A stretch of DNA of 64,000 bases, from positions 3,720,001 to 3,784,000 of the forward strand of contig NZ_CP109427.1 of NCBI RefSeq assembly GCF_036250695.1, written 5' to 3'. The notes beneath the pieces were generated by a model. That model ran no database searches and was not told the DNA's origin. It worked only from the letters and a program-made list of their open reading frames with translations. Source of the DNA: Streptomyces sp. NBC_01497. Its GTDB lineage: Bacteria > Actinomycetota > Actinomycetes > Streptomycetales > Streptomycetaceae. Within the stretch, counting starts at the first letter, position 1, and every line of letters starts with the position of its first letter. Positions 1 through 64,000 of this stretch are shown one piece after another. A program made the translations under genes and the position numbers.

Positions 1-540
1 CCGGACACCGCTGCCACCTCCGTGGGTGACATCAAGGTCCAGAACATCACCGTCGTGACGCAGCCGGACTCCGGTGCCGCCGGCCCCGCCGCCGTCACCG
101 GCAAGGTCTTCAACAACAGCAGCACCGCGCAGACCATCGAGTCCATCAAGCTGCCCGGCACCAGCGCCGTCGTGCGGCTCAAGCCCGCCAAGGGCGCCGG
201 TCCGCTGACCGTGCCCGCGCTGGGCGCCGTCCAGCTCGGCGGCAAGGGCAACGCGTCCGCGATGATCTCCAGCGGCCTGCCGAGCACCAAGAACGGCAAC
301 GCCGAGCAGGTCGTCTTCACGCTCAGCAAGACCGGGGACATCGGCGTGCGCGCCCTCGTCGTACCGGCCAGGAGCTACTTCGACCAGGTGGCCCCGACCG
401 CGCCCGCCGCACCGAGCGCGCCCGCGTCCCCCTCCGGTTCGGCCTCGGGATCGCCTTCCGGGTCCCCCTCGGGGTCCCCGTCCGGCTCCTCGTCGAGCCC
501 TGCCACCGGCGGCACCGCCGGCACCGGCATCACCGGCTGA
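1..540 (+). CDS. 3' part of a secreted/lipoprotein-like protein of unknown function
   Basis: The reading frame is open from the first base of the window, so the true start and any signal peptide lie upstream. The visible part is an immunoglobulin-like beta-rich domain (DIKVQNITVV near the start, then a VTGKVFNNSS segment) that resembles the copper-chaperone-like or DUF461-type lipoproteins of actinobacteria. It is followed by a Pro/Ala stretch and a Gly-Ser-Pro tail of repeated SGSP units to the C-terminus. The tail suggests an extracellular linker. It sits next to phoP and points toward it, with a strong hairpin after the stop. The family call is tentative; export is inferred from composition only. 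Confidence 0.6.
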   Translation, partial: PDTAATSVGDIKVQNITVVTQPDSGAAGPAAVTGKVFNNSSTAQTIESIKLPGTSAVVRLKPAKGAGPLTVPALGAVQLGGKGNASAMISSGLPSTKNGNAEQVVFTLSKTGDIGVRALVVPARSYFDQVAPTAPAAPSAPASPSGSASGSPSGSPSGSPSGSSSSPATGGTAGTGITG

Positions 541-544
541 ATCC

Positions 545-580
545 CCTCGGGCGGGCCGCCGCGAGACGGCCCGCCCGAGG
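545..580 (+). terminator. Hairpin terminator after the lipoprotein-like gene
   Basis: A perfect 14-bp inverted repeat (545-558 with 567-580) and an 8-nt loop start four bases after the stop codon. There is no T run, as is common for Streptomyces terminators. Confidence 0.8.
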
Positions 581-588
581 ACGGCCCG

Positions 589-660
589 CATGGCAGAGGG
601 AGGCGTCCCGTCCGGCTCGTACCGGGCCCGGGGCGCCTCCCTCTGTCATGGACTAACGCA
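589..660 (-). terminator. Long hairpin terminator downstream of phoP
   Basis: Arms at 589-609 and 640-660 pair over 21 positions, counting two G-T wobbles, around a 30-nt loop. It lies 30 bases after the phoP stop on the minus strand and between two convergent genes, so it probably ends transcription of phoRP and backs up the hairpin at 545-580. Confidence 0.75.
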
Positions 661-690
661 CCTGTGCGGCCGTGCCGCGGGGGGCGCTGT

Positions 691-1371
691 CTACGGCTCG
701 AACTTGTAGCCCAGGCCGCGCACCGTCACCAGGTAGCGCGGTGCGCCCGGGTCCGGCTCGATCTTCGCGCGCAGGCGCTTGACGTGGACGTCGAGCGTCT
801 TGGTGTCGCCGACGTAGTCCGCGCCCCACACCCGGTCGATGAGCTGCATACGGGTCAGCACACGGCCCGCGTTGCGCAGCAGCATCTCCAGCAGGTCGAA
901 CTCCTTGAGCGGCAGGTCGACCTTGCCGCCCGAGACCGTCACCACGTGCCGGTCGACGTCCATCCGTACCGGACCGGCCTCCAGAGCGGCCGGGGCGACC
1001 TCCTCCGGCTCGCCGCGGCGGCGCAGGACGGCGCGGATGCGCGCGACCAGCTCCCGCGAGGAGAACGGCTTGGTCACGTAGTCGTCGGCCCCTATCTCCA
1101 GGCCGACGACCTTGTCGATCTCGCTGTCCTTCGCGGTGACCATGATCACCGGAACGTTGGACTTGCCGCGCAACTGGCGGCACACTTCGGTGCCCGGCAG
1201 GCCGGGCAGCATCAGGTCGAGGAGGACGAGGTCGGCGCCGTTGCGTTCGAACTCGTCGAGCCCCGCGGGCCCGGTGGTCGCGATGGCGACCTCGAAGCCC
1301 TCCTTGCGGAGCATGTAGGAAAGGGCGTCGCTGAAGGATTCCTCATCCTCGACGACGAGCACTCGGGTCAC
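691..1371 (-). CDS. phoP: Phosphate response regulator PhoP (OmpR family)
   Basis: A 226-residue OmpR/PhoB-type regulator. Residues 1-115 form the receiver domain with acidic residues E8-D9-E10, phosphoacceptor D52 in LVLLDLMLPG and K101 in VTKPFSS. Residues about 128-226 are a winged-helix DNA-binding domain ending in VRGLGYKFEP. In Streptomyces PhoP controls the phosphate regulon and antibiotic production; the mycobacterial counterpart is RegX3. It overlaps the stop of phoR by four bases (ATGA), showing translational coupling, and has its own terminator. The neighbouring phoR, phoU and PHO box make the assignment secure. Confidence 0.97.
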   Translation of the reverse strand: MTRVLVVEDEESFSDALSYMLRKEGFEVAIATTGPAGLDEFERNGADLVLLDLMLPGLPGTEVCRQLRGKSNVPVIMVTAKDSEIDKVVGLEIGADDYVTKPFSSRELVARIRAVLRRRGEPEEVAPAALEAGPVRMDVDRHVVTVSGGKVDLPLKEFDLLEMLLRNAGRVLTRMQLIDRVWGADYVGDTKTLDVHVKRLRAKIEPDPGAPRYLVTVRGLGYKFEP

Positions 1372-3002
1372 GGAAGGACCTCCGGGGCAGGAATCACGGT
1401 CGGGGTATCCAGCACCAGGCTGCGGGAGGTCCCGCGCGGTTCCGGGCGGCTGGGGTCTGTACGGTCACGGCGGGCGCCGAAGTCGCGCCTCTCACCCCGC
1501 ACCGCGCCGCGGGTGCCGCGGGCGGTGTCGCGTATGCCTGAGTCGCTGGGGTCGGGTTCGGTATCGGGGACGGTTTCTGTGGCGGTGGGTTCGGCGGCGG
1601 GTGCGGGGATGCCCGCCCGCGCGCCGGTGCCGGCGCGGTCGCCCGCGTCGGTGGTAGGGGGTGTCGCGGCATGAGGGGGTGTGCCGGCGTGGGCGCCGAC
1701 GGCCGTACCCGCCCCGCCACCGGCGGCCGGCTCGACGTCCGCGTCGATATCGATGTCGCTGTCGGCGTCGATGTCGGTATCGGCGTCGTAGAAGGCGGGG
1801 TCGTCGTCCGCGGCCGTCGCTCCGGCGGCGGGGACCGCAGGGCGTTCCCGGGTGACGCCCGCCTCGGGCAGGCGCAGGGTGAACGTCGAGCCTTGGCCCT
1901 CGGAACTCCACACCGTGACGTCCCCGCCGTGCGAGGCCGCCACGTGCTTGACGATCGCAAGGCCGAGGCCCGTACCGCCGGTGGCGCGCGAGCGGGCCGG
2001 GTCCACGCGGTAGAAGCGTTCGAAGACGCGCTCGCGGTCCTTCTCCGAGATGCCTATGCCCTGGTCGGTGACGGCGATCTCGATGACGTTGCCGCCCGCC
2101 ACCGCCGTACGGGCCACGGCGATGCCGACGCGCGTACGGGCCGGGGAGTAGTTGACGGCGTTCTCCACGAGGTTCCCGAGAGCCGCGGCGAGCTGCCCGC
2201 GGTTGCCCCAGACGAAGAGTTCGACATCGCCTCGGGCCGCCATCGTGATCTGTTTCGTGGAGGCGGGGTGCCGGGACCTGTCGATGGCCTCGGCGACCAG
2301 TTCGTCCACGCGTACCGGCTCCGCGTCCTCCAGCGGGTCGTCGTTCTGCACTCGCGAGAGGTCGATGAGTTCCTGTACGAGGTTCGTGAGCCGGGTCGCC
2401 TCTATCTGCATGCGCCCGGCGAAGCGGTCGACGGCCTCGGGGTCGTCGGAGGCGTCCATGACGGCCTCCGAGAGCAGCGAGAGCGCGCCCACCGGGGTCT
2501 TGAGCTCATGGCTGACGTTCGCGACGAAGTCACGACGTACCGCCTCGATGCGGCGGGCCTCCGTCAGGTCCTCCACGAGGAGCAGCACCAGACGGGAGCC
2601 GAGGGGCGCGACCCGCGCGGACACCGCGAGGGCCTCCCCGCGGCCGGTGCCCCGGCGCGGCAGGTCGAGTTCGATCTGCCGTATCTCGCCGTCCCTGCGG
2701 GTGTCACGTGCCATGTGCATCATCGGCTCGACGGCCAGTTTGCCGCCCCTGACCAGGCCCAGCGCGTACGCGGCCGAGCTGGCCTTGACGACGGCGTCGC
2801 TCTCGTCGAGCACGACGGCCGAGGAGCGGAGCACGGAGAGGACCGTGTCCACACCGGGCGGCAGGACGGCGTCCGTGTGCAGTGAGGTCCTGGTGGGGCG
2901 GTGCTGGTCGCGCTCGCTCCAGCGGAACGCCAGCATGGCGATCACACCGGTGCATACGCCGGCGATCGCTGCCGATGCGGCGACCGCCGCGTTCACGTCC
3001 AT
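1368..3002 (-). CDS. phoR: Phosphate sensor histidine kinase PhoR with long C-terminal tail
   Basis: A 544-residue kinase that phosphorylates PhoP. Residues 5-27 form one membrane segment, followed by a PAS-like region (about 50-150), the phosphoacceptor H165 in the HELKTP box, the N-box NLVENAVNYS around 277-286, the DQGIGIS box near 313 and the GTGLGLAI box near 343-350. The ATPase domain ends near residue 380. The remaining 160 or so residues are low-complexity, rich in Asp, Ala, Pro, Thr and Arg; by my recollection S. coelicolor PhoR has about 426 residues, so this tail is long. A TAACCT box six bases before the ATG implies a leaderless transcript. Starts just beyond the PHO box shared with phoU. 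Confidence 0.95.
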   Translation of the reverse strand: MDVNAAVAASAAIAGVCTGVIAMLAFRWSERDQHRPTRTSLHTDAVLPPGVDTVLSVLRSSAVVLDESDAVVKASSAAYALGLVRGGKLAVEPMMHMARDTRRDGEIRQIELDLPRRGTGRGEALAVSARVAPLGSRLVLLLVEDLTEARRIEAVRRDFVANVSHELKTPVGALSLLSEAVMDASDDPEAVDRFAGRMQIEATRLTNLVQELIDLSRVQNDDPLEDAEPVRVDELVAEAIDRSRHPASTKQITMAARGDVELFVWGNRGQLAAALGNLVENAVNYSPARTRVGIAVARTAVAGGNVIEIAVTDQGIGISEKDRERVFERFYRVDPARSRATGGTGLGLAIVKHVAASHGGDVTVWSSEGQGSTFTLRLPEAGVTRERPAVPAAGATAADDDPAFYDADTDIDADSDIDIDADVEPAAGGGAGTAVGAHAGTPPHAATPPTTDAGDRAGTGARAGIPAPAAEPTATETVPDTEPDPSDSGIRDTARGTRGAVRGERRDFGARRDRTDPSRPEPRGTSRSLVLDTPTVIPAPEVLP

Positions 3003-3008
3003 GCGTTC

Positions 3009-3014
3009 AGGTTA
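3009..3014 (-). promoter_or_regulatory. -10 box for leaderless phoRP transcription
   Basis: TAACCT on the minus strand lies six bases before the phoR ATG, so transcription would begin at or within a base of the start codon. No ribosome binding site is visible. Confidence 0.6.
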
Positions 3015-3075
3015 AGCGGGCGAACCGGCACTCTCACAGCCGTCAGAGGGTCTGCTCGAACACTCGTCGCCCAGA

Positions 3076-3108
3076 GTTCACCGAGGGGAAAGTGCCGGTT
3101 CACTTGTG
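3076..3108. promoter_or_regulatory. PHO box between phoRP and phoU
   Basis: Three consecutive 11-bp direct repeat units: GTTCACCGAGG (3076-3086), a degenerate middle unit (3087-3097) and GTTCACTTGTG (3098-3108). This matches the known Streptomyces PhoP-binding direct repeat unit (GTTCACC core, 11-bp period). Its place in the divergent intergenic region fits autoregulation of phoRP and activation of phoU by PhoP. Confidence 0.9.
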
Positions 3109-3221
3109 CGGGAGGCTCCGGACGCGTGTTCCGGCCACCGTGAGAGCGTGGGGGCGAGCGCCTGCTGCCCGCCACCCGGACAGGAACGTCAAGCGCGGGA
3201 GCGCTGGAGAGGGACACACCC

Positions 3222-3887
3222 ATGCGGGACGCGTACCACGAGGAACTGGACTCGATCAGCGACGACCTCGTCGCCATGGCACGGCAGGTCGGGTCCGCCA
3301 TCGGACGTGCCACGACCTCCATGCTCGACGCCGACCTGAAGCTCGCGGAGAGCGTGATCGCCGCCGACGCGAAGGTCGACCAGACCCAGCACGAACTGGA
3401 GGCCCGAGCCATCGCGCTGCTCGCGCAGCAGCAGCCGGTGGCGACCGACCTGCGGATCGTCGTCACCTCCCTGCGCATGAGCGCCGACCTGGAGCGTGCG
3501 GGAGACCTCGCCCAGCACGTGGCGAAGCTCACGCGGCTGCGCTACCCCGCGTCGCCGGTGCCGCAGGACCTGCACGCGACGCTGCTGGAGATGGGGCAGC
3601 TCGCACAGCGGCTGATGGCGAAGGCCGCCGAGGTGATCATCACCAAGGACATCGACCTGGCCATGCAGCTGGAGCGGGACGACGACGACATGGACCTGCT
3701 GCACCGCACGCTGTTCCAGCACCTGATGGACGACCGCTGGAAGCACGGCATCGAGACGGCGGTCGACGTGACGCTGCTCGGCCGCTACTACGAGCGGTTC
3801 GCCGACCACGCGGTATCGGTGGCCAAGCGCGTCGTCTACCTGGTGACGGGCGAGCACGCGGACGAGATCCAGACCGACAGCGTCTGA
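3222..3887 (+). CDS. phoU: Phosphate signalling protein PhoU
   Basis: A 221-residue all-helical protein with two tandem three-helix PhoU domains (about 5-100 and 110-210). The conserved metal-binding-type sequences are visible in each half (DLRIVVTSLRMSADLERAGD and VTLLGRYYERFADHAV). PhoU restrains signalling through the PhoR kinase and the Pst transporter. The ATG is preceded by GGAGAGGG. It is divergent from phoRP, shares its PHO box, and is followed by a strong hairpin. This is the usual length for the family. Confidence 0.97.
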   Translation: MRDAYHEELDSISDDLVAMARQVGSAIGRATTSMLDADLKLAESVIAADAKVDQTQHELEARAIALLAQQQPVATDLRIVVTSLRMSADLERAGDLAQHVAKLTRLRYPASPVPQDLHATLLEMGQLAQRLMAKAAEVIITKDIDLAMQLERDDDDMDLLHRTLFQHLMDDRWKHGIETAVDVTLLGRYYERFADHAVSVAKRVVYLVTGEHADEIQTDSV

Positions 3888-3911
3888 GCAGAGCGCACAC
3901 GACGAGCACCG

Positions 3912-3960
3912 GCACGCCCCGCACGCCCCCCACGTCCCCCACGGGAGGTGCGGGGCGTGC
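3912..3960 (+). terminator. Hairpin terminator of phoU
   Basis: A perfect 13-bp inverted repeat (3912-3924 with 3948-3960) lies 24 bases after the phoU stop. Confidence 0.8.
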
Positions 3961-3962
3961 GG

Positions 3963-3998
3963 CGTGTGCGGGGCACGGGACGTGTGCGGGGCACGGGA
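3963..3998 (+). repeat. 18-bp tandem repeat in the phoU-mtpA gap
   Basis: Two exact 18-bp copies (3963-3980, 3981-3998; unit CGTGTGCGGGGCACGGGA) and a partial third lie in the 374-base gap between phoU and the metallothionein gene. The rest of the gap is G-rich, with a tRNA-like fragment at 4146-4190 and a 9-bp duplication CGGAGTCAC (4231-4248) just before the mtpA ribosome binding site. Confidence 0.7.
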
Positions 3999-4261
3999 CG
4001 TGCGGGATGCGGGGGTGGTGCGGGGCAGGCGGCGCGTGCGGGGCGTGCGGCAGCGGGGGCCTGGTGGCGCGTACGGGCACGGTCCGCGCGTGCCCTGCGC
4101 GCGTGCGCCGGTGATGCGCCGGTCCCGCGCCGTTGAGGAACGGCAGCCCGCGGTCGTCCAATGGAAGACGGGCTCTGCAGCCTCGCCCTGCCGGGGCCCG
4201 GCCCCGGAGTGCCGGGGTCCCGGGGTCCCCCGGAGTCACCGGAGTCACTGGAGGAGAGACC

Positions 4262-4441
4262 ATGGCCGAATCTTCCGCATCCCCCGCCTCCCGTACGAGC
4301 ACGGCGGCCGACACCGGCGCACCGCACGGCTCCCTCGTGCAGCGCCCGCACCTGCCGGTCCTGGGCGCCTGCGGGTGCGGCTCGGGCTGCGGCTGCGGCT
4401 GCCAGTCGGGTTCCCCGTGCCAGTGCGGCGGCAGCTGCTGA
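4262..4441 (+). CDS. mtpA: Small metallothionein-like protein
   Basis: A 59-residue protein whose last 24 residues carry nine cysteines in CxC and CxCGCxC arrangements (ACGCGSGCGCGCQSGSPCQC, then GGSC), the signature of a bacterial metallothionein that chelates metal through Cys clusters. The N-terminal half is polar, rich in Ser, Ala and Thr, with no membrane segment, so it is probably cytoplasmic. The ATG follows GGAGGAGAG with good spacing. A metallothionein gene (mtpA) next to phoU is described in S. coelicolor, which supports the name. Metal preference cannot be told from sequence. Confidence 0.85.
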   Translation: MAESSASPASRTSTAADTGAPHGSLVQRPHLPVLGACGCGSGCGCGCQSGSPCQCGGSC

Positions 4442-4559
4442 CGCACTGATCCGCCCGCACCGTCCCGATGTCCGCCGCGGGGGGCCGGCCGTCCCGCGCG
4501 GTCGGACCCTTGCGGCGTACGCCTGTCCCCTCACGCCCCGGGCCCCGAGCGCGGGGGCC

Positions 4560-5438
4560 TCAGGTGCCGGTGCCGCCGAGGGTCCTCGCCTCGATCGCGT
4601 GCAGGACGGCCACCATGTCCTCGCCGCCGTGGCCGAGCGCCACGGTCGTCTCGAAGAGGTCGTGGCAGACGTCGAGCAGGGGAGAGGCCAGGCCGGCGGC
4701 CCGGGCCGCCTCCGCGATCAGCCGGTTGTTCTTCAGGACGTCGGTGGCGGCCGCCTGGACGGCGAAGTCCCGTGCGAGCAGCTTGGGTGCCTTCATCCGG
4801 GAGACGGCGCTGGCCATCGGACCCGCGTCGAGGACGTCGAGCAGCAGGCGCTGGTCGAGGCCGTGCCGGCCGGCGAAGTGGAAGGCCTCGGTCAGTCCGG
4901 TGACCTGGGTGATGAGGAACAGGTTCACCGAGAGCTTCATCAGCAGGGCGCCGGGCGCGGGACCGCAGGCGAACGTCTCGCGGCACACGGGCGCCAGCAG
5001 GGCGCGTACAGCCTCCACCGCGTCGTCGTCGCCCGCGACCATCGCCACGAGCTGCCCCTGTTCCGCGGGGACGCGGGAGCCGGAAACCGGTGCTTCGACG
5101 TAGCTGCCGCCCCGGTCCGTCACGTCGTCCCGCAGGCCGGCCGAGTACGCGGGCGACGTCGTGCCCATGTGCACGACGGTGCGGCCGGCGACTCGCGTGG
5201 CGAAGTCCGCCGTGCCCCGGGCCAGGACCGCGTCGGTCGCGCTCTCGTCGGTCAGCATCAGGATCACGGTCCCCGCCCGGTCGAAGACCTCGGCGGGGCC
5301 CGCCGCGAGGTCCGCGCCCGCGGCGCGCAGCGGCGCGCACCTGGCCGGGGTGCGGTTCCAGACGACGAGCGGGGTGCCCGCGCGGGCGAGGTTGAGGGCC
5401 ATGGGCTGTCCCATGACGCCGAGGCCGATGAAGCCCAC
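4560..5438 (-). CDS. NAD(P)-dependent beta-hydroxyacid dehydrogenase-like oxidoreductase
   Basis: A 292-residue member of the 3-hydroxyisobutyrate dehydrogenase family. The Rossmann dinucleotide motif GLGVMG is at residues 5-10; the substrate-loop-like [16 protein letters not shown] is near 115-130; the catalytic Lys is K168 with an Asn at 172 ([10 protein letters not shown]). I chose the GTG at 5438 because it precedes the universal GFIGLG strand directly and gives the usual family length; upstream codons contain the operators. It is divergent from a TetR gene and separated from it by two palindromes, so it is probably repressed by that TetR. The substrate is unknown. Confidence 0.85.
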
Positions 5439-5484
5439 GTACTCCGCGTCGCACCGCCGTTCTCGTCCGCGCCGGGGCCGCCCC

Positions 5485-5529
5485 CTATGACGCTCGTCAT
5501 AGTAGCCGCCTCTATGACGACCGTCATAG
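5485..5529. promoter_or_regulatory. Two identical palindromic TetR operators
   Basis: Two 18-bp sites, 5485-5502 and 5512-5529, each have perfect 8-bp arms CTATGACG and CGTCATAG separated by two bases. Their centres are 27 bp apart. They lie in the 142-bp gap between the divergent oxidoreductase and TetR genes, the classic place for autoregulated TetR control. Confidence 0.9.
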
Positions 5530-5580
5530 GCTGGTTCCGCAGGCGCTCCCGACGGACACGACGCACACGGAGGACCCCGG

Positions 5581-6171
5581 ATGGCGGTTTCGGCACGCGG
5601 GCCGCGCGAGCGGATGGTTTTCAGCGCGGCCCAGCTCCTGCGGCGCGGCGGGACCGGCGCCACGGGGATGCGTGACGTCGCCGCCCACGCGGGGGCACCG
5701 CGCGGCTCACTCCAGCACTACTTCCCCGGCGGCAAGGACCAGCTCGTCGACGAGGCCGTCGCCTGGGGCGGGCGGTACGCGGCGGACCGCGTCGCACGCT
5801 TCGTCGCCGCGCTGCCCGAGCCGGCACCGAGCGGCCTGTTCGCCGCGATGGTGGGCCAGTGGACCGACGAGTACCGGTCCACCGGCTTCGCGGGCGGCTG
5901 CCCGGTGGCCGCCGCCACGGTGGACAGCGCGGAGTCGACCGCGTCCACCCGCGAGGCCGCGTCCGACGCCTTCGGCACCTGGAGCCGGGCGGTGACGGAG
6001 GCCCTGGTCGGCATGGACGTCCCGGACGAACGGGCCCGTGCACTCGCCACGCTCATGATCAGCACGCTGGAGGGCGCGATCCTGATCGCCCGCGCCGAAC
6101 GGGACGTCCGCGCGCTGACGACGGCGGCCCGGGAGCTCGGCCCGCTCCTCGACGCGGCGGTACGGATGTGA
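5581..6171 (+). CDS. TetR-family regulator (LmrA/YxaF type)
   Basis: A 196-residue regulator. The helix-turn-helix spans about residues 12-55 ([20 protein letters not shown], then GGKDQL). The C-terminal ligand domain has the [14 protein letters not shown] sequence typical of the LmrA/YxaF subgroup (TetR_C). It is divergent from the oxidoreductase with two near-perfect operators between them, so it most likely represses both itself and the enzyme gene. The inducer may be a substrate of the enzyme; that is inference. Confidence 0.9.
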
Positions 6172-6281
6172 CCGCGCGGTAACCGGCGGACCTGGACCCG
6201 GGCCCGGTGCGGTCGCCGGGGAGCGCTCGCGGGCCCAGGATGGCGGGAACGGAAGCCGTTTCGACGTCCCGGAGCCGCAGC

Positions 6282-6716
6282 GTGACGTTCACCGAGGCGA
6301 TGAACCGTGCCGCGCAGGTCTTCGAAGGCGTCGGTGCGGGGGTGCTGGCTGTCGGCTTCGTGCTGTCGCTGGTGCTCGCGGTGCGCGACTGGAAGCGGTC
6401 CGGCCGGGCGGCCGAGGGCTACCGGGCGATGAAGGAGGTGTTCGGCGGCGCTCTGCTGCTGGGCCTGGAGATCCTGGTGGCGGCGGACCTGATCCGTACC
6501 GTCGCTGTCGCGCCGACCTTCAAGAACGTCGCCGTGCTGGGGCTGATCGTGCTGATCCGGACCTTCCTGAGTTTCTCGCTGCAGATCGAGATCGACGGCA
6601 TCCTGCCCTGGCGCAAGGCGCTCGGCTCCGGCGGTACCGGGATCGGCCGGGCCGTCCGCGGGGCCGGGCAGAAGCCGTCCCGGCCGCCTTCGGGCACCGA
6701 CGACTCCTCGCCCTGA
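6282..6716 (+). CDS. DUF1622-family integral membrane protein
   Basis: A 144-residue protein with three predicted membrane segments, at about residues 13-33, 57-75 and 80-100 (GAGVLAVGFVLSLVLAV; GALLLGLEILVAADLI; VAVLGLIVLIRTFLSFSL), and the conserved FxxALLLGLEILVAADLIRTV signature of DUF1622. The function is unknown. I prefer the GTG at 6282 because GGAG sits seven bases upstream and it starts just before the first conserved segment; an ATG at 6240 would add 14 residues. Stands alone after the TetR gene. Confidence 0.75.
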   Translation: MTFTEAMNRAAQVFEGVGAGVLAVGFVLSLVLAVRDWKRSGRAAEGYRAMKEVFGGALLLGLEILVAADLIRTVAVAPTFKNVAVLGLIVLIRTFLSFSLQIEIDGILPWRKALGSGGTGIGRAVRGAGQKPSRPPSGTDDSSP

Positions 6717-6854
6717 CGAAGATCCGCGGGGCGCGGCGCATCCACCGGTCCCCGACGAGGTTGTCCCGGCTGCCCGCGCGGGCCGATCCCACCCGGGGAT
6801 CCGCCCGGGTCGGCCGGCCGCGACGACCCGGCGGGCGAGCCGGCCGTAGGGTCC

Positions 6855-7865
6855 TCAGTCCCCCGGTGTACGACCGGGACGACGTCCCCCGCCCGCGTCC
6901 CGCTCCCGCACGAGCGTCCTGCCCAGCCCGCCGAAGGTCAGCAGCCACGCGCCCACCGCGATCCAGAGCAGCACCCTGCCCAGGGGCTCCAGCCATCCGA
7001 CGTGGGCCGAGACGGAGAGGGAGAGCGCCGCCGCGGCGGTCATTCCCAGCGGGAAGACCGTGGACCAGCGGCGGACGTCGTACGCCGGGCGCGGCCGGGT
7101 GATCTCTCCGTACACGAGGGGAGCCCAGGCGGCGAGCGCGAGCGCGAAGAGCACCAGTGCGGCGGCGCGCAGCGTCTCGTGGCCCGTACCGGTCCACCGG
7201 GGGGAGGCGAGCAGCGTGGAACCGGCCAGGGCCGAGATCGCCAGCGCGCCCCCTGCCACCCACTGGTCACCCGCACCGGTGAGGATCTGCCGGACGTCGA
7301 AGAGGGCCAGCGCCACCACGTACAGGACGAGCCCCAGCCAGAAGAAGACGAGAGCCGCCGTGCCAAGCCACGCTGAGTCGTCCGCGAGGGACAGCCTTCC
7401 GCCGAGCACGGCGATCCCCTGGGTGGCCACGCAGATCAGGAAGATGTCGCCATGGACGTGGTGCTCCGCCCGGCGCGCGACGTCCACCAGCAGGACGGGC
7501 CACACCAGCACCGCCAGCGCGAGCAGGGCGGCAGCCGTACTCGGCCACCCGGCCAGGGACAGCCGCGTACCGAGCAGCGTGGTGGCCGCGACGGCCGTGA
7601 GCGCGGGCGGGGTACGGGCCTGGGTCCGCCAGCCTGCCCGGTCGCGAAAGAACGTCACCGCGAAGGTGACGGCCAGCAGGACCCACCAGCAGCCGCCGAT
7701 GGCGAGCGCGATCAGCGACAGCACTCCGTAGCCGATCAGGTGCAGCCCCACGGAGAGGATGCCGGTGGCCATCACGGCGGCGCCGGCCCCGGCGCGCAGT
7801 TCACCGCCCTGTGCAGTCGCCGTACGCGTCACCGGCCCATCCCACCAGCGCGTCCCGCGGCCCAC
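6855..7865 (-). CDS. TDT-family (TehA/SLAC1-like) membrane transporter
   Basis: Up to 336 residues with about ten hydrophobic segments and the TDT/C4-dicarboxylate-SLAC1 pattern (GAAVMATGILSVGLHL at the start of helix 1, FWLGLVLYVVALALF, RRWSTVFPLGMTA). Members of this family transport dicarboxylates, sulfite, tellurite or act as anion channels, so the substrate is not predictable. The start is uncertain: GTG at 7865 or GTG at 7832, neither with a good ribosome binding site. Convergent with nothing; it lies downstream of a GGCCGGTCC repeat and the gpmA terminator. Confidence 0.8.
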   Translation of the reverse strand: MGRGTRWWDGPVTRTATAQGGELRAGAGAAVMATGILSVGLHLIGYGVLSLIALAIGGCWWVLLAVTFAVTFFRDRAGWRTQARTPPALTAVAATTLLGTRLSLAGWPSTAAALLALAVLVWPVLLVDVARRAEHHVHGDIFLICVATQGIAVLGGRLSLADDSAWLGTAALVFFWLGLVLYVVALALFDVRQILTGAGDQWVAGGALAISALAGSTLLASPRWTGTGHETLRAAALVLFALALAAWAPLVYGEITRPRPAYDVRRWSTVFPLGMTAAAALSLSVSAHVGWLEPLGRVLLWIAVGAWLLTFGGLGRTLVRERDAGGGRRPGRTPGD

Positions 7866-7901
7866 CAGTCGGGAGGGTCATCCGTGGGGCACACGGGGGA
7901 C

Positions 7902-7942
7902 CCGGCCGGCCCGGCCGGTCCGGCCGGTCCGGCCGGTCCGGC
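7902..7942. repeat. 9-bp tandem repeat (CCGGCCGGT)
   Basis: Four full and one partial copies of CCGGCCGGT (first copy ends in C) lie between the TDT gene start and the gpmA terminator. Confidence 0.85.
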
Positions 7943-7950
7943 GACAGCGA

Positions 7951-7991
7951 CAAGCCCCCCGCTCGCGCGGATACCGCGGGCAGGGGGCTTG
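7951..7991 (-). terminator. Terminator of gpmA
   Basis: CAAGCCCCC (7951-7959) pairs perfectly with GGGGGCTTG (7983-7991), with further pairing possible inside the loop, 15 bases past the gpmA stop on the minus strand. Confidence 0.8.
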
Positions 7992-8005
7992 CTCGTACGG
8001 GCCGG

Positions 8006-8764
8006 CTACTTCTTGCCCTGGTTCTTCACGGCCTCGATCGCGGCGGACGCCGCTGCCGGGTCCAGGTAGGTGCCGCCCGGCTTGACCGGGTGGAAGTCGC
8101 TGTCCAGGTCGTAGACCAGCGGGATGCCGGTGGGGATGTTCAGCGCCGCGATGTCGGCGTCGGAGATCCCGTCGAGGTGCTTGACCAGGGCGCGCAGGCT
8201 GTTGCCGTGCGCGACGACGAGCACCGTGTGGCCGGCGGTCAGGTCCGGGACGATCGCGTCGTACCAGTACGGCAGCATGCGGACGACGACGTCCTTGAGG
8301 CACTCGGTGCGCGGGCGCAGCTCGCTGGGGATCATCGCGTAGCGCGGGTCGTCGCTCTGCGAGAACTCGGCGCCGTCCTGCAGCTCCGGCGGCGGGGTGT
8401 CGTACGAGCGGCGCCACAGCATGAACTGCTCCTCGCCGAACTCGGCCAGGGTCTGCGCCTTGTCCTTGCCCTGGAGAGCGCCGTAGTGGCGCTCGTTGAG
8501 GCGCCAGGACCGCCGGACCGGCAGCCAGAGGCGGTCCATGGCATCCAGCGCGAGCTGCGAGGTGCGGATCGCGCGCTTGAGCACGGAGGTGTGCAGCACG
8601 TCGGGGGTCAGGCCGGCGTCCTTGATCAGCTCGCCGCCCCGGACCGCCTCCTTCTCGCCCTTCGCGTTGAGGTTGACGTCCACCCAGCCGGTGAACAGGT
8701 TCTTCTCGTTCCACTCGCTCTCGCCGTGGCGGAGGAGGATCAGCTTGTACGGTGCGTCGGCCAT
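8006..8764 (-). CDS. gpmA: 2,3-bisphosphoglycerate-dependent phosphoglycerate mutase
   Basis: A 252-residue enzyme of glycolysis and gluconeogenesis that interconverts 3- and 2-phosphoglycerate. The phosphohistidine motif [10 protein letters not shown] has H13; the second catalytic His is in [10 protein letters not shown]; the [11 protein letters not shown] substrate segment is intact. Length is normal. The ATG at 8764 is preceded, six to seven bases away, by TAGGCT, which suggests a leaderless transcript. In mycobacteria gpm1 lies beside the PhoR/PhoP orthologues senX3-regX3 and near mshA; the same association is partly kept here. Confidence 0.97.
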
Positions 8765-8940
8765 GGGTCCGAGCCTAATAGACGGTGCCCGGCGTGCTCG
8801 GGGGCGGCCGGGGTGCGGGGACGTGGCGGTGGCCCGTAAAGGACTGGCGCGCCTCGCACCCTGATTTGTAATATGCGCATGGGCCGTCGGCCGCTTACAT
8901 ATCGCCTGCCGCACACGCGCACGCCCGGGGGGAACCACCT

Positions 8941-10305
8941 ATGCCACTCGCCTTGTCCACCGCTGGCGTCGGGCGAGCGGTCAGGGAGAGCGTCGAGGGG
9001 CTGCCACGCGCCTTCTGGTGGCTGTGGACGAGCACGCTCGTGAACCGGCTCGGCGCGTTCGTCGCCACGTTCATGGCCCTGTACCTGACGGTGGAGCGCG
9101 GCTACTCCGCCTCCTACGCGGGCCTCGTCGCATCCCTCTACGGCCTCGGCGGCGTGGTCGCCTCGCTCGGCGGCGGGGTGCTCGCGGACCGGCTCGGCAG
9201 GCGGCCGACCATGCTGGTCGCGCAGGTCGCCACGGCCGCCTCGGTCGCGCTCCTCGGTTTCATGCAGAACCCCGTGGCGATCGCGGCGGTGGCCTTCTGC
9301 GTCGGCATGGCGTCCAGCGCGTCCCGCCCCGCCGTACAGGCGATGATGGCCGACATCGTCAGGCCCGAGGACCGGGTGCGGGCCTTCTCGCTCAACTACT
9401 GGGCGCTCAACCTGGGCTTCGCGGTGTCGTCCGCGCTCGCCGGCTTCGTCGCCCAGTACAGCTACCGCGCAGGATTCCTCGGCGAGGCCGCGATGACGCT
9501 GGCCTGCGCGCTGGTCGTGTACGCCAAGCTGCCCGAGTCGAAGCCGGGCGCCGCGGCGCCCGGCAGCGCGTCCGCGGGGGCCGTCCCCGACGGGCCCCCG
9601 GTGAACCTGCTGACGGTACTGCGGGACGGGCGCTTCATGAGCGTGGTCGGCCTGTCGTTCGTGGTGGCGCTGATCTTCCAGCAGGGGTCGGTCGGCCTGC
9701 CCGTCGCGATGGGCGAGGCGGGCTTCAGCAGCGCGGAGTTCGGCATCGCCGCCGCGGCGAACGGCCTGCTCATCGTGGCGCTGCAGATCCCGGTGACCCG
9801 CTTCATCCAGCACCGCGACCCGCGCCGGCTGCTCATCGTCTCCTCGCTGCTCGCGGGGTACGGCTTCGGCCTGACGATGTTCGCGGGCTCGCTCGGGGCG
9901 TACATCCTGACGGTGTGCGTGTGGACCCTCGCGGAGGTCGTCAACGCGCCGACGCAGACCGGCCTGGTGGTCCGTCTCTCGCCCCTGCACGGCAGGGGCC
10001 GCTACCAGGGCATGTACTCGATGTCCTGGTCGGTCGCCGCCCTCGTCGCCCCGCTGATGTCGGGCGTGGTCCTCGACCACCTCGGCGCGCGGTGGCTGTG
10101 GAGCGCGTGCGCCGTCCTCGGCACGGTGGCGGCGCTCGGCTACTGGCTGCTGATGCGGGGTCTGTCCCGGGCCGACGAGGTGCGGATCCCGCCGGTCGCG
10201 GTCCCGCAGGGCGCGGATACGCGAAGTGCGCCGCGGGTGGGGCGGCGGGGCCAGGCCCCGCGCACGACCGAGTCCGCGGCCGAGTCGGGAGCGCCGGTCG
10301 CCTGA
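8941..10305 (+). CDS. MFS transporter, drug:H+ antiporter-like
   Basis: A 454-residue major facilitator protein with about 12 hydrophobic segments. The loop 2-3 motif GGGVLADRLGRRPT (about residues 77-90) is clear, and the second half begins after a Pro/Ala-rich central loop near residue 205. The N-terminal half shows FMALYLTVERGYSASYAG. Substrate unknown. The ATG is preceded by CGGGGGGAACC. The last codons and stop form the first unit of a 17-bp tandem repeat. The C-terminal 40 residues are polar and Arg-rich. Confidence 0.9.
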   Translation: MPLALSTAGVGRAVRESVEGLPRAFWWLWTSTLVNRLGAFVATFMALYLTVERGYSASYAGLVASLYGLGGVVASLGGGVLADRLGRRPTMLVAQVATAASVALLGFMQNPVAIAAVAFCVGMASSASRPAVQAMMADIVRPEDRVRAFSLNYWALNLGFAVSSALAGFVAQYSYRAGFLGEAAMTLACALVVYAKLPESKPGAAAPGSASAGAVPDGPPVNLLTVLRDGRFMSVVGLSFVVALIFQQGSVGLPVAMGEAGFSSAEFGIAAAANGLLIVALQIPVTRFIQHRDPRRLLIVSSLLAGYGFGLTMFAGSLGAYILTVCVWTLAEVVNAPTQTGLVVRLSPLHGRGRYQGMYSMSWSVAALVAPLMSGVVLDHLGARWLWSACAVLGTVAALGYWLLMRGLSRADEVRIPPVAVPQGADTRSAPRVGRRGQAPRTTESAAESGAPVA

Positions 10306-10384
10306 CGGGCCGGGTCGCCTGACGGACCGGGTCGCCCGACGGACCGGGTCGCCCGACGGGCCCGGTCGCCCGACGGGCCGGTCG
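10301..10384. repeat. 17-bp tandem repeat spanning the MFS stop codon
   Basis: Five units of about 17 bp (consensus CCYGACGGRCCGGGTCG) begin at 10301, 10318, 10335, 10352 and 10369; the last is 16 bp. The first contains the TGA stop of the MFS gene. Confidence 0.9.
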
Positions 10385-10463
10385 TGAACGGGCCCGGTCG
10401 CTCGGCCCGCCACGGGCCACCTGGCACGCGCGCTCACTCCTCGCGCCTCGCGCCGGGGGCCCG

Positions 10464-10832
10464 TCAGTAGACGAGGGCCTGGACCCCGTCCGCCATGATC
10501 TCGCTGACGAAGACCTGCGCCCCGGCGATCCGCACACCCGTCAGGACGTCGTCCTCACCGATGTCCCGCCGTGCCGCGCACTGCGTGCACAGGGTGATCA
10601 GCCCGGTGGCCCGTACCGCTTCGATCAGGTCCGGCAGCGGCGCCGAGTGCGGGAGGACGAACTCCTCGGCGCGGCCCGGCAGCGCGAACCAGGCGGACTC
10701 GCCCGTGAGCCACAGCGACACCTCGACGCCGCTGGCCGCGGCGACCGCCGCCACCGTGAACGCCTGGGAGCACCGCTCGGGCGCGTCCGCGCCGGCCGTC
10801 ACCTTGATCACGAGTCTCTTCGCCGATTGCAT
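10464..10832 (-). CDS. DsrE/DsrF-like small protein
   Basis: A 122-residue protein with the DsrE fold pattern: KRLVIKVTAGADAPERCSQA near the start, VEVSLWLTGESAWFAL in the middle and TLCTQCAARR with two Cys before the C-terminal strands. DsrE-like proteins carry sulfur or act as peroxiredoxin-like scaffolds; here a role in sulfur relay is only possible, based on the CxxC. I prefer the ATG at 10832 over the one at 10850 because it starts next to the first conserved strand. Faces the MFS gene across the tandem repeat. Confidence 0.8.
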   Translation of the reverse strand: MQSAKRLVIKVTAGADAPERCSQAFTVAAVAAASGVEVSLWLTGESAWFALPGRAEEFVLPHSAPLPDLIEAVRATGLITLCTQCAARRDIGEDDVLTGVRIAGAQVFVSEIMADGVQALVY

Positions 10833-10960
10833 ATGCGGAACTGTAATCACCGCGCGGGCAACTCCCGGCGCCCCCCGGGAGTCAGCGCTGCGCGCGGGTC
10901 ATCCGGTCTCCGCGCTTCGGCTCCCGGACAAGTCCGGGAATCCTGGAGGACACCGCACCC

Positions 10961-11722
10961 GTGGAACCCATCGCAGCTCAACAGCCGCCGCCCGTGCAGG
11001 GGACTCCCGGACCCGGCACCCGGCACGGACGCCTCCGGCGGACGCTGTTCGTCGTCGCCTGCGCCGCCGTGCTGGGCATCGCGGCCGGCACGGCCGTCGG
11101 CTACGGCGTGCAGGCGCGGCGCCCGCCCGTACCGCTGGGGACGCTCGCCCAGGCGTCCGTCGCCTACCCCGCGAAGGCGGGCGGCACGGCCTCGCCCCTG
11201 CCGGTGTCCCAGGACGCGGGCGCACGGACGTCCGGCGATCTGCGCACGGCGCTGGTGCCGGCGCCGGCCGGGGCCACGGCGCACCATGACCCCGATGACC
11301 TCGACGGGTGGCTGTCCCTGCCCGGCTACGCCGAGCAGTACTCCAACCCCTCCTCCGTGTTCAAGACCTTCTCCGGCTTCCGCTTCCGCCGGGCCGCGGA
11401 CGTGCACTGGACGCAGGAGGGCAAGCCGTCCGTCGAGGTGCTGCTCGTCCAACTGCAGCCCGGGACCGATCAGTACGCGTCGCAGTGGGTCGATCGGCAG
11501 CGCCGGCTCGCCGGGGACGCCACCACGCCCGTCGAGGGGAGCACGAACGGCTTCCTCCTCCCGACCACCACCCTCGCCGGCGCGGGACACCCGGACCTGC
11601 ACCAGGTGATGGTGCTGGCCTCGCGCGGCGACACGCTCATGGAGATCTACCTGTACGACCCGAAGGAGATCAACACCGAGGACGTACAGGCCCTCGCCCG
11701 GCGCCAGTTGGAGCGGCTGTGA
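10961..11722 (+). CDS. Membrane-anchored exported protein of unknown function (first of three)
   Basis: A 253-residue protein: a short Pro-rich cytoplasmic head, basic RHGRLRRT, one membrane segment at about residues 29-48 (LFVVACAAVLGIAAGTAVGY) and a roughly 200-residue extracytoplasmic domain. I recognise no family. GTG start with TGGAGGA upstream. Its stop overlaps the next gene's start (GTGA), so the three genes at 10961, 11719 and 12543 are translationally coupled. All share the same design: basic patch, single anchor, variable linker and an alpha/beta domain that mentions residues such as LLVQLQPGTDQYASQWVDRQ. The three are likely distant paralogues acting at the cell surface. Confidence 0.8.
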   Translation: MEPIAAQQPPPVQGTPGPGTRHGRLRRTLFVVACAAVLGIAAGTAVGYGVQARRPPVPLGTLAQASVAYPAKAGGTASPLPVSQDAGARTSGDLRTALVPAPAGATAHHDPDDLDGWLSLPGYAEQYSNPSSVFKTFSGFRFRRAADVHWTQEGKPSVEVLLVQLQPGTDQYASQWVDRQRRLAGDATTPVEGSTNGFLLPTTTLAGAGHPDLHQVMVLASRGDTLMEIYLYDPKEINTEDVQALARRQLERL

Positions 11723-12546
11723 ACGACGACGTCATCCCCGGGGAGCCCCAGGCGCCCCCGACCGTCCCGCGCCGGCTGCCCCGGCTGCCGCTGCGCACGA
11801 AACTGCCCGCCCTGCTCGTGCTCGCGGCGGTGCTCGGCTCCGCCGCGTACGCCGGGTACGTCGCACACCACGCGAACAGGACCGTACGGACCGTCGTGTG
11901 GAAGAAACCGCCGGATCCCGGTGAGGCCGGCGCGGCCGGCGCGCCCGATCCGGCCTCGGGCATCGGGACCGGACGCAAGGACTCGCCCCTCTCCAAGGAC
12001 CTGCTGCCGGTGGTCTACGGGATCCTCGGCCCCGAACTGCCCTCACTCGGCAACGACGCCCTGTTGAACAGCCGCGAGTCGGAGGCGTACCTGAGGCACC
12101 TGTCCGCCGCCCTGTCCGGCCCGGATGCCGGCGGTCAGTCCGGTTCCGACGGCGGAGCACACGTCGAAGAGATGGCCGTGCGGACGTACAACGACCTCTA
12201 CGGCACGATCACGCAGATCCGTATCACCCGGCTCTCCGACGCGAACGCCGCCCGCAAGGCGTACGCGGCCGGCGTGCTCGCCGGAGACACCGGGGACAAG
12301 AACGTCCCGGTCCCCCGGTACCCGAAAGGCGCGAAGTGCTTCAGCGCCTCGGACGCCGAATCCGGAGCGGAATGGGAAGGAACCGACGACGGCTCCGGCC
12401 TCGTACAGGTCTCCTGCGCCGCCTACCGCGACGACCTGGAGATATCGCTCCAGAGCTACGGGACGAGCGACATGGACCCCTCGGACGTCTCCACCCTCTT
12501 CGCCCAGCAGCTCGACCGCATCGAGTCCACCGGGAAGTCCGTATGA
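11719..12546 (+). CDS. Membrane-anchored exported protein of unknown function (second of three)
   Basis: A 275-residue protein starting at the GTG that overlaps the previous stop. Cytoplasmic Pro-rich head, basic segment, membrane anchor at about residues 28-47 (LPALLVLAAVLGSAAYAGYV), a linker with GEAGAAGAPD, then an extracellular domain with two cysteines (AKCFSAS and VQVSCAAY) that could form a disulfide. The domain includes RTYNDLYGTITQIRITRLSD and a C-terminal amphipathic segment. It overlaps the third gene by ATGA. No family recognised. Its place in a coupled operon suggests a complex with its neighbours. Confidence 0.8.
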   Translation: MNDDVIPGEPQAPPTVPRRLPRLPLRTKLPALLVLAAVLGSAAYAGYVAHHANRTVRTVVWKKPPDPGEAGAAGAPDPASGIGTGRKDSPLSKDLLPVVYGILGPELPSLGNDALLNSRESEAYLRHLSAALSGPDAGGQSGSDGGAHVEEMAVRTYNDLYGTITQIRITRLSDANAARKAYAAGVLAGDTGDKNVPVPRYPKGAKCFSASDAESGAEWEGTDDGSGLVQVSCAAYRDDLEISLQSYGTSDMDPSDVSTLFAQQLDRIESTGKSV

Positions 12547-13706
12547 GCACCGAGAGCGCCCCCGAGGACGGGACGGAAGGGACGGCCGCCACCGGAGCGG
12601 GAGCGCCGGGGACGGAGGAGACCGCGGCCGCCGAGGCCCCTGCGCCGGAGACCCGGCCCCGGCCGATCGCCCCTCCCGGAGCCGCCGCTCCGGTGTCGGA
12701 AGCCGGCGACGGCACCGGAGCCCCCACGCCGGAACCCGGACCCGTGAACGGGGCCGAAGCCCACGCGCCGGAACCCGGACCCGTGACCGGAGGCAGAGAA
12801 CCGGTGACCGGAGGCAGAGAACCGGTGACCGAAGCCGGAGCCCCTGCGCCGGCCGCGGACCAGGACAGCGCAACGGCCGGTCCTGGCGCGGACCACGACA
12901 CCGTGGCGGCCCCGACCGGACCGGGCGGCTCCGCACGGTTCCCGCTGTGGCGGCGGTCCGTGCGCTGGGTCGTGGCGGGCGCCGTCTTCCTGGGACTCGG
13001 GGCCGGGACGGCGTACGGGATCACGTCCGCCCCGCGCGATCGGGTGCCGGGCCTCGCCACCCGGTCCGACGGCCGGTGGGACTTCCCGGCGCTGTCGCTG
13101 CCGGCGCTGCCCGCCCGCGTGCCCCGGCCCTTCCCCGACGGGAGGTTCACGTCGGACAACCGCGGCGAGATCCACTTCGCCGACCTGCGGCGCCTCCTCG
13201 TCCCGGCCCCTTCCGGCGTCACCGCCGACCGTTCCCTGAACGGCGGCTGGACCGAACCGGCGCGCTTCCTCGGCGAGTACCCGGCGCAGAACAGGGACAC
13301 GCTGCGGCAGTACCTCGCCGACGACGGCCTGCGGCACATCACCGCGCGCGGCTGGACCGCACCGGACGGCACGTCCCTGCACGTCTACCTGGCGCAGTTC
13401 CAGTCCGCGGGGAACATGCTGGGCTTCCTGCAGGGGCACCTCGGTCCCGGCGTGAGCGCCGGGCTCGAACTCGACGGGGTCACCACGACCATGCAGGACG
13501 GCGGCTGGCCGGGCGCTGTCCTCATCAGCGGCACCCGCACCGACGTGTACCGCCAGATCGCGCCGTTCTCCGGTACGCACACCCGCATGGCGTACATCGA
13601 GGCCGGGGACACCCTGGCTCTCATCGTGGAGAAGCACCGGGGTTCGGACGCCCCTGCCGTGCCGTTCCACCAGACGGTGATCCTTCAGCAGCAGCTGCTG
13701 GGCTGA
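12543..13706 (+). CDS. Membrane-anchored exported protein of unknown function (third of three)
   Basis: A 387-residue protein. Residues 1-130 are a long disordered cytoplasmic region rich in Ala, Pro, Glu and Gly, with an in-frame duplication giving PVTGGRE twice (about 12781-12828). A basic segment WRRSVRW and membrane anchor follow at about 144-163 (VAGAVFLGLGAGTAYGI), then an extracellular domain with GWTAPDGTSLHVYLAQFQSA and MLGFLQGHLG. The latter resembles the LVQLQPGTDQYASQW segment of the first protein in position, so paralogy is likely. Function unknown. Last gene of the operon. Confidence 0.8.
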   Translation: MSTESAPEDGTEGTAATGAGAPGTEETAAAEAPAPETRPRPIAPPGAAAPVSEAGDGTGAPTPEPGPVNGAEAHAPEPGPVTGGREPVTGGREPVTEAGAPAPAADQDSATAGPGADHDTVAAPTGPGGSARFPLWRRSVRWVVAGAVFLGLGAGTAYGITSAPRDRVPGLATRSDGRWDFPALSLPALPARVPRPFPDGRFTSDNRGEIHFADLRRLLVPAPSGVTADRSLNGGWTEPARFLGEYPAQNRDTLRQYLADDGLRHITARGWTAPDGTSLHVYLAQFQSAGNMLGFLQGHLGPGVSAGLELDGVTTTMQDGGWPGAVLISGTRTDVYRQIAPFSGTHTRMAYIEAGDTLALIVEKHRGSDAPAVPFHQTVILQQQLLG

Positions 13707-13872
13707 GCGGCCCGGCGGCGCGCGGTGGGGCCGGGGCGCGCGGCGGCCCCACCGGCGGCCCGCGGGGGCCGGGGTCCGGGGGGCCTCGGGAGGAGCGGCC
13801 GGGCCCCACCCATTAGGCTGGGGTCCGGCCCTGGCGCCACGTCCGTCGTTCCGCCCATCCGAGGAGCACCCC

Positions 13873-13974
13873 GTGCTTGAGGACTTCTTCACCTCTCTGC
13901 TCGTCCTGGTCTGCGTCGGCGTGCTCGCCTTCGTCGCGCTCACCGTCAAGAAGCTCTACCAGGGCCAGCGCTGA
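13873..13974 (+). CDS. 33-residue single-pass membrane peptide
   Basis: A short ORF with a GTG start, GAGGAG seven bases upstream, and a protein made of an acidic start (MLEDFF), one 20-residue hydrophobic helix (SLLVLVCVGVLAFVALTV) and a basic end (KKLYQGQR). Base composition and codon use are as in the neighbouring genes. It is followed after 56 bases by the nitrobindin-like gene on the same strand. TAGGCT at 13814-13819 is a possible -10 box. Too short for standard gene callers. Function unknown; it may act as a regulator or subunit of a membrane complex. Confidence 0.65.
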   Translation: MLEDFFTSLLVLVCVGVLAFVALTVKKLYQGQR

Positions 13975-14030
13975 GGCCTTCGGCCCCAGCCGGCACGGTA
14001 CGCCCGCCCCCGAGGAACGCTGAGTCGCTC

Positions 14031-14618
14031 ATGATCGAGATCCCGTCCGACCTCCACCCGGACCTCGTCCCCCTCGCCTTTCTGCTGGGCCGCTGGGAAG
14101 GTGCCGGTGTCTTCGACTTCCCCGGCGAGGAGAAGGCCAACTTCGGCCAGGAGGCGATCTTCACCCACGACGGCCGGGACTTCATCGAGTACGTCTCGCA
14201 CACGTGGGTGCTCGACACCGAGGGCAACAAGGTCCGGCCCATCGAGACCGAGTCCGGCTTCTGGCGCATCGGCGGTGACCGCAAGGTCGAGGTCGTGATG
14301 GTCCGCGACCAGGGTGTGGTGGAGATCTGGTACGGCGAGCTGGCCGACCAGAAGCCGCAGATCGACCTCGTCACCGACGCCGTCGCCCGCACCGCGGCCT
14401 CCGGCCCGTACAGCGGCGGCAAGCGCCTGTACGGGTATGTGAAGAGCGACCTGATGTGGGTCGGCGAGAAGTCCACGCCCGAGGTGCCGCTGCGCCCCTA
14501 CATGTCGGCGCACCTGAAGAAGGTCGCGTCGGCCGTCACGGTCACGCCCGAGCAGGTGGAGGGCTGGGCGAAGGACCTCGGGGACCTTCCGGACGACGGC
14601 ATCGCCTTCTTCAAGTAG
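14031..14618 (+). CDS. Nitrobindin / FABP-like heme-binding protein
   Basis: A 195-residue beta-barrel protein of the nitrobindin family (formerly DUF1794). The family signature GxWxGxG is at residues 20-26 (GRWEGAG), and the late PYMSAHLKK segment has the His that can ligate heme. Relatives act as peroxynitrite isomerases or NO carriers. Length fits actinobacterial members. ATG start with GAGGAA upstream. It follows the 33-residue membrane peptide and precedes nur, on the same strand. Its last codons are the first unit of a degenerate tandem repeat. Confidence 0.9.
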   Translation: MIEIPSDLHPDLVPLAFLLGRWEGAGVFDFPGEEKANFGQEAIFTHDGRDFIEYVSHTWVLDTEGNKVRPIETESGFWRIGGDRKVEVVMVRDQGVVEIWYGELADQKPQIDLVTDAVARTAASGPYSGGKRLYGYVKSDLMWVGEKSTPEVPLRPYMSAHLKKVASAVTVTPEQVEGWAKDLGDLPDDGIAFFK

Positions 14619-14715
14619 GCAGACCTCCCTCAAGTAGGCCGATGTCCCTCAAGTACGCCGGTGTCCCTCAAGTGCGCCGGGTTCTTCGAGTAGGCACGTT
14701 CTTCGAGCACGCCCG
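14608..14715 (+). repeat. Degenerate 17-20-bp tandem repeat over the stop of the nitrobindin gene
   Basis: Units with the core YCTCAAGTAGGCC (variants TTCAAGTAGGC, CTCAAGTACGCC, CTCAAGTGCGCC, TTCGAGTAGGC, TTCGAGCACGCC) recur about every 17-20 bp, beginning with the final Phe-Lys-stop codons. The 3' end of the gene seems to have been duplicated several times. Confidence 0.75.
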
Positions 14716-14839
14716 GGCGGGCCTTCCGGCCGTCCGGGCGGGCCCGCGGACCTGCGGGTGGGCCGCCCGCGATTCCCCTCTGCCTCCCCGGCGCGCGCCC
14801 CGGCGCCGTTCGGGGCGTCCCCTCCGTGCGCGCGGTGCC

Positions 14840-14852
14840 TACACTGGGTGCG
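14840..14852 (+). promoter_or_regulatory. Leaderless promoter of nur
   Basis: TACACT (14840-14845) ends six bases before the GTG at 14852, which is the right distance for transcription to begin at the start codon. No ribosome binding site is seen upstream of the GTG. Confidence 0.65.
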
Positions 14853-15301
14853 TGGTGAGCACCGACTGGAAGAGCGACCTGCGCCGGCGTGGCTACCGGC
14901 TGACTCCGCAGCGGCAGCTCGTACTCGAAGCCGTCGACGCGCTGGAGCACGCGACCCCCGAGGACCTTCTCTGCGAGGTCCGCAGGACCGCGTCCGGCGT
15001 GAACATCTCCACCGTGTACCGGACGTTGGAGCTGCTGGAGGAGCTGGGGCTCGTCTCGCACGCCCACATCGGCCACGGCGCCCCCAAGTACCACCTCGCG
15101 GGCCGCGACCACCACATCCACCTCGTGTGCCGCGACTGCCAGAACGTGATCGAGGCGGACGTCGAGGTGGCGGCCGACTTCACCGCGGAGCTGCAGAGCC
15201 GTTTCGGCTTCACGACGGACATGAAGCACTTCGCGATCTTCGGCCGCTGCCGGGACTGCGCGGAGTCCCGCTCCACCCGCGGCTCCGAGGACGACGCCTG
15301 A
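14852..15301 (+). CDS. nur: Nickel-responsive Fur-family repressor Nur
   Basis: A 149-residue Fur-family regulator: winged helix (about 1-85, RLTPQRQLVLEAV and NISTVYRTLELL) and dimerisation domain with two CxxC pairs (C93/C96, C133/C136). Numbered from the GTG at 14852, it has H33, H70, H72, H126 and a HHIH cluster at 87-90. By recollection, His70, His72 and His126 form the nickel site of S. coelicolor Nur, and His33 belongs to its second metal site. This exact match separates it from Zur and FurA. Nur controls nickel uptake and the switch between Ni- and Fe-superoxide dismutases. It lies just before ygfZ, as expected. Confidence 0.9.
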   Translation: MVSTDWKSDLRRRGYRLTPQRQLVLEAVDALEHATPEDLLCEVRRTASGVNISTVYRTLELLEELGLVSHAHIGHGAPKYHLAGRDHHIHLVCRDCQNVIEADVEVAADFTAELQSRFGFTTDMKHFAIFGRCRDCAESRSTRGSEDDA

Positions 15302-15320
15302 GGGTCGTACGCTGAAACGT

Positions 15321-16397
15321 ATGGAGCCTTCGACGTCCGCCGCAGCCGCCTCCGGCAGCCAGTCCTCCCCGTCCTCAGCGCCGTCCCCCGACGCCTCCGC
15401 GGCCCCCGGGGCCGCGCCCGCCGCTCCCGTGAGCCCGCTGCTCGCGACACCCGGCGCCGTGGCCGGCGAGGGAGCCGACGAGTCGGTCGCCGCGCACTAC
15501 GGCGACCTGTTCCGGGAGCAGCGCGCCCTCGCGGACGGCACCGGCATGGTCGACCTGTCGCACCGGGGAGTCGTCACCGTCACCGGCGGCGACCGGCTCG
15601 CCTGGCTGCATCTGCTGCTCACGCAGCACGTGAGCGAGTTGCCCGCGCACCGCGCGACGGAAGCGCTGGTGCTGTCCGCACACGGCCATGTCGAGCACGC
15701 GCTCTACCTCGTGGACGACGGCACGACGACCTGGGCGCACGTCGAGCCCGGCACCCAGGGCGAGTTGGTCGCGTACCTGGAGTCCATGAAGTTCTTCTAC
15801 CAGGTCGAGGTGAGCGACCGCACCGGTGACATCGCGGTCGTACACATCCCGGCGGGCTCCATCGCCGAGGTCCCCGAGGGCGTCGCCGTACGGGAGACCG
15901 CCTACGGGCGCGACCTGTTCCTGCCGCGCGCCGACCTGGAGGCGTACGCCTCCGCGCACGGCCCGCTCGCGGGCCTCCTCGCTTACGAGGCCCTGCGCGT
16001 CGAGGACCACCGGCCACGGCTCGGCTTCGAGACCGACCACCGGACCATCCCGCACGAGGTCGGCTGGATCGAGACCGCGGTGCACCTCGAAAAGGGCTGC
16101 TACCGGGGCCAGGAGACCGTCGCCCGGGTGCAGAACCTCGGAAAGCCGCCGCGCCGGCTCGTCTTCCTGCACCTCGACGGCAGTGAGGTGTTCCTGCCGG
16201 GCCACGGCACGCCGGTACGGCAGGCGCCCGGCCCGGACGGCGCCGAGGGCCGGCAGATCGGCTTCATCACGACGTCGGCGCGCCACCACGAGCTCGGGCC
16301 GATCGCGCTCGCGCTCGTGAAGCGCAACGTGCCGGTGGAGGCGCCGCTGCTGGCGGGGGACACGGCGGCGGCCCAGGAGACCGTGGTCGAGCCCTGA
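15321..16397 (+). CDS. ygfZ: Tetrahydrofolate-dependent Fe-S cluster protein YgfZ/GcvT-like
   Basis: A 358-residue protein of the YgfZ family, which uses folate to help assemble or repair Fe-S enzymes. The family hallmark KGCYRGQE is present (EKGCYRGQETVARVQNLGKPP), with the GcvT-like fold before it (GMVDLSHRGVVTVTGGDRLAWLH). The first 45 residues are a disordered Ser/Ala/Pro extension. TACGCT (15308-15313) ends seven bases before the ATG, again a leaderless arrangement, so it may be transcribed independently of nur, which ends 19 bases upstream. Confidence 0.93.
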   Translation: MEPSTSAAAASGSQSSPSSAPSPDASAAPGAAPAAPVSPLLATPGAVAGEGADESVAAHYGDLFREQRALADGTGMVDLSHRGVVTVTGGDRLAWLHLLLTQHVSELPAHRATEALVLSAHGHVEHALYLVDDGTTTWAHVEPGTQGELVAYLESMKFFYQVEVSDRTGDIAVVHIPAGSIAEVPEGVAVRETAYGRDLFLPRADLEAYASAHGPLAGLLAYEALRVEDHRPRLGFETDHRTIPHEVGWIETAVHLEKGCYRGQETVARVQNLGKPPRRLVFLHLDGSEVFLPGHGTPVRQAPGPDGAEGRQIGFITTSARHHELGPIALALVKRNVPVEAPLLAGDTAAAQETVVEP

Positions 16398-16522
16398 CCT
16401 GCGTGTTACCCGCCGAAAGGCGGAGATGCCGGGCTCGGCGCCGGTGGGGGCTTCCGTCCGGGTGCTGTCCGGTACCGGCAGCCCCGCCCCGGCGGGTGCT
16501 CCGTGGCAGTCGGCGGGCGGGG

Positions 16523-16960
16523 TCACATGTCGAGCACGATGGTGAAGGGACCGTCGTTCGTCAGCGACACCCGCATGTGGGCGCCGAAGCTCCCCGTGTG
16601 CACGGTCGCGCCGAGCGCCCGCAGCCGTGCCACGACCTCGTCGACCAGCGGCTCGGCGACGGGTCCCGACGCGGCCGCGTTCCACGTGGGACGGCGGCCC
16701 TTGCGGGCGTCGCCGTAGAGGGTGAACTGCGAGATCACCATGAGCGGCGCGTCCGTCTCCGAGCAGGACCTCTCACCGTCGAGCATGCGGATCGACCAGA
16801 GCTTCGCGGCGAGCCTCGCCGCCGTCTCCTTCGTGTCGTCATGGGTCACCCCCACCAGCACGCACAGGCCCTCGCCCGTGATCTCACCGACTGTCTCCGT
16901 CCCGGATCCGGACACCACGGACACGCTCGCACCGTCGACCCGCTGCACCACCGCTCGCAT
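16523..16960 (-). CDS. dtd: D-aminoacyl-tRNA deacylase
   Basis: A 145-residue proofreading enzyme that removes D-amino acids from mischarged tRNAs. The conserved motifs are MRAVVQRV at the N-terminus, SQFTLYGD in the middle and NDGPFT near the end (the usual form is NxGPxT). ATG start; TAGGTT lies seven bases upstream on the minus strand, suggesting a leaderless transcript. Convergent with ygfZ and divergent from rsiG. Confidence 0.95.
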
Positions 16961-17141
16961 GCGGACCAACCTACCCGGGGCCGAACGGGTGCAGATCGCC
17001 CGCATGGCCGGGGGCAGGAGTGGCACCATGCAGACAGGCGGTCGCGCACGGCGTCGAGGAGACGACGGTGCGTGACCGGTCGAGGGACGGGGGGTCCCAC
17101 ATGAGGGAATCCCCGTGGCTGAGTGAGGGGCAGCACGCGCG

Positions 17142-17963
17142 ATGAGCACATCTGGAGCCGACCGGGGCGGGCAGACCGACCGGACCGGGCAGGGCGACCG
17201 GGCGGGAACGGGCGACCGGGCCGAGGACGCCGGGCGGCCCGGGCAGCCGCCCGGCGCCGTACCCGCCGCCCGCACGACCACCGGCACGGGCCACGGGACG
17301 GGCGGGGTGGTGGACCCGGGTGCCGGGGCCCTGCTGCCAGGGCAGCGCCCGCACGACCTGACCCTGCTGCGGCTGCCCGAACTGCGGGCCCTGCGCCGTG
17401 ACTCGCAGCGGGACGAGGCCGACCTGAGCTATCTGCGCAGGCTGCTCCAGGGGCGGATCGACATCCTGCGGGACGAGCTGTCCCGCCGTACGGAGCCAAG
17501 GAGGCAGCAGGCAGCGGACGAGCCGGCCGCGCAGGAGCCCGGAGCCGGGGCCGCGACCGGGACGGGACCCGCGGCCGAAGCCGGATCCCCCGCGGGAGCC
17601 GGGCGCCGTCCCGGCGCGGCCCGCGGTGGCCCCGCCACCACCTCGATGGTCGTCCGGCTCGCCGAGATCCTCATCGACCCCCCGTCCCGGCACCGCGCTT
17701 CGGCCCGGCATGTGACCCTCTCGACCCCGCGCGGCGCGGAGTGCAGCAGGCTGGCGGCGGAGACGCTGGCGGAGGTCGAGCTGTCCGACCTCGCGGCCCG
17801 CACGGACGACGAACTGCACGCGGCCATGCGCCGGTTCGTCCGCAACGAGCAGCAGATCTCCCGGCGCCGCCACCAGTTGCAGCGGACGGCGGACGGGTGC
17901 AGCGCGGAGATCGCCCGCAGGTACCGTGAGGGGGAAGCGCAGGTGGACGACCTGCTCACCTGA
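17142..17963 (+). CDS. rsiG: RsiG, c-di-GMP-dependent anti-sigma factor of WhiG
   Basis: A 273-residue protein that carries twice the RsiG c-di-GMP signature E(X)3S(X)2R(X)3Q(X)3D. The first is [16 protein letters not shown] (about residues 91-106); the second is [16 protein letters not shown] (about 239-254). Both are exact. They form the two helices of the coiled-coil that binds a c-di-GMP dimer and, armed by it, sequesters the sporulation sigma factor WhiG. Between them and at the N-terminus are long Ala/Gly/Pro/Thr-rich stretches, so this RsiG is longer than the roughly 200 residues I recall for S. venezuelae. ATG start after GAGGGG. Confidence 0.92.
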
Positions 17964-18059
17964 GTGGTACCGGCGCAGGCGGTACGCGGTCGGTGCGGGC
18001 CCACAAGGCCCGGCCGTCGGCGCCGGCCGCGGGCGCCTCGACGTGGAAAGGCCGACGAG

Positions 18060-19076
18060 ATGACTCACGAGCCCACAGGGGCGGCGCCCTCAACGGCAGC
18101 CTCCGCACCGACCGCGCCGCGCGCGGGCACCGCGCCCGCGCTGCCGGTCCTCGCCGAGGTCGTACGGTCCGGGTTCGTGGAGGGCCACCACCGCGGCTCG
18201 CTGGTCCTGCTCGCCGCCGACGGCCGCGTGGAGTTCGCGCTCGGCGAGCCGGACGCGCCGGTCTTCCCCCGCTCCAGCAACAAGCCGATGCAGGCCGCGG
18301 CGATCCTGCGGGCCGGCCTCGACCTGAGCGGCGAACGGCTGGCACTGGCCGCGGCGAGCCACTCGGGCGAGGGCTTCCACCTGGATCTCGTACGGACCAT
18401 GCTCGCCGAATTCGGCCTCACCGAGGCCGACCTGGGTACCCCGCCGGACCTGCCGGTGGACCCGGTGGAGGCGCGCGAGTACCTGGCGGCGGGCCATGAA
18501 CCCAGCAAGATCGCGATGAACTGCTCGGGCAAGCACACGGCGATGCTGGCGGCCTGCCTGCACAACGGCTGGCCGACCGGGTCGTACCTGGACCCGGAGC
18601 ACCCGTTGCAGCGGCTCGTGCGCACGGTGATCGAGGAGACGGCGGGCGAGCCCGTCACCGCGATCGGTACGGACGGCTGCGGCGCCCCCCTGATGGCGAT
18701 CAGCCTGACGGGGCTCGCACGCGCCTTCCGCCACTTCGTACGGGCGGAGCCCGGCTCCCCGGAGCGGCGGGTGGCCGACGCGATGCGCGCGCACCCCGAG
18801 TACGTGGCGGGCACGCGCCGCGCCGACACCTGGCTGATGGCGGGCGCGCCGGGCACGCTGTCGAAGACGGGCGCGGAGGCCGTGCAGGCCGTGGCCCTTG
18901 AGGACGGCCGGGCGCTGGCGCTGAAGATCGACGACGGCGGCGCGCGCGCTGTCGGACCGGTCATGGCGCGGGCGCTGGACCGCCTGGGCGTGAAGGCGGA
19001 CGTGGTGGAGCGGATCGCGAAGTCGCCGGTGCTGGGCGGCGGCGTGGAGGTCGGCGAGGTCCTGGCGACGTTCTGA
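18060..19076 (+). CDS. L-asparaginase II family protein
   Basis: A 338-residue protein of the bacterial asparaginase II family (PF06089), unrelated to the classical AnsA/AnsB fold. Diagnostic segments: FPRSSNKPMQAAAI, ASHSGEGFH, NCSGKHTAML with the conserved Ser-Gly-Lys-His, and TDGCGAPLMAIS. Deamidates L-asparagine to aspartate and ammonia. The N-terminal 35 residues are disordered. The ATG has GGAAAGG upstream. It lies 96 bases after rsiG on the same strand, probably by chance of genome context rather than pathway. Confidence 0.9.
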   Translation: MTHEPTGAAPSTAASAPTAPRAGTAPALPVLAEVVRSGFVEGHHRGSLVLLAADGRVEFALGEPDAPVFPRSSNKPMQAAAILRAGLDLSGERLALAAASHSGEGFHLDLVRTMLAEFGLTEADLGTPPDLPVDPVEAREYLAAGHEPSKIAMNCSGKHTAMLAACLHNGWPTGSYLDPEHPLQRLVRTVIEETAGEPVTAIGTDGCGAPLMAISLTGLARAFRHFVRAEPGSPERRVADAMRAHPEYVAGTRRADTWLMAGAPGTLSKTGAEAVQAVALEDGRALALKIDDGGARAVGPVMARALDRLGVKADVVERIAKSPVLGGGVEVGEVLATF

Positions 19077-19353
19077 GGCCCGGACGAGCCTCGCCGCGAG
19101 GCCCGGACCGGTGACTGGTGTCCCGCCGGATCCCGGGGGAAACGTTTACTCCCGGGCCGGCCCCGTCCCGAGGCCGCAGCAGACACGTCCCCGCCCCAGG
19201 CCCCGCGGCGCTCGACGCACCGACGCACCCAGGCACCGACGCACCGCCGGAGCCGCCCGCCCGGGAGCTGACCACCGGTCCAGGACCGGGGCGGGTGCGC
19301 TCCTGGCGGGAAAGCATGTGCGAGGGGCGGGGGCGAACACCTAGCGTGGCGGC

Positions 19354-20598
19354 ATGAGCGTCGAGGTCCGTAACGTCACTGCCCCCGAGTATTCCGACTG
19401 GCTGCGCGCCGTGGACACGGGATTCTTGAACATCACGTCCCGCTCGCCGGAGGAGGTGGCGTCCCGGCTGGCCCGGACGGACCTCGGCCGGACGTGGGGC
19501 GCGTTCGACGAGGGCCGGTGCGTCGCGACGTACCGATCCTTCGCCCAGGAGCTGACCGTCCCCGGCGGCGCGGCCGTGCCCACCGACGCGATCTCCGCCG
19601 TCACCGTCACCGCCAGCCATCGCGGGCGGGGCCTGCTCCGGCAGATGATCATCGCGGACCTCACCGCCGCGAAGGAGCGCGGGGACGTCGTGGCGAACCT
19701 CGTCGCCGCCGAGTACCGGATCTACGGCCGGTTCGGCTTCGGTCGCGCGACCAGTACCGCGAAGTGGGTCGTGTCCGTGCCCCGCACGGGTCTCGACCTG
19801 CGACGCTGGTCGCCGCCCGAGGACGGCGCCCGGATCGACCTGGTCGACGGGGCCGAGGTGCGCAAGCACGGCCCCGCGTTCCACGACCGGTGGCGGGCCC
19901 TCCAGCCGGGGGCGATCGACCGCGACGACCGCTGGTGGAGCGTCAACACGGGACTCGAACCGACGACACCGCCGTTCACGGAACCGTTCCACGCGGTGTA
20001 CCGGTCGGCTGCGGGCGAGGTCGAGGGGCTTGCGACGTACACCGTCGAGGGGAACTGGAACGACGCGAAGCAGCCGGAGAACATCCTCTCGGTACGGCGC
20101 CTGAGCGCGATGTCGCCCACCGTCGAGCGGGCCCTGTGGCACTTCCTGTGCTCACTCGACTGGGTCGTGGAGGTCCGCACCGGGCAGCGGGCGCCCGACG
20201 ACCTGCTGCCCCACTACCTGCCGGACCCGCGCGCCGCGCACCTCGCCGGCACGGCCGACTACCTGTGGCTGCGCGTCCTCGACACCGCCCGGGCCCTCAC
20301 CGCACGGACGTACGGGACCCCCGGCACGCTGGTCCTCGACGTACGGGACGGCGCGGGCATGGCGTCCGGCCGCTACCTGCTGGACGCGACGGCCGACGGC
20401 GCCACGTGCACCCCGACGACCCGTTCGGCGGACATCACCCTCGGCGCGGACGCCCTGGGCTCGCTGTATCTGGGCGACGAGACCCCGACCCGGCTCGCCG
20501 CGCTGGGCTCGGTGACGGAGGAGCGGGCGGGCGCGCTCGCCCGGGCGGAGGCCCTGTTCCACACGCCACGACGCCCGTGGTGCCCGGACATGTTCTGA
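19354..20598 (+). CDS. Eis-like GNAT N-acetyltransferase
   Basis: A 414-residue protein of the Eis family: an N-terminal GNAT domain with the acetyl-CoA motif VTVTASHRGRGLLRQMI (about 82-98) and AEYRIYGRFGFGRAT, a central second GNAT-like region and a C-terminal sterol-carrier-like domain. The C-terminus ends in a free DMF, and Eis enzymes use the C-terminal carboxylate in catalysis. Relatives acetylate multiple amines of aminoglycosides and peptides. TAGCGT (19342-19347) ends six bases before the ATG, a leaderless arrangement. Confidence 0.9.
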   Translation: MSVEVRNVTAPEYSDWLRAVDTGFLNITSRSPEEVASRLARTDLGRTWGAFDEGRCVATYRSFAQELTVPGGAAVPTDAISAVTVTASHRGRGLLRQMIIADLTAAKERGDVVANLVAAEYRIYGRFGFGRATSTAKWVVSVPRTGLDLRRWSPPEDGARIDLVDGAEVRKHGPAFHDRWRALQPGAIDRDDRWWSVNTGLEPTTPPFTEPFHAVYRSAAGEVEGLATYTVEGNWNDAKQPENILSVRRLSAMSPTVERALWHFLCSLDWVVEVRTGQRAPDDLLPHYLPDPRAAHLAGTADYLWLRVLDTARALTARTYGTPGTLVLDVRDGAGMASGRYLLDATADGATCTPTTRSADITLGADALGSLYLGDETPTRLAALGSVTEERAGALARAEALFHTPRRPWCPDMF

Positions 20599-20692
20599 GG
20601 CCGGATCCGCCCACCGGCCTGCCGATGCCGAGGAACGGGGCCGCCCGGGCGGGCCCCGGCGCCCGCCGCCTGCCCTGCGTACCCTTCCTGGC

Positions 20693-21334
20693 ATGCGGCA
20701 GGACGGTTTGCGCGAGCGCAAGAAGCGGCGGCGGTTCCAGGAGATCTCGGACGCGGCCATCGCGCTCTTCATGGCGAGGGGCTTCGAGAACGTGCCGGTC
20801 GCGGAGATCGCGGCGGCCGTGGAGATCTCGAAGCCGACCCTCTTCCGGTACTTCCCGTCGAAGGAGGACCTGGTCCTGCACCGCTTCGCCGATCACGAGG
20901 ACGAGGCGGCGCGCGTGGTGCGGGCGGGAGCCGCGGACGGCGTGGCACCGCTCGAAGCGCTGCTGCGGCACCTGCTGGACGGGCTCGGCCGCCACGATCC
21001 GGTGACGGGGCTCAACGACGATCCCCGCGTCCTCGCGTACCACCGGCTGCTGTACGGAACCCCGGGCCTGGCCGCCGGCATGCGCGCGTACCAGCAGCGC
21101 AGCGAGGCGGCACTCGCCGACGCGCTGCGCGAGGAGGCGGCGGGCAGGGGACGGGACGCGGACCCGCTCGCGGCGCTGCTGGCGGCCGTGCAGATCGTGG
21201 CCGTGCAGCGGGTGCTGGCGGAGGAGAACTGGCGGCGGATCGCGGGCGGCGAGCCGGCGGACGCGGTACGCCCGGACGGCATCGCGGCGGCGGAGGCGGC
21301 GTTCCGCCGGCTGCGCGAGGGGCTGGGGGCCTGA
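20693..21334 (+). CDS. TetR-family regulator
   Basis: A 213-residue regulator with the helix-turn-helix at about residues 12-58 (FQEISDAAIALFMARGFENV; EISKPTLFRYFPSKEDLV). The C-terminal part is the TetR_C/AcyR-like domain with many Arg and Ala. TACCCT (20680-20685) ends seven bases before the ATG, so the mRNA is probably leaderless. No target is visible; it follows the Eis-like gene on the same strand and may regulate it. Confidence 0.88.
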   Translation: MRQDGLRERKKRRRFQEISDAAIALFMARGFENVPVAEIAAAVEISKPTLFRYFPSKEDLVLHRFADHEDEAARVVRAGAADGVAPLEALLRHLLDGLGRHDPVTGLNDDPRVLAYHRLLYGTPGLAAGMRAYQQRSEAALADALREEAAGRGRDADPLAALLAAVQIVAVQRVLAEENWRRIAGGEPADAVRPDGIAAAEAAFRRLREGLGA

Positions 21335-21683
21335 GAGCGGGGCCCGCGGGCGGGGTGGCCTGAGAGCGGCGCGGGCGGGGTGGCGGCCGGGGCCCCGAGC
21401 GGGGTCGGTGGGCCGGAGCGGCGGGCGGCGCCTGCGAGCAGGGCCCACGGGCGCGTCCGGATGTGCCGGTGTGGCGTGGCCGGCGCGGGCCCGGCGGAAG
21501 GTGCCGCGTCCTGCGGGTGCGGACGTGCCCGGTCCGGCGCGGCCCGTGCCGCCTCGGCCCGGACCGGGTCCGGGGCCGGGCGCCCCGTGGCGATGAGTTC
21601 CGGCCGGGTCGCGAGTCTGTTCCGGTGACCGTCACGGGACGTCGTACGGCGGTCACCCGGTACACGCCACCACGGAGGACACG
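21335..21683. other. Noncoding gap
   Basis: No gene is credible here. The sequence is G-rich with near-repeated GGGGCCC and GCGGGCGGGG runs, and nothing is recognised apart from the ribosome binding site ACGGAGGA just before the DUF899 start. Confidence 0.6.
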
Positions 21684-22463
21684 ATGACGACCACACCGGA
21701 CGACCCGACCACCGCACTGCCGGGCCGCCCGCCCCTCGTCGACCTGGCGACCTGGCAGGCCGCCCGTGACGAGCTGCTGGTGCGCGAGAAGGCCCACACC
21801 CACGAGGGGGACGCGCTCGCCGCGGCCCGCCGCCGGCTGCCGATGGTGGAGTTCGACGGGAGGACCGAGGTCGTCGGACCCGACGGACCGGTCCCGTTCC
21901 TCGACCTGTTCCAGGGCCGCGACGAGCTCGTGGTCTACAAGCACATGTGGCACGACGGCGCGCCGCACCAGGGGCAGTGCGAGGGCTGCACCCTGACGGC
22001 CTGGCACCTGAAGGACGCCGTCTACCTCAACGCCCGCGGCGTCTCGTTCGCCGTCCTGACCACGGGACGCCGGGACGAAGTGGCCTCCTACGTCGCCTTC
22101 ATGGGCTACACCCAGCCCTGGTACTCGGTGCGTGACGTGGCCGCGCCGGTCGGCGGCAGCATGGGTTCCCTCACCTGTTTCCTGCGCGACGGCGACCGGG
22201 TGTTCCTCACCTACTCCACGACGGGTCGCGGCAACGAGCCCGTGAGCGGGTTCCTGGCCCTGCTCGACATGACGCCGTACGGTCGCGGCGAGGCGTGGGA
22301 GGACCACCCCGAAGGCCGGCCCGAGGGGCGCGGCCCGTGCTGGTACTGGCGCTCCGACGCGGAGGGGAACGCCACCTGGGGTCCGACCAGCCGGCCCGTG
22401 CCGCAGTGGACCCGCCCCGGCGCGACCCCCGTGGAGACCCTCGGCCGACACGGCCGGCACTGA
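21684..22463 (+). CDS. DUF899-family thioredoxin-like protein
   Basis: A 259-residue member of DUF899, a thioredoxin-fold family of unknown activity. Key segments are KAHTHEGDALAAARRRLP, LVVYKHMWHDG, CEGCTLTAWH with a CxxC at the thioredoxin-like position, and the late DMTPYGRGEAWEDHPEGRP. The ATG follows ACGGAGGACACG. Not in an obvious operon; a role in oxidative-stress defence is only inferred from the fold. Confidence 0.87.
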   Translation: MTTTPDDPTTALPGRPPLVDLATWQAARDELLVREKAHTHEGDALAAARRRLPMVEFDGRTEVVGPDGPVPFLDLFQGRDELVVYKHMWHDGAPHQGQCEGCTLTAWHLKDAVYLNARGVSFAVLTTGRRDEVASYVAFMGYTQPWYSVRDVAAPVGGSMGSLTCFLRDGDRVFLTYSTTGRGNEPVSGFLALLDMTPYGRGEAWEDHPEGRPEGRGPCWYWRSDAEGNATWGPTSRPVPQWTRPGATPVETLGRHGRH

Positions 22464-22582
22464 CGCGCCTTCGTCGACGGGCCGGCCGGCGCCGAGCCTT
22501 TCGGCCTCATGGTGCCGGGTCACCTTTTTGACCGGGCTGCCTTCCGCCGGCACGCGCGGGCCCCCAGGCGGGTCGCGGGCGC

Positions 22583-23242
22583 TCAGGTCAGGTCGCGGGG
22601 GCCGTAGAGGGCGTGCGGGTGGTCACTGTGCAGGGCCCAGTACCGGTCGCCGTACGACCAGTGCCACCACTCGGTGGGGTAGTTGACGAGCCCGGCCGCA
22701 CCGAGCGCCGCGCTCAGCAGGTCGCGGTGCGCGCGGGCCTCGGCGGGGACCGGGGCCTCGGTGTAGCACGCGCCCGCGCTCTCCTCCGGGTTCGCGTTGA
22801 CCGGGGTGCCCAGGTCCAGTTCGGCGCCGTCCCGTGTCATGAGCGTCAGGTCGACGGCCGCTCCCGCGCTGTGCGGCGCGATCTCCGGCGGGGACACGTA
22901 CCGGCTGGCGGCGGTGTGGATGCTCGCCGCGGACCAGTCGGGGTGCAGGGCGCGCAGCTCCTCGGCGTACGACTCGAAGTAGTGGCGCTGCAGGACGGGC
23001 CGGCGGTATCCCTCCAGGAACAACAGCCGTATCCCGGACGGGAGGTGGTCCTGTGCGGCGACGAGGCGCGCGGCGACGCCCTCCCGCAGGTGCATGTACG
23101 CGTTCTGGCGGGCCGCCTGGCGTCCGTCGACGCGCAGGGCTCCACCCCGGTACGTGCGGACGTCCACGAACGGCTCGCCGCACTCCTCGACGGGCACGGA
23201 GGTCACCCGGGGATCGGACATGAGGACGACGTCGGTGGTCAT
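22583..23242 (-). CDS. VanX-like D-Ala-D-Ala dipeptidase
   Basis: A 219-residue zinc peptidase of the M15D family. Zinc ligands are H124 and D131 in PHSAGAAVD and H194 in EWWHW; the catalytic base is E191 and the transition-state Arg is R80 in EGYRRP. The family hydrolyses D-Ala-D-Ala in peptidoglycan precursor recycling or in glycopeptide resistance. There is no signal peptide and no vanH or vanA next to it, so it is more likely a housekeeping (DdpX-like) dipeptidase. Divergent from the small gene at 23342. Confidence 0.9.
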   Translation of the reverse strand: MTTDVVLMSDPRVTSVPVEECGEPFVDVRTYRGGALRVDGRQAARQNAYMHLREGVAARLVAAQDHLPSGIRLLFLEGYRRPVLQRHYFESYAEELRALHPDWSAASIHTAASRYVSPPEIAPHSAGAAVDLTLMTRDGAELDLGTPVNANPEESAGACYTEAPVPAEARAHRDLLSAALGAAGLVNYPTEWWHWSYGDRYWALHSDHPHALYGPRDLT

Positions 23243-23341
23243 GCCGGCGATCCTGCCACCCGGGTGCCGGCGCGGCCCGGTCACCCTCGCCGCCGGGCCC
23301 GGCCGTGGTTCGATGGGCTGTCCACAACCTGGGGAGGACAC

Positions 23342-23713
23342 GTGATCCGCGGTGAACCGGTCGCCGAACGCCTGTGGCACGGAGCGGAGTTGACGTCGGT
23401 ACCGCTCCGCGTGACCTCTCACGCGCGGCGGCGGGCCGGCGACGCCACCGCCGGGCAGCCCGCACCGTGGACGCTGCCCGACTTCACGGTGGACGACGAG
23501 GGGCCGGGCGACACCCTGGCCGCCTCGCTCGACGACCCGCTCTCGTCCAGCGGCGGCCGGTACGCCGGTTCCACCTCATGCACCTGGGCGTACGTGGTCC
23601 CCTGCGCGCGGGAGTTCTCGTACGCGCGCGGCGACCGCGCGGCACGGGCCGCCGCGGTGGCGTACGCGTGTTCCGCCGGGGTGCCCGAGGACCGACCCGA
23701 CTGGGAGGACTGA
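23342..23713 (+). CDS. Small protein of unknown function
   Basis: A 123-residue protein with no recognised domain. GTG start with GGGGAGGA upstream. The sequence has an acidic middle (FTVDDEGPGDTLAAS), four conserved-looking aromatic and Cys residues (TSCTWAYVVPCAREFSYA) and an Ala-rich helix ending in PDWED. It lies four bases upstream of the F420-type reductase and may be co-translated with it. No membrane segment. Function unknown. Confidence 0.6.
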   Translation: MIRGEPVAERLWHGAELTSVPLRVTSHARRRAGDATAGQPAPWTLPDFTVDDEGPGDTLAASLDDPLSSSGGRYAGSTSCTWAYVVPCAREFSYARGDRAARAAAVAYACSAGVPEDRPDWED

Positions 23714-23717
23714 GCGC

Positions 23718-24131
23718 ATGCCGCGCCTCAACGCGTTCAAGCACCGTGCCGTCACCGCGCTGCAGCGGCACGTCGTCAACCCGCTCACCGCGCGCAATCC
23801 CGCACAGGTCCTGATCGAGACCACCGGCAGGGTCTCGGGCGAGCCGCGCCGTACACCGGTCGGCGGCAGCCTGATCGGGGCGACGTTCTGGCTCGTGTCC
23901 GAGTACGGCGAACAGTCCCAGTACGTACGGAACATCCGGGCGGACCCGCGCGTCCGCGTCCGCGTCAAGGGGCACTGGTACACGGGGACGGCCGAGCCCA
24001 TGCCCGAGGACGACGCGCGCGCCCGCCTGCGGACGCTGCCGCGCGGCAACAGCGCGGCCGTCGTCCTGGTCGGCACGGACCTGCTGACCGTACGCGTCGA
24101 CCTCGCCCCCGAGGACGGGCCCGCGGTCTGA
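23718..24131 (+). CDS. Deazaflavin (F420)-dependent nitroreductase family protein
   Basis: A 137-residue protein of the Ddn/FDOR-A family. The family segments ETTGRVSGEPRRTPV (residues 32-46), FWLVSEYGEQSQYVRNIRADPRVRV and the closing strands are all present. These enzymes use reduced coenzyme F420 to reduce quinones or nitro compounds, often at the membrane. It starts four bases after the small gene at 23342, so the two form an operon. Confidence 0.9.
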   Translation: MPRLNAFKHRAVTALQRHVVNPLTARNPAQVLIETTGRVSGEPRRTPVGGSLIGATFWLVSEYGEQSQYVRNIRADPRVRVRVKGHWYTGTAEPMPEDDARARLRTLPRGNSAAVVLVGTDLLTVRVDLAPEDGPAV

Positions 24132-24210
24132 CGTGCGGCGGGACCCGTCCGCGTGGTCGGCGCTCGCGCGACCTCCCCGGGCGGGTCCCGGGCGGCGCGG
24201 GGAGAACAGC

Positions 24211-24276
24211 TCAGTGGCCGGCGCTCCGGCCGCCGTCGGTGTGCGGGATCACGCCGGTGACGAACGGGGCCCCCGC
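24211..24276 (-). pseudogene. C-terminal remnant of a short-chain dehydrogenase
   Basis: On the minus strand the last 20 codons before a stop at 24211 read APFVTGVIPHTDGGRSAGH. This is the typical C-terminus of SDR enzymes (F-VTG-x-DGG). The rest of the enzyme is gone: upstream is the end of the acetyltransferase gene. The remnant may mark a deletion. Confidence 0.5.
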
Positions 24277-24284
24277 GCCGGTGG

Positions 24285-24815
24285 TCACGGCGTCCACTCC
24301 TCGGCGAGCAGGCCGAGGACGACCACGTCCGCGAAGGCTCCGTACACCCAGGCCGCGCTGCGCAGGGTGCCCTCGACGGAGAACCCCGTCCGGGCCGCGG
24401 CGGTGGTCATCGCGGTGTTGTCGGCCAGGGTCTCGATCTGGAGCCGCCGCAGACCGCGCACGGCGAACCCGTACTCGCACAGGACGCGGACGACGTCCGT
24501 GCCCAGTCCGCGCCCACGGAACGCGGGAAGCAGGGAGATGCCCAGGTGGGCGCTCCTGTTGTGCGGGTCGATCTGCCACAGCAGGGCCTCCCCCGCCAGG
24601 TCCTGCGACTCCCCCTCCACCACCGAGAACCAGGCCGTGCCGGCGGACGGCTTGGCCATCGACGCGGCCGAGCCCTCCGCGTCCGCCGGCAGCGGTCGCC
24701 AGGGACCGGAGTCGGAGCCCGACCGCTCCCGTACGTCCTCGTACAACTCCGCCTGGAAAACGGGGACATCGCTGTCCCGCCGGGTGCGCAGTGCAACTTT
24801 CTCTCCTCGTATCAC
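24285..24815 (-). CDS. GNAT acetyltransferase (RimJ/RimL type)
   Basis: A 176-residue acetyltransferase. The acetyl-CoA binding loop is LLPAFRGRGLGTDVVRVL (about 95-112), with GLRRLQIETLADNTA and the KxGF-equivalent AARTGFSVEGTLR following. Typical of small-molecule or ribosomal protein alanine acetyltransferases; the substrate is unknown. It starts 57 bases from the nucleotidyltransferase stop and is on the same strand. Confidence 0.88.
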   Translation of the reverse strand: MIRGEKVALRTRRDSDVPVFQAELYEDVRERSGSDSGPWRPLPADAEGSAASMAKPSAGTAWFSVVEGESQDLAGEALLWQIDPHNRSAHLGISLLPAFRGRGLGTDVVRVLCEYGFAVRGLRRLQIETLADNTAMTTAAARTGFSVEGTLRSAAWVYGAFADVVVLGLLAEEWTP

Positions 24816-24872
24816 CCGCCCTTGGTACCCCGGCCGCCGCGGCCGATCAACCGGATTGCCGCGCGTCGGCGC

Positions 24873-25691
24873 TCAGCCGTGGCCGCCGGCCGCCGGGCGC
24901 TCGCTCCCCTGACTCCTTTCGAGTCCCTCGGCGTCATCGGCGCCCTCGACGGCGACGGTGACCCCCGTGGTCCCCTCCGTGTCTCCCCGCCGCGCCCCGG
25001 ATCGTGCGAGGGCGACGATCCGTTCGGCCTGGGCGGCGAGCGCCCCGTCGCGGCGGACCGTCGCGCGCGCCAGCCGGATCACGTCCGCCGCCCAGGCACC
25101 CGTCGCCGCGTCCCGCTCGTCGATGCGCGCGAAACCCCGGTCCAGCAGGCCGCGTGCCTCCTCGGGACGGCCGCGGCCCAGCGCCTTGAGCGCGCCGAGC
25201 GCGTTGGCGAGCGCGCTCGCCGGGCGCGACCACTCCCCCTCGCGGGCGCGGGCAGCCGGGTTGCGGGCATCGTGGTCCGCGTCGTCCGCGACCGACTCCG
25301 CCCGTACGGACAGGTCGAGCCGCCAGAACAACGAAACCCCTTCGAAGCGCGCGAACAGCAGGCGGCGGCGGGCGGAGTGCAGGAAGTCCGGGTCGGCCCG
25401 GACTTCCGTCAGCAGCCGGACGCCCGCCAGGATGCGCGGGACGTCCGCCACGGCTGCCCCGAACACCGCGTCCCGCACCACCCACTCGACGTCGATGTCG
25501 CTGAACTCGTCGGCGGTGCCCGCCGCGAGGGACCCCCGCAGGGCGGCACGGGAACCGGGGAGCGCGGCCTCCAGCGCCGCCAGGACCCGGCCGGCCAGCT
25601 CCTCCCGCGGCTCCGCGTCCGCCCGGCACCGACCGCCGGTGTCATCGCCGCCGCTGCCGCCCGTGCCCGCCTCGTCGTCCCTGGCCTCCAC
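24873..25691 (-). CDS. Nucleotidyltransferase-domain protein
   Basis: A 272-residue protein whose residues about 45-75 have the polymerase-beta nucleotidyltransferase signature: GSLAAGTADEFSDIDVEWVV, with the GS helix start and two Asp in the DxD position. It resembles aminoglycoside adenylyltransferase-like and minimal NTase proteins, followed by a helical C-terminal half. The N-terminal 30 residues and the last 40 are low-complexity. Substrate unknown. Confidence 0.75.
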   Translation of the reverse strand: MEARDDEAGTGGSGGDDTGGRCRADAEPREELAGRVLAALEAALPGSRAALRGSLAAGTADEFSDIDVEWVVRDAVFGAAVADVPRILAGVRLLTEVRADPDFLHSARRRLLFARFEGVSLFWRLDLSVRAESVADDADHDARNPAARAREGEWSRPASALANALGALKALGRGRPEEARGLLDRGFARIDERDAATGAWAADVIRLARATVRRDGALAAQAERIVALARSGARRGDTEGTTGVTVAVEGADDAEGLERSQGSERPAAGGHG

Positions 25692-25712
25692 GCACCCGAG
25701 CCTCCCCCGGGG

Positions 25713-25756
25713 TTGACCCCGCCGTCCAGCTCCTGCATTAATTAGCTAATGCATTA
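25713..25756 (+). promoter_or_regulatory. Promoter and operator of the GntR-ABC operon
   Basis: A -35 box TTGACC (25713-25718) is followed after 17 bases by CATTAA (25736-25741). A perfect 12-bp palindrome CTAATGCATTAG (25745-25756) and the overlapping GCATTA...TAATGC (25735-25752) lie on and just after the -10 region. The AT-rich stretch stands out from the GC-rich surroundings. Probably the binding site of the YtrA-like regulator for autorepression. Confidence 0.7.
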
Positions 25757-25771
25757 GTGGAATGAGGTGGG

Positions 25772-26173
25772 ATGATCGCGTTCCGGATCGACCGGCACAG
25801 CGGGGTCGCCGCATACCAGCAGCTCATCAACCAGGTGAAGTCCGCACTCCGGCTCGGTGTGCTGCAACCCGGCGACCAGCTGCCGACCGCTCGACAGGTG
25901 GTCGCTGAGACCGCCGTGAACCCGAACACGGTGCTGCGCGCCTACCGGGACCTCGAACGTGAGGGCCTGGTCGATCCGCGGCCCGGCAAGGGCACGTTCG
26001 TACGGCGCTCGCTCGCGCGGCCCGAGGCGGGAGCCGACTCGCCACTGCGGGCCGAGTTCGCCGCGTGGCTGGACCGCGCGCGTGCGGCAGGGCTGCAGCG
26101 CGAGGACGTGCTGGCACTCGTCAACGACGTCGTCGACGGCGCCGCGGCAACGGAAGAAGAGGAAGAGAAGTGA
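25772..26173 (+). CDS. YtrA-subfamily GntR regulator
   Basis: A 133-residue protein with only the GntR winged helix (YQQLINQVKSALRLGVLQPGDQLPTARQVVAETAVNPNTVLRAYRDLEREGLV, given in two parts: residues 12-31 and on to about 62) plus a short C-terminal helix pair. YtrA-type regulators lack a ligand domain and control adjacent ABC transporters. It overlaps the ATPase gene by four bases (GTGA). Residues 22-65 hold the DNA-binding core. Ends in a run of acidic and Lys residues. Confidence 0.92.
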   Translation: MIAFRIDRHSGVAAYQQLINQVKSALRLGVLQPGDQLPTARQVVAETAVNPNTVLRAYRDLEREGLVDPRPGKGTFVRRSLARPEAGADSPLRAEFAAWLDRARAAGLQREDVLALVNDVVDGAAATEEEEEK

Positions 26174-27132
26174 ACACACCCACCGCGGCCTCGGCGCTGC
26201 GGGCGACTGGACTGGGGCGCAGGTTCCGGGGCGGCTGGGCGCTCCGCGACTGCGACATCGACATACCCGCCGGCAGCGTCACCGCGCTGGTCGGCGCGAA
26301 CGGGGCGGGCAAGTCGACCCTGCTGCAACTGGCCGCCGACCAGTTGGCGCCCACCACGGGCGACATCCGCGTCTTCGGGGCCCCGGCCCGCTCCGGCGAG
26401 GCGCGCGCTCGGCGCGCCTTCCTGGCCCAGGACAAGCCGCTGTACCCCGAGTTCACCGTCGAGGACATCCTGCGGATGGGCCGGGAGCTCAACGCCACGT
26501 TCGACAGCGGTGTCGCCGAACGCGTGGTGCGGGCCGGGGACATAGCGCTCCGGACCCGCGTAGGCCGGCTCTCGGCGGGCCAGCGCAGCCGCGTCGCGCT
26601 CGCCACCGTGCTCGCCAGGAAGGCCGACCTGCTGCTCCTCGACGAGCCGCTCGCGGACCTCGACCCGCTGGTCCGGCACGAGATGACGGCCCTGCTGATG
26701 GCCGAGGCCGCCGAACGGCAGCTCACGCTCGTGATCTCCTCGCACGTCCTCGCCGAACTGGAGAACGTCTGCGACCGCGTCCTGCTGCTGCACCGGGGCG
26801 AAGTGTGCCTCGCCGGTGACGCGCAGGAACTGCGCGACGAGCACACCCTCGTCCGCGGTCGCGCGCACGAGGACACGAAGGACGGCCTGCCGCCGGGCCT
26901 GGACCGCGCGTGCGTGGTGGAGTCCTCGGTCACCGGCCGGCTCGTCACGGCGCTCGTACACAGGCCCGGAACGCCCTCGTTCACCTGGGATCCGGCCCGC
27001 TGGGAGACCGCCACGCCGTCCGTCGAGGAACTGCTCCTCGGCCGGCTGCGGGCCGCCCACGCGTCCACGGCCGCCGGGTTCGACGGCACCGGCACCGGCA
27101 CGCGGCGCGCGTCCGAGGGGAGGGCCGCATGA
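26170..27132 (+). CDS. ABC transporter ATP-binding protein
   Basis: A 320-residue ATPase. Walker A is GANGAGKST (residues 43-51), the signature is LSAGQRSRV and Walker B is LLLLDEPLADLD. The C-terminal extension after about residue 225 is longer than the core and probably contacts the permease. GTG start overlapping the GntR stop; overlaps the permease start by ATGA. With the regulator and permease it forms a YtrA-type exporter operon, likely for envelope stress or peptide antibiotics, but the substrate cannot be read from sequence. Confidence 0.92.
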   Translation: MNTPTAASALRATGLGRRFRGGWALRDCDIDIPAGSVTALVGANGAGKSTLLQLAADQLAPTTGDIRVFGAPARSGEARARRAFLAQDKPLYPEFTVEDILRMGRELNATFDSGVAERVVRAGDIALRTRVGRLSAGQRSRVALATVLARKADLLLLDEPLADLDPLVRHEMTALLMAEAAERQLTLVISSHVLAELENVCDRVLLLHRGEVCLAGDAQELRDEHTLVRGRAHEDTKDGLPPGLDRACVVESSVTGRLVTALVHRPGTPSFTWDPARWETATPSVEELLLGRLRAAHASTAAGFDGTGTGTRRASEGRAA

Positions 27133-28085
27133 GCGGCACCCTCTGGTACGCGTGGCGCCGCCAGCGCGCCACCCTCCTCGCCGGGCTCCTCTTCGTCGTG
27201 GCCTGCGTGGTGTGGGGGGCCGTCATGAAGTCCCATCTGACGGCGTACATCGACGGCCACCACGCGCCGCTCTGCAAGGGCTGGAACGGCACCTGTGCGA
27301 ACAACCCCTGGTCCCTGGGGGCGGTGTTCGACAGCAACACACCGCTGAAGTTCATGGCCGGCGTCAGCATGGCCGTGCCCGCGCTCGTCGGTGTGTTCTG
27401 GGGCGCCCCGCTCATCGGACACGAGCTGGAGAGCGGCACGTTCCGCTTCGCGCTCGCCCAGGGCATGACGCCGGTACGGTGGTTCGCGTCGCGGTTCGCC
27501 GTGGCGGCCGCCTTCACCGCGCTCGGTTCCGCGGTGCTCGCCGCGCTCGTCGCCTGGTGGTGGTCGCCGGTCTCCAACATGCTGGGCGGCCTGTACTGGC
27601 ATGACGGGTACATCTACAACGCCACCGGGCCCGCGGCCGTGGCCTGCGCCCTGTTCGGCCTCGCCGTGGGCACGGCGGCCGGGCTGCTGCTGCGACGTGT
27701 GCTCCCGGCGATGGCGGTGACCCTGGTCGTGCTCGGCGCCGTACGGTTCGCCCTGTTCGCCGTACGGCTGGCCTGGTTCACACCCGTCACCAGAATCAGC
27801 CCCGGCACGGTGCCCAAGCAGCTGATCGGCAGCGCCCGTTCGGCGGGGCAGTTCGGCTACGTCGCCCGCGACGGCTCGTACCACGACATCGGCACCGCCT
27901 GCGCCACCTCGGGTGCCGCGCTGAAACGCTGCATGGCCTCGCACGACTTCGTGTCGCGCTACTACCGGGTATTCCCCAGTCACGACTTCTGGCCCAGCCA
28001 GTGGATCGCCACGGCCGTCCTGCTGGTCCTCACCGCCGCGCTCGTCGCGCTGGTGGTCGTGCGGCTCGGCCGCCGCCGGCTCTGA
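27129..28085 (+). CDS. ABC transporter permease
   Basis: A 318-residue membrane protein with about six hydrophobic segments (LLAGLLFVVACVVWGAV, VPALVGVFWGAPLIGHE, AAAFTALGSAVLAALVAWW, AAVACALFGLAVGTAAGLLL, a fifth near 205-230 and a final ALVALVVVR). It has the ESGTFRFALAQGMTPVRWFASR loop seen in ABC-2 permeases of YtrA operons, and an extracellular loop with four cysteines between segments 1 and 2 and near 265. Overlaps the ATPase stop (ATGA). A strong hairpin follows the stop. Confidence 0.9.
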   Translation: MSGTLWYAWRRQRATLLAGLLFVVACVVWGAVMKSHLTAYIDGHHAPLCKGWNGTCANNPWSLGAVFDSNTPLKFMAGVSMAVPALVGVFWGAPLIGHELESGTFRFALAQGMTPVRWFASRFAVAAAFTALGSAVLAALVAWWWSPVSNMLGGLYWHDGYIYNATGPAAVACALFGLAVGTAAGLLLRRVLPAMAVTLVVLGAVRFALFAVRLAWFTPVTRISPGTVPKQLIGSARSAGQFGYVARDGSYHDIGTACATSGAALKRCMASHDFVSRYYRVFPSHDFWPSQWIATAVLLVLTAALVALVVVRLGRRRL

Positions 28086-28108
28086 CCTGAGCACGCGGCC
28101 CCGTGCGG

Positions 28109-28137
28109 GGGCCGGCCGCACGGACGGCGGCCGGCCC
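28109..28137 (+). terminator. Hairpin terminator of the ABC operon
   Basis: A perfect 11-bp inverted repeat (28109-28119 and 28127-28137) with a 7-nt loop, 24 bases after the permease stop. The rest of the gap to 28413 shows no gene. Confidence 0.75.
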
Positions 28138-28413
28138 GCCGCCCCCTCCCCAACGCGCGCACCCCGTCCCCGTGGCACCGTGAACACCCCGCAGCCCACC
28201 GAACGCGCGCTCCCGCACGCCGCCGGACGCTCCACACACCGCGCGCCGGGCCGTACGCGCCTCACACCGTCAGGCGCCGCGCACACCGCTGCCCACCGGC
28301 GGGCGCCGAGCGCGACTCACGCCGTCAGACTCCACCTCGCACCTCCGCAGGCGCGGCACACTCCCGCGCGCTGTGCGTGTTCCGCATGCCCTTAACCGTC
28401 CGAAAGGTCAGAT

Positions 28414-29235
28414 ATGTCGTCCTCGCCCCATGCCCACCCGTCCCCGAACAAGACATCCGACGGCCTGACGAAGAACCGGTCCGGCGTCGGCCACAAGATG
28501 CGCTACGCCCTGCTCAACCCGGGCCGCGTCGCCCCGTACGTCCGACGCGGCGCACGCGACGCCTGGCTGCGGCTCAAGCACCCCGGCCACGTGGACTACT
28601 ACCGTGCCGTGATGGCCTCCGACACCGCGCGCGACCCGGAGGCGGCCGTCGGCAGCCGGTCCCACGAGCGGTGGCTCGCCCTGGGCGCGATGCAGTACGA
28701 CTACCTGGTGGGCCACGGCCTGGCGCCCGCGCACCGCCTGCTCGACATCGGCTGCGGCAACCTGCGCGCGGGCTGGCGGTTCATCGACTACCTGGACAGC
28801 GGGAACTACTACGGCATCGACATCTCCCCCGACATCCTCATCTCCGCGAAGCGGACCATGACCCACTACCACCTCCAGGACAAGCTGCCCCACCTCACCC
28901 TCACGCACGACCTGAAGCTGGACTTCCTGCCGGACGGGCACTTCGACGTCGTCCACGCGCACAGTGTGTTCTCTCACTCCCCGCTCGACGTCATCGACGA
29001 GTGTTTCGCGCACGTCGGCCGGGTCCTGCGCCCGGGCGGCTTCTTCGACTTCACCTTTGACCGTACGGAGGGCGCGGAACACCAGGTCCTGCGCGAGGAC
29101 TTCTACTACCGCACGGACACGCTGCTCGCGCTCGCCCGCAAACGGGGCCTCACCGCGCGGTTCATGGAGGACTGGGAGACGCGCCGGCACGGGCAGTCGA
29201 AGATACGGGTGAGCGCGGACCCCCTGCCCGAATGA
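28414..29235 (+). CDS. SAM-dependent methyltransferase
   Basis: A 273-residue class I methyltransferase. Motif I is LLDIGCGNLRAG (about residues 110-121), motif II GIDISPDILISAKR and the motif IV region VVHAHSVFSHSP, with VLRPGGFFDF as motif VI. The N-terminal 60 residues are basic and may bind a partner. ATG with GGTCAG upstream only, a weak site. Stands alone between the ABC operon and an LmeA-like gene. Substrate unknown. Confidence 0.85.
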   Translation: MSSSPHAHPSPNKTSDGLTKNRSGVGHKMRYALLNPGRVAPYVRRGARDAWLRLKHPGHVDYYRAVMASDTARDPEAAVGSRSHERWLALGAMQYDYLVGHGLAPAHRLLDIGCGNLRAGWRFIDYLDSGNYYGIDISPDILISAKRTMTHYHLQDKLPHLTLTHDLKLDFLPDGHFDVVHAHSVFSHSPLDVIDECFAHVGRVLRPGGFFDFTFDRTEGAEHQVLREDFYYRTDTLLALARKRGLTARFMEDWETRRHGQSKIRVSADPLPE

Positions 29236-29369
29236 ACCGGCCCGGCCCGGCGCCCGCGCACGGACGCCGGCCCCGCCTCCGCGGCCTCACGGCCTCCGCG
29301 GCCTCCGGCGGCGGGTCGACTCCCCGCGTCCGCCGTGAATCCCGTCACCAACCTCCGTGGACGGAACAC

Positions 29370-30617
29370 CTAGGGCCGCTTCCCGAGGTGGATCCCCGAG
29401 CCGCCCAGGTCCGCGCGGATCCCGTCCTGGTCGACGGTGACGTGCCGCAGCCGCACGGGAACCGGCTCCTTCGGCAGGCGCACCGTGAGCGAGAGACGGT
29501 CGGAGAGCTGGGGCAGCCGCAGATGGACCAGCGCGTCGACGAACGCGGGGTCGATGCCCGCCTTCCGCAGCAGCCAGGGGTGCTGGGCGACGACGTCGAC
29601 CAGGTTGACGCGCATGAGCCGCCGCACGAACAGCGGTGACCCGGTGAGCTTGTGCAGTTGGTTCTCGCCGCGCAGCGCCTGGTCCACCCGCGCCTGCGGC
29701 ACCCCCAGCCGCTTCACGACGGAGGGCACCCCGAGCAGCGCCTTCGCGCGGGCCGCGTCGTTCGCGACGGCCCGCGCCGCCGGGGGCGCGAGCCGCAGCC
29801 CCGAGTGGGCGCGGTCCTTGCCGGGCTCGTACGACGCGATGCCCGGCACGTCGAGGCGCATGTCGTCGACCGTCGTCGCCACGCCCTGGGCGCCGTCGCG
29901 CCTGATGTGGGCGTCCGCGTGCACCCGCAGATCGTGTCCTGCGAGGGGCAGGGAACCCGCGATCTTCACGGAGTCCCCGCCGGCGTCGGTGAACGTTGCC
30001 TGGGAGGCGGCGAGTTCGCGGTCCATGTCGTCGAAGGAGAGCAGCACGTCACCGTTCACACTGCCGATGACGGCCCCCTTCACCGAGTTCGGGAGGCTGC
30101 CGACGATCCGGACGTTCTTCGCGGTGGCACGTACCTCCGCCAGCGACACGCGTCCCGCCGGCACGTCGGGCACGCTCACGTCGACCCGGTCGACCCGGCC
30201 GTCCAGCACCTGGGTGAGGAACGGGAAGCCGTGGATGTCGACGGCGGGCCTCGCGACGAGGCCCAGCGCATGCTGGAGTTCGTCGCCCGCCTTGTCCTGC
30301 GCGTACAGGACGGCGGCGCGGTCGGCGACGACGAGGAAGGCCAGCACGGCGACCAGGGTGACGGAGAGCTTGACCGCGTGGGACAAGGAGCGCAGGCGGC
30401 CCGGGCCCCGATGGTCCGGCGGCGACCACGGCTCGTCCTCGTCCGACGTGGAGCGGCGCCCGCCGCCCGGTTCCTCCGGGCAGGGCCGCAAGCCGAGCCA
30501 GGACGGGTCGCCGGGATCGCTCTCCTCGTACGCCAAGTCCTCGACGGGGTCGGCGAATCGCGCGAGTTCATCGTAGGGACTGTACGTTTGTCCGGATATG
30601 CGGGTGGGGGGACGCAT
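29370..30617 (-). CDS. LmeA-like (DUF2993) exported phospholipid-binding protein
   Basis: A 415-residue protein with a DUF2993/LmeA domain. Residues 1-80 are cytoplasmic and Arg/Pro-rich, a membrane anchor lies at about 86-104 (LSVTLVAVLAFLVVADRAAV) and the extracytoplasmic domain begins with the family pattern VDIHGFPFLTQVLDGRVDRVDVSV. A second such gene sits at 53826. In mycobacteria LmeA helps mature mannan-bearing envelope lipids. The ATG at 30617 is chosen over the upstream extension, which runs through Arg/Pro-rich noncoding sequence. Confidence 0.85.
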   Translation of the reverse strand: MRPPTRISGQTYSPYDELARFADPVEDLAYEESDPGDPSWLGLRPCPEEPGGGRRSTSDEDEPWSPPDHRGPGRLRSLSHAVKLSVTLVAVLAFLVVADRAAVLYAQDKAGDELQHALGLVARPAVDIHGFPFLTQVLDGRVDRVDVSVPDVPAGRVSLAEVRATAKNVRIVGSLPNSVKGAVIGSVNGDVLLSFDDMDRELAASQATFTDAGGDSVKIAGSLPLAGHDLRVHADAHIRRDGAQGVATTVDDMRLDVPGIASYEPGKDRAHSGLRLAPPAARAVANDAARAKALLGVPSVVKRLGVPQARVDQALRGENQLHKLTGSPLFVRRLMRVNLVDVVAQHPWLLRKAGIDPAFVDALVHLRLPQLSDRLSLTVRLPKEPVPVRLRHVTVDQDGIRADLGGSGIHLGKRP

Positions 30618-30846
30618 CGACTCATCTGACCACGCAGGCCCACCTCCCCCGCAAGTCCTACTGGGGGTAGCCGCTGGTATACGCCGGTTTGTCGGGCTGT
30701 CGGGCCGCCGAGCCCGTCGGGCCACCGGGGCTCCAGGCCGCCGCGCCGGGGCCGCTCCCCGGGGCCCAGGCCCCGCCCGGCCACGCCCGGTGGCGGAGTC
30801 CGCGCCGCGCCCCGCGTCCTGCCCGCTGCCGGCGCCGGACGCCGGC

Positions 30847-31491
30847 CTACGCCCGGGCCGTGCCGGTCTTCCTGCGGCGCCGGCGCCGGGGCTCCTGGTC
30901 AGGCAACCAGCCGAAGGCGAGCGAGCTGCCCACCACCCCGAGGAGCATGCCGATGACGAAACCACCGAGATTGGAGGTGACCCAGGTGCCCAGGGAGCAC
31001 AGCACCGCGATGACGGAGTAGAACATCCGGTGCATGGGGTTGAAGAGGAGCAGCAGCCCGCACACCGCGATCACCCCCGGCAGCAGGTAGCCGGTCAGCG
31101 ATTCGGCGCCGGCGTGCAGGACGACGGTGATGCTGGCGCGCTCACTCAGCAGGATCTCGCAGCCGCCGACCAGCACCAACAGTCCGCCCCAGAAGGGGCG
31201 CCTGCGCACCCAGCCGAGGAAGCCGCCCTGCCGCGCGACGGGCGCGGGAGCCTGGGCCTGCGCCGTCGGAAGGGCCGGGGCGCCGGGCGCCGGCGGCCGA
31301 CTCGCCCCGGACTGTGCCTGCGGGTTCTCGCCCAGCGGGTCCTGGCCCGGCGGGCTCTGAGGCGGCGGGCTCTGAGCCGGCAGGGCCGGCGTCACCGCGG
31401 CGGTGGGCGCCGTGGTGCCCGCGTCGTCGGTGGGGGGCACGGCGGCCGGGGACTGCTCCCCGGCCGGCCGCGGGTCGTGCTCGGGTGCCAC
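30847..31491 (-). CDS. DUF6114 integral membrane protein
   Basis: A 214-residue protein: a 90-residue Pro/Ala/Gln-rich cytoplasmic head, then four hydrophobic segments (WGGLLVLVGGCEILL, SLTGYLLPGVIAVCGLLLLF, YSVIAVLCSLGTWVTS, GFVIGMLLGVVGSSLAFGWL) and a basic C-terminus RRRRRR. The segment around LLVLVGGCEILLSE is typical of DUF6114. It starts two bases after the DUF6230 stop, so the two are co-translated. These families occur as neighbours in Streptomyces; function unknown. Confidence 0.85.
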   Translation of the reverse strand: MAPEHDPRPAGEQSPAAVPPTDDAGTTAPTAAVTPALPAQSPPPQSPPGQDPLGENPQAQSGASRPPAPGAPALPTAQAQAPAPVARQGGFLGWVRRRPFWGGLLVLVGGCEILLSERASITVVLHAGAESLTGYLLPGVIAVCGLLLLFNPMHRMFYSVIAVLCSLGTWVTSNLGGFVIGMLLGVVGSSLAFGWLPDQEPRRRRRRKTGTARA

Positions 31492-31493
31492 GT

Positions 31494-32159
31494 TCAGCAG
31501 CCCTTCTTGGTGAAGCTCATGTGCAGGTTGGGCAGGGTGAACTTGGCCGCAGTGGTGGCGTAGTTGGTCTGCCGGAAGGTCTGCAGGCTGACCGTGTCCG
31601 CCTGCTGGCCGAAGACGCCGAGCGGGCCCTTGACCGGCGGCTTGTCGAAGGTCGACGAGTCGCCGCCGATCTCGATGTTGTCGAACGAGGCGGACTGGGC
31701 CGCGATGTCCGTGGAGTCGGTGGTGAGTGTGTCCGCCTCCACCCGGTGGCCCGCCTTGCTGCCCGCGGTGATGTGCAGGAAGGTGCCGCCCAGTGCCACG
31801 CTCTGGCAGAGGTTGGTGATCTCGGCGTGCCGGAACGCGCTGACGATCACCAGCTCCTGGCCGCCGGTGTCACCGGCGTTGGGGCTGTTGTCCGCCATGC
31901 TGTCCAGCGCGCCGAACTGGCCGAAGCCGGTGCCGTCCAGCTGGTCGCCGCTCACCACGAACGGCATGCCGGAGATGGCGAACTGGGCTGCGATGGCACC
32001 CTGCGCGGTGAGTACCACCAGTGCGGCGGCTATCGCGGCCGCGGGCACACCCATGACGGCGGCCCTGCGGAAGCGCACCTTGCCCCGGCGGGCGGGTGCC
32101 GGCGAGGACGTGTCGGCACCCTCGGTGTCGAATCTTGATGGTTCCTCGGAGATGGCCAT
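31494..32159 (-). CDS. DUF6230 exported protein
   Basis: A 221-residue protein with a 32-residue basic head (PARRGKVRFRRA), a membrane or signal segment at about 35-56 (AVMGVPAAAIAAALVVLTAQGAIA) and an extracytoplasmic beta-rich domain that contains a Cys in EITNLCQSVAL and a C-terminal KKGC. This is the DUF6230 pattern. Co-transcribed with DUF6114 immediately downstream. ATG start with AGGGAGCC upstream. A TetR gene lies upstream on the same strand and may regulate the pair. Confidence 0.87.
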   Translation of the reverse strand: MAISEEPSRFDTEGADTSSPAPARRGKVRFRRAAVMGVPAAAIAAALVVLTAQGAIAAQFAISGMPFVVSGDQLDGTGFGQFGALDSMADNSPNAGDTGGQELVIVSAFRHAEITNLCQSVALGGTFLHITAGSKAGHRVEADTLTTDSTDIAAQSASFDNIEIGGDSSTFDKPPVKGPLGVFGQQADTVSLQTFRQTNYATTAAKFTLPNLHMSFTKKGC

Positions 32160-32429
32160 GAATGAAGGCTCCCTTGAGCACGCTGACGATCGCGGAACGA
32201 CGTACGTCGGCTTCGCCCTGGCGCGGACCGCTCCCCCCGTACACCTCTGGAATCGGCGGAGAATCCCCGCCGGAAGTGGCGACGTAGCCACGGGAGCACT
32301 TCGGAAGTTACCCCCAGGTACACCCCCGGTCAACGGGTTGTGTGAAAAAGAGGTGTTCTTTGTGTGCGTCACCGGGTCGCCGGTCAACTGGTGGGGAAGA
32401 ACGTGCAGTTCGATGCGGCCTGTCGCAGG

Positions 32430-33131
32430 TCAGTGGGCCGGGCCCGGCACGGCCCGGACGCCGAAGGGCGCAAGAACCACACACAGCAGCGTCGGCAGCA
32501 GATCCGGCAGGCTCTCGGCGGCCCCCTGCGAGACGCGCCGGTACAGCGCGAGGTGCACCGCCCCGATCAGGGCGTCCACGAGCTCCTCGCCGGCCACACC
32601 GGGCGGCGCGGCCGGCGCTCCGTCGAAGAACCTGCGGAAGCTGCGCAGCAGTTCCTCCCGCTCGGCGCGGCCCGCCCCGCCGATGCCCTCCACCTCCACG
32701 AGCATCAGCGCGAAGGCGGGTGTCCCGGCGAGGATGGCCAGCAGTTCCGCGAGTGAGGCGCGCACCGCCGACGGCCAGTCAGCGGCGTACCGGACGTCCG
32801 TGTGCGCCTGCTCCATGGCCTGCACGACCAGCCGCACACCGGACCGGTACGCGGCGAGCACCGCGTCGTCCTTCCCGGTGAACTGCTCGTAGAAGACGGG
32901 CTTGGTGACCCCGGCGGCCCGGCAGATGTCACTGATCCGTGCTCCGGCGTACCCCTTTTCGGCCACGGTGCGGGCGATGCCGTCGAGCAGCCGGTCCCGC
33001 TGGTTCGCGGCCACCAGCTCCGCGGGTGTCCTGCGAGGTCCGCGCCGGATCGAGCGCTCCGGTTCGCGTCCCGTGCGCGCCCCCGGCAGCACCGGCCGCC
33101 GGCCGCGTTCCTGCGCGAATTCCATGGCCAC
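32430..33131 (-). CDS. TetR-family regulator
   Basis: A 233-residue regulator with a 38-residue basic N-terminal extension before the helix-turn-helix (about 45-90: RDRLLDGIARTVAEKGYAG; AAGVTKPVFYEQFTGKDDAV). The C-terminal domain is of the general TetR_C type. Upstream of its start is a palindrome GGTTTACAAACC within a promoter directed the other way. Likely controls the DUF6230-DUF6114 pair and possibly the secreted protein at 33507. Confidence 0.88.
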   Translation of the reverse strand: MAMEFAQERGRRPVLPGARTGREPERSIRRGPRRTPAELVAANQRDRLLDGIARTVAEKGYAGARISDICRAAGVTKPVFYEQFTGKDDAVLAAYRSGVRLVVQAMEQAHTDVRYAADWPSAVRASLAELLAILAGTPAFALMLVEVEGIGGAGRAEREELLRSFRRFFDGAPAAPPGVAGEELVDALIGAVHLALYRRVSQGAAESLPDLLPTLLCVVLAPFGVRAVPGPAH

Positions 33132-33168
33132 TTCCCTCCCCCGGCGGGGCGTCCGCCGGGCCTCGCTG

Positions 33169-33200
33169 TTGACGCACCCGACACACCGGGTTTACAAACC
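33169..33200 (+). promoter_or_regulatory. Promoter and possible TetR operator
   Basis: TTGACG (33169-33174), a 17-bp spacer and TTACAA (33192-33197) read toward the secreted-protein gene, giving a long untranslated leader of about 300 bases. The -10 region is inside a near-palindrome GGTTTACAAACC (33189-33200), which could be the operator of the neighbouring TetR. The rest of the 375-base gap (33132-33506) shows no gene. Confidence 0.55.
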
Positions 33201-33506
33201 TCTTGGGTTTCCCTCTCGACCGTGGTGCGCCGAGCGAGGCGTGCCACGGGCCGCGGAACGCGCGAGAACCGGGGACCGGGACGGGTCCGTGGCGCCGGAC
33301 CCGTTTCCCCCCTTCCCGGTGGCGTGCTCCGTCACCCCCAGGGTTGTCTCCGCAGCCCGATGCGCCGCGCGTCGTGGACGCCCGGCCCGCCTCACCCAGA
33401 GCGCCGCACCACCCGGACCATCCGGAACACCCGGACCGTACGCCGATGTGCGTACGCGACCGGCCCCCGCACGTCCACATCGTCCACTCGACGAAAGGGA
33501 CTCGTC

Positions 33507-34181
33507 ATGGGTAAGCGCACCGTCCTCACCACCGCCGGCATCTCCGCCGCGGCCGCCCTCCTGTGTGCCGCACCCGCCTTCGCGGCGGGCGCCGGGGCAC
33601 AGGCAGGCTCCGTCCTGACCACCGGCAGCGCGGGCGGCACCGCGGTCGCCGCGGGCAACGTGCTCAGCGCGGCGCTCGCGCCGGGCGCCAAGGCCGTCAT
33701 CGCCACCACCTCCGGCGGCAGCACCGGCATCACCTGCACCAGTTCGACGTTCACCGCGTCGGTGACGGGCAACCCCACCGCCCCCGGCACGGCCACCGAG
33801 ACCGTCACCGCGCACACCTTCGCCAACTGCACCACCAACGTCCTCGGTGCGACCGGCGTCCAGTCGATCACCGTCGGCAACCTGCCCTTCGCCTCGACGG
33901 CGACCTCCGCGGGCGCGCTCAACGTGGCGGCGGGCACCGCGGGCGCCATCCAGACGACCGTGAAACTCAACACCATCCTCGGCGCGATCACCTGCGTCTA
34001 CAACTCGACCGGCCTCAGCGGCACCACGTCCAACACCGGGAACACGATCGCCTTCGCCAACCAGAAGTTCACCAAGACGACCGGGCCCGCGACCTGCCCC
34101 GGTTCCGGCTTCTTCTCGGCGACATACGGGCCGGTGCAGGACACGAGCGTGTCCGGCAGCCCCTCGGTCTTCGTCAACTGA
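33507..34181 (+). CDS. Secreted protein of unknown function with signal peptide
   Basis: A 224-residue protein with a classic signal peptide (MGKRTVLTTAGISAAAALLCAAPAFA, cleavage expected after residue 26, AFA-A). The mature protein is Ser/Thr/Gly-rich with four Cys (GITCTSS, TFANCTTN, AITCVYN, GPATCPG), probably two disulfides, and no recognised domain. ATG after GAAAGGG. A double hairpin follows. Some databases call this kind of protein Tat-signal, but no twin-arginine is present (the start is GKR). Lies beside the DUF6114/6230 island. Confidence 0.75.
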   Translation: MGKRTVLTTAGISAAAALLCAAPAFAAGAGAQAGSVLTTGSAGGTAVAAGNVLSAALAPGAKAVIATTSGGSTGITCTSSTFTASVTGNPTAPGTATETVTAHTFANCTTNVLGATGVQSITVGNLPFASTATSAGALNVAAGTAGAIQTTVKLNTILGAITCVYNSTGLSGTTSNTGNTIAFANQKFTKTTGPATCPGSGFFSATYGPVQDTSVSGSPSVFVN

Positions 34182-34259
34182 CGGGCCGCATAGGGAAACA
34201 GGGCCCGTCCACGGCCCCTTGAGGCACCGGGAGCGGCGGTGGCCACACCCCACCGCCGC
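34180..34259 (+). terminator. Two hairpins after the secreted protein gene
   Basis: An 8-bp stem (34180-34187 with 34202-34209) starts at the stop codon and a 10-bp stem (34233-34242 with 34250-34259) follows. They also shield the convergent YbjN gene. Confidence 0.65.
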
Positions 34260-34329
34260 TTCACCGGCCCGGCGTTCGCGATCCGGACGCCGGCCGGTCA
34301 GCCGTCGCGTGCCTCGGCGCGCCGGCCGG

Positions 34330-34962
34330 TCAGGCGTCGCGCGCGGCGGCGGGCCCGCCGCCGGGCGCACCGCGACCGCCGGCCGCCCCGGCGGCCTCAC
34401 CGGTCAGGTGCGTGAAGGCCGCGAGGTTACGGGTCGACTCGCCGCGTGCGACCCGCCACGCGTACTCCTTGCGGATGGACTCCGCGAAGCCCAGCTCCAG
34501 CAAGGTGTTGAAGGACCCGTCGGCCTCTTCGAGGACAGCGCCGAGCAGCCGGTCCAGTTCGTCGCCGGTGACCGCGGCGAGCGGCAGCTTCGCCGTCAGG
34601 TAGACGTCGCCGAGCCGGTCGATCGCGTAACTCACCCCGTACAGCTTGAGGTTGCGCTCCAGCAGTCGGCGGTGGAACTTCTCCGTGTTCTCGTCGGGAT
34701 GGCGGACGACGAACGCGTTGAGCGACAGGGAGTGCCTGCCGACACGCAGCGAGCAGGTCGTGGAGAGCTTGCGCGTGCCGGGCAGGGTCACCACGTACGA
34801 ACCGGGCTCGGGCGACTCCCACCGCACACCGGTGCGCGCGTGCCCCGCCGCGTCCCGGTCGCCGTCCGCACTGTCGGCGTCGGCCTCGGCCAGCGCGTCG
34901 AGTGACTCCTCGACGGTGCGCGCCGCGTCCTGCGCCGTGATGCTCCGGTCCACGTCAGCCAT
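34330..34962 (-). CDS. YbjN-domain protein
   Basis: A 210-residue protein with a YbjN domain (about residues 55-185: [56 protein letters not shown]). YbjN proteins resemble type III secretion chaperones in fold and have regulatory roles. The gene overlaps the mshA stop by eight bases. TACGCT, six bases before the ATG, suggests an additional leaderless promoter inside the end of mshA. The mycobacterial equivalent (Rv0487) also follows mshA. C-terminal Gly/Ala tail. Confidence 0.9.
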
Positions 34963-36295
34963 GCGGCGAGCGTACGCGACGGCGGTGATCCTGCATGGCC
35001 GCCATGTAGACCTCCGCCGTGGCGCTCGCGGCGGTGTCCCAGCCGAAGCAGCGGGCATGACCGGCGGCGGCCGCACCCATCCGGTCCACCAGCTCCGGCT
35101 GGTCGATGAAGCGGCGCAGCGCGTCCGCGTACGCGGCCGGGTCGTGGTCCGGGATGAGGAACCCGGTCTTCCCGTCCCGCACGGCCACCGGCAGCCCGCC
35201 GACCGCCGCGGCGACGACGGGGGTGCCCGCCGCCTGCGCCTCGATGGCGACCAGGCCGAACGACTCGCTGTACGACGGCATGACCAGGACGGACGCGGCG
35301 CGGAACCAGTCCGCGAGGCGCTCCTGGCAGACCGGCGGCACGAAGCGCACCAGGTCGGCGATGCCGAGCCGGGACGCGAGCTTCTGCAGATTCTCCGGCT
35401 TCGCGAGGCCGGAACCGCTCGGGCCGCCCACCACCGGCACGACCATCCGGCCGCGCAGTGACGGGTCCCGCTCCACCAGCACACCCACCGCGCGCAGCAG
35501 CACGTCCGGCGCCTTCAGCGGCTGGATGCGGCCCGCGAACAGCGGCACGAACGCGTCCGCGGGCAGGCCCAGCCGGGCGCGGGCGGCGGCGCGGCCGTCA
35601 CCGGGCGCGAAACAGTCGAGGTTGACGCCCGGGTGGACGACGGCGGTACACGTGGGATCCGCGTCGTAGAAGCGGACCAACTCGCCCGCCTCCTCCTCGG
35701 TGTTGGCGATCAGCCGGTCGGCCGCGCGCACCACCTGGGTCTCACCGATCACCCGGGCCGCGGGCTCGGGGGTGTCGCCCTCGGCGAGCGCCGCGTTCTT
35801 CACCTTGGCCATGGTGTGCATGGCGTGTACCAGTGGCACACCCCAGCGCTCGGAGGCGAGCCAGCCGACGTGTCCTGACAGCCAGTAGTGGGAGTGCACC
35901 AGGTCGTAGTAGCCGGGCCGGTTCCCGGCCCACGCCTGCATCACGCCGTGCGTGAACGCGCACAGCTGTGCGGGCAGGTCCTCCTTGGACAGCCCCTCGT
36001 AGGGGCCCGCGTCGACATGCCGTACGAGCACACCGGGCGCCAGCTCCACGGCCGGGGGAAGCCCGCCGGTGGTGGCCCGCGTGAAGATCTCCACCTCGAC
36101 GTCGATGGCCGCCAGCCGCTTCGCCAGCTCCACGATGTAGACGTTCATCCCGCCCGCGTCGCCCGTGCCGGGCTGGTGCAGCGGGGAGGTGTGCACGCTG
36201 AGCATCGCGATCCGGCGGGGCCTCCGGCGCTGTCCGGGAAACCTGAGCCTCGGGGGCGATACCGTGCCCGTGATCCTGGACACGTACTGGCTCAC
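34955..36295 (-). CDS. mshA: D-inositol-3-phosphate glycosyltransferase MshA
   Basis: A 446-residue GT4 glycosyltransferase that makes the first intermediate of mycothiol from UDP-GlcNAc and inositol-3-phosphate. Diagnostic segments: [22 protein letters not shown] near 34-53, [62 protein letters not shown] and [22 protein letters not shown]. Start is GTG at 36295, with an N-terminal basic extension of 30 residues. Overlaps the YbjN gene, and both are leftward. Confidence 0.95.
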
Positions 36296-36589
36296 GACGG
36301 TCCTCTCGCTCGGGGCAGCGGCCGGGAGGCGGTCGCGGGCGCGGCTCCTCCTTCAAGGCGCAGAACAGCGGAATCGGCCCTTTCATTTCCGTTTTGCCAA
36401 AACATTGCGTGACAACGTGAGCCGCTCGGCGTGTCGCCCGCCCGCACCCCGCCCCGGCGGTGCCGACAGGCCCGGCGGCCACTCCCCGCGCACCGGCCTC
36501 GCGCACCCGCCGGGGGTCCGCGCGGCCCGGGCCCCCGCGTGCGGGCACCGGTCGCCGCCCCGGCCGCCCGGCTGGTTACGCTCAGCGGC

Positions 36590-37393
36590 ATGCCGACGCG
36601 CCCGCACCCCCGCCCCGAGGGCGCCGTGACGCGGGGCACCACCCACCGCAACCGGCTGCGCCGCATGGACCGCTGGATCGCCGCGACCTACGGCCCGGCC
36701 CTCCGCGCCGCCGAGGATCCGGCCGTCGTCGACCTGGGCTACGGAGCGGCGCCCTGGACCGCCGTCGAGCTCATGACCAGGCTGCGCGCCGTGGCGCCGC
36801 GCACCGAGGTCACCGGCATCGAGATCGACCCGGGCCGGGTCGCCGCCGCGCTCCCCTACGAGCGTCCCGGCCTGCGCTTCCTGCACGGGGGCTTCGAGAT
36901 CCCGCTCCCGGACGGCCGCCGCCCCCTGCTGATCAGGGCGGCGAACGTGCTGCGCCAGTACGCCGAAGGGGACGTACCGGCCGCCTGGTCCCGGCTGACC
37001 TCGCGGCTGGCGCCCGGAGGGCTGCTCGTCGAGGGCACCTGCGACGAGATCGGCCGCCGGCACGTGTGGGTGGCGCTCGGCCCCGAGGGCCCCCGCACGG
37101 TCACGTTCGCGGCGCGGCTCGGCGGCCTCGGCCGCCCCTCGGACCTCGCGGAGCGGCTGCCGAAGGCGCTCATCCACCGCAACGTGCCGGGCGAGCCGGT
37201 GCACGCGTTCCTCCGGGACTTCGACCGGGCCTGGGCGTCGGCCGCCTCGTACGCACCGCTCGGCGCCCGGCAGCGCTGGCGGGCCGCCGTGCGCGAACTC
37301 GCCGCGGACTGGCCCCTGGTGGGTGGGGCGCGGCAGGGCAGACCGGGCGAAGTGAGCGTCCGCTGGGAGGCCCTGGCGCCGCGCGGACGGTGA
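36590..37393 (+). CDS. Class I SAM-dependent methyltransferase
   Basis: A 267-residue methyltransferase. Motif I is VVDLGYGAAPWTAVEL (about residues 46-61), the motif II acid is in VTGIEIDPGRVAAA, and LIRAANVLRQY and LAPGGLLVEGTCDEIGRR follow. The ATG at 36590 follows TACGCT (36577-36582) by seven bases, so it is probably leaderless. Divergent from mshA. Substrate unknown; context with mshA is seen in other Streptomyces. Confidence 0.85.
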   Translation: MPTRPHPRPEGAVTRGTTHRNRLRRMDRWIAATYGPALRAAEDPAVVDLGYGAAPWTAVELMTRLRAVAPRTEVTGIEIDPGRVAAALPYERPGLRFLHGGFEIPLPDGRRPLLIRAANVLRQYAEGDVPAAWSRLTSRLAPGGLLVEGTCDEIGRRHVWVALGPEGPRTVTFAARLGGLGRPSDLAERLPKALIHRNVPGEPVHAFLRDFDRAWASAASYAPLGARQRWRAAVRELAADWPLVGGARQGRPGEVSVRWEALAPRGR

Positions 37394-37732
37394 GCCGGGG
37401 TGCGGCGGGCAGCCGTCCCGGCCCCGGCGAACGGCACGCCAACAGGCTGTGAACAGGCACGGAGGCATTGCGCGCGCGGGGGAACCCGGGCGAGGATCGG
37501 TACGTCCTACGGGCGGAAGAAGCACGAGGGCCGTACGGGCCGGGCGAGTTGTCCGTGCCCGACGCGGAGCCCGGGCCGCGCGAGCGGTACGGGCCGGGTG
37601 GAACGGTACGGGCCGGCTGGAGCGGTACGGGCCCGGTGAGGCGCCCGAACCGCGCGCTGCCAGCGGGCAGCACAGGGCACGGACGAAAAGGGCCCCCGAG
37701 CGGCGGGGCCCGGTGAATGCTGGGGGGATCTT
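37394..37732 (+). other. Leader region of the NlpC/P60 gene
   Basis: No ORF is convincing. The region holds GCGGGGGAACCCGGGCGAGG around 37476-37495, three exact-size 19-bp repeats (37582-37638) and, later, CCCGAACC and GGGGCCCGGTGAA. The first and last parts resemble pieces of c-di-AMP riboswitches that precede cell-wall hydrolase genes in Streptomyces, but the order is not complete. Confidence 0.4.
37582..37638 (+). repeat. 19-bp tandem repeat upstream of the NlpC/P60 gene
   Basis: Three units of 19 bp (37582, 37601, 37620) with consensus GARCGGTACGGGCCSGSTG; a degenerate related segment is at 37530-37544. Confidence 0.85.
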
Positions 37733-38917
37733 GTGAGTCGTCGTCGTCGCGTCGCCGCCGCGATCGCGCTGGTGTGCGCGCTCGGCCTGTCCGTGGCGCC
37801 CGGCTGGGGCACGCACCGCGCGTACGCCGCGCCGACGCCGCCGCCGGGCTCGCCACTGCCGGCCCAGGACTACGGATCGCCTGTCGCACCGCCACCGGTC
37901 GAACTGCCGCCGGGCGCGGGCCCGTCCACCGGGTCCGGCACGGGTTCGGCCGCGGACCCGGCCGGTGCGAAGGGCGCCACCGACACCTCGCTCGACTCGG
38001 TGCGCCGCCGCATCGACAGCCTTTACCAGCAGGCCGGTTCGGCGACGGACGCCTACAACCTGGCCTCCCAGCGCACATCCGAGCAGAAGGCCCAGATGGC
38101 CGCCACGGCGCAGGCCCTCGTCGACGGCCGCGTGCGGATCGCGGCACTGAAGGAACAGGCGGGCGCCGCCGCGCGGGCCCAGTACCGCAGCGGCGGGCTC
38201 CCGCCGAGCGCACAGCTCGCCCTCACCAACGATCCGCAGGCCTTCATCGACGGTCTCTCCCGCGCGAAGAGTGAGCAGAAGGCCACCAACAGCCTGCTGC
38301 AGAAGATGACGACCACGCAGTCGGACCTGACGACGTACGCGCAGGACGCCAGTACGAACTGGAAGAAACTCAAGAAAAGCCAACAGACCACCGCGAACAC
38401 CAAGAAGCAGATCACCGAGAAGATCTCGGACGCCAAGACCCTCGAATCGGGCCTGGAGGCCAGCGAGAAGGCGCGTCTGACCCAGTTGGAGCAGGACGCC
38501 GTCGCCACCGCGCAGACCGTCTGGCTGAACACCGACGCGCCGAGCGACATGAACCGCGCCCCGAGCGCCGCGGACACCCGGGCCCTGGCCTTCGCGACGG
38601 CGCAGATCGGCAAACCGTACGTGTGGGGCGCCGAGGGCCCTGCCTCGTACGACTGCTCGGGGCTGACCTCCCAGGCGTGGGCGGCGGCCGGGATCCCCAT
38701 CCCCCGCACGTCGCAGGAGCAGTGGCGGCTGCTGCCGCACATCGCGATCGACGACATGCGCCCCGGCGACCTGATCATCTACTACAAGGACGCCAGCCAC
38801 GTGGCGATGTACGCGGGCGACGGCAAGATCGTGCAGGCCCCGCGGCCCGGCAGGGACGTGAGCCTGTCCGAGGCGGGCGCGATGCCCGTACTCGGGGTCG
38901 TACGCCCGGACCTGTGA
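37733..38917 (+). CDS. Secreted NlpC/P60 peptidoglycan endopeptidase
   Basis: A 394-residue cell-wall hydrolase. Signal peptide: residues 1-33 (basic start, then AAAIALVCALGLSV, cleavage near AYA-AP). A Pro-rich linker and a long coiled-coil (about 85-262) precede the catalytic domain. The catalytic Cys is C308 in SYDCSGLT and the His is H356 in DASHVAMY; the third polar position is probably Q368 in KIVQAP. It cleaves peptide stems of peptidoglycan. Start GTG at 37733, GGGGGGAT upstream. RipA/SwlA-like design, typically regulated at the leader. Confidence 0.92.
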   Translation: MSRRRRVAAAIALVCALGLSVAPGWGTHRAYAAPTPPPGSPLPAQDYGSPVAPPPVELPPGAGPSTGSGTGSAADPAGAKGATDTSLDSVRRRIDSLYQQAGSATDAYNLASQRTSEQKAQMAATAQALVDGRVRIAALKEQAGAAARAQYRSGGLPPSAQLALTNDPQAFIDGLSRAKSEQKATNSLLQKMTTTQSDLTTYAQDASTNWKKLKKSQQTTANTKKQITEKISDAKTLESGLEASEKARLTQLEQDAVATAQTVWLNTDAPSDMNRAPSAADTRALAFATAQIGKPYVWGAEGPASYDCSGLTSQAWAAAGIPIPRTSQEQWRLLPHIAIDDMRPGDLIIYYKDASHVAMYAGDGKIVQAPRPGRDVSLSEAGAMPVLGVVRPDL

Positions 38918-39338
38918 CGGGAGGGGCGGGGCCGCACACCGAGGAGGATCGCAGCCGCACACCGCGGTGGGCAGCGGCCCGCGCCGGTGGGGCCGACGAA
39001 GCGGGCACCACCGAGAGTGACGCGAGTGTGACCCCAACACCCGTGCCGCGACGGGGTGTCCGGGCCCCACTGTGACCCGCCGCACGTGACACGTCCCACC
39101 CTGGGGCGCCCTTCACACGTGATGTTCGTCATGGCGGCCCGCACCGGACACACCACCCGAACCGCCACAGATGCGGTGCGGGGGCGCCGTCGGAGCGGTG
39201 CGCCGACGCGCATATGACACCGGCCGCTTGCCGCTGTGCCATTCCGTACGACCGCCTCAGACCGCTAAGGTCCCCGTCGGTGGGGCGTCGATCGTCGCCG
39301 CACCGCGCCCTCGGGGGGAGGGAAGGAAACCCAGACCG
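38918..39338. other. Noncoding gap
   Basis: No credible gene. It contains the probable terminator of the hydrolase gene and the upstream region of the phosphatase gene. I could not place a clear promoter. Confidence 0.5.
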
Positions 39339-40982
39339 ATGCCCGTACCCGTACCGCGGCAGCGCACAGGTTCAGAAGTGGAGCAGACCGCGGCCGCACC
39401 GGACACCGTCCACGGCACCAGGACCACAGGCGCCACGCACAGCCCGCACCCGCAGCACGCCCAGCACACCCCGTACACGGGAACACCGACCGGCACACCC
39501 CGACCGGCGGTATCCGCTCCCGCGGCCACCGACACCCCGGGGCCGCCCGACACCCCGGGCGCCACCGGCGCGGTCGTCGACACACGCGCCACAAGCCCCG
39601 CAAGCACCGCCGGCGACCCGAACGGCCCCGGCGCGGCGGACCCCGCGCGCAGCGGCGCACCGGCCGACCCCACCGCGGGCGCGGCTACCACCGACACTGC
39701 CGGCCCCGCCGCGACCGCCGGCACCGACGCCGACGCCGACGCCCCGGAAAAGCACCCGGCCGTCCCCCGGAACCTCACACTCCTGGTGATCGAGGACGAC
39801 CCGACGGGTCCGTTCAGCGTGCCCGAGCTGCCCGAGGGCGGCGGCACCCGGGTCCGTATCCGCACCGCGCGCAACCTCACCGAGGCGTCCCGGCTGCTCA
39901 CGGACGACATCGACTGCCTCCTCGTCGACCTCGCCCTGCCCGGCGGCACCGGCACCCACGCCGACGACGGGCTCGGCCCGCTCAGCCGCGTCCTGCGGCT
40001 CGCGCCCCGCCACGCCGTCCTCGCCCTCGCCGCCGAGGGCGACGCCGAACGCGCGGCGGCGGCCGTACGGGCCGGGGCGCAGGACTACCTCTTCCGCGAC
40101 GAACTGGACGGGCGGCTGCTGAGCCGCGCCATCCGCTACGCCGTCGAACGCAAGCGGGCCGACGGCGCCCAGCGCCAGCTCACCGAGTCCCGGCTGCACG
40201 CCCAGGAGAACGCGCGCCTGGAACGCGGACTGCTGCCCACCCCGCTGCTGCACGGCTCCGAGCTGCGCTTCGCGTCCCGCTACCGCCCCGGCCGCTCCCG
40301 TGCCCTGCTCGGCGGCGACTTCTACGACACGATCCGCACGCCCGACGGCACCGTCCACGCGATGATCGGCGACGTCTGCGGGCACGGCCCCGACGAGGCC
40401 GCGCTCGGCGTGGAACTGCGCATCGCCTGGCGCGCGCTCACCCTCGCCGGGATGCAGGGCGACGAACTGCTGACGACACTGCAGCAGGTCCTGGAGTACG
40501 AGCGGGAGAGCGAGGAGATCTTCGCGACCCTCTGCGCCGTCGACATCGCCCCCGACGGCCGGGCCGCCGAGGTGCGGCTCGCGGGTCACCCCGCGCCGCT
40601 GATCGCCCGCAGCGGGGAACCGGCCCGGCTCCTGTCGTACGACCGCAGCGGTCCGGCGCTCGGCCTGCTGCCGGGCGGCAGGTGGCCGAGCCAGCACGTG
40701 CACCTCGGGGACGCCTGGAATCTGATGATCTACACGGACGGCCTGATCGAGGGCCGGGTGGGTCCGGGTTCCAGCCGCCGCCTCGGCGAGGAGGGCATGG
40801 CCGGGATGGTCAACGAACAGCTGGCGGACGGGCTGTGCTGCGACGCGCTGATCGAGGCCGCGCTCGCCCGGGTGGAGGAGCTCAACGGCGGGGATCTCAC
40901 GGACGACGTGGCCGTACTCCTGCTCGGACGCGGCGAGAGCACCCCGGCGCTCCCGGCGCTCGCGGTCCCGGCGGCGCCGTAA
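39339..40982 (+). CDS. PP2C/SpoIIE-type phosphatase with receiver-like domain
   Basis: A 547-residue regulator. Residues 1-145 are a disordered Thr/Pro/Ala/Asp region; about 146-265 a receiver-like domain (LLVIEDDPTGPFSV; CLLVDLALPGGTG; YLFRDELDGR), with an Asp in the phosphoacceptor position; after a coiled helix come the SpoIIE-like phosphatase motifs GGDFYDTIRTPDG, IGDVCGHGPDEAA, LAGHPAPL, YTDGLIEGR and LTDDVAVLLL. Such proteins act in sigma-factor partner-switching. ATG with GGAAGGAAACC upstream. Its target anti-sigma factor antagonist is not nearby. Confidence 0.9.
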   Translation: MPVPVPRQRTGSEVEQTAAAPDTVHGTRTTGATHSPHPQHAQHTPYTGTPTGTPRPAVSAPAATDTPGPPDTPGATGAVVDTRATSPASTAGDPNGPGAADPARSGAPADPTAGAATTDTAGPAATAGTDADADAPEKHPAVPRNLTLLVIEDDPTGPFSVPELPEGGGTRVRIRTARNLTEASRLLTDDIDCLLVDLALPGGTGTHADDGLGPLSRVLRLAPRHAVLALAAEGDAERAAAAVRAGAQDYLFRDELDGRLLSRAIRYAVERKRADGAQRQLTESRLHAQENARLERGLLPTPLLHGSELRFASRYRPGRSRALLGGDFYDTIRTPDGTVHAMIGDVCGHGPDEAALGVELRIAWRALTLAGMQGDELLTTLQQVLEYERESEEIFATLCAVDIAPDGRAAEVRLAGHPAPLIARSGEPARLLSYDRSGPALGLLPGGRWPSQHVHLGDAWNLMIYTDGLIEGRVGPGSSRRLGEEGMAGMVNEQLADGLCCDALIEAALARVEELNGGDLTDDVAVLLLGRGESTPALPALAVPAAP

Positions 40983-41030
40983 CGTCCGCACGGACGCGTC
41001 ACGCCCGGTCGGCGGGACGCGCTCCGTCCG

Positions 41031-41405
41031 TCAACGGCCGCCGTTGTAAGGCCCGTAGGGGCCGTCACTGCTGGACCCGCCCCGGCCGCCGCGCCGCCAG
41101 CCGCGACCGCCCCCGCCGCTGATGGCGCGGACCGCGGGCCGCACGTCCACCATGAAGACGATGGTGCCGACGAGGCCCGCGATCTGGAGCATGGTCACGA
41201 ACGGGAGGGGGATCCCGACGATCGGCAGCACGTTCACCGCGACGACCGCCGCGAGGATGGCGACCCAGAACCTCTTGGTCTTCTTGTCCGTGGCACGGTA
41301 GGCGTCTTCGCGCGTGGCCGCGGCGATGACGAGCGCGACGACGCCGAACAGCAGCAGGAACACGCTGATCAGAAAGAGGACGAAGCCGAATCCTGTGAGC
41401 AACAT
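41031..41405 (-). CDS. DUF2516 membrane protein
   Basis: A 124-residue protein with three hydrophobic segments (GFGFVLFLISVFLLLFGVVALVI; FWVAILAAVVAVNVLPIVGI; MLQIAGLVGTIVFMVDV) and a Gly/Arg-rich C-terminus. This is the DUF2516 family, whose mycobacterial member Rv0476 lies beside hbhA. I chose ATG 41405 as the start. The HbhA-like gene and XRE gene lie upstream on the same strand in the same order. Function unknown. Confidence 0.87.
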   Translation of the reverse strand: MLLTGFGFVLFLISVFLLLFGVVALVIAAATREDAYRATDKKTKRFWVAILAAVVAVNVLPIVGIPLPFVTMLQIAGLVGTIVFMVDVRPAVRAISGGGGRGWRRGGRGGSSSDGPYGPYNGGR

Positions 41406-41620
41406 GCTGTGCACCGCCTGAGAGAAAGATGGGTGGTGTGCCGCGTGCAACCGTACGCGAACACGCCGACAACGGACCGGACACGAGGAAAATGCCCGGC
41501 CCGCGCCGTTTGGTACGTGATCCGTACGGTTTCCTTACGCGGGCCCCCTGGGCCCCGCGCGGCGTCCCCCCAGGGCGTGCTCGCGCGGCTCCCCCGAACG
41601 GTTTCGCCGCGTGCGACTGC

Positions 41621-42253
41621 CTACGCGCCGTCCGCGGGCGGCGGCGTCTTCCGCGCGCCGGGCGCCTTGCGGGGAGCGGCCTTGCGCGGGGTGGCCTTCC
41701 GCGGCGTGGCCTTACGGGCCTCCGCGGCCCGCGGGCCGGCGGCCTCCGCGGGGTCGGTGGCGACCGGCGTGTCGGGGCCGGCCCCCTTCTCCGTGCGCTC
41801 CGGCTGCGGCGTGGACTTCGGCTTCGCCGGGGCGTCCGGCTCGACCGCGACCGCGAAGTCGGTGATCTCCTCGGCGGCCTCGCCGCGCCACGTACGGACG
41901 CTCTGCTCGCCGCGCTCGGCCACCCGGACGTACGTCTCGCGCGCCTTCACCGCGTACTCCAGAGCGGCGCCGACACCCCGCAACGCGATGCCCTGGGCGG
42001 TCTCACCCAGCTTGCGCGGGTCCCGGTCGATCGAGCCGAACAGCTCGGTGACCTTGGCCTGCACACTCTCCTGCGCCTCGCGGGCCCGCCCGGCCGCCTG
42101 TTCCTGGACGACGCGCGGGTCGGTCCTGCGGACGGCCTCGAAGCGCTCGGGCGCCTTCTTGACCTGCTCCACGACGAGGTCGGCGGTCCCGGCGGCGAAG
42201 TAGAGCGGGGTCGGGTCGGTAAGGGTCTTACGCAGGTCATCGGCGATGGCCAT
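41621..42253 (-). CDS. HbhA-like coiled-coil protein with Lys/Ala/Pro tail
   Basis: A 210-residue protein: an N-terminal segment DDLRKTLTDPTPLYFAAGTADLVVEQVKK like the heparin-binding haemagglutinin HbhA of mycobacteria (shown in two parts, residues 5-20 and 21-33), a helical, coiled-coil middle and a C-terminal tail with repeated KATPRKA/KAAPRKAP units (about 180-205). In HbhA such Lys-rich repeats bind sulfated sugars. Flanked by the XRE gene and DUF2516 in the mycobacterial order. Here a role in cell surface or nucleoid binding is inferred. Confidence 0.8.
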   Translation of the reverse strand: MAIADDLRKTLTDPTPLYFAAGTADLVVEQVKKAPERFEAVRRTDPRVVQEQAAGRAREAQESVQAKVTELFGSIDRDPRKLGETAQGIALRGVGAALEYAVKARETYVRVAERGEQSVRTWRGEAAEEITDFAVAVEPDAPAKPKSTPQPERTEKGAGPDTPVATDPAEAAGPRAAEARKATPRKATPRKAAPRKAPGARKTPPPADGA

Positions 42254-42372
42254 GACTGTCAACCTCCGGGATCGGGTGAGGGTGGTACGACAGCACCGGA
42301 CGGGTCTTCGTGCCGGCACCGGGCTCCGCCCCGGCGAGAACCGACGGCGGGTCTCCGGATGCCCGCACCGGA

Positions 42373-42735
42373 TCAGGGCCCTTCGGCCCCCGGGCCGTTC
42401 TCCTTGCGGAACGACTCGTAGATCTGCAGCAGGGCCTGCTTCTGCCGTTCGTTGATCGAGGGGTCGGCGAGGATGGCGGCACGTGTCTCCACCTCTTCGC
42501 GCTCCCGCTCGTCCAACATCCCGGCCTGCACGTACAGCGTCTCCGCGGAGATGCGCAGCGCCTTGGCCAGCTGCTGCAGGATCTCCGCGCTCGGCTTGCG
42601 CAGCCCGCGTTCGATCTGACTCAGGTACGGGTTCGACACCCCGGCGGCATCCGCGAGCTGCCGCAGCGAGAGCTGCGCGGTGCGCCGCTGCTCACGCAGG
42701 TACTCGCCGAGACTGCCGACGTTGAGTGCTGCCAT
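42373..42735 (-). CDS. XRE-family helix-turn-helix regulator
   Basis: A 120-residue protein with one lambda-repressor-type helix-turn-helix (about residues 10-65: LGEYLREQRRTAQLSLRQLA, AAGVSNPYLSQIERGLRKPS) and a C-terminal helix (LADPSINERQKQALLQIYES). Equivalent of Rv0474 in synteny. ATG at 42735. The closing segment is short, so it probably acts as a dimer on the HbhA-like and DUF2516 genes downstream. Confidence 0.9.
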   Translation of the reverse strand: MAALNVGSLGEYLREQRRTAQLSLRQLADAAGVSNPYLSQIERGLRKPSAEILQQLAKALRISAETLYVQAGMLDEREREEVETRAAILADPSINERQKQALLQIYESFRKENGPGAEGP

Positions 42736-42806
42736 GCCTCCACCATGCACACACCCCGCTAACTTTTGCAAGCACCGCCGCTAGCAACAGCATGCACACG
42801 GCGGCG

Positions 42807-42833
42807 ACCGACCGAGCCCGGGCGCGGTAGGTG
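42807..42833 (+). repeat. Left 27-bp direct repeat flanking the NUDIX gene
   Basis: This 27-bp sequence (starts ACCGACCGAGCCCGGG) recurs at 43506-43532 with 25 of 27 bases identical. The two copies flank the NUDIX gene in direct orientation, 699 bp apart. Confidence 0.8.
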
Positions 42834-42953
42834 TCGTATGTGCGCGACACCTCTCGTCATCCTGGTCCGGCCTCCTTGCGCGGGTACTCCTGGTCCGGTT
42901 CTGCGAGTCGCCGGGAAGCGGCGTTGTCGGTGGGCCCTGCCAGGCTGTCCGTC

Positions 42954-43457
42954 GTGGATGAACGGGTGGAACGTGTCGACGACCAAGATCGCGTGCTGGG
43001 GCTGGTGGTCAGCCGCCGGCAGGCCGTCCGGGAGGGCTGGCTGCACCGGGTCGCTGTGACGGTGTGCCGTGATGAGCGAGGGCGGATCCTCGTTCACCGG
43101 CGGTCGGAGCGGCTGTCGCGCTTCCCCGGGCTCTACGAGGTCGTGGTCGGTGGCGCCGTGGGTGTCGGCGAGTCCTACGAACAGGCCGCCGCCCGGGAGC
43201 TGGCCGAGGAGCTGGGCGTTCGGGTGCGGCCGCGCTTGTTGTTCACGTTCGTCAACCGCAGCGGTCTGAGCCCTCACTGGCTCGGCGTGCACGAAGCGGT
43301 GGTGCCGGACAGCGTGGCCGCCGATCCCGATGAGATCGCCTGGCATGGCCGGCTGACCGAGCCGGAGCTGCGGTCGGCTCTGCTGGAGTGGCGCTTCACC
43401 CCCGACAGCCACGAAGCCTTCAACCGGTATCTCGCGTTCCGGACCGCGCGGTCCTGA
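42954..43457 (+). CDS. NUDIX hydrolase
   Basis: A 167-residue hydrolase. The Nudix box GX5EX7REUXEEXGU is intact: GAVGVGESYEQAAARELAEE at about residues 66-85, then LGV. The first 25 residues are acidic. Such enzymes act on nucleoside diphosphate derivatives; some Streptomyces relatives are isopentenyl-diphosphate isomerase-like, but this one lacks clear isomerase marks. GTG at 42954. It stands between two 27-bp direct repeats. Confidence 0.85.
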   Translation: MDERVERVDDQDRVLGLVVSRRQAVREGWLHRVAVTVCRDERGRILVHRRSERLSRFPGLYEVVVGGAVGVGESYEQAAARELAEELGVRVRPRLLFTFVNRSGLSPHWLGVHEAVVPDSVAADPDEIAWHGRLTEPELRSALLEWRFTPDSHEAFNRYLAFRTARS

Positions 43458-43505
43458 CCTTGCGCCTGGCGGGCCGGATGCCTGCTCGCGGCCACGCGCC
43501 GTCTC

Positions 43506-43532
43506 ACCGATCGAGCCCGAGCGCGGTAGGTG
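43506..43532 (+). repeat. Right 27-bp direct repeat flanking the NUDIX gene
   Basis: Second copy, starting ACCGATCGAGCCCGAG; it differs from 42807-42833 at two bases. Confidence 0.8.
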
Positions 43533-43830
43533 ACACCCGCCCGATCCCGGTGAGCCCTGCGCGGCGCGCCCCGGCGCAAGCGCCACTGCCGCCTGGAACT
43601 TTCAAGTCGGCGCCGCAGGATATGGCACCCGGGGTTCAGCGGGTCGACGTGGTCGCCCCCGCGAGCCCGGTCGGCGTTGGCCCCTGCCATGGGCAGCTCC
43701 CGTGATCCCTGGAGCGGCAGTGCGGAGGCACAACCCTGGCCACGTCCACGGATGCCGATCGCGACCAGTCACCAGCATCAACACGAGATCGCAGCGGCAG
43801 TTGTTCCCCTCGTGTCGGTACCAACCGTGC
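43533..43830. other. Noncoding accessory gap
   Basis: No gene is credible. Codon bias and GC at third positions are lost here. The segment around 43690-43830 looks like degenerated DNA of unknown origin. Confidence 0.5.
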
Positions 43831-44499
43831 TCACACGAGGGGGTAGCCGATCGACTCTGCCACCTCGACGACATCGCCCCATGACGCCCGGGGGTTGAGC
43901 CCGGCGACCTCCGCGGGGCCCAGCGGGCGCAGGTCGTAGATACGGCGCACGGCTTCGATGGCGACCGGGGTCTCGTAGTAGTCCTCGGCGAACGCCTGGA
44001 AGGCCTCGGGGGTCGGAGCGACGAGCAGCTCGAACAGCCAGGTGGAGCCGTCCGGGTCCGGATGTCCCTCGGGGAAGTCGACGTCGCCCGCCTGCCAGCG
44101 CTCGTCCCCCGTCCGGCGCCAGAGGCATGCCGTCACCACGGGCGTGCCGTCCTCGTCGCAGAAGGCGGGCTCGTCGACAAGGTTCCGGAAGACGTCGGGG
44201 ACGGAGTCCACCACACCGGGCCACGGCACCGGCACGTCGTCGTAGCCGTACGGGCTCAGCGGGGACTCATGGTCGAAGCCGCGTATGTAGGCGCCGGCGG
44301 AGGAGAAGACAACATCGAACTCGTCACCTGATCCGTTGCTCATGGAGGCGAGTTCTTCGGTCTCCGACCAGTCGGTGTTGAACGAGTAGCACCGCTCACC
44401 GTCCGGGTTCAGTACCGCCTCGACCATGGCCATCGAGCGGCAGAGGTTTCGCAACACCGCGATGTCAGGCAGCACTCGGGCAACATCGTGAACAGTCAT
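43831..44499 (-). CDS. Hypothetical protein (acidic, Trp/Tyr-rich)
   Basis: A 222-residue acidic protein of a family I have seen only as hypothetical in Streptomyces. Visible marks: MTVHDVARVLPDIAVLRNLC at the start, FDVVFSSAGAYIRGFDHESP in the middle with a PWPGVVDSVP segment, and AEDYYETPVAIEAVRRIYDL near the end. No signal peptide or membrane helix. Shape and acidity are immunity-like, but no toxin neighbour is visible. The start could be 44508 instead of 44499. Confidence 0.75.
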   Translation of the reverse strand: MTVHDVARVLPDIAVLRNLCRSMAMVEAVLNPDGERCYSFNTDWSETEELASMSNGSGDEFDVVFSSAGAYIRGFDHESPLSPYGYDDVPVPWPGVVDSVPDVFRNLVDEPAFCDEDGTPVVTACLWRRTGDERWQAGDVDFPEGHPDPDGSTWLFELLVAPTPEAFQAFAEDYYETPVAIEAVRRIYDLRPLGPAEVAGLNPRASWGDVVEVAESIGYPLV

Positions 44500-44599
44500 G
44501 GGGCACATCCAAGCCCACGCCACCGACACCCTCCGACCACCGACTGCGCCTGGCGCACCCGGTGGTCGCCCCGAGGTGGCTTCGCTAACGTCGTCGCCC

Positions 44600-45262
44600 A
44601 TGACCGAAGCGACCGATCTGGATGCCACGCGCACGGCCTACGACACCGTCGCCGTCGACTACGAGCGGCTGCTACGTGACGAGTTGGACGCGAAACCACT
44701 GGACCGCGCGATGCTCGCCGCGTTCTGCGAGCTCGCGCGGGTGCCGGGTGCGGGGCCCGTCGCCGACCTCGGCTGCGGTCCCGGCCGCGTCACCGCGCAC
44801 CTCGACTCCCTCGGCCTGGATGTGTTCGGTGTCGACCTGTCACCCGGGATGATCGCGGTCGCCCGCCGGACCCATCCGGACCTGCGGTTCGTCGAGGGGT
44901 CGATGACGGCGCTCGACCTGGACGACGGCGCCCTTGGTGGCGTCGTCGCCTGGTATTCGACCGTCCACACCCCACCTCGGCTGCTGCCGGCCGTGTTCGG
45001 CGAGTGTCACCGGGTGCTGGCCCCGGGCGGCACCCTGCTGCTCGCCTTCAAGGTCGGGGACCAGCACCTGCACCGTGAGCGGGCCTACGGCCACGAGGTG
45101 TCGCTCGACGTCTACTGGACGCCTCCCGAGCTCGTCGCGGGCCTACTGCGCGAGGCCGGCCTGGTCGTGGACGCCCGGATGATCCGCGAGCCGGACGAGA
45201 GCGAGAGACCCCGGCAGGGCCGGCAGGCCTTCTTCCTCGCGCACCGGCCCGCGGTGGCGTAG
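44600..45262 (+). CDS. Class I SAM-dependent methyltransferase
   Basis: A 220-residue methyltransferase (Methyltransf_11/25 type). Motif I VADLGCGPGRVTAHL (about 54-68), motif II FGVDLSPGMIAVARR and the VLAPGGTLLLAFKV motif VI are clear. TAACGT (44586-44591) ends eight bases before the ATG, suggesting a leaderless or nearly leaderless mRNA. Divergent from the hypothetical gene at 43831. Substrate unknown. Confidence 0.9.
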   Translation: MTEATDLDATRTAYDTVAVDYERLLRDELDAKPLDRAMLAAFCELARVPGAGPVADLGCGPGRVTAHLDSLGLDVFGVDLSPGMIAVARRTHPDLRFVEGSMTALDLDDGALGGVVAWYSTVHTPPRLLPAVFGECHRVLAPGGTLLLAFKVGDQHLHRERAYGHEVSLDVYWTPPELVAGLLREAGLVVDARMIREPDESERPRQGRQAFFLAHRPAVA

Positions 45263-45445
45263 GGGCGCGGGACATGCCGTGATGTGCCCCGAGGACGCCC
45301 GGCGACGGCGGGCCGGCGGCAGTGCCGTGGTCGTACGGTGGTCGTGCGGGCGGGCGCGCCGCGGCCGGATGCCTACGGGACGACAGCCGGCCGGATCAGC
45401 ACGTCACCGCCACCGATGCGGTGTTCGCGGTCCCCGGCCGGGACG

Positions 45446-46297
45446 CTACCGCAGGTAATCCGCGGTCTCGGTTCCCAGTACCCTCAGCAGTGCCAGAGCT
45501 TCGGCGTCAGGGGATCCCTGCGGCGCGCTGTAGAGCACGACGTGCTGGTCCCGGTCCGTGAGCGCCATCACGTCGCAGTCGACGGTGATCTCTCCGACGA
45601 CCGGGTGGCGCAGGGTCTTCGTGAGCATCTGCGCGGCCTGCACGTCATGCCGCTCCCATAGCCGGGCGAACTCGGGGCAGGTGTCGCGGAGTTCGTCGAC
45701 GAGACCGCGCACCTCGGGATCCGCCGGGTAGCGGGCGAGGGTGGCTCGGAGTTCCATGACGACGTGGTGGCGGAACTCGGCGGCGTCGGAGATCCCGTAC
45801 AGGGTGGTGCCGGGCCGGTCCGGCCCGAGGAACGCCCGGCGCGCGAGATTGCGGTCGCCGGGGGCGAGCGCGCCGAAGTCCTCCATGAGCGCGGCGGCCA
45901 GGTCGTTCCACGCGAGCACCTCGAACGTGGCGGAGATGACGAAAGCGGCTGTCCCCGGCAGCCGTTCCAGGAGCGCGAGGATGCTCGGGCGGACGTCGCG
46001 CCGGTGCAGCCGGTCACGGATCGGCGCGGTGCCCGACAGGACGTGGAGGTGGTCGGACTCGGCGTCGGTGAGCCGCAGCGCGCCCGCGATCCCGGCCAGG
46101 ACCTCCCCCGAGGGCCGCGGTGCCCGGCCCTGTTCGAGCCGGACGTAGTACTCCGTCGAGATGTGCGCGAGGACCGCGGCCTCCTCACGGCGCAGACCCG
46201 GTGTCCGGCGTCGCGGTCCTGAGGGAAGGCCGACGTCCTCCGGCCGGAGCCGCTCGCGGCGGCTGCGGAGGAACGACCCGAGCTCCTGCTTGTTCAT
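45446..46297 (-). CDS. MmyB-like XRE transcriptional regulator
   Basis: A 283-residue regulator: N-terminal helix-turn-helix (about 8-80: LGSFLRSRRERLRPEDVGLP; RTPGLRREEAAVLAHISTEY; LEQGRAPRPS) joined to the MmyB-like PAS-fold ligand domain (about 110-275, with AWNDLAAALMEDF and DRDQHVVLYSAP). The family binds fatty-acid-like ligands and usually regulates a divergent SDR gene, which is exactly the arrangement here. Confidence 0.92.
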   Translation of the reverse strand: MNKQELGSFLRSRRERLRPEDVGLPSGPRRRTPGLRREEAAVLAHISTEYYVRLEQGRAPRPSGEVLAGIAGALRLTDAESDHLHVLSGTAPIRDRLHRRDVRPSILALLERLPGTAAFVISATFEVLAWNDLAAALMEDFGALAPGDRNLARRAFLGPDRPGTTLYGISDAAEFRHHVVMELRATLARYPADPEVRGLVDELRDTCPEFARLWERHDVQAAQMLTKTLRHPVVGEITVDCDVMALTDRDQHVVLYSAPQGSPDAEALALLRVLGTETADYLR

Positions 46298-46384
46298 ACT
46301 CCGAGTGTGCACCCCGGGCGGCGGGGGATCCTGGTACGGACTGTGCCTGTATCCGGCCCGCGGGCCGACCCGACACTGGCGCCC

Positions 46385-47182
46385 ATGACGGACAACATCG
46401 GCCTCGCGCCCCTCGACATCGCACCCATCGGCCTGCTCACCGGGAAGGTCGTGCTCATCACCGGCGCCAGTCGCGGCATCGGCGCGGCCGCGGCCCGGCT
46501 CTTCGCCTCCGACGGCGCCGCCGTCGTGCTCGCCGCCCGCAGCACGGACGCCCTCGACCGCATCGTCACGGAGATCCGCGCCGGCGGCGGCGTCGCCGAC
46601 GCCGTCACCCTGGACCTCGCCGACCGTGCGAGTATCCGCGACGCGGTCGACCGCGTCGGGGAACTGCACGGACGGCTCGACGGCGCCTTCAACAACGGCG
46701 CGACGATCCAGCAGCCCGGCCCGCTCGACACCACGAGCGACGAGGACATCGACGAGCAGTTCGCCGTGAACTTCCGCTCGCACTGGACCGCCATGACCGC
46801 CGAAGCCGCTCTCATGCGACGCGGTGGCGGCGGGGCGATCGTCAACACGTCGAGCATCGGCAGCCGCCGCGCGAATCCCGCCCTGCCCGCGTACGGCGCC
46901 ATGAAGCGCGCGCTCAACAGCATCACCGAGACGGCGGCCGTGACCTGGGGCCGTCAGGGCATCCGCGTCAACGGCATCACCCCCGGCGGCACCGCCACGG
47001 AGATGATCGACGCCTGGGAGGCGCAATCCCCAGGCATCATCGAGCGCAACGTCGCGGCGACCCCGCTCGGCCGCATGGCCGAGCCCCGCGAGGTGGCCGA
47101 GGTGGCCGCGTGGCTGCTCAGCGACCGCGCCTCGATGGTGACCGGGGCGATCGTGCCGGTCGACGGGGGCGCCGGCGCCTGA
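46385..47182 (+). CDS. Short-chain dehydrogenase/reductase
   Basis: A 265-residue SDR. The cofactor motif is TGASRGIG (about residues 26-33), the catalytic set is N in FNNGA, S in NTSSIGS, and YGAMK with Tyr and Lys; the C-terminus TGAIVPVDGG is normal. It uses NAD(P)H to reduce an unknown carbonyl. Divergent from the MmyB-like regulator; 87 bp between the starts. Likely repressed by it. Confidence 0.92.
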   Translation: MTDNIGLAPLDIAPIGLLTGKVVLITGASRGIGAAAARLFASDGAAVVLAARSTDALDRIVTEIRAGGGVADAVTLDLADRASIRDAVDRVGELHGRLDGAFNNGATIQQPGPLDTTSDEDIDEQFAVNFRSHWTAMTAEAALMRRGGGGAIVNTSSIGSRRANPALPAYGAMKRALNSITETAAVTWGRQGIRVNGITPGGTATEMIDAWEAQSPGIIERNVAATPLGRMAEPREVAEVAAWLLSDRASMVTGAIVPVDGGAGA

Positions 47183-47367
47183 AGGGCAGAGCCCGGGCAC
47201 GCCGCGGCGGCACCGCGCCGTACGAACCCGTCGGCGCTGTCGACTCGTTGGGCGCGCTGCCGGCGGGGGCACGGCTCGCCGCCGACTCCTTCGGCCGACC
47301 GGCGCGGGGGCGTGGCGGCAGGGCCGGTTCGGGAACCACCACGCCCCGGGTCGCGTGATCCAGGGGT

Positions 47368-48324
47368 ATGCCATGGCAGCGCGTCAGGTTCGTCAGCGTC
47401 GTCGGGCTCGGCGGCGCGGCGCTGTCGGCCGTCCAGTACATGGCGGTGCTCATCGCGCTGTTCACCGGGGCCGGCCCCGCCGTGGGCACGGCCTGCCTCA
47501 GCACCGCGCTGATCGTCACCGCGTTCGCCCGGGTCGCGACGGGTGGCCGGGCGGACGTGCCGTATCTCCGCAGCCGCTCGGGACCCTGGGTGTGGGCACT
47601 CACCGTGTACACGGGCGGCGCCGGCGGCACGCTCGGCCTGCTCGCGCTCACCCGCGGCAGGAGCGCGGACGACGCCCTGACCCTGCCCGGTGTGTTCCTC
47701 GGCTCCGCCGCCTGCTTCGGGTTGACCGCCGCGTACTTCCTGCCCGGCGTCCGGACCCGCCTCGCCGTCATCGGCGCCACCGCGGTCTTCGCCGCGAGCA
47801 CGGGTACGGGCGCCTGGGCCGCCGCGCGCCCGCCGACGACCGCGCAGTGGCTCGCCGGCCACCACGTCGACCGCGCGCTGTTCCGGCTCGGTACGGCCCC
47901 GGCCGGTTACACGGTGAGCGGACTCGGAGCGGGAAGCGACGCGTTCGGCGCCACCTACCGCCACCGTGCGGCGGATGGCGGGGCGTTGAGGCTGACTGTG
48001 CGCCGGATCTCGTACGCGAGGGAGCGCACGGCGGCGAACGGCTGTCCCCTCGCGGTCGGCCGCAGGTCCCTCTGCGCGTCGGACGGCGGGGGCCGGCAGC
48101 GGGTGCGGTACGCGGAACCCGACGCGAGCGGCATCGCGATCACCCCCGACGGGGCGGTGCCGCCGGGCGCGGTCGACGAACTCCGGCTGCGCCGGTCCGG
48201 GATCGTCTACGTGGTCACGTACGACGGGGGCGGCCCGTTCGACCTGGACGCCGCCCGGCACGTGCTCACGACGCTGCGGCCACCGACCGCGGCCGAACTG
48301 TCGACGCTGGTCCGCACGCCCTGA
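47368..48324 (+). CDS. Membrane protein with extracellular C-terminal domain
   Basis: A 318-residue protein. The first 150 residues hold four hydrophobic segments (VVGLGGAALSAVQYMAVLIALF; GTACLSTALIVTAFA; WALTVYTGGAGGTLGLLAL; FLGSAACFGLTAAYFL, then RLAVIGATAVFAAS). The following part, about 165-318, is an exported alpha/beta domain with two Cys (NGCPLAV, RSLCASD). No family recognised. The stop codon lies inside the first copy of a 138-bp tandem duplication, so its C-terminal five codons are present twice. Confidence 0.75.
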   Translation: MPWQRVRFVSVVGLGGAALSAVQYMAVLIALFTGAGPAVGTACLSTALIVTAFARVATGGRADVPYLRSRSGPWVWALTVYTGGAGGTLGLLALTRGRSADDALTLPGVFLGSAACFGLTAAYFLPGVRTRLAVIGATAVFAASTGTGAWAAARPPTTAQWLAGHHVDRALFRLGTAPAGYTVSGLGAGSDAFGATYRHRAADGGALRLTVRRISYARERTAANGCPLAVGRRSLCASDGGGRQRVRYAEPDASGIAITPDGAVPPGAVDELRLRRSGIVYVVTYDGGGPFDLDAARHVLTTLRPPTAAELSTLVRTP

Positions 48325-48580
48325 GACCGGTGGCGCGGGGGGCACCCGGCATGCCCGCTCGCGCGGGCGGGCCCATGGCACCGCCGCGCCGCCCGAGGCC
48401 CCGCCCGGCCCCGGACGCGATCGGCGCAGGCGCCTCGTCCCGCCCTGGTCCGCACGCCCTGAGACCGGTGGCGCGGGGGGCACCCGGCATGCCCGCTCGC
48501 GCGGGCGGGCCCATGGCACCGCCGCGCCGCCCGAGGCCCCGCCCGGCCCCGGACGCGATCGGCGCAGGCGCCTCGTCCCG
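48307..48580 (+). repeat. 138-bp near-perfect tandem duplication
   Basis: Copy 1 at 48307-48444 and copy 2 at 48445-48580 appear identical over 136 bases (period 138). The unit begins with the last six codons and stop of the upstream membrane protein gene and ends just before the TetR stop. It probably arose by a recent slippage or unequal exchange. Confidence 0.93.
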
Positions 48581-48594
48581 CACCGCAAGCCCGC

Positions 48595-49239
48595 CTACTC
48601 CGGTACGTACACCCCCGCGCGGACGGCGGCGAGCACCGCCGCCACCGCACGCTCCCCCACCGCCTCGTCCAGTGCGCCGCCGCTGACCAGCACCCGGTAG
48701 TAGAGCGGCGCCGAGACGGCCCGTACGACCTCGTGCGGGTCGGTGCCCACCGGCACCTCGCCCCGGCGCTCGGCGAGACGCACGCACTCCGCCCACTCCT
48801 CGACGCGGCTGTCGTAGAAGCGGCGCAGCGCCTGTTCCGTCCGCCGGTCACCGGTGGCCGCCGCGATGACGGCCTTCAGCAGGGGCCCCTGACGCGCGTC
48901 GTTGAGCGTGGTGACGACGAGACGCGCGTTGGCCCTCAGGTCCCCGGCGAGCGAGCCGGTGTCGCTGCGGCGCACGGACTGCTCGGCCATGTCGTCGAGC
49001 AGGTCCGCGACCAGCCCCGTGGTGGTTGACCAGCGCCGGTAGACGGTCGTCTTGCCGACCTCGGCGCGGCGCGCGATGTCCGTGAGGTCGAGCCGGTCGA
49101 AGCCGTGTTCCGCCAGCGCGTCCCCCGCGGCGCGCAGCACGGCCGCCCGGACGCGGGCCGTTCGGCCGCCGGGCCGGACCGTGCCCGGGTCCTTGACCGG
49201 GGGCCGGCTTCTGTCGCCGGCCTCACCGACAGCATTCAT
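48595..49239 (-). CDS. TetR-family regulator
   Basis: A 214-residue regulator of the AcrR type with the helix-turn-helix at about 30-75 (VRAAVLRAAGDALAEHGFDR; AEVGKTTVYRRWSTTTGLVA). The C-terminal domain is of the TetR_C_16 kind found with exporters. Divergent from the exporter gene at 49345 with a palindrome between the starts; it is likely the repressor of that gene. Confidence 0.92.
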   Translation of the reverse strand: MNAVGEAGDRSRPPVKDPGTVRPGGRTARVRAAVLRAAGDALAEHGFDRLDLTDIARRAEVGKTTVYRRWSTTTGLVADLLDDMAEQSVRRSDTGSLAGDLRANARLVVTTLNDARQGPLLKAVIAAATGDRRTEQALRRFYDSRVEEWAECVRLAERRGEVPVGTDPHEVVRAVSAPLYYRVLVSGGALDEAVGERAVAAVLAAVRAGVYVPE

Positions 49240-49288
49240 AACGGGACTCCAGTTCCATCAATACGTTTCCTCTGGTACGGTGAATCCA

Positions 49289-49316
49289 TTCTAACGGAAC
49301 TACAGACCCGTTAGAA
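49289..49316. promoter_or_regulatory. TetR operator palindrome
   Basis: TTCTAACGG (49289-49297) and CCGTTAGAA (49308-49316) are perfect 9-bp inverted arms around ten bases, between the divergent TetR and exporter starts. Confidence 0.85.
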
Positions 49317-49344
49317 CCCCACCACGTCCACCCGGGGGACCACC

Positions 49345-50931
49345 ATGTCCGCACGCAGGCCCAACACGACGCAACCACCCCGGCCGACGCCCCGCGCGGC
49401 CGCAGACACGGCACCACCCGCGGCCGTGCGCGAGGAGGCACCGGCCACCGCGCGCAGGACGGCCACCGCACGGATGACAGGACGCCAAAGACTCGTCCTG
49501 ACCCTGCTCCTCGGTGCCCAGTTCATGATCGCCGTGGACTTCTCCATCCTGAATGTCGCCCTCCCGGCCGTCGGCAGGGGCCTCGGCTTCCCGCTCGCGG
49601 ACCTGCAGTGGATCTCCACCGCCTTCGCCCTGGCCGCGGCGGGTTTCACGCTGCTGTTCGGGCGGATCGCCGATCTCGTGGGCCGCAAAAGGCTGTTCCT
49701 GGGAGGCATGATCGTACTGGGGTCCGCCTCGCTGCTCGGCGGACTCGCGGTGTCACCCGAAATGCTGCTCGTCGCACGTGTGTTGCAAGGCCTCGCGACC
49801 GCGGCGGTCACACCCGCCGGCCTGGCCCTGCTCACCACGTCGTTCCGCGAGGGACCACTGCGCGAACGCGCGCTCGGCCTCAACGGGGCACTGATGTCCA
49901 CCGGGTTCACTGCGGGCGCGATCCTCGGCGGCCTGCTGACCGAACTGCTCTCCTGGCGTTGGGCGTTCCTCCTCAACGTCCCGGTCGCGGCGCTGATCGT
50001 CGCGCTCGCGCCCTCCGTGATCACGGCCTCCCGCCCAGCCGCACGGCCCCGCCTCGACGTACCCGGCGCCGCGTCCGTCACAGCCGGACTGCTCTTGCTG
50101 GTGTACGGCCTGACGCGGGCCGGCACGGCGGGCTGGACCGCGCCCGGCACCCTCGCGCCACTCGCGGCCGGAGCGCTCCTGCTGGTGGCGTTCTGGCACG
50201 TGGAGAAGCGCGCGGACGCGCCGCTCGTGCCCGTACGGATCCTGCGGCGCGGCAGCGTGATCCGGTCGAACGCGACCGGGCTGATCGCCTTCGTCACCGA
50301 GACGTCCCTCGTCTTCCTGCTCACCCTCTACCTGCAGGAGGTGCTGGGCCGCTCGCCGCTCGCGACGGGTCTCGCGTTCGGGACGCTCGGCGCGGGCACC
50401 GTGCTCGGCGGAACGCTCGGCGGACGCGCGGTCGGCCGGCTGGGCGCCCGGCGCACGATCCTGCTGGGCGGCGTGGTGCAGGCGGTGGCCACGGCGGCGC
50501 TGGTGGCGCTCGGGACGTCAGGAACGTGGATCTGGCTGCTGCTCGCGGCGACGTTCGCCGGGGGCGTCGGCAACATGCTGACGATCGTCGCGTTCATGGT
50601 CTCCGCCACCTCGGGGCTGCCCGACGACGAACAGGGCCTGGCCACGGGCATCGCCACCCTGTCCCAGCAGGTCGGCATCACCCTGGGCACGCCGGTGATG
50701 AGCGCCGTCGTGACCGGCGTGACCGGCGGGGCGACGGGTGCGACCGAGATGCTCGGCGGCATCAGGACGGCGATCGCGATCAACGCGGCCCTGGTCCTCG
50801 CGGGCGCTGTGCTCACCACCCTGCGCCCACGACGCCGCAGGAGCGCTCCCCGAGCCGCCGACGGTGCCGGAGCCGGGGCCGCGCGTCGCGCCGACCGCGA
50901 CGCGCCGGCCGACGACCGCCCGGCCGGGTGA
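49345..50931 (+). CDS. DHA2-family (EmrB/QacA) MFS exporter
   Basis: A 528-residue drug exporter with 14 hydrophobic segments. Signatures are DFSILNVALPAVGRGLGF, LLFGRIADLVGRKRLF (motif A), LVARVLQGLATAAVTPAGLALL and LSWRWAFLLNVPVAAL (motif C region). First 45 residues and last 40 are polar. Divergent from the TetR gene, with an operator between. Substrates are unknown; typical ones are drugs, dyes and antibiotics. Confidence 0.95.
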   Translation: MSARRPNTTQPPRPTPRAAADTAPPAAVREEAPATARRTATARMTGRQRLVLTLLLGAQFMIAVDFSILNVALPAVGRGLGFPLADLQWISTAFALAAAGFTLLFGRIADLVGRKRLFLGGMIVLGSASLLGGLAVSPEMLLVARVLQGLATAAVTPAGLALLTTSFREGPLRERALGLNGALMSTGFTAGAILGGLLTELLSWRWAFLLNVPVAALIVALAPSVITASRPAARPRLDVPGAASVTAGLLLLVYGLTRAGTAGWTAPGTLAPLAAGALLLVAFWHVEKRADAPLVPVRILRRGSVIRSNATGLIAFVTETSLVFLLTLYLQEVLGRSPLATGLAFGTLGAGTVLGGTLGGRAVGRLGARRTILLGGVVQAVATAALVALGTSGTWIWLLLAATFAGGVGNMLTIVAFMVSATSGLPDDEQGLATGIATLSQQVGITLGTPVMSAVVTGVTGGATGATEMLGGIRTAIAINAALVLAGAVLTTLRPRRRRSAPRAADGAGAGAARRADRDAPADDRPAG

Positions 50932-51034
50932 CGCGCCCGAGACCCGTGCCGCCCGCCGGGCTGGTACTGCCGGCGGCCCTGAGGGCACTGCTGTCCCGGC
51001 TGCCCGCCGGACACGCGGACTGCGCCGTGGATCT

Positions 51035-51231
51035 CCTGCCGGTCCTGCGGTCCCGCCGCTGGGCGTCGCCGTACTCTCGACGCTCGCCGCGTCCCGCTCG
51101 CGGACACTGCTCGACGACACTGCTCGCGGCCGGCCACGGCCGGGTCCGTGGCGCTCACCGACGGCCACCATCCGGCGTCCATGGTCGCGGCGGTGCCGCC
51201 GCTCGTCGCATTCGGCGTCGCCGCCACAACG
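51035..51231 (+). pseudogene. Decayed C-terminal fragment of a second DHA2 exporter
   Basis: Three reading frames in turn resemble the last helices of EmrB-type transporters: LGVAVLSTLAASRSRTLLDD (51059-51118), then LLAAGHGR (51120-51143), then VALTDGHHPASMVAAVPPLV (from 51148). At least two frameshifts separate them. This is a relic of a different exporter next to the intact one. The rest of the 50932-51488 gap is GC-rich Arg-type noise with no gene. Confidence 0.65.
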
Positions 51232-51439
51232 CCCCGTACGAAAAAGGGCCGTACGTACGAGGCCGTACGAACGCCCCCGGACGGGGTCCCGGGGAACCGG
51301 ACCCGCACGCACCGGATGCGCAGGGACACGTCCCGTACCGGCCGGTCCCGTACGCATCGGATCCCTGCGAACACGCGCCGTACCGGCGAGATCCGCCGGG
51401 ACCGGCTCCGTGGGCACGACAAGGGCTGAAACGCGCGAC

Positions 51440-51475
51440 CGCCCGCGTACGTCCGGTCACGGACGTACGCGGGCG
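51440..51475. terminator. Perfect 15-bp hairpin
   Basis: Arms at 51440-51454 and 51461-51475 pair perfectly around a 6-nt loop. It is located 13 bases beyond the DUF3099 stop and is likely to be its terminator. Confidence 0.85.
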
Positions 51476-51488
51476 GGGGCCGTTCACT

Positions 51489-51812
51489 TCACGGTCGTCC
51501 GCGGCGGTTGTTCTTCTTGTCGCCGGGGTTCTGATCGCTCTGGGTCTTCTTGCCGGGGGCTTGCTTCTTCCCGTCGAGCTCGTCCCACCACTCGTCGGAC
51601 GTCTCGTCACCGGAGGTCTCGTCCCACCATCGGTCCCCCCGGCCGCGCGAGTTGCCGACCATGGCCGCCACCGGCGGGATCACCATCGCCACCACACACA
51701 TGGCGACGGCTGCGGGGATCGACCAGAGCCGCACGAACGCCCAGGCGGATACGAAGAGCACCAGGCACCCGCACATGAGGGCGAAGTAACGACGACGGCG
51801 TCGCGTGTACAT
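51489..51812 (-). CDS. DUF3099 membrane protein
   Basis: A 107-residue protein with two hydrophobic segments (FALMCGCLVLFVSAWAFVRL and AAVAMCVVAMVIPPVAAMVG), a Trp/Glu/Asp-rich cytoplasmic tail (RWWDETSGDETSDEWWDELD) and a basic end. This is the DUF3099 family. TACGCT lies six bases before the ATG on the minus strand, so it is probably leaderless. Last gene of a long leftward set. Confidence 0.85.
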   Translation of the reverse strand: MYTRRRRRYFALMCGCLVLFVSAWAFVRLWSIPAAVAMCVVAMVIPPVAAMVGNSRGRGDRWWDETSGDETSDEWWDELDGKKQAPGKKTQSDQNPGDKKNNRRGRP

Positions 51813-51870
51813 GTCTCCAGCGTACGACCGGCATCGGGACTACGGCCAACGCTGCACGGTGCGCGGGCAT

Positions 51871-51926
51871 ACGTACGGCGCGCGGCGCCCACCCCCGTCA
51901 CAAGGTGGGCGCCGCGCGCCGTACGT
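51871..51926 (-). terminator. Exceptionally long perfect hairpin terminator
   Basis: Arms at 51871-51893 and 51904-51926 pair perfectly over 23 bp around a 10-nt loop, 21 bases past the DUF1416 stop. It probably ends the sulfurtransferase-DUF1416 transcript. Confidence 0.85.
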
Positions 51927-51947
51927 CCAGCGTCGTGACGCCGCGCG

Positions 51948-52235
51948 TCAGACGGAGATCGCGACCTCGGCGAGACCGCCGGTCTGCGCGACGACCGTAC
52001 GGTCCGCCGTGCCGCCCGGGACGAGGGCGCGCAGCGTCCACGTGCCCTCGGCAGCGTAGAAGCGGAACTGTCCGGTGGCCGAGGTCGGCACCTCCGCGGT
52101 GAACTCGCCGGTCGAGTCGAGCAGGCGCACGTAACCGGTGACGGGTTCGCCGTCACGGGTCACCTGGCCCTGGATGGTCGTCTCACCGGGCTTGATCGTC
52201 GAGGCGTCGGGGCCGCCGGGCTTCGCTCCACACAT
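51948..52235 (-). CDS. DUF1416 protein
   Basis: A 95-residue protein of DUF1416 (starts MCGAKPGG; repeated transthyretin/CNA-B-like strands in VTGYVRLLDSTGEFTAEVPT and GQFRFYAAEGTWTLRALV). Conserved downstream of the thiosulfate sulfurtransferase gene in actinobacteria, here 74 bp from its stop. The single Cys at position 2 may carry sulfur or metal; that is inference. Ends with the 23-bp hairpin. Confidence 0.9.
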   Translation of the reverse strand: MCGAKPGGPDASTIKPGETTIQGQVTRDGEPVTGYVRLLDSTGEFTAEVPTSATGQFRFYAAEGTWTLRALVPGGTADRTVVAQTGGLAEVAISV

Positions 52236-52309
52236 GCTTGTTCGTCCTCCGGGTCGGGCGGTTGTGCGGTGGGTGGCGGGGCGCCTCGCGGGGCGCCCCG
52301 CCGAAGCGG

Positions 52310-53149
52310 TTACTTCGCGGCGCCGAGCTCGATCGGAACGCCGACGAGCGAGCCGTACTCGGTCCACGATCCGTCGTAGTTCTTGACGTTCGTGACACCC
52401 AGCAGCTCGTGCAGCACGAACCAGGTCAGCGCGGAGCGCTCACCGATGCGGCAGTACGCGATGGTGTCCTTCGCCAGGTCGACCTGCTCGTCGGCGTAGA
52501 GCGCCGTGAGCTCGTCGTCCGACTTGAACGTGCCGTCGTCGTTGGCGTTCTTCGACCACGGGATGTTGCGGGCGCTCGGGATGTGGCCCGGACGCTGCGA
52601 CTGCTCCTGCGGAAGGTGTGCCGGGGCGAGCAGCTTGCCGCTGAACTCGTCGGGCGATCGCACGTCGACCAGGTTCTGGTTGCCGATGGCGGAGACCGCG
52701 TCGTCGCGGAAGGCGCGGATCGAGGTGTCCTGGGCCTTGGCCTTGTACGTGGTCGCGGCGCGCGAGGGGACCTCCTCGACCAGCTCGCGGGCGTCGAGTT
52801 CCCACTTCTTGCGGCCGCCGTCGAGCAGCTTGACGCTGTCGTGGCCGTAGAGCTTGAAGTACCAGTAGGCGTACGACGCGAACCAGTTGTTGTTACCGCC
52901 GTAGAGGATGACGGTGTCGTCGTTGGCGATTCCCTTGGCGGACAGCAGCTTCTCGAAGCCCGCCTGGTCCACGAAGTCGCGGCGCACCGGATCCTGGAGG
53001 TCCGTCTTCCAGTCGATCCTTACGGCGTTCTTGATGTGGTTCTTCTCGTACGCCGAGGTGTCCTCGTCGACCTCCACAATAACGATCTTCGCGTCGTCGA
53101 GGTGCGACTCGACCCAGTCGGCGTCGACCAGGGCGTCGGTGCGGCTCAT
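52310..53149 (-). CDS. Thiosulfate sulfurtransferase (rhodanese)
   Basis: A 279-residue protein with two rhodanese domains: an inactive N-terminal one (10-130) and an active C-terminal one with catalytic Cys C233 in the loop CRIGERS. It moves sulfane sulfur from thiosulfate to acceptors such as cyanide or thiols. GGAGGG precedes the ATG. Its mRNA leader contains the Cys-rich peptide at 53356-53448 and a hairpin (53265-53281). Co-transcribed with DUF1416. Often called CysA or SseA in actinobacteria. Confidence 0.93.
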   Translation of the reverse strand: MSRTDALVDADWVESHLDDAKIVIVEVDEDTSAYEKNHIKNAVRIDWKTDLQDPVRRDFVDQAGFEKLLSAKGIANDDTVILYGGNNNWFASYAYWYFKLYGHDSVKLLDGGRKKWELDARELVEEVPSRAATTYKAKAQDTSIRAFRDDAVSAIGNQNLVDVRSPDEFSGKLLAPAHLPQEQSQRPGHIPSARNIPWSKNANDDGTFKSDDELTALYADEQVDLAKDTIAYCRIGERSALTWFVLHELLGVTNVKNYDGSWTEYGSLVGVPIELGAAK

Positions 53150-53355
53150 GCTGTTTCCCTCCGGGGCAGTGTGCGGCGAGGTGGTGCTGGGGGCGTGGTG
53201 GCCTCCCGGTGGCCCGTCCGTGCCGTGGCGGCTGCAGGGACCGGGCAGGCGCGAGGCCCGGGGCGCCCTGGATCACAGGGCATGGATGTCCGGTACGCGG
53301 CAACGGACGACGGGGGTGCGAACCGCCCGTACGTCCCGAAGCGCTCGGGTACCGG

Positions 53356-53448
53356 CTAGGCGTCGCGACAGAGCATGGTGGCAACGCAGCACAGGTCTAC
53401 TGCCCGCCGCTTCGTGAGATCCACTCGCAGATCCACCCGTCGCTCCAT
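53356..53448 (-). CDS. Cys-rich leader peptide upstream of the sulfurtransferase
   Basis: A 30-residue ORF, MERRVDLRVDLTKRRAVDLC followed by CVATMLCRDA, with three cysteines (C20, C21, C27). Its motif (KRRAVDLCxVATMLCR) resembles putative leader peptides found before actinobacterial sulfur genes. TACGAT six bases before the ATG and GTGACA 18 bases further up form a promoter that gives a leaderless start. It ends 207 bases before the sulfurtransferase start. Likely senses cysteine supply by ribosome stalling; that is inference. Confidence 0.75.
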   Translation of the reverse strand: MERRVDLRVDLTKRRAVDLCCVATMLCRDA

Positions 53449-53454
53449 GGGCCG

Positions 53455-53484
53455 ATCGTAAGGACGTCCGGGCGGGGATGTCAC
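53455..53484 (-). promoter_or_regulatory. Promoter of the leader peptide/sulfurtransferase transcript
   Basis: On the minus strand GTGACA (53479-53484), an 18-bp spacer and TACGAT (53455-53460) precede the leader ATG at 53448 by six bases. No other promoter is seen before the sulfurtransferase. The rest of the 377-base gap to 53825 shows no gene. Confidence 0.6.
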
Positions 53485-53825
53485 CGTCGTATCGCATGGT
53501 GAAACGGGATCGTCCGCATGATGGACACAGTGGGCGAGGGCCGAGGGCCGCTCCACCCCGGGGAGGCCCTCCCGCGCGGGTCCGCGCCGCCCCCGGACGT
53601 CGTCACACGCATCCCGGGGGACCCCGGCGCCCCCGCACATCTTCCACACATCTGCGGACCGGACGCGGCGTCTCACGATCCGGCCCGGGCCCCATCCCGG
53701 GAGCCACCCACGCCGGCCGTGCCCCGAGCCCAGCGGACCAGCGGACCGGCGGGCCCGCGATCCGCGGCCCCGCGGCCCGGGGAACCTCAGGCCGGGGAAC
53801 CGCCGGCCCTGGGGACCGCCGCGGC

Positions 53826-54575
53826 TCAGCCCGTCAGGGAGACGTCCGTGCCCGTCCCGGTGAACTGGAGGCCCTCCTGCGACGCCGTGACCTTCGACAG
53901 CGTCACCGACGACGGCAGCCCGTCGATCTTCATGTCCGAGTTGATGAGGCCCTTGATCTGGTCGGCGAGGCCCGGGACGGGGAGACCCGAGACGTCGTCG
54001 AAGTGCAGCCGCAGGTCGTCGCCCTTCATCGTCACCGTGCCGTACGCGGTCAGGGTCTTGTCCCCGAGCAGCTGCTTGACGAGACCCGACGGGTCCGGGA
54101 TGTTCTCCGCCTCCAGCACGTCCGTCGCCTTGGCCACGACCTTGACCTGGCCCTTCGCGGCCCGCTCGGGTCCGGCGTAGGAGACGGTGGCGCCCTTCGG
54201 GACGGCGGTGGCGAGGTCCGCGTACGAGATGCGCGCCGACCCCTCGGCCGTGCCTGCCGTCGCCGAGGAGAAGCTGCTGTCGATGCGTACGTTCTTCAGG
54301 ACGGCCTTGACCTGGGTGACCTGAACCGCGTGGCCGTTCGCGGTCGCGGTCAGGTGACCGAGGCCGACGTCCACCTCGTCGAGCGACTTGCCGGCGACCT
54401 GGGTCAGGAAGGGGAAGCCCTTCACGGAGACGTCGGGCTTGCTGTCGAGCCCCTCGCTGGACTGGATCCGGTCCGCGACCTTGCCCTCGGCGAAGTGCAG
54501 CGCGAGCCGGTCGGCGGCCACGAACAGGCCGCCGATGATCACGACGAAGATCAGCAATATCCGCAGTGCGCGCAT
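53826..54575 (-). CDS. LmeA-like (DUF2993) exported protein
   Basis: A 249-residue protein: N-terminal anchor or signal segment (ALRILLIFVVIIGGLFVAAD, residues 3-22), then the LmeA/DUF2993 domain with the pattern VSVKGFPFLTQVAGKSLDEV near 50-69. A paralogue of the protein at 29370 without the long cytoplasmic head. Lies between the large membrane gene and the leader peptide, all leftward. Mycobacterial LmeA acts in lipoglycan maturation. Confidence 0.87.
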   Translation of the reverse strand: MRALRILLIFVVIIGGLFVAADRLALHFAEGKVADRIQSSEGLDSKPDVSVKGFPFLTQVAGKSLDEVDVGLGHLTATANGHAVQVTQVKAVLKNVRIDSSFSSATAGTAEGSARISYADLATAVPKGATVSYAGPERAAKGQVKVVAKATDVLEAENIPDPSGLVKQLLGDKTLTAYGTVTMKGDDLRLHFDDVSGLPVPGLADQIKGLINSDMKIDGLPSSVTLSKVTASQEGLQFTGTGTDVSLTG

Positions 54576-54671
54576 CGCTCGGTGTCCCCCAAGTCGTCGG
54601 CCGCACCCGAGTGGCGCCGCCGTGCTCCCCCTGTAGTGACGGTGAGCCTAGGCCAGTGGTTCACGCGGTCC

Positions 54672-56249
54672 TCAGCCGAGGGCCCGCCCCAGCAGGTAGA
54701 CCATCGGGGCGGCGGCCGTCAGCGGCAGGGCCACGCCCGCCGTCATGTGCACGAAGCGCGACGGGTAGTCGTAACTGGCCGCCCGGAGGCCGACGAGCGC
54801 GCACACCCCGGCGCCGAGGCCGAGCACCACGCCCTTCGAACCGAAGTCCGTGACGGCGCCCATGACCAGGCCCGCGCCCGCCGCGACGACGAGCGACGCG
54901 ACGACCGAGGCGGGCCCCGGCAACGGCAGCGCCCGTACGAGCGTGGTGACGGCGACGACCACCGCGCCGGCCACCACCGCGTCCTTCGACGAGGCGAGGT
55001 ACCCGGTGGCGATGATCGCGAGCGCCGCGGAGACCACCGTGGCGAACAGCCCGGACAGGCGCGTGTCCGGATCGGCGTGGCTGCGCAGCTGGAGCACCAC
55101 GGTCAGCAGCACCCACACGCCGAGCGTGCCGATGATCGCGGCGGGCCCGTTGCCCTTGCCGACGGCCAGCAGCGCCACATCCGCGACGAGGCCGCCGAGG
55201 AAGGCGAGCGCGATGCCCTGACGGGCCGGCCACATACCGTTCAGCCGGAACCATCCCGCCGCCGTGACGGCCTGCAGGAGCACGACGGGGACCAGCAGGG
55301 CGTACGAGCCGAGCGCGGCGCCACCCGCGAGCAGCAGCGCGAGCACGGCGGTGAGCCCGGCCGGCTGGATGCCGGGCGCGATGATCGGCGACCGTCCCTC
55401 GGCGCGAGCGCGCTGGGCGTCGGTGACGCGGGCGTTGCCGAGGGTGGTGGGCGGGCTGTAACCCGACGGTTCGCTACCGCCGGGGGCCGACGCGGGAGCC
55501 CCGGTCAGGGACCCCGCGCCGGGAGCGGCAGGCGCATCCGGACGGGCGTGCGCGGGACCGGCGTACGCGGGCACCGGCGGCAGTGCCTCGGTCGGCGCGG
55601 CATGGGGCGCCTGCACGGCTCCGGGGCCATCGGTTCCCGGGCCGCCGGTACCGGGGCCGCCGACCGGCACCTCGGGCGGCAGCGGATATGCGCCGGAGGG
55701 CTGCGCGGGCGCGGCAGGGGCCGTCGCGCGCAGGTAGGCGGTCTCCTCGGCCGAGGAGACCTGCGGGGCGCCGGGCGCGGCCCCGTAGGACGGCTGGTGC
55801 GTCCGCGCCTGCTGGTGGGACGGAGCGGGCGGCTGCTGGTACGACGCGGCGGCGGACTGGCCCTGCGGGCCCTGCTCGGGCCGCGGGTACTGCGCGTACG
55901 CGTGCTGCTGGGGGCCCTGCGGGTACCCGGGCTGCTGCGGCGCCTGCGGGTACGCGTGCTGCTGCGGGGCCTGTGGAGCCTGCCGGTAGGACGGGTCCTG
56001 CCCCTGGTAGGACTCCTGGTACGGCTCCTGCCGCTGCGACCGCGGCGCGGCCGGCCAGTCGACGGCCGGCTGGCTGCCCGTGTCCCAGGTCTGGCCCTGC
56101 CAGGTCTGGGTGGACTCCATGTCGGACGCGCCGCCGTGCGGCTCGTGCGATGGGTCGCCCGGCCGCGCGGGCGGCTGCGTGCGGTACCCCGGTCGCGGGG
56201 CGCCGTGGCCCCGCTCAGGGTCGTACGGGTACTGCTGATCGCTGCTCAT
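54672..56249 (-). CDS. Large polytopic membrane protein with Gln/Pro-rich head
   Basis: A 525-residue protein. Residues 1-290 are disordered, rich in Gln, Pro, Tyr and Ala, with repeated APQQHAYPQ-like units. About seven hydrophobic segments follow (LTAVLALLLAGGAALGSYAL; LVPVVLLQAVTAAGW; AFLGGLVADVALLAV; IGTLGVWVLLTVVLQL; VSAALAIIATGYL; AVVAGAVVVAVTTLV; VVASLVVAAGAGLVM; LGLGAGVCALVGL). No family name recognised, but the architecture is common beside MoaD/ThiS genes in Streptomyces. Starts 11 bases after the MoaD gene stop. Confidence 0.8.
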   Translation of the reverse strand: MSSDQQYPYDPERGHGAPRPGYRTQPPARPGDPSHEPHGGASDMESTQTWQGQTWDTGSQPAVDWPAAPRSQRQEPYQESYQGQDPSYRQAPQAPQQHAYPQAPQQPGYPQGPQQHAYAQYPRPEQGPQGQSAAASYQQPPAPSHQQARTHQPSYGAAPGAPQVSSAEETAYLRATAPAAPAQPSGAYPLPPEVPVGGPGTGGPGTDGPGAVQAPHAAPTEALPPVPAYAGPAHARPDAPAAPGAGSLTGAPASAPGGSEPSGYSPPTTLGNARVTDAQRARAEGRSPIIAPGIQPAGLTAVLALLLAGGAALGSYALLVPVVLLQAVTAAGWFRLNGMWPARQGIALAFLGGLVADVALLAVGKGNGPAAIIGTLGVWVLLTVVLQLRSHADPDTRLSGLFATVVSAALAIIATGYLASSKDAVVAGAVVVAVTTLVRALPLPGPASVVASLVVAAGAGLVMGAVTDFGSKGVVLGLGAGVCALVGLRAASYDYPSRFVHMTAGVALPLTAAAPMVYLLGRALG

Positions 56250-56259
56250 GCTGTGCGCT

Positions 56260-56514
56260 TCACCCTCCTGCGAACGGCGGGAGCACCTCGACCGTGCCGC
56301 CCTCGGCAAGCCGTACGGTCTCATGTCCGCGGGTCCCCACGGCCAGGCCGTCGACGAGGAACGAACACCGTTCAAGGACGCGTACCAGGTCACCGGGGTG
56401 TTCCGCCCGGGCGCGGGCCAGCGCGTCAGCCAGGGTGTCCGCCGCGTAGGGCTCCTCTGCCACGCCTGCGGCCGCCTTCGCCGCGGCCCAGTAGCGGATC
56501 GTGCCCGCTGCCAT
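56260..56514 (-). CDS. MoaD/ThiS-family sulfur-carrier protein
   Basis: An 84-residue ubiquitin-fold protein ending in PPFAGG, the Gly-Gly C-terminus needed for thiocarboxylation. VEVLPPF is the usual strand before the tail. These proteins donate sulfur to molybdopterin, thiamine or other products. Eleven bases upstream of the large membrane gene and 63 bases after the hydrolase stop. A link to the sulfurtransferase farther down the same leftward set is plausible. Confidence 0.9.
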   Translation of the reverse strand: MAAGTIRYWAAAKAAAGVAEEPYAADTLADALARARAEHPGDLVRVLERCSFLVDGLAVGTRGHETVRLAEGGTVEVLPPFAGG

Positions 56515-56577
56515 CGCCGCACCTCCTCACTCGGCCTCCGTCGGCCTCCATGATGGCCGACGCGGAGGGGTGCTCGG

Positions 56578-57735
56578 TCACTGCCGCCTCTCCGGCACCC
56601 CGGTCCCGGCCCCCGGACCGGCGCCGGGACCGGCCCCGCCGTCGCCCCCGGGGGCTGTCCCGGCGCCCGGAGCGGCCCTGTCCGCACGGCCCGCCGCCCG
56701 GTCGTCCGTCCCCGCATCCGCATCCGCGTCCGCACGCTCCGTGACCCAGGCGGCGATCCGGGCGAGCAGCGGCTCCTCGGCCGCGTTCTCCGCGTGTCCC
56801 ATGCCCGGCTCGATCCACAGTTCCGCCGCCCCCTCGGCGGCCGCCGCCGCGAGCATGCGCGGATGGTCGAGCGGGAAGTACGGGTCGCGGTCGCCGTGCA
56901 CGACGAGCAGCGGCACGGGCGCGATCAGGGGGACCGCGTCGACCGGCGGGAGCGGCACCGGGTCCCAGTCGTACTGGTGGATCCGGGTGTGCAGGCCGAC
57001 CCGGCCGACGACGCGGCCGAACGGCCGGGTCACCACCCAGTGCAGGCGGCGCATCGGAGCCGTGCCCCGGTAGTACCAGCGCGCGGGCGAACTGACGGAG
57101 ACGACGGCGTCCGTCCGGGCGTCGGGCCGGTCCCGGTACAGGGCCGCGTGCCGTACGACGACCGAGCCGCCCATCGAGAACCCGATGGTCACCACCCGCC
57201 GGTGGCCGAACGTCCGGGCCCAGCGCACGGCCGCCGCCAGGTCCAGCACCTCCCGGTCGCCGACGGTGGAGCGGCCGCCCGACGCCCCGTGGCCGCGGAA
57301 GGAGAAGGTGACCACCGCGGCACCGCGCGCGAAGACCGCGGCTGCCTGCCGGATGGCGGGCCGGTCGACACTCCCGGTGAATCCGTGGGCGATCACCACG
57401 ACCGTCCGGTCGGCGGGGTCGCTGCGGTGCGGGTGATCCGCCCCCTCAGTAGGACCGGTCCGGTGAACGCGATCCGTCCGATGGGTGAGATCGGTCCGGT
57501 GGGTGGACGGGGCCGCGCCGGCGGGGGCGATCCCGCCGACCGGATTCCCGCGGTCGGCGGGCGGCCCCGGAGAGGCGCCGTCCGCCGCGCCGTCACCTGC
57601 GACATCCGCCGTACACGGCTCGTACATCGCCTCGATCCGGACGGTGTCCTCCGTCGTGAGGACGGTCCGCACCACACCCGGCGCCCCGGCGGGTACGGAT
57701 GATCTGCGGGATTGGCCTCCTGACACAGCACGCAT
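56578..57735 (-). CDS. Alpha/beta-hydrolase
   Basis: A 385-residue protein. The hydrolase domain begins near residue 95 (VVIAHGFTGS; RGHGASGGRST), has the nucleophile elbow GFSMGGSV, and later VHGDRDPYFP and GMGHAEN give the Asp and His. The N-terminal 85 residues include THRTDLTHRTDRVHRTG-like repeats and the C-terminal 50 are Gly/Ala-rich. ATG at 57735 gives MRAVSGGQSRRSSVPAG, which looks native. Divergent from glnR. Confidence 0.85.
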   Translation of the reverse strand: MRAVSGGQSRRSSVPAGAPGVVRTVLTTEDTVRIEAMYEPCTADVAGDGAADGASPGPPADRGNPVGGIAPAGAAPSTHRTDLTHRTDRVHRTGPTEGADHPHRSDPADRTVVVIAHGFTGSVDRPAIRQAAAVFARGAAVVTFSFRGHGASGGRSTVGDREVLDLAAAVRWARTFGHRRVVTIGFSMGGSVVVRHAALYRDRPDARTDAVVSVSSPARWYYRGTAPMRRLHWVVTRPFGRVVGRVGLHTRIHQYDWDPVPLPPVDAVPLIAPVPLLVVHGDRDPYFPLDHPRMLAAAAAEGAAELWIEPGMGHAENAAEEPLLARIAAWVTERADADADAGTDDRAAGRADRAAPGAGTAPGGDGGAGPGAGPGAGTGVPERRQ

Positions 57736-57747
57736 GTGGGCTATTCT
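57720..57747 (+). promoter_or_regulatory. Promoter upstream of glnR
   Basis: CTGACA (57720-57725) and TATTCT (57742-57747) are spaced by 16 bp. Transcription would start near 57754, directly before a perfect terminator hairpin, and proceed toward the coupled ORF and glnR. Confidence 0.6.
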
Positions 57748-57758
57748 GCTGGGGAAGA

Positions 57759-57789
57759 GGACCCGGCGATGCAGCCACCGGGTCCTTTT
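57759..57789 (+). terminator. Promoter-proximal intrinsic terminator (attenuator-like)
   Basis: GGACCCGG (57759-57766) and CCGGGTCC (57778-57785) form a perfect 8-bp stem followed by TTTTGCGTTTT. No gene ends here: the upstream hydrolase reads away. It must therefore stop or attenuate a transcript that starts at the promoter 57720-57747. Confidence 0.75.
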
Positions 57790-57933
57790 GCGTTTTCTGC
57801 TTCTTGTTACAAGCAGGTGAACGGATGGAACAACGACACCACAGCGGTGCCGGTGGCGCCCCGCAGCAGCCGGCGCCGCCTCACAGCACCGAAGCATTGC
57901 CCCCATCGCAGGGACCGAGGAGGAACCGACGTC

Positions 57934-58107
57934 ATGGGCAAGCGATCCACGGACCATCACCGTCCGAACCGTCCACACGCTCCGGGGACCGGCCGTCCGC
58001 ACGGCAGCCCGGGGGACGGCGCGTGGCGCCCGCACCGCGCGGCCGTGCGGCACCGGCGGCGGCCGGACGGCGCCCGGCCGGCGGCCGAGGCGGGTGAGCT
58101 GCGATGA
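57934..58107 (+). CDS. 57-residue ORF translationally coupled to glnR
   Basis: A small ORF with a strong ribosome binding site (GAGGAGGAA) and an ATG at 57934. The product is rich in His, Arg and Pro ([20 protein letters not shown], then [18 protein letters not shown]) and has no known relative. Its stop overlaps the glnR start by ATGA, so ribosomes ending here can restart on glnR. It may be a real small protein or only a translation-coupling leader. Confidence 0.55.
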
Positions 58108-58808
58108 GTGCCCTGCTCCTGCTCACCAACGCCCTCCAGCCGTCCGCGGAGGTCCTGCCCGCCCTGGGTCTGCTGCTGCACACCGTCCGTGTGGCACCCG
58201 CCGAGGGCCCGGCCCTCGTGGACACCCCCGGCGCCGACGTGATCCTCGTCGACGGCCGCCGCGACCTCCCCCAGGTGCGCTCGCTGTGCCAGCTGCTGCG
58301 CTCCACGGGCCCCGGCTGCCCGCTGCTCCTCGTCGTGACGGAGGGCGGCCTCGCCGCCGTCACCGCCGACTGGGGCGTGGACGATGTCCTGCTCGACACG
58401 GCTGGACCCGCCGAGGTCGAGGCCCGGCTGCGGCTCGCCATGGGCCGGCAGCAGATCACCTCCGACGACGGCCCGGCCGAGATCCGCAACGGCGACCTGT
58501 CCGTCGACGAGGCCACCTACAGCGCGAAGCTGAAGGGCCGGGTCCTGGACCTGACCTTCAAGGAGTTCGAGCTGCTGAAGTACCTGGCCCAGCACCCGGG
58601 CCGGGTCTTCACCCGCGCCCAGCTCCTCCAGGAGGTCTGGGGCTACGACTACTTCGGCGGTACGCGCACGGTCGACGTCCACGTCCGCCGGCTGCGCGCG
58701 AAGCTCGGCCCCGAGCACGAGTCCCTGATCGGCACCGTCCGCAACGTCGGCTACCGGTTCGTCTCCCCCGAGAAGCCGGAGTCCAGCGACCGGATGGCGA
58801 TGGCGTAG
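58104..58808 (+). CDS. glnR: Global nitrogen regulator GlnR
   Basis: A 234-residue OmpR-family orphan regulator. The receiver domain (1-120) keeps D50 in [10 protein letters not shown] but lacks the acidic pair usual at positions 8-10 (LLTNALQPS), as known for GlnR, which works as a phosphorylation-independent dimer. The winged helix (about 135-228) includes [20 protein letters not shown] and ends [13 protein letters not shown]. It activates glnA, amtB and other nitrogen genes and interacts with PhoP control. Hairpin after the stop. Confidence 0.96.
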
Positions 58809-58829
58809 TCACCACCGGCTCCACGACAC

Positions 58830-58869
58830 ACAGGACGGGCCCCGCGCATCCGGCGGGAGCCCGTCCTGT
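58830..58869 (+). terminator. Terminator of glnR
   Basis: ACAGGACGGGC (58830-58840) pairs perfectly with GCCCGTCCTGT (58859-58869) across an 18-nt loop, 22 bases after the stop. The remaining gap to 59114 holds the LacI promoter only. Confidence 0.8.
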
Positions 58870-59114
58870 CGTGTGTGCGCCCGGTGACCAGCGTGCCCGC
58901 CGTCCTCGAACCGGTCGCGGTCCGCACCTGTCGCGTCGGGGCGCTGAGCGGTCGGCCACTGGATCGTCGGACGGGGAGCGTCGGGCCCGCGCACCGCGTC
59001 CGCCGAGGACCGGAGAGGGCCCGGGACGCGGCCCGGCCGAGCTGCCCCGCGGACCCCGTCGGACAGCCGGAAGTACTGGCGTGGGCCCGGGTCATCCCGC
59101 GTAGACTCCCGTGC

Positions 59115-60149
59115 GTGGCCAAGGTGACGCGGGACGATGTGGCACGACTGGCGGGTACCTCGACCGCGGTGGTCAGCTATGTGATCAACAACGGGCCGCG
59201 ACCGGTCGCCCCGGCCACCCGCGAGCGGGTGCTCGCCGCGATCAAGGAGCTGGGCTACCGCCCGGACCGGGTCGCGCAGGCCATGGCGTCCCGCCGTACG
59301 GACCTCATAGGGATGATCGTCCCCGACGCGCGCCAGCCGTTCTTCGGCGAGATGGCGCACGCGGTCGAACAGGCCGCCGCCGAGCGCGGGAAGATGGTGC
59401 TCGTCGGCAACTCCGACTACCGCGGCGAGCGCGAGGTCCACTACCTGCGGGCGTTCCTCGGCATGCGGGTGTCGGGGCTGATCCTCGTCGCGCAGGGACC
59501 CAGCGAGGGCGCGGCGGCCGAGATCGACGCCTGGGACGCCCGTGTCGTGCTGCTGCACGAGCGGCCCGAGTCCATGGACGACGTCGCGGTCGTGACGGAC
59601 GACGTCGGCGGCGCGCAACTCGCCACCCGCCACCTCCTGGAACACGGCCACCCGTACGTCGCGTGCCTCGGCGGCGTCGCGACCACCCCGTCCATCGGCG
59701 ACCCGGTCGCCGATCACGTCGAGGGGTGGCGGCGGGCCATGCTGGAGTCCGGCAGGTCGATCGAGGGCCGCCTGTTCGAGGCCCCGTACAACCGCTACGA
59801 CGCCTACAAGCTCGCCCTCGAACTCCTCGCGGGCCCGCAGCGCCCGCCCGCCATCTTCTGCTCGACCGACGACCAGGCGATCGGTGTGCTGCGCGCGGCC
59901 CGCGAACTGCGGATCGACGTGCCGGGCGAGCTCGCCGTCGCCGGGTTCGACGACGTGAAGGAGGCGGGGCTCACCGACCCGCCGCTCACCACGGTCTCCT
60001 CCGACCGGCCCGCGATGGCCCGCGCGGCCGTCGACCTGGTGCTGGACGACGGCCTGCGGGTCGCCGGGACCCGTCGCGACGGCGGGTGGGGGCGCGTGCG
60101 GCAGTTCCCTTCGGCGCTGATCGTGCGCAGGTCCTGCGGCTGCTCGTAG
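59115..60149 (+). CDS. LacI-family transcriptional regulator
   Basis: A 344-residue regulator with the LacI helix-turn-helix (residues 3-50: [40 protein letters not shown]) and a periplasmic-binding-protein-like domain ([45 protein letters not shown]). The C-terminus adds RRSCGCS. GTG at 59115 is seven bases after TAGACT (59102-59107), so it is leaderless. Sugar ligand unknown; no sugar genes are next to it. Confidence 0.92.
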
Positions 60150-60472
60150 GGCCCGGACCCGCAAGGCCACGGCTCCCCGGGGGCCGCAACTCCCAGGAAC
60201 CTCACGCACGGTGGCTCCACCCGCCGCTCGAGCTCCGCTCACCGGAGCTTCGGCCAAGGCTCCGCCGGTGGTACGAGCCCCGCCCACGACGCCGTGCGGA
60301 CCGTGCCCGCGCCGGCGCCCGAGTGCCGTTCACGACGCCTGCGGGCGTGACCTCAGCAGGCGTACGGGCCCCGCTCGTAGCGCCGTTGACCGTGGGCCGG
60401 CGGGCTCTCACGCCGCTCGGTTCGGCGTCGCCGCCGCGTCCTTATATCGGGCATACGCACTTCTGTCGGGCT

Positions 60473-60505
60473 TCTCACAGCGTCCTCATAGTGTTTTCAT
60501 TTCAC
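60473..60505 (+). promoter_or_regulatory. Candidate OmpR-type operator: three 11-bp repeats
   Basis: TCTCACAGCGT (60473-60483), CCTCATAGTGT (60484-60494) and TTTCATTTCAC (60495-60505) form three consecutive 11-bp direct repeats just before the protease gene. The 11-bp period is typical of winged-helix response regulators. The regulator encoded at 61846 is the best candidate. The rest of the 60150-60523 gap has no gene. Confidence 0.6.
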
Positions 60506-60523
60506 GGTCGGACAGTCATAGGC

Positions 60524-61744
60524 ATGACGAACTTCTTCGGGCACCGCGACAGCCACCACAGCGACGACCAGTCCTTCGGCGAGCAGCCTGAGCAGGCACA
60601 GCACGAGTCTCACCAGGCATCGCAGCAGCCGTACCCGTCATCCCCCGCCGACCCCGGGACGCCGTCGGGGCCGACCGGGCCCGAGGCGAACACCGCGCAC
60701 GGGACACCCGAGACGTTCGGGGGCTTCGCGGACTCCGCCTACCCGCCGCCGCCGGCCTACGCCCCCGCGCACGGCGGGAAGCGCCGGCGGGCCCGCGGTC
60801 CCGTGGCCCTGGTGGCGGCCGTGGCGCTCGCGGCGGCCGTCGTCGGTGGCGGCGTGGCGACCGTGCTCACGAAGAACGCGGACAACAACGCCAACGCCAG
60901 CACGACCGTCGGCGTCAGCGGTACGACGGTCTCGCAGAGCAGCAAGGGCACCGTGGCCGGGGTCGCGCAGGCCGTCTCCCCCGCGATCGTGGAGATCACG
61001 GCCGACTCGCAGGCCGGTGAGTCCATCGGTTCCGGCATCGTCATCAGCGCCGACGGCCAGGTCCTCACGAACAACCACGTCGTGTCCGGCGCCTCGCAGG
61101 TCAAGGTGAAGATGACCGACGGCAAGACGTACACCGCGAGCGTCACGGGCACAGACCCGGACAAGGACCTCGCCCTCATCAAGCTCCAGGGCGCGAGCGG
61201 CCTGAAGACGGCCACGCTCGGCGACTCGGACTCCGTGCACGTGGGCGACCAGGTCGTCGCCATCGGCTCACCGCAGGGCCTGCAGGGCACCGTCACCAGC
61301 GGCATCATCTCGGCCTTGAACCGCGACGTCACGGTCCCCAAGGAGGACGGCAGCAGCCAGAGCCAGGGCGGCGAGGGCCAGCAGAGCCAGGACGGCGGGG
61401 GCCTCGGCGGCAGCGAGGGCGACGGGTCGGGCGGCGGCAGCGACAACTGGCCGTTCGAGTTCGGCGGCCAGCAGTTCAACGGCGACACCGGCAGCCAGAC
61501 GACGACGTACAAAGCGTTCCAGACCGACGCGTCCCTCAACCCCGGCAACTCCGGCGGCGCCCTGATCGACATGAACGGCGACATCGTCGGCATCAACTCC
61601 GCGATGTACGCGCCCGCCTCCGGCAGCGGCACGAGCGCCGACTCCAGCTCGGCGGGGAGCGTCGGCCTCGGCTTCGCCATCCCCGTCAACACCGTCAAGG
61701 CCGACCTGAACTCACTGCGCGACGGCGGCAGCTCCGCCAACTGA
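60524..61744 (+). CDS. Membrane-anchored HtrA-like serine protease without PDZ domain
   Basis: A 406-residue trypsin-like protease. Residues 1-88 are a polar, Gln/Pro-rich cytoplasmic head, one membrane segment lies at about 92-115, and the extracytoplasmic protease has H185 in TNNHVV, D215 in DKDLALI and S343 in GNSGGAL. The Ser/Gly/Gln-rich loop at 272-325 is an insertion. The chain ends soon after the last protease strands, with no PDZ domain. It is probably an envelope stress protease under the downstream two-component system. Confidence 0.93.
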   Translation: MTNFFGHRDSHHSDDQSFGEQPEQAQHESHQASQQPYPSSPADPGTPSGPTGPEANTAHGTPETFGGFADSAYPPPPAYAPAHGGKRRRARGPVALVAAVALAAAVVGGGVATVLTKNADNNANASTTVGVSGTTVSQSSKGTVAGVAQAVSPAIVEITADSQAGESIGSGIVISADGQVLTNNHVVSGASQVKVKMTDGKTYTASVTGTDPDKDLALIKLQGASGLKTATLGDSDSVHVGDQVVAIGSPQGLQGTVTSGIISALNRDVTVPKEDGSSQSQGGEGQQSQDGGGLGGSEGDGSGGGSDNWPFEFGGQQFNGDTGSQTTTYKAFQTDASLNPGNSGGALIDMNGDIVGINSAMYAPASGSGTSADSSSAGSVGLGFAIPVNTVKADLNSLRDGGSSAN

Positions 61745-61845
61745 CACCCGGGCCGCGCCACCGGCCCGCCCGGCGGACCCCGGCGGCCCGCCGGGGCAGC
61801 GCGCCGCGAAGCGCACAGAGGAACTGAGGAGAGGACGGACCAGCC

Positions 61846-62655
61846 GTGGCCGACTCCGTTACCTTCGGATACGACAACGAGGGTATGGACGGACGAGGGA
61901 GCAGCGACATGAGTTCCGCCGAGGTGGACACCCAGCGGATCCTGATCGTCGATGACGAACCCGCCGTGCGTGAGGCTCTTCGCAGGAGCCTCACGTTCGA
62001 CGGGTACGACACCGAGGTCGCCGTCGACGGCTTCGACGCTCTCACCAAGGCCGAGGCGTACGCGCCCGACCTCATCGTGCTGGACATCCAGATGCCGCGC
62101 ATGGACGGCCTCACGGCCGCCCGCAGGCTCCGCAACAGCGGCTCGAAGGTACCGATCCTGATGCTCACCGCCCGTGACACGGTCGGTGACCGCGTGACGG
62201 GGCTCGACGCGGGCGCGGACGACTACCTGGTGAAGCCGTTCGAGCTCGACGAGCTGTTCGCCCGCATCCGCGCCCTGCTGCGCCGCAGCTCGTACCTGGC
62301 GTCCGCCCTCGGCGTCGGGGACCTGCCGGACAACGACGTCCTGTCGTTCGCGGACCTCAGGATGGACCTGACGACGCGCGACGTCACACGCGGCGAGCGC
62401 CGCGTCGAGCTGACGCGCACCGAGTTCACCCTGCTGGAGATGTTCCTCGCGCACCCGCGCCAGGTGCTGACCCGCGAGCAGATCCTCAAGGCCGTGTGGG
62501 GCTTCGACTTCGAACCGAGTTCCAACTCCCTCGACGTGTACGTGATGTACCTGCGCCGCAAGACGGAGGGCGGCGGTGAGCCCCGGCTGGTCCACACCGT
62601 GCGCGGCGTCGGCTACGTCCTGCGCTCCGACGCCGGCTCCGGCGGCCCCGTATGA
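61846..62655 (+). CDS. MprA-like OmpR-family response regulator
   Basis: A 269-residue regulator: receiver domain with D36-D37, phosphoacceptor D80 in [13 protein letters not shown] and K130 in YLVKPFE, and winged helix from about 160 ending [10 protein letters not shown]. The start GTG at 61846 has AGGAGAGG upstream; the ATG at 61909, just before the receiver fold, is the alternative and gives 248 residues. Overlaps the kinase start by ATGA. Best match is the mycobacterial MprA type, which controls stress and HtrA-like proteases. Confidence 0.93.
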
Positions 62656-64000
62656 CGGACTCCTCACCCCCCGAACGGCCGCACGACACGCACGACACGC
62701 ACGGCTCGACCGGACCGGTCGAGGAGGGCAGCGGCCCGGGCGACCGTGGACGGTACGGGCACGGCGGTGCGGGAGAACCAGGCCGCGCGGGCGTCGGCCG
62801 GGACGCGGAGGCCGACGAGACCGAGGGGATCGGCGGCTCCCGCCGGCACCCGCAGGGCGCCGGCGGGAGCCGCGCCGGTGCCCCCCATACCTTCGCCATC
62901 CGGCTGACCGCCCCGGTACGGCGCTTCGGCGCGCTGCCGATCCGGTCCCGGATGGCGCTGCTGGTGGCCGCAGCGGTGGCCATCGCGGTGGCCGTCGTCG
63001 CCGTCTCCAGCTGGCTGCTCACCCGCAGCCAGCTGCAGAACGAGCTCGACAACTCCCTGCGCAACAGCACCGCTCCGAGCAGCCAGATCGCCAGCGCCCT
63101 GCAGACCTGCGAGGACGGCGCCGGCTCCACCTCGTCGAACAAGGCCGCACCCGACGCCTCCGAGCAGGCCTTCGCCTACTTCCAGGTCGTGGACGCGAAC
63201 GGCTCGCGCTGCGTCGCGCTCGGCTCCCAGCCCGTGAAGGTCGAGCAGCAGGACGTGGCCGTGGCCCGGGGCGAGGAGGAGGAGTCGCCGGTGCACACCA
63301 GCACCACGGACGGCGGCCAGGAGGTCCAGGTCCACACCCGGCTCCAGACCATCCGGATCGGGCCGCCCGGCGGGTCGAGCCCCCAGCCCGTGGCGGTCAC
63401 CATCTCGCGGCCCGTCGACGAGATCCAGACCTCGCTCAACCGGCTCGCCCTGCTGCTCGCGGTGGTCGCCGGGGTCGGTGTGCTCGGGGCGGGCGCCGCC
63501 GGTCTGTGGATCGCGCGGACCGGGCTGCGCCCCGTGGACGGGCTCACCCGGGCCGTCGAGCACGTGGCCCGCACGGAAGACCTCAGCGTCCGCATCCCCG
63601 TCGACGGGGAGGACGAGATCGCCCGGCTGTCCCGGTCGTTCAACTCGATGACCGCCGCGCTGGCCTCGTCCCGCGACCGCCAGTCGCAGCTGATCGCCGA
63701 CGCGGGCCACGAGCTGCGCACCCCGCTCACGTCGCTGCGCACCAACATCGAGCTGCTGGCGCGAAGCGAGGAGACGGGCCGCGCGATCCCGCCCGACGAC
63801 CGCCGCGAGCTGATGGCGTCGGTGAAGGCCCAGATGACGGAGCTCGCGGCGCTCATCGGCGACCTCCAGGAACTCTCCAGGCCGGACGCGCTCACGCCGG
63901 GGACGGTGCAGGTGGTCGCCCTGCACGAGGTCGTGGAGCACGCCCTGCGCCGCGCCCGGCTGCGCGGGCCCGGCCTGGCGATCGACGCCACCACCGCCAC
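62652..64000 (+). CDS. MprB-like sensor histidine kinase (3' truncated by window end)
   Basis: The gene starts at the ATG overlapping the regulator stop and runs off the window after 449 codons. A 90-residue disordered head is followed by a membrane segment at about 101-123, an extracytoplasmic sensor loop, a second segment at about 263-288, a HAMP domain to about 340 and the phosphoacceptor H353 in AGHELRTP. The ATPase domain is beyond the end. With the protease and regulator this is an MprAB-HtrA-type envelope stress unit. Confidence 0.93.

Follow-up and report, generated by a model that had tools for sequence, protein, structure and literature searches.

A conserved terminator-like leader element upstream of glnR in Streptomyces and other Actinomycetes

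In the window analyzed here, a stretch of 64,000 nt from Streptomyces sp. NBC_01497, glnR is preceded by a promoter that is followed almost at once by a terminator-like hairpin with a T-rich tail. This arrangement raises the question of why a structure that resembles an early stop signal lies just behind the predicted transcription start of a regulatory gene, and whether it is a peculiarity of this genome or a regular part of the glnR transcript. The features of the locus are as follows:

57720–57725, + strand: −35-like hexamer CTGACA, read from the sequence
57733–57741, + strand: conserved CATGTGGGC before the −10, read from the sequence and seen in the conservation profile
57742–57747, + strand: −10 hexamer TATTCT, from the sequence and a promoter scan
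57754–57755, + strand: predicted transcription start, placed solely by its position 7–8 nt after the −10
57755–57789, + strand: terminator-like hairpin, outer stem 57755–57766 with 57778–57789, from folding, a covariance model, and pair counts
57765–57776, + strand: short apical hairpin GGC-GATGCA-GCC, whose hexaloop opens with a purine and has G as its fourth base; a hairpin of this kind forms the element's core outside the family
57786–57797, + strand: T-rich tail TTTTGCGTTTTC; the consensus in relatives is about TTTYGTGYTTTC
57803–57823, + strand: a second block of conserved leader sequence, CTTGTTACAAGCAGGTGAACG, which by eye resembles a GlnR/PhoP box
57918–57923, + strand: ribosome binding site AGGAGG (in GGGACCGAGGAGGAACC), ten bases before the ATG of the small ORF
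57934–58107, + strand: small ORF of 57 codons, ATG to TGA, whose stop overlaps the glnR ATG at 58104 (ATGA)
58104–58808, + strand: glnR, 234 aa, with domains PF21695 (GlnR_1st) and PF00486 (Trans_reg_C)

The glnR leader in Streptomyces sp. NBC_01497

The −35-like CTGACA and the −10 TATTCT are separated by 16 nt, and a promoter scan returned this as the sole sigma-70-like site between positions 57200 and 59000, where 0.1 would be expected, in agreement with the promoter proposed in the first-pass annotation of this DNA. In a set of 119 leaders, in which this locus is counted three times and ten leaders were fetched by the element itself, the −10 reads TATTCT in 105, TATTGT in ten, and TATCCT in four. 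The conservation profile places the best-kept stretch in Streptomyces in the run from CATGTGGGC through the −10 and the stem to the tail; conservation of the −35 hexamer is far below that of the −10 and of the CATGTGGGC preceding it. The distance between the −10 and glnR ranges from 111 to 362 nt in the 119 leaders, with this locus representing the maximum, and is 444 nt in one leader of another genus.

The core of the hairpin is an 8-bp stem, GGACCCGG/CCGGGTCC (57759–57766 with 57778–57785), and four A-T or G-T pairs lengthen these eight GC-rich pairs to 12 bp; the foot of the stem lies near +2 of the transcript as predicted. The fold has an energy of −24 kcal/mol (z = −3.4), and none of 200 shuffled sequences folded equally well. 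A simple terminator scan gave no hit here because the loop measures 11 nt and the scan permits loops of 3–8 nt; the GC-rich stem is nonetheless followed directly by a T-rich tract, as in an intrinsic terminator. Seven of the ten bases behind the 8-bp stem (57786–57795) are T, or five of ten if the stem is taken as 12 bp (57790–57799); part of the TERMITe report gives 3–4 U within the first 10 nt behind Streptomyces terminator hairpins (PMC12207403). A terminator-like hairpin just past the expected start had been described from the letters alone, and the fold, the shuffles, and the conservation reported below bear this out. The covariance model described below (R1) has one strong match in this genome (E = 3.5e-12) and a next best match at E = 0.6, i.e., the search found no strong second copy of the hairpin. 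Weaker second hairpin matches occur elsewhere in a few genomes (G213:C1:282892, G176:C88:223450, and G072:C4:1051266). The second conserved block sits shortly past the tail in Streptomyces leaders (GTTGTATACGAAGCGGGAAAC, GTTGTTACGGACGGATGAAC, or similar); by eye, it resembles a binding site for GlnR or PhoP/AfsR, or else a further hairpin.

The gene upstream of glnR encodes an alpha/beta hydrolase (Pfam) and is divergent from glnR; homologues were identified in 73 of 79 loci, each time in divergent orientation. Since, in addition, no + strand gene was seen to end at the hairpin at this locus, the first-pass observation that no upstream gene ends there holds, and we rejected the idea that the hairpin is the terminator of an upstream gene. 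Near glnR, the − strand (56260–56514) encodes a small protein ending in VEVLPPFAGG, which we take to be MoaD-like; its homologue is upstream and divergent in 64 of 79 loci and, by eye, a sequence similar to this gene directly neighbours glnR in some families. A long inverted repeat (58818–58876; CACGACACACAGGACGGGC...GCCCGTCCTGTCGTGTGT, by eye) follows glnR and suggests a transcript with glnR as its only gene.

Conservation and structure of the element

The covariance model R1 comprises 52 positions and 12 pairs. Its training sequences, 86 distinct members of the Streptomyces set, match it by construction. R1 matches were found in 383 of 392 Streptomyces genomes (E ≤ 1e-4) and in 120 of 121 genomes of the family, representing 16 of 17 genera (E ≤ 0.01), nearly always as a single match in both searches; a 151-bp DNA query matched 143 of 150 Streptomyces genomes. 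The nine Streptomyces genomes lacking an R1 match include one that also lacks a glnR match (G050) and one in which glnR lies at a contig end (G112); in G037, glnR is present and an R1 match is absent. When leaders were retrieved by the GlnR protein alone, the element was present before glnR in all 107 that could be read (79 of 80 plus 28 of 29 loci), and the two misses (L009 and L099) represent one contig cut 71 nt before glnR. Ten further leaders (L089–L098) had been retrieved through the element itself and were excluded as evidence for its presence. The hairpin is thus conserved across Streptomyces glnR loci, a check that the first-pass annotation had proposed, and the leader element at glnR is real, widely conserved, and reaches far past this genome.

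Outside the family, R1 matched 27 genomes (E ≤ 0.01). As read from the coordinates of a glnR search in the same genomes, 17 of these matches lie immediately 5′ of glnR, including all 11 with E ≤ 2e-5; the remaining ten are weak (E of 7.5e-5 or worse) and lie elsewhere. The glnR search matched 140 genomes, of which 11 belong to the same genus, leaving 129 non-family genomes; from these, a class sample of 91 loci from 37 non-family families was picked by hand, and it includes nearly all genomes with an R1 match at glnR. Three loci (L287, L289, and L294) were dropped since no glnR start was obtained for them, and six loci with weak start matches (L265, L281, L283, L284, L286, and L290) were kept. 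Many of these non-family leaders share a common plan, in which the −10 is followed by a short 5′ arm and then by the hairpin GGC-RNYGNN-GCC with its 3-bp stem. An insert of 0 to about 44 nt on the 3′ side separates this hairpin from the other arm, behind which there is often a T-rich tail near TTTYGTGYTTTC. The hairpin GGC-RNYGNN-GCC occurs 18–28 nt past a −10 in 29 of 91 loci and 14 of 37 families; 200 dinucleotide shuffles averaged 0.05 loci and never exceeded one. As searched, the pattern is absent from 23 of the 37 non-family families, in one of which (f16, L172) R1 still finds the element. In another family (f18; L240, L241, L243, L244, and L292), the hairpin was not found, but the loci still share a −10 within CTCCGCTATCCT, roughly 120 nt upstream of glnR. 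A good stem followed by a T-rich tract was missing, by script or folding, in seven of the 29 loci (L248, L258, L270, L276, L238, L239, and L250).

Folding of single leaders gave z-scores from −3.8 to +1.4, and the case for an RNA structure rests on sequence comparison rather than on single folds. Within the 86 sequences of the Streptomyces set, 98.5% of stem cells hold standard pairs, mostly through one-sided changes; two-sided changes occur in two pairs (four cells), a number also reached by ten of 500 shuffles, so that covariation within Streptomyces alone is modest. In 34 R1-aligned rows, 93.5% of outer-stem cells are paired, a value to be read with the alignment having been fitted to the structure; sliding the partner strand in these structure-fitted rows lowers pairing to 22–75%. 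Two-sided changes were found in six of the 12 outer-stem pairs of the 34 rows, and none of 500 shuffles reached six. Compensated outer stems are found, for example, in L269 (AGAACTCGG/CCGAGTTCT), L271 (TGGGTCTGG/CCAGGCCCA, then TTTTTGTTTTTG), L261 (CGGGTTCGG/CCGGGCCCG, then TTTTCGTTT), and L291 (GGGACTCG/CGGGTCCC, then TTTTGC).

Pairing between the hexaloop and the tail was also evaluated. This pairing is the best register, with 84.5% of cells paired in the Streptomyces set and 83% over four positions in set A3. Shuffled tails reached the observed pairing in 0 of 1000 cases in the closely related Streptomyces set A1, and with p values of 0.07, 0.02, and 0.01 in set A3 for four, five, and six positions, respectively. 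In the 15 non-family rows, every shuffle reached the four-position score, and six positions gave p = 0.32. A hexaloop–tail pseudoknot is a possible lead, unsupported outside the family.

The small ORF in front of glnR

At this locus, a 57-codon ORF with a strong ribosome binding site and a stop overlapping the glnR start (ATGA) is present just as first annotated. A survey of 121 distinct leaders, nearly all from Streptomyces, identified a small ORF whose stop overlaps the glnR start in 86, with ATGA in 84 and TGATG in two. Only ORFs ending on the glnR start were accepted, but no leader among the 121 was left with a frame ending elsewhere. Lengths take 18 different values from 16 to 57 codons, and 51 of the 86 ORFs have 18 or 19 codons (MGERTVHDRPTTQAGGRR-like). 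AGGAGG precedes all 86 small ORFs, 64 of them in the form GAGGAGGAACC. The other 35 leaders carry the ribosome site directly at glnR, as GAGGAGGAACC in 34 and as a variant in L114. On a quick tree of glnR DNA, the forms with and without the ORF require at least seven changes.

The third codon position is not the most variable position of the small ORF (codon-position diversity), which argues that the peptide is not the conserved feature, and a conserved peptide was rejected on these grounds. The frame and its overlap with glnR look selected in this comparison and the peptide does not. The proposed check on conservation of the ORF therefore gave a divided result, in that the stop/start overlap is kept through 18 lengths in 86 of 121 leaders and the codon pattern expected of a conserved peptide is not seen. 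Two further suggestions of the first-pass annotation do not extend to the relatives. The His/Arg/Pro-rich 57-codon form is not general, being the longest of the 86, with 18–19 codons as the usual form; in addition, translation of glnR does not generally depend on the upstream ORF, as 34 of 121 leaders carry the same ribosome site directly before glnR, making the coupling dispensable.

Possible mechanisms and relation to known systems

The explanation that we favor, and consider somewhat probable (about 0.58), is that expression of glnR relies on polymerases reading through a terminator close to its promoter, with translational coupling added in most Streptomyces. Under this model, which we infer from comparison of the leaders, glnR would be transcribed from the conserved −10 at 57742, and the first ~45 nt of the transcript would fold into the terminator stem, with the short hexaloop hairpin at its tip and the T-rich tract behind it. 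This promoter-proximal intrinsic terminator would stop part of the polymerases after ~35–45 nt; the remaining polymerases, a presumed read-through fraction, would continue to give the glnR mRNA. In most Streptomyces, ribosomes would load at the site of the small ORF and, if the ORF is translated as predicted, pass to glnR through the stop/start overlap. What we observed directly is the sequence of the element, its conservation and covariation, and its position behind the −10 and ahead of glnR; the start site, the termination event, the proportion of read-through, and the translation of the small ORF are predicted features of this model. The mere presence of the hairpin seems compatible with expression. 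Part of a study in S. venezuelae describes a 264-bp glnR-promoter fragment, amplified with a primer that begins with GTGGGCTATTCT and carries GTGGGCTATTCTCCT, which gave detectable functional GlnR-Flag (PMC3087709) and for which growth on nitrate is stated there as data not shown; this fragment starts just before the −10 described here and should therefore retain the hairpin.

Control by attenuation had been suggested for this locus. The hairpin is indeed conserved and compensated; however, the classical form of attenuation is unlikely, since an upstream antiterminator has almost no room. Like known attenuators and leader RNAs, such as riboswitches and the Streptomyces trpL, leuL, and thrL leaders treated in part of PMC8079986, the glnR leader has a terminator-like hairpin and a T-rich tract between promoter and gene. 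In contrast to those systems, the glnR hairpin begins at about +2 with no sensing segment or leader peptide before it, its small ORF lies downstream of the hairpin, and glnR encodes a regulator. With almost no RNA upstream of the stem, switching of the trp or riboswitch kind is improbable. The small ORF is also not a trpL-type leader peptide, as it starts 137 nt past the end of the tail and contains no conserved codon run.

Another group of RNAs resembles the tip of the hairpin. ANTAR targets are described in part of PMC3369931 as tandem 3-bp stems with hexanucleotide loops, in which positions 1 (A) and 4 (G) are important for binding. Like the RNAs bound by ANTAR proteins (i.e., the targets of EutV, NasR, and AmiR), the glnR element has a 3-bp stem and a hexaloop with G at position 4 and A or G at position 1, and its hexaloop likewise adjoins a terminator at a nitrogen gene (PMC3369931). 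Position 4 is G in 86 of 86 sequences of set A1 and 34 of 34 of set A3, and position 1 is split between A and G, 70 to 16 in set A1 and 16 to 18 in set A3; the class pattern search, which had a purine and a G fixed at these two places of the hexaloop, is no test of them. Unlike ANTAR targets, the glnR leader has a single hexaloop hairpin, which forms part of the terminator stem and is not an alternative to it. Of 112 leaders in the Streptomyces set, 18 (16%) contain another hexaloop with the A1/G4 signature, as compared to 13% by mononucleotide shuffling, and five of 29 other loci have one at scattered places; a dual-hairpin ANTAR motif was rejected because the second hexaloop is not above chance. 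All 61 Streptomyces genomes searched have at least one PF03861 (ANTAR) match, a permissive finding rather than specific evidence; ten of the 61 have exactly one ANTAR-domain match.

Given its conserved hexaloop, the element could plausibly be recognized by a protein or another ligand. A more specific version, which we regard as tentative and somewhat unlikely, is that the hexaloop is bound by a trans factor that, in response to a nitrogen signal, determines whether transcription ends near +40 or proceeds into glnR; this factor might be an ANTAR-type protein in a new single-hairpin mode, or another RNA-binding protein. If this were the case, an RNA sensor present in many Actinomycetes families would set the supply of GlnR after initiation, and coupled translation would be an added gate in most Streptomyces.

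The hairpin could instead act as a 5′ stabilizer or ribonuclease barrier that shields the glnR mRNA, with the tail being incidental. A stem at about +2, which leaves almost no free 5′ end, would suit this role, and so would the tracts that are poor as terminators in several families, e.g., in L170 (TTGCGCGTTTGAGG) and L250 (GGGGTGTCC), as well as in L233. However, a stabilizer requires neither a tail nor a specific hexaloop, and the T-rich tail is among the best-kept parts of the element in Streptomyces and recurs in most rows outside; we therefore judge this role to be unlikely. A distinctly unlikely explanation is that the hairpin ends a separate trans-acting RNA of ~40 nt and that glnR is transcribed from a second, downstream promoter. 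The −10, hairpin, and tail would form a complete short transcription unit; the distance to glnR varies in Streptomyces leaders (111 to 362 nt), and a long leader could hold a second promoter. Yet the element stays before glnR in the leaders read. In L170 (G384), the leader spans 64 nt from the −10 onward, and only 7 nt separate the end of the model match from the glnR ATG; another promoter would not fit there, so that the hairpin must belong to the glnR mRNA at this locus. A second promoter would also be cramped in L234–L236, where the −10 lies just 85–95 nt before glnR.

It seems very improbable that the conserved DNA is mainly an operator (e.g., for PhoP, AfsR, or GlnR), with the hairpin as a by-product of its dyad. 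Binding of PhoP, AfsR, and ScbR to the glnR promoter region is reported in part of PMC10704036, and the tip GGC-N6-GCC is a dyad; the loop, however, is not symmetric, and a stem held by G-T wobbles and compensated pairs, which pair across inserts of varied length, behaves as RNA. Finally, a terminator-like structure before a gene could shield glnR from transcripts arriving from upstream, but this is hardly tenable for a hairpin that follows a conserved −10 at an almost constant distance, with the upstream hydrolase divergent in all 73 loci (of 79) where it was found.

Translational coupling through overlapping stop and start codons (ATGA) is a known kind of arrangement. As in other coupled genes, a strong ribosome site serves the upstream frame and the start of glnR overlaps its stop; in contrast to known coupling, the upstream frame is short, is not conserved as a peptide, and came or went several times. 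The autoregulated glnR promoters of mycobacteria also control glnR expression, but by protein–DNA contact at initiation (PMC10704036). The passages of this review on control of glnR name DNA-binding proteins such as PhoP, AfsR, and ScbR and do not mention a leader element (PMC10704036).

The element is absent from Rfam. A search of the window region with E up to 5 gave one overlapping match, isrO, which scored 14.3 bits where the cut-off is 42 (E = 4.3), and the other matches lie elsewhere, none near its gathering score; a search of ten relatives with E up to 0.5 gave two unrelated matches. Among reports on Streptomyces transcript boundaries and reannotation, the main texts of PMC8079986, PMC12207403, PMC8914203, PMC8269248, PMC8780764, and PMC6742748 do not mention glnR, and PMC4895711 names it once, in a figure legend. 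The definition of premature ends in the main text of PMC8269248 covers only those >70 bp from the start, so that a 40-nt product would be missed. A literature search, which was incomplete and from which we do not claim absence from print, found no description of a glnR leader. Our analysis thus describes a conserved element in the glnR leader that is joined, at the level of the genus, by a coupled ORF; the mechanism by which it would act is the somewhat probable reading given above.

The leader bears on the question of what governs GlnR itself in actinomycetes; part of the review cited above speaks of an unknown kinase for GlnR (PMC10704036). A selected 5′ RNA structure present in many families makes control of GlnR testable, as the stem, loop, tail, and ORF can each be changed separately. 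Since GlnR affects antibiotic production (PMC10704036, in part), the leader may also serve as a practical handle for expression. The conserved leader points to a possible extra layer of control over nitrogen metabolism.
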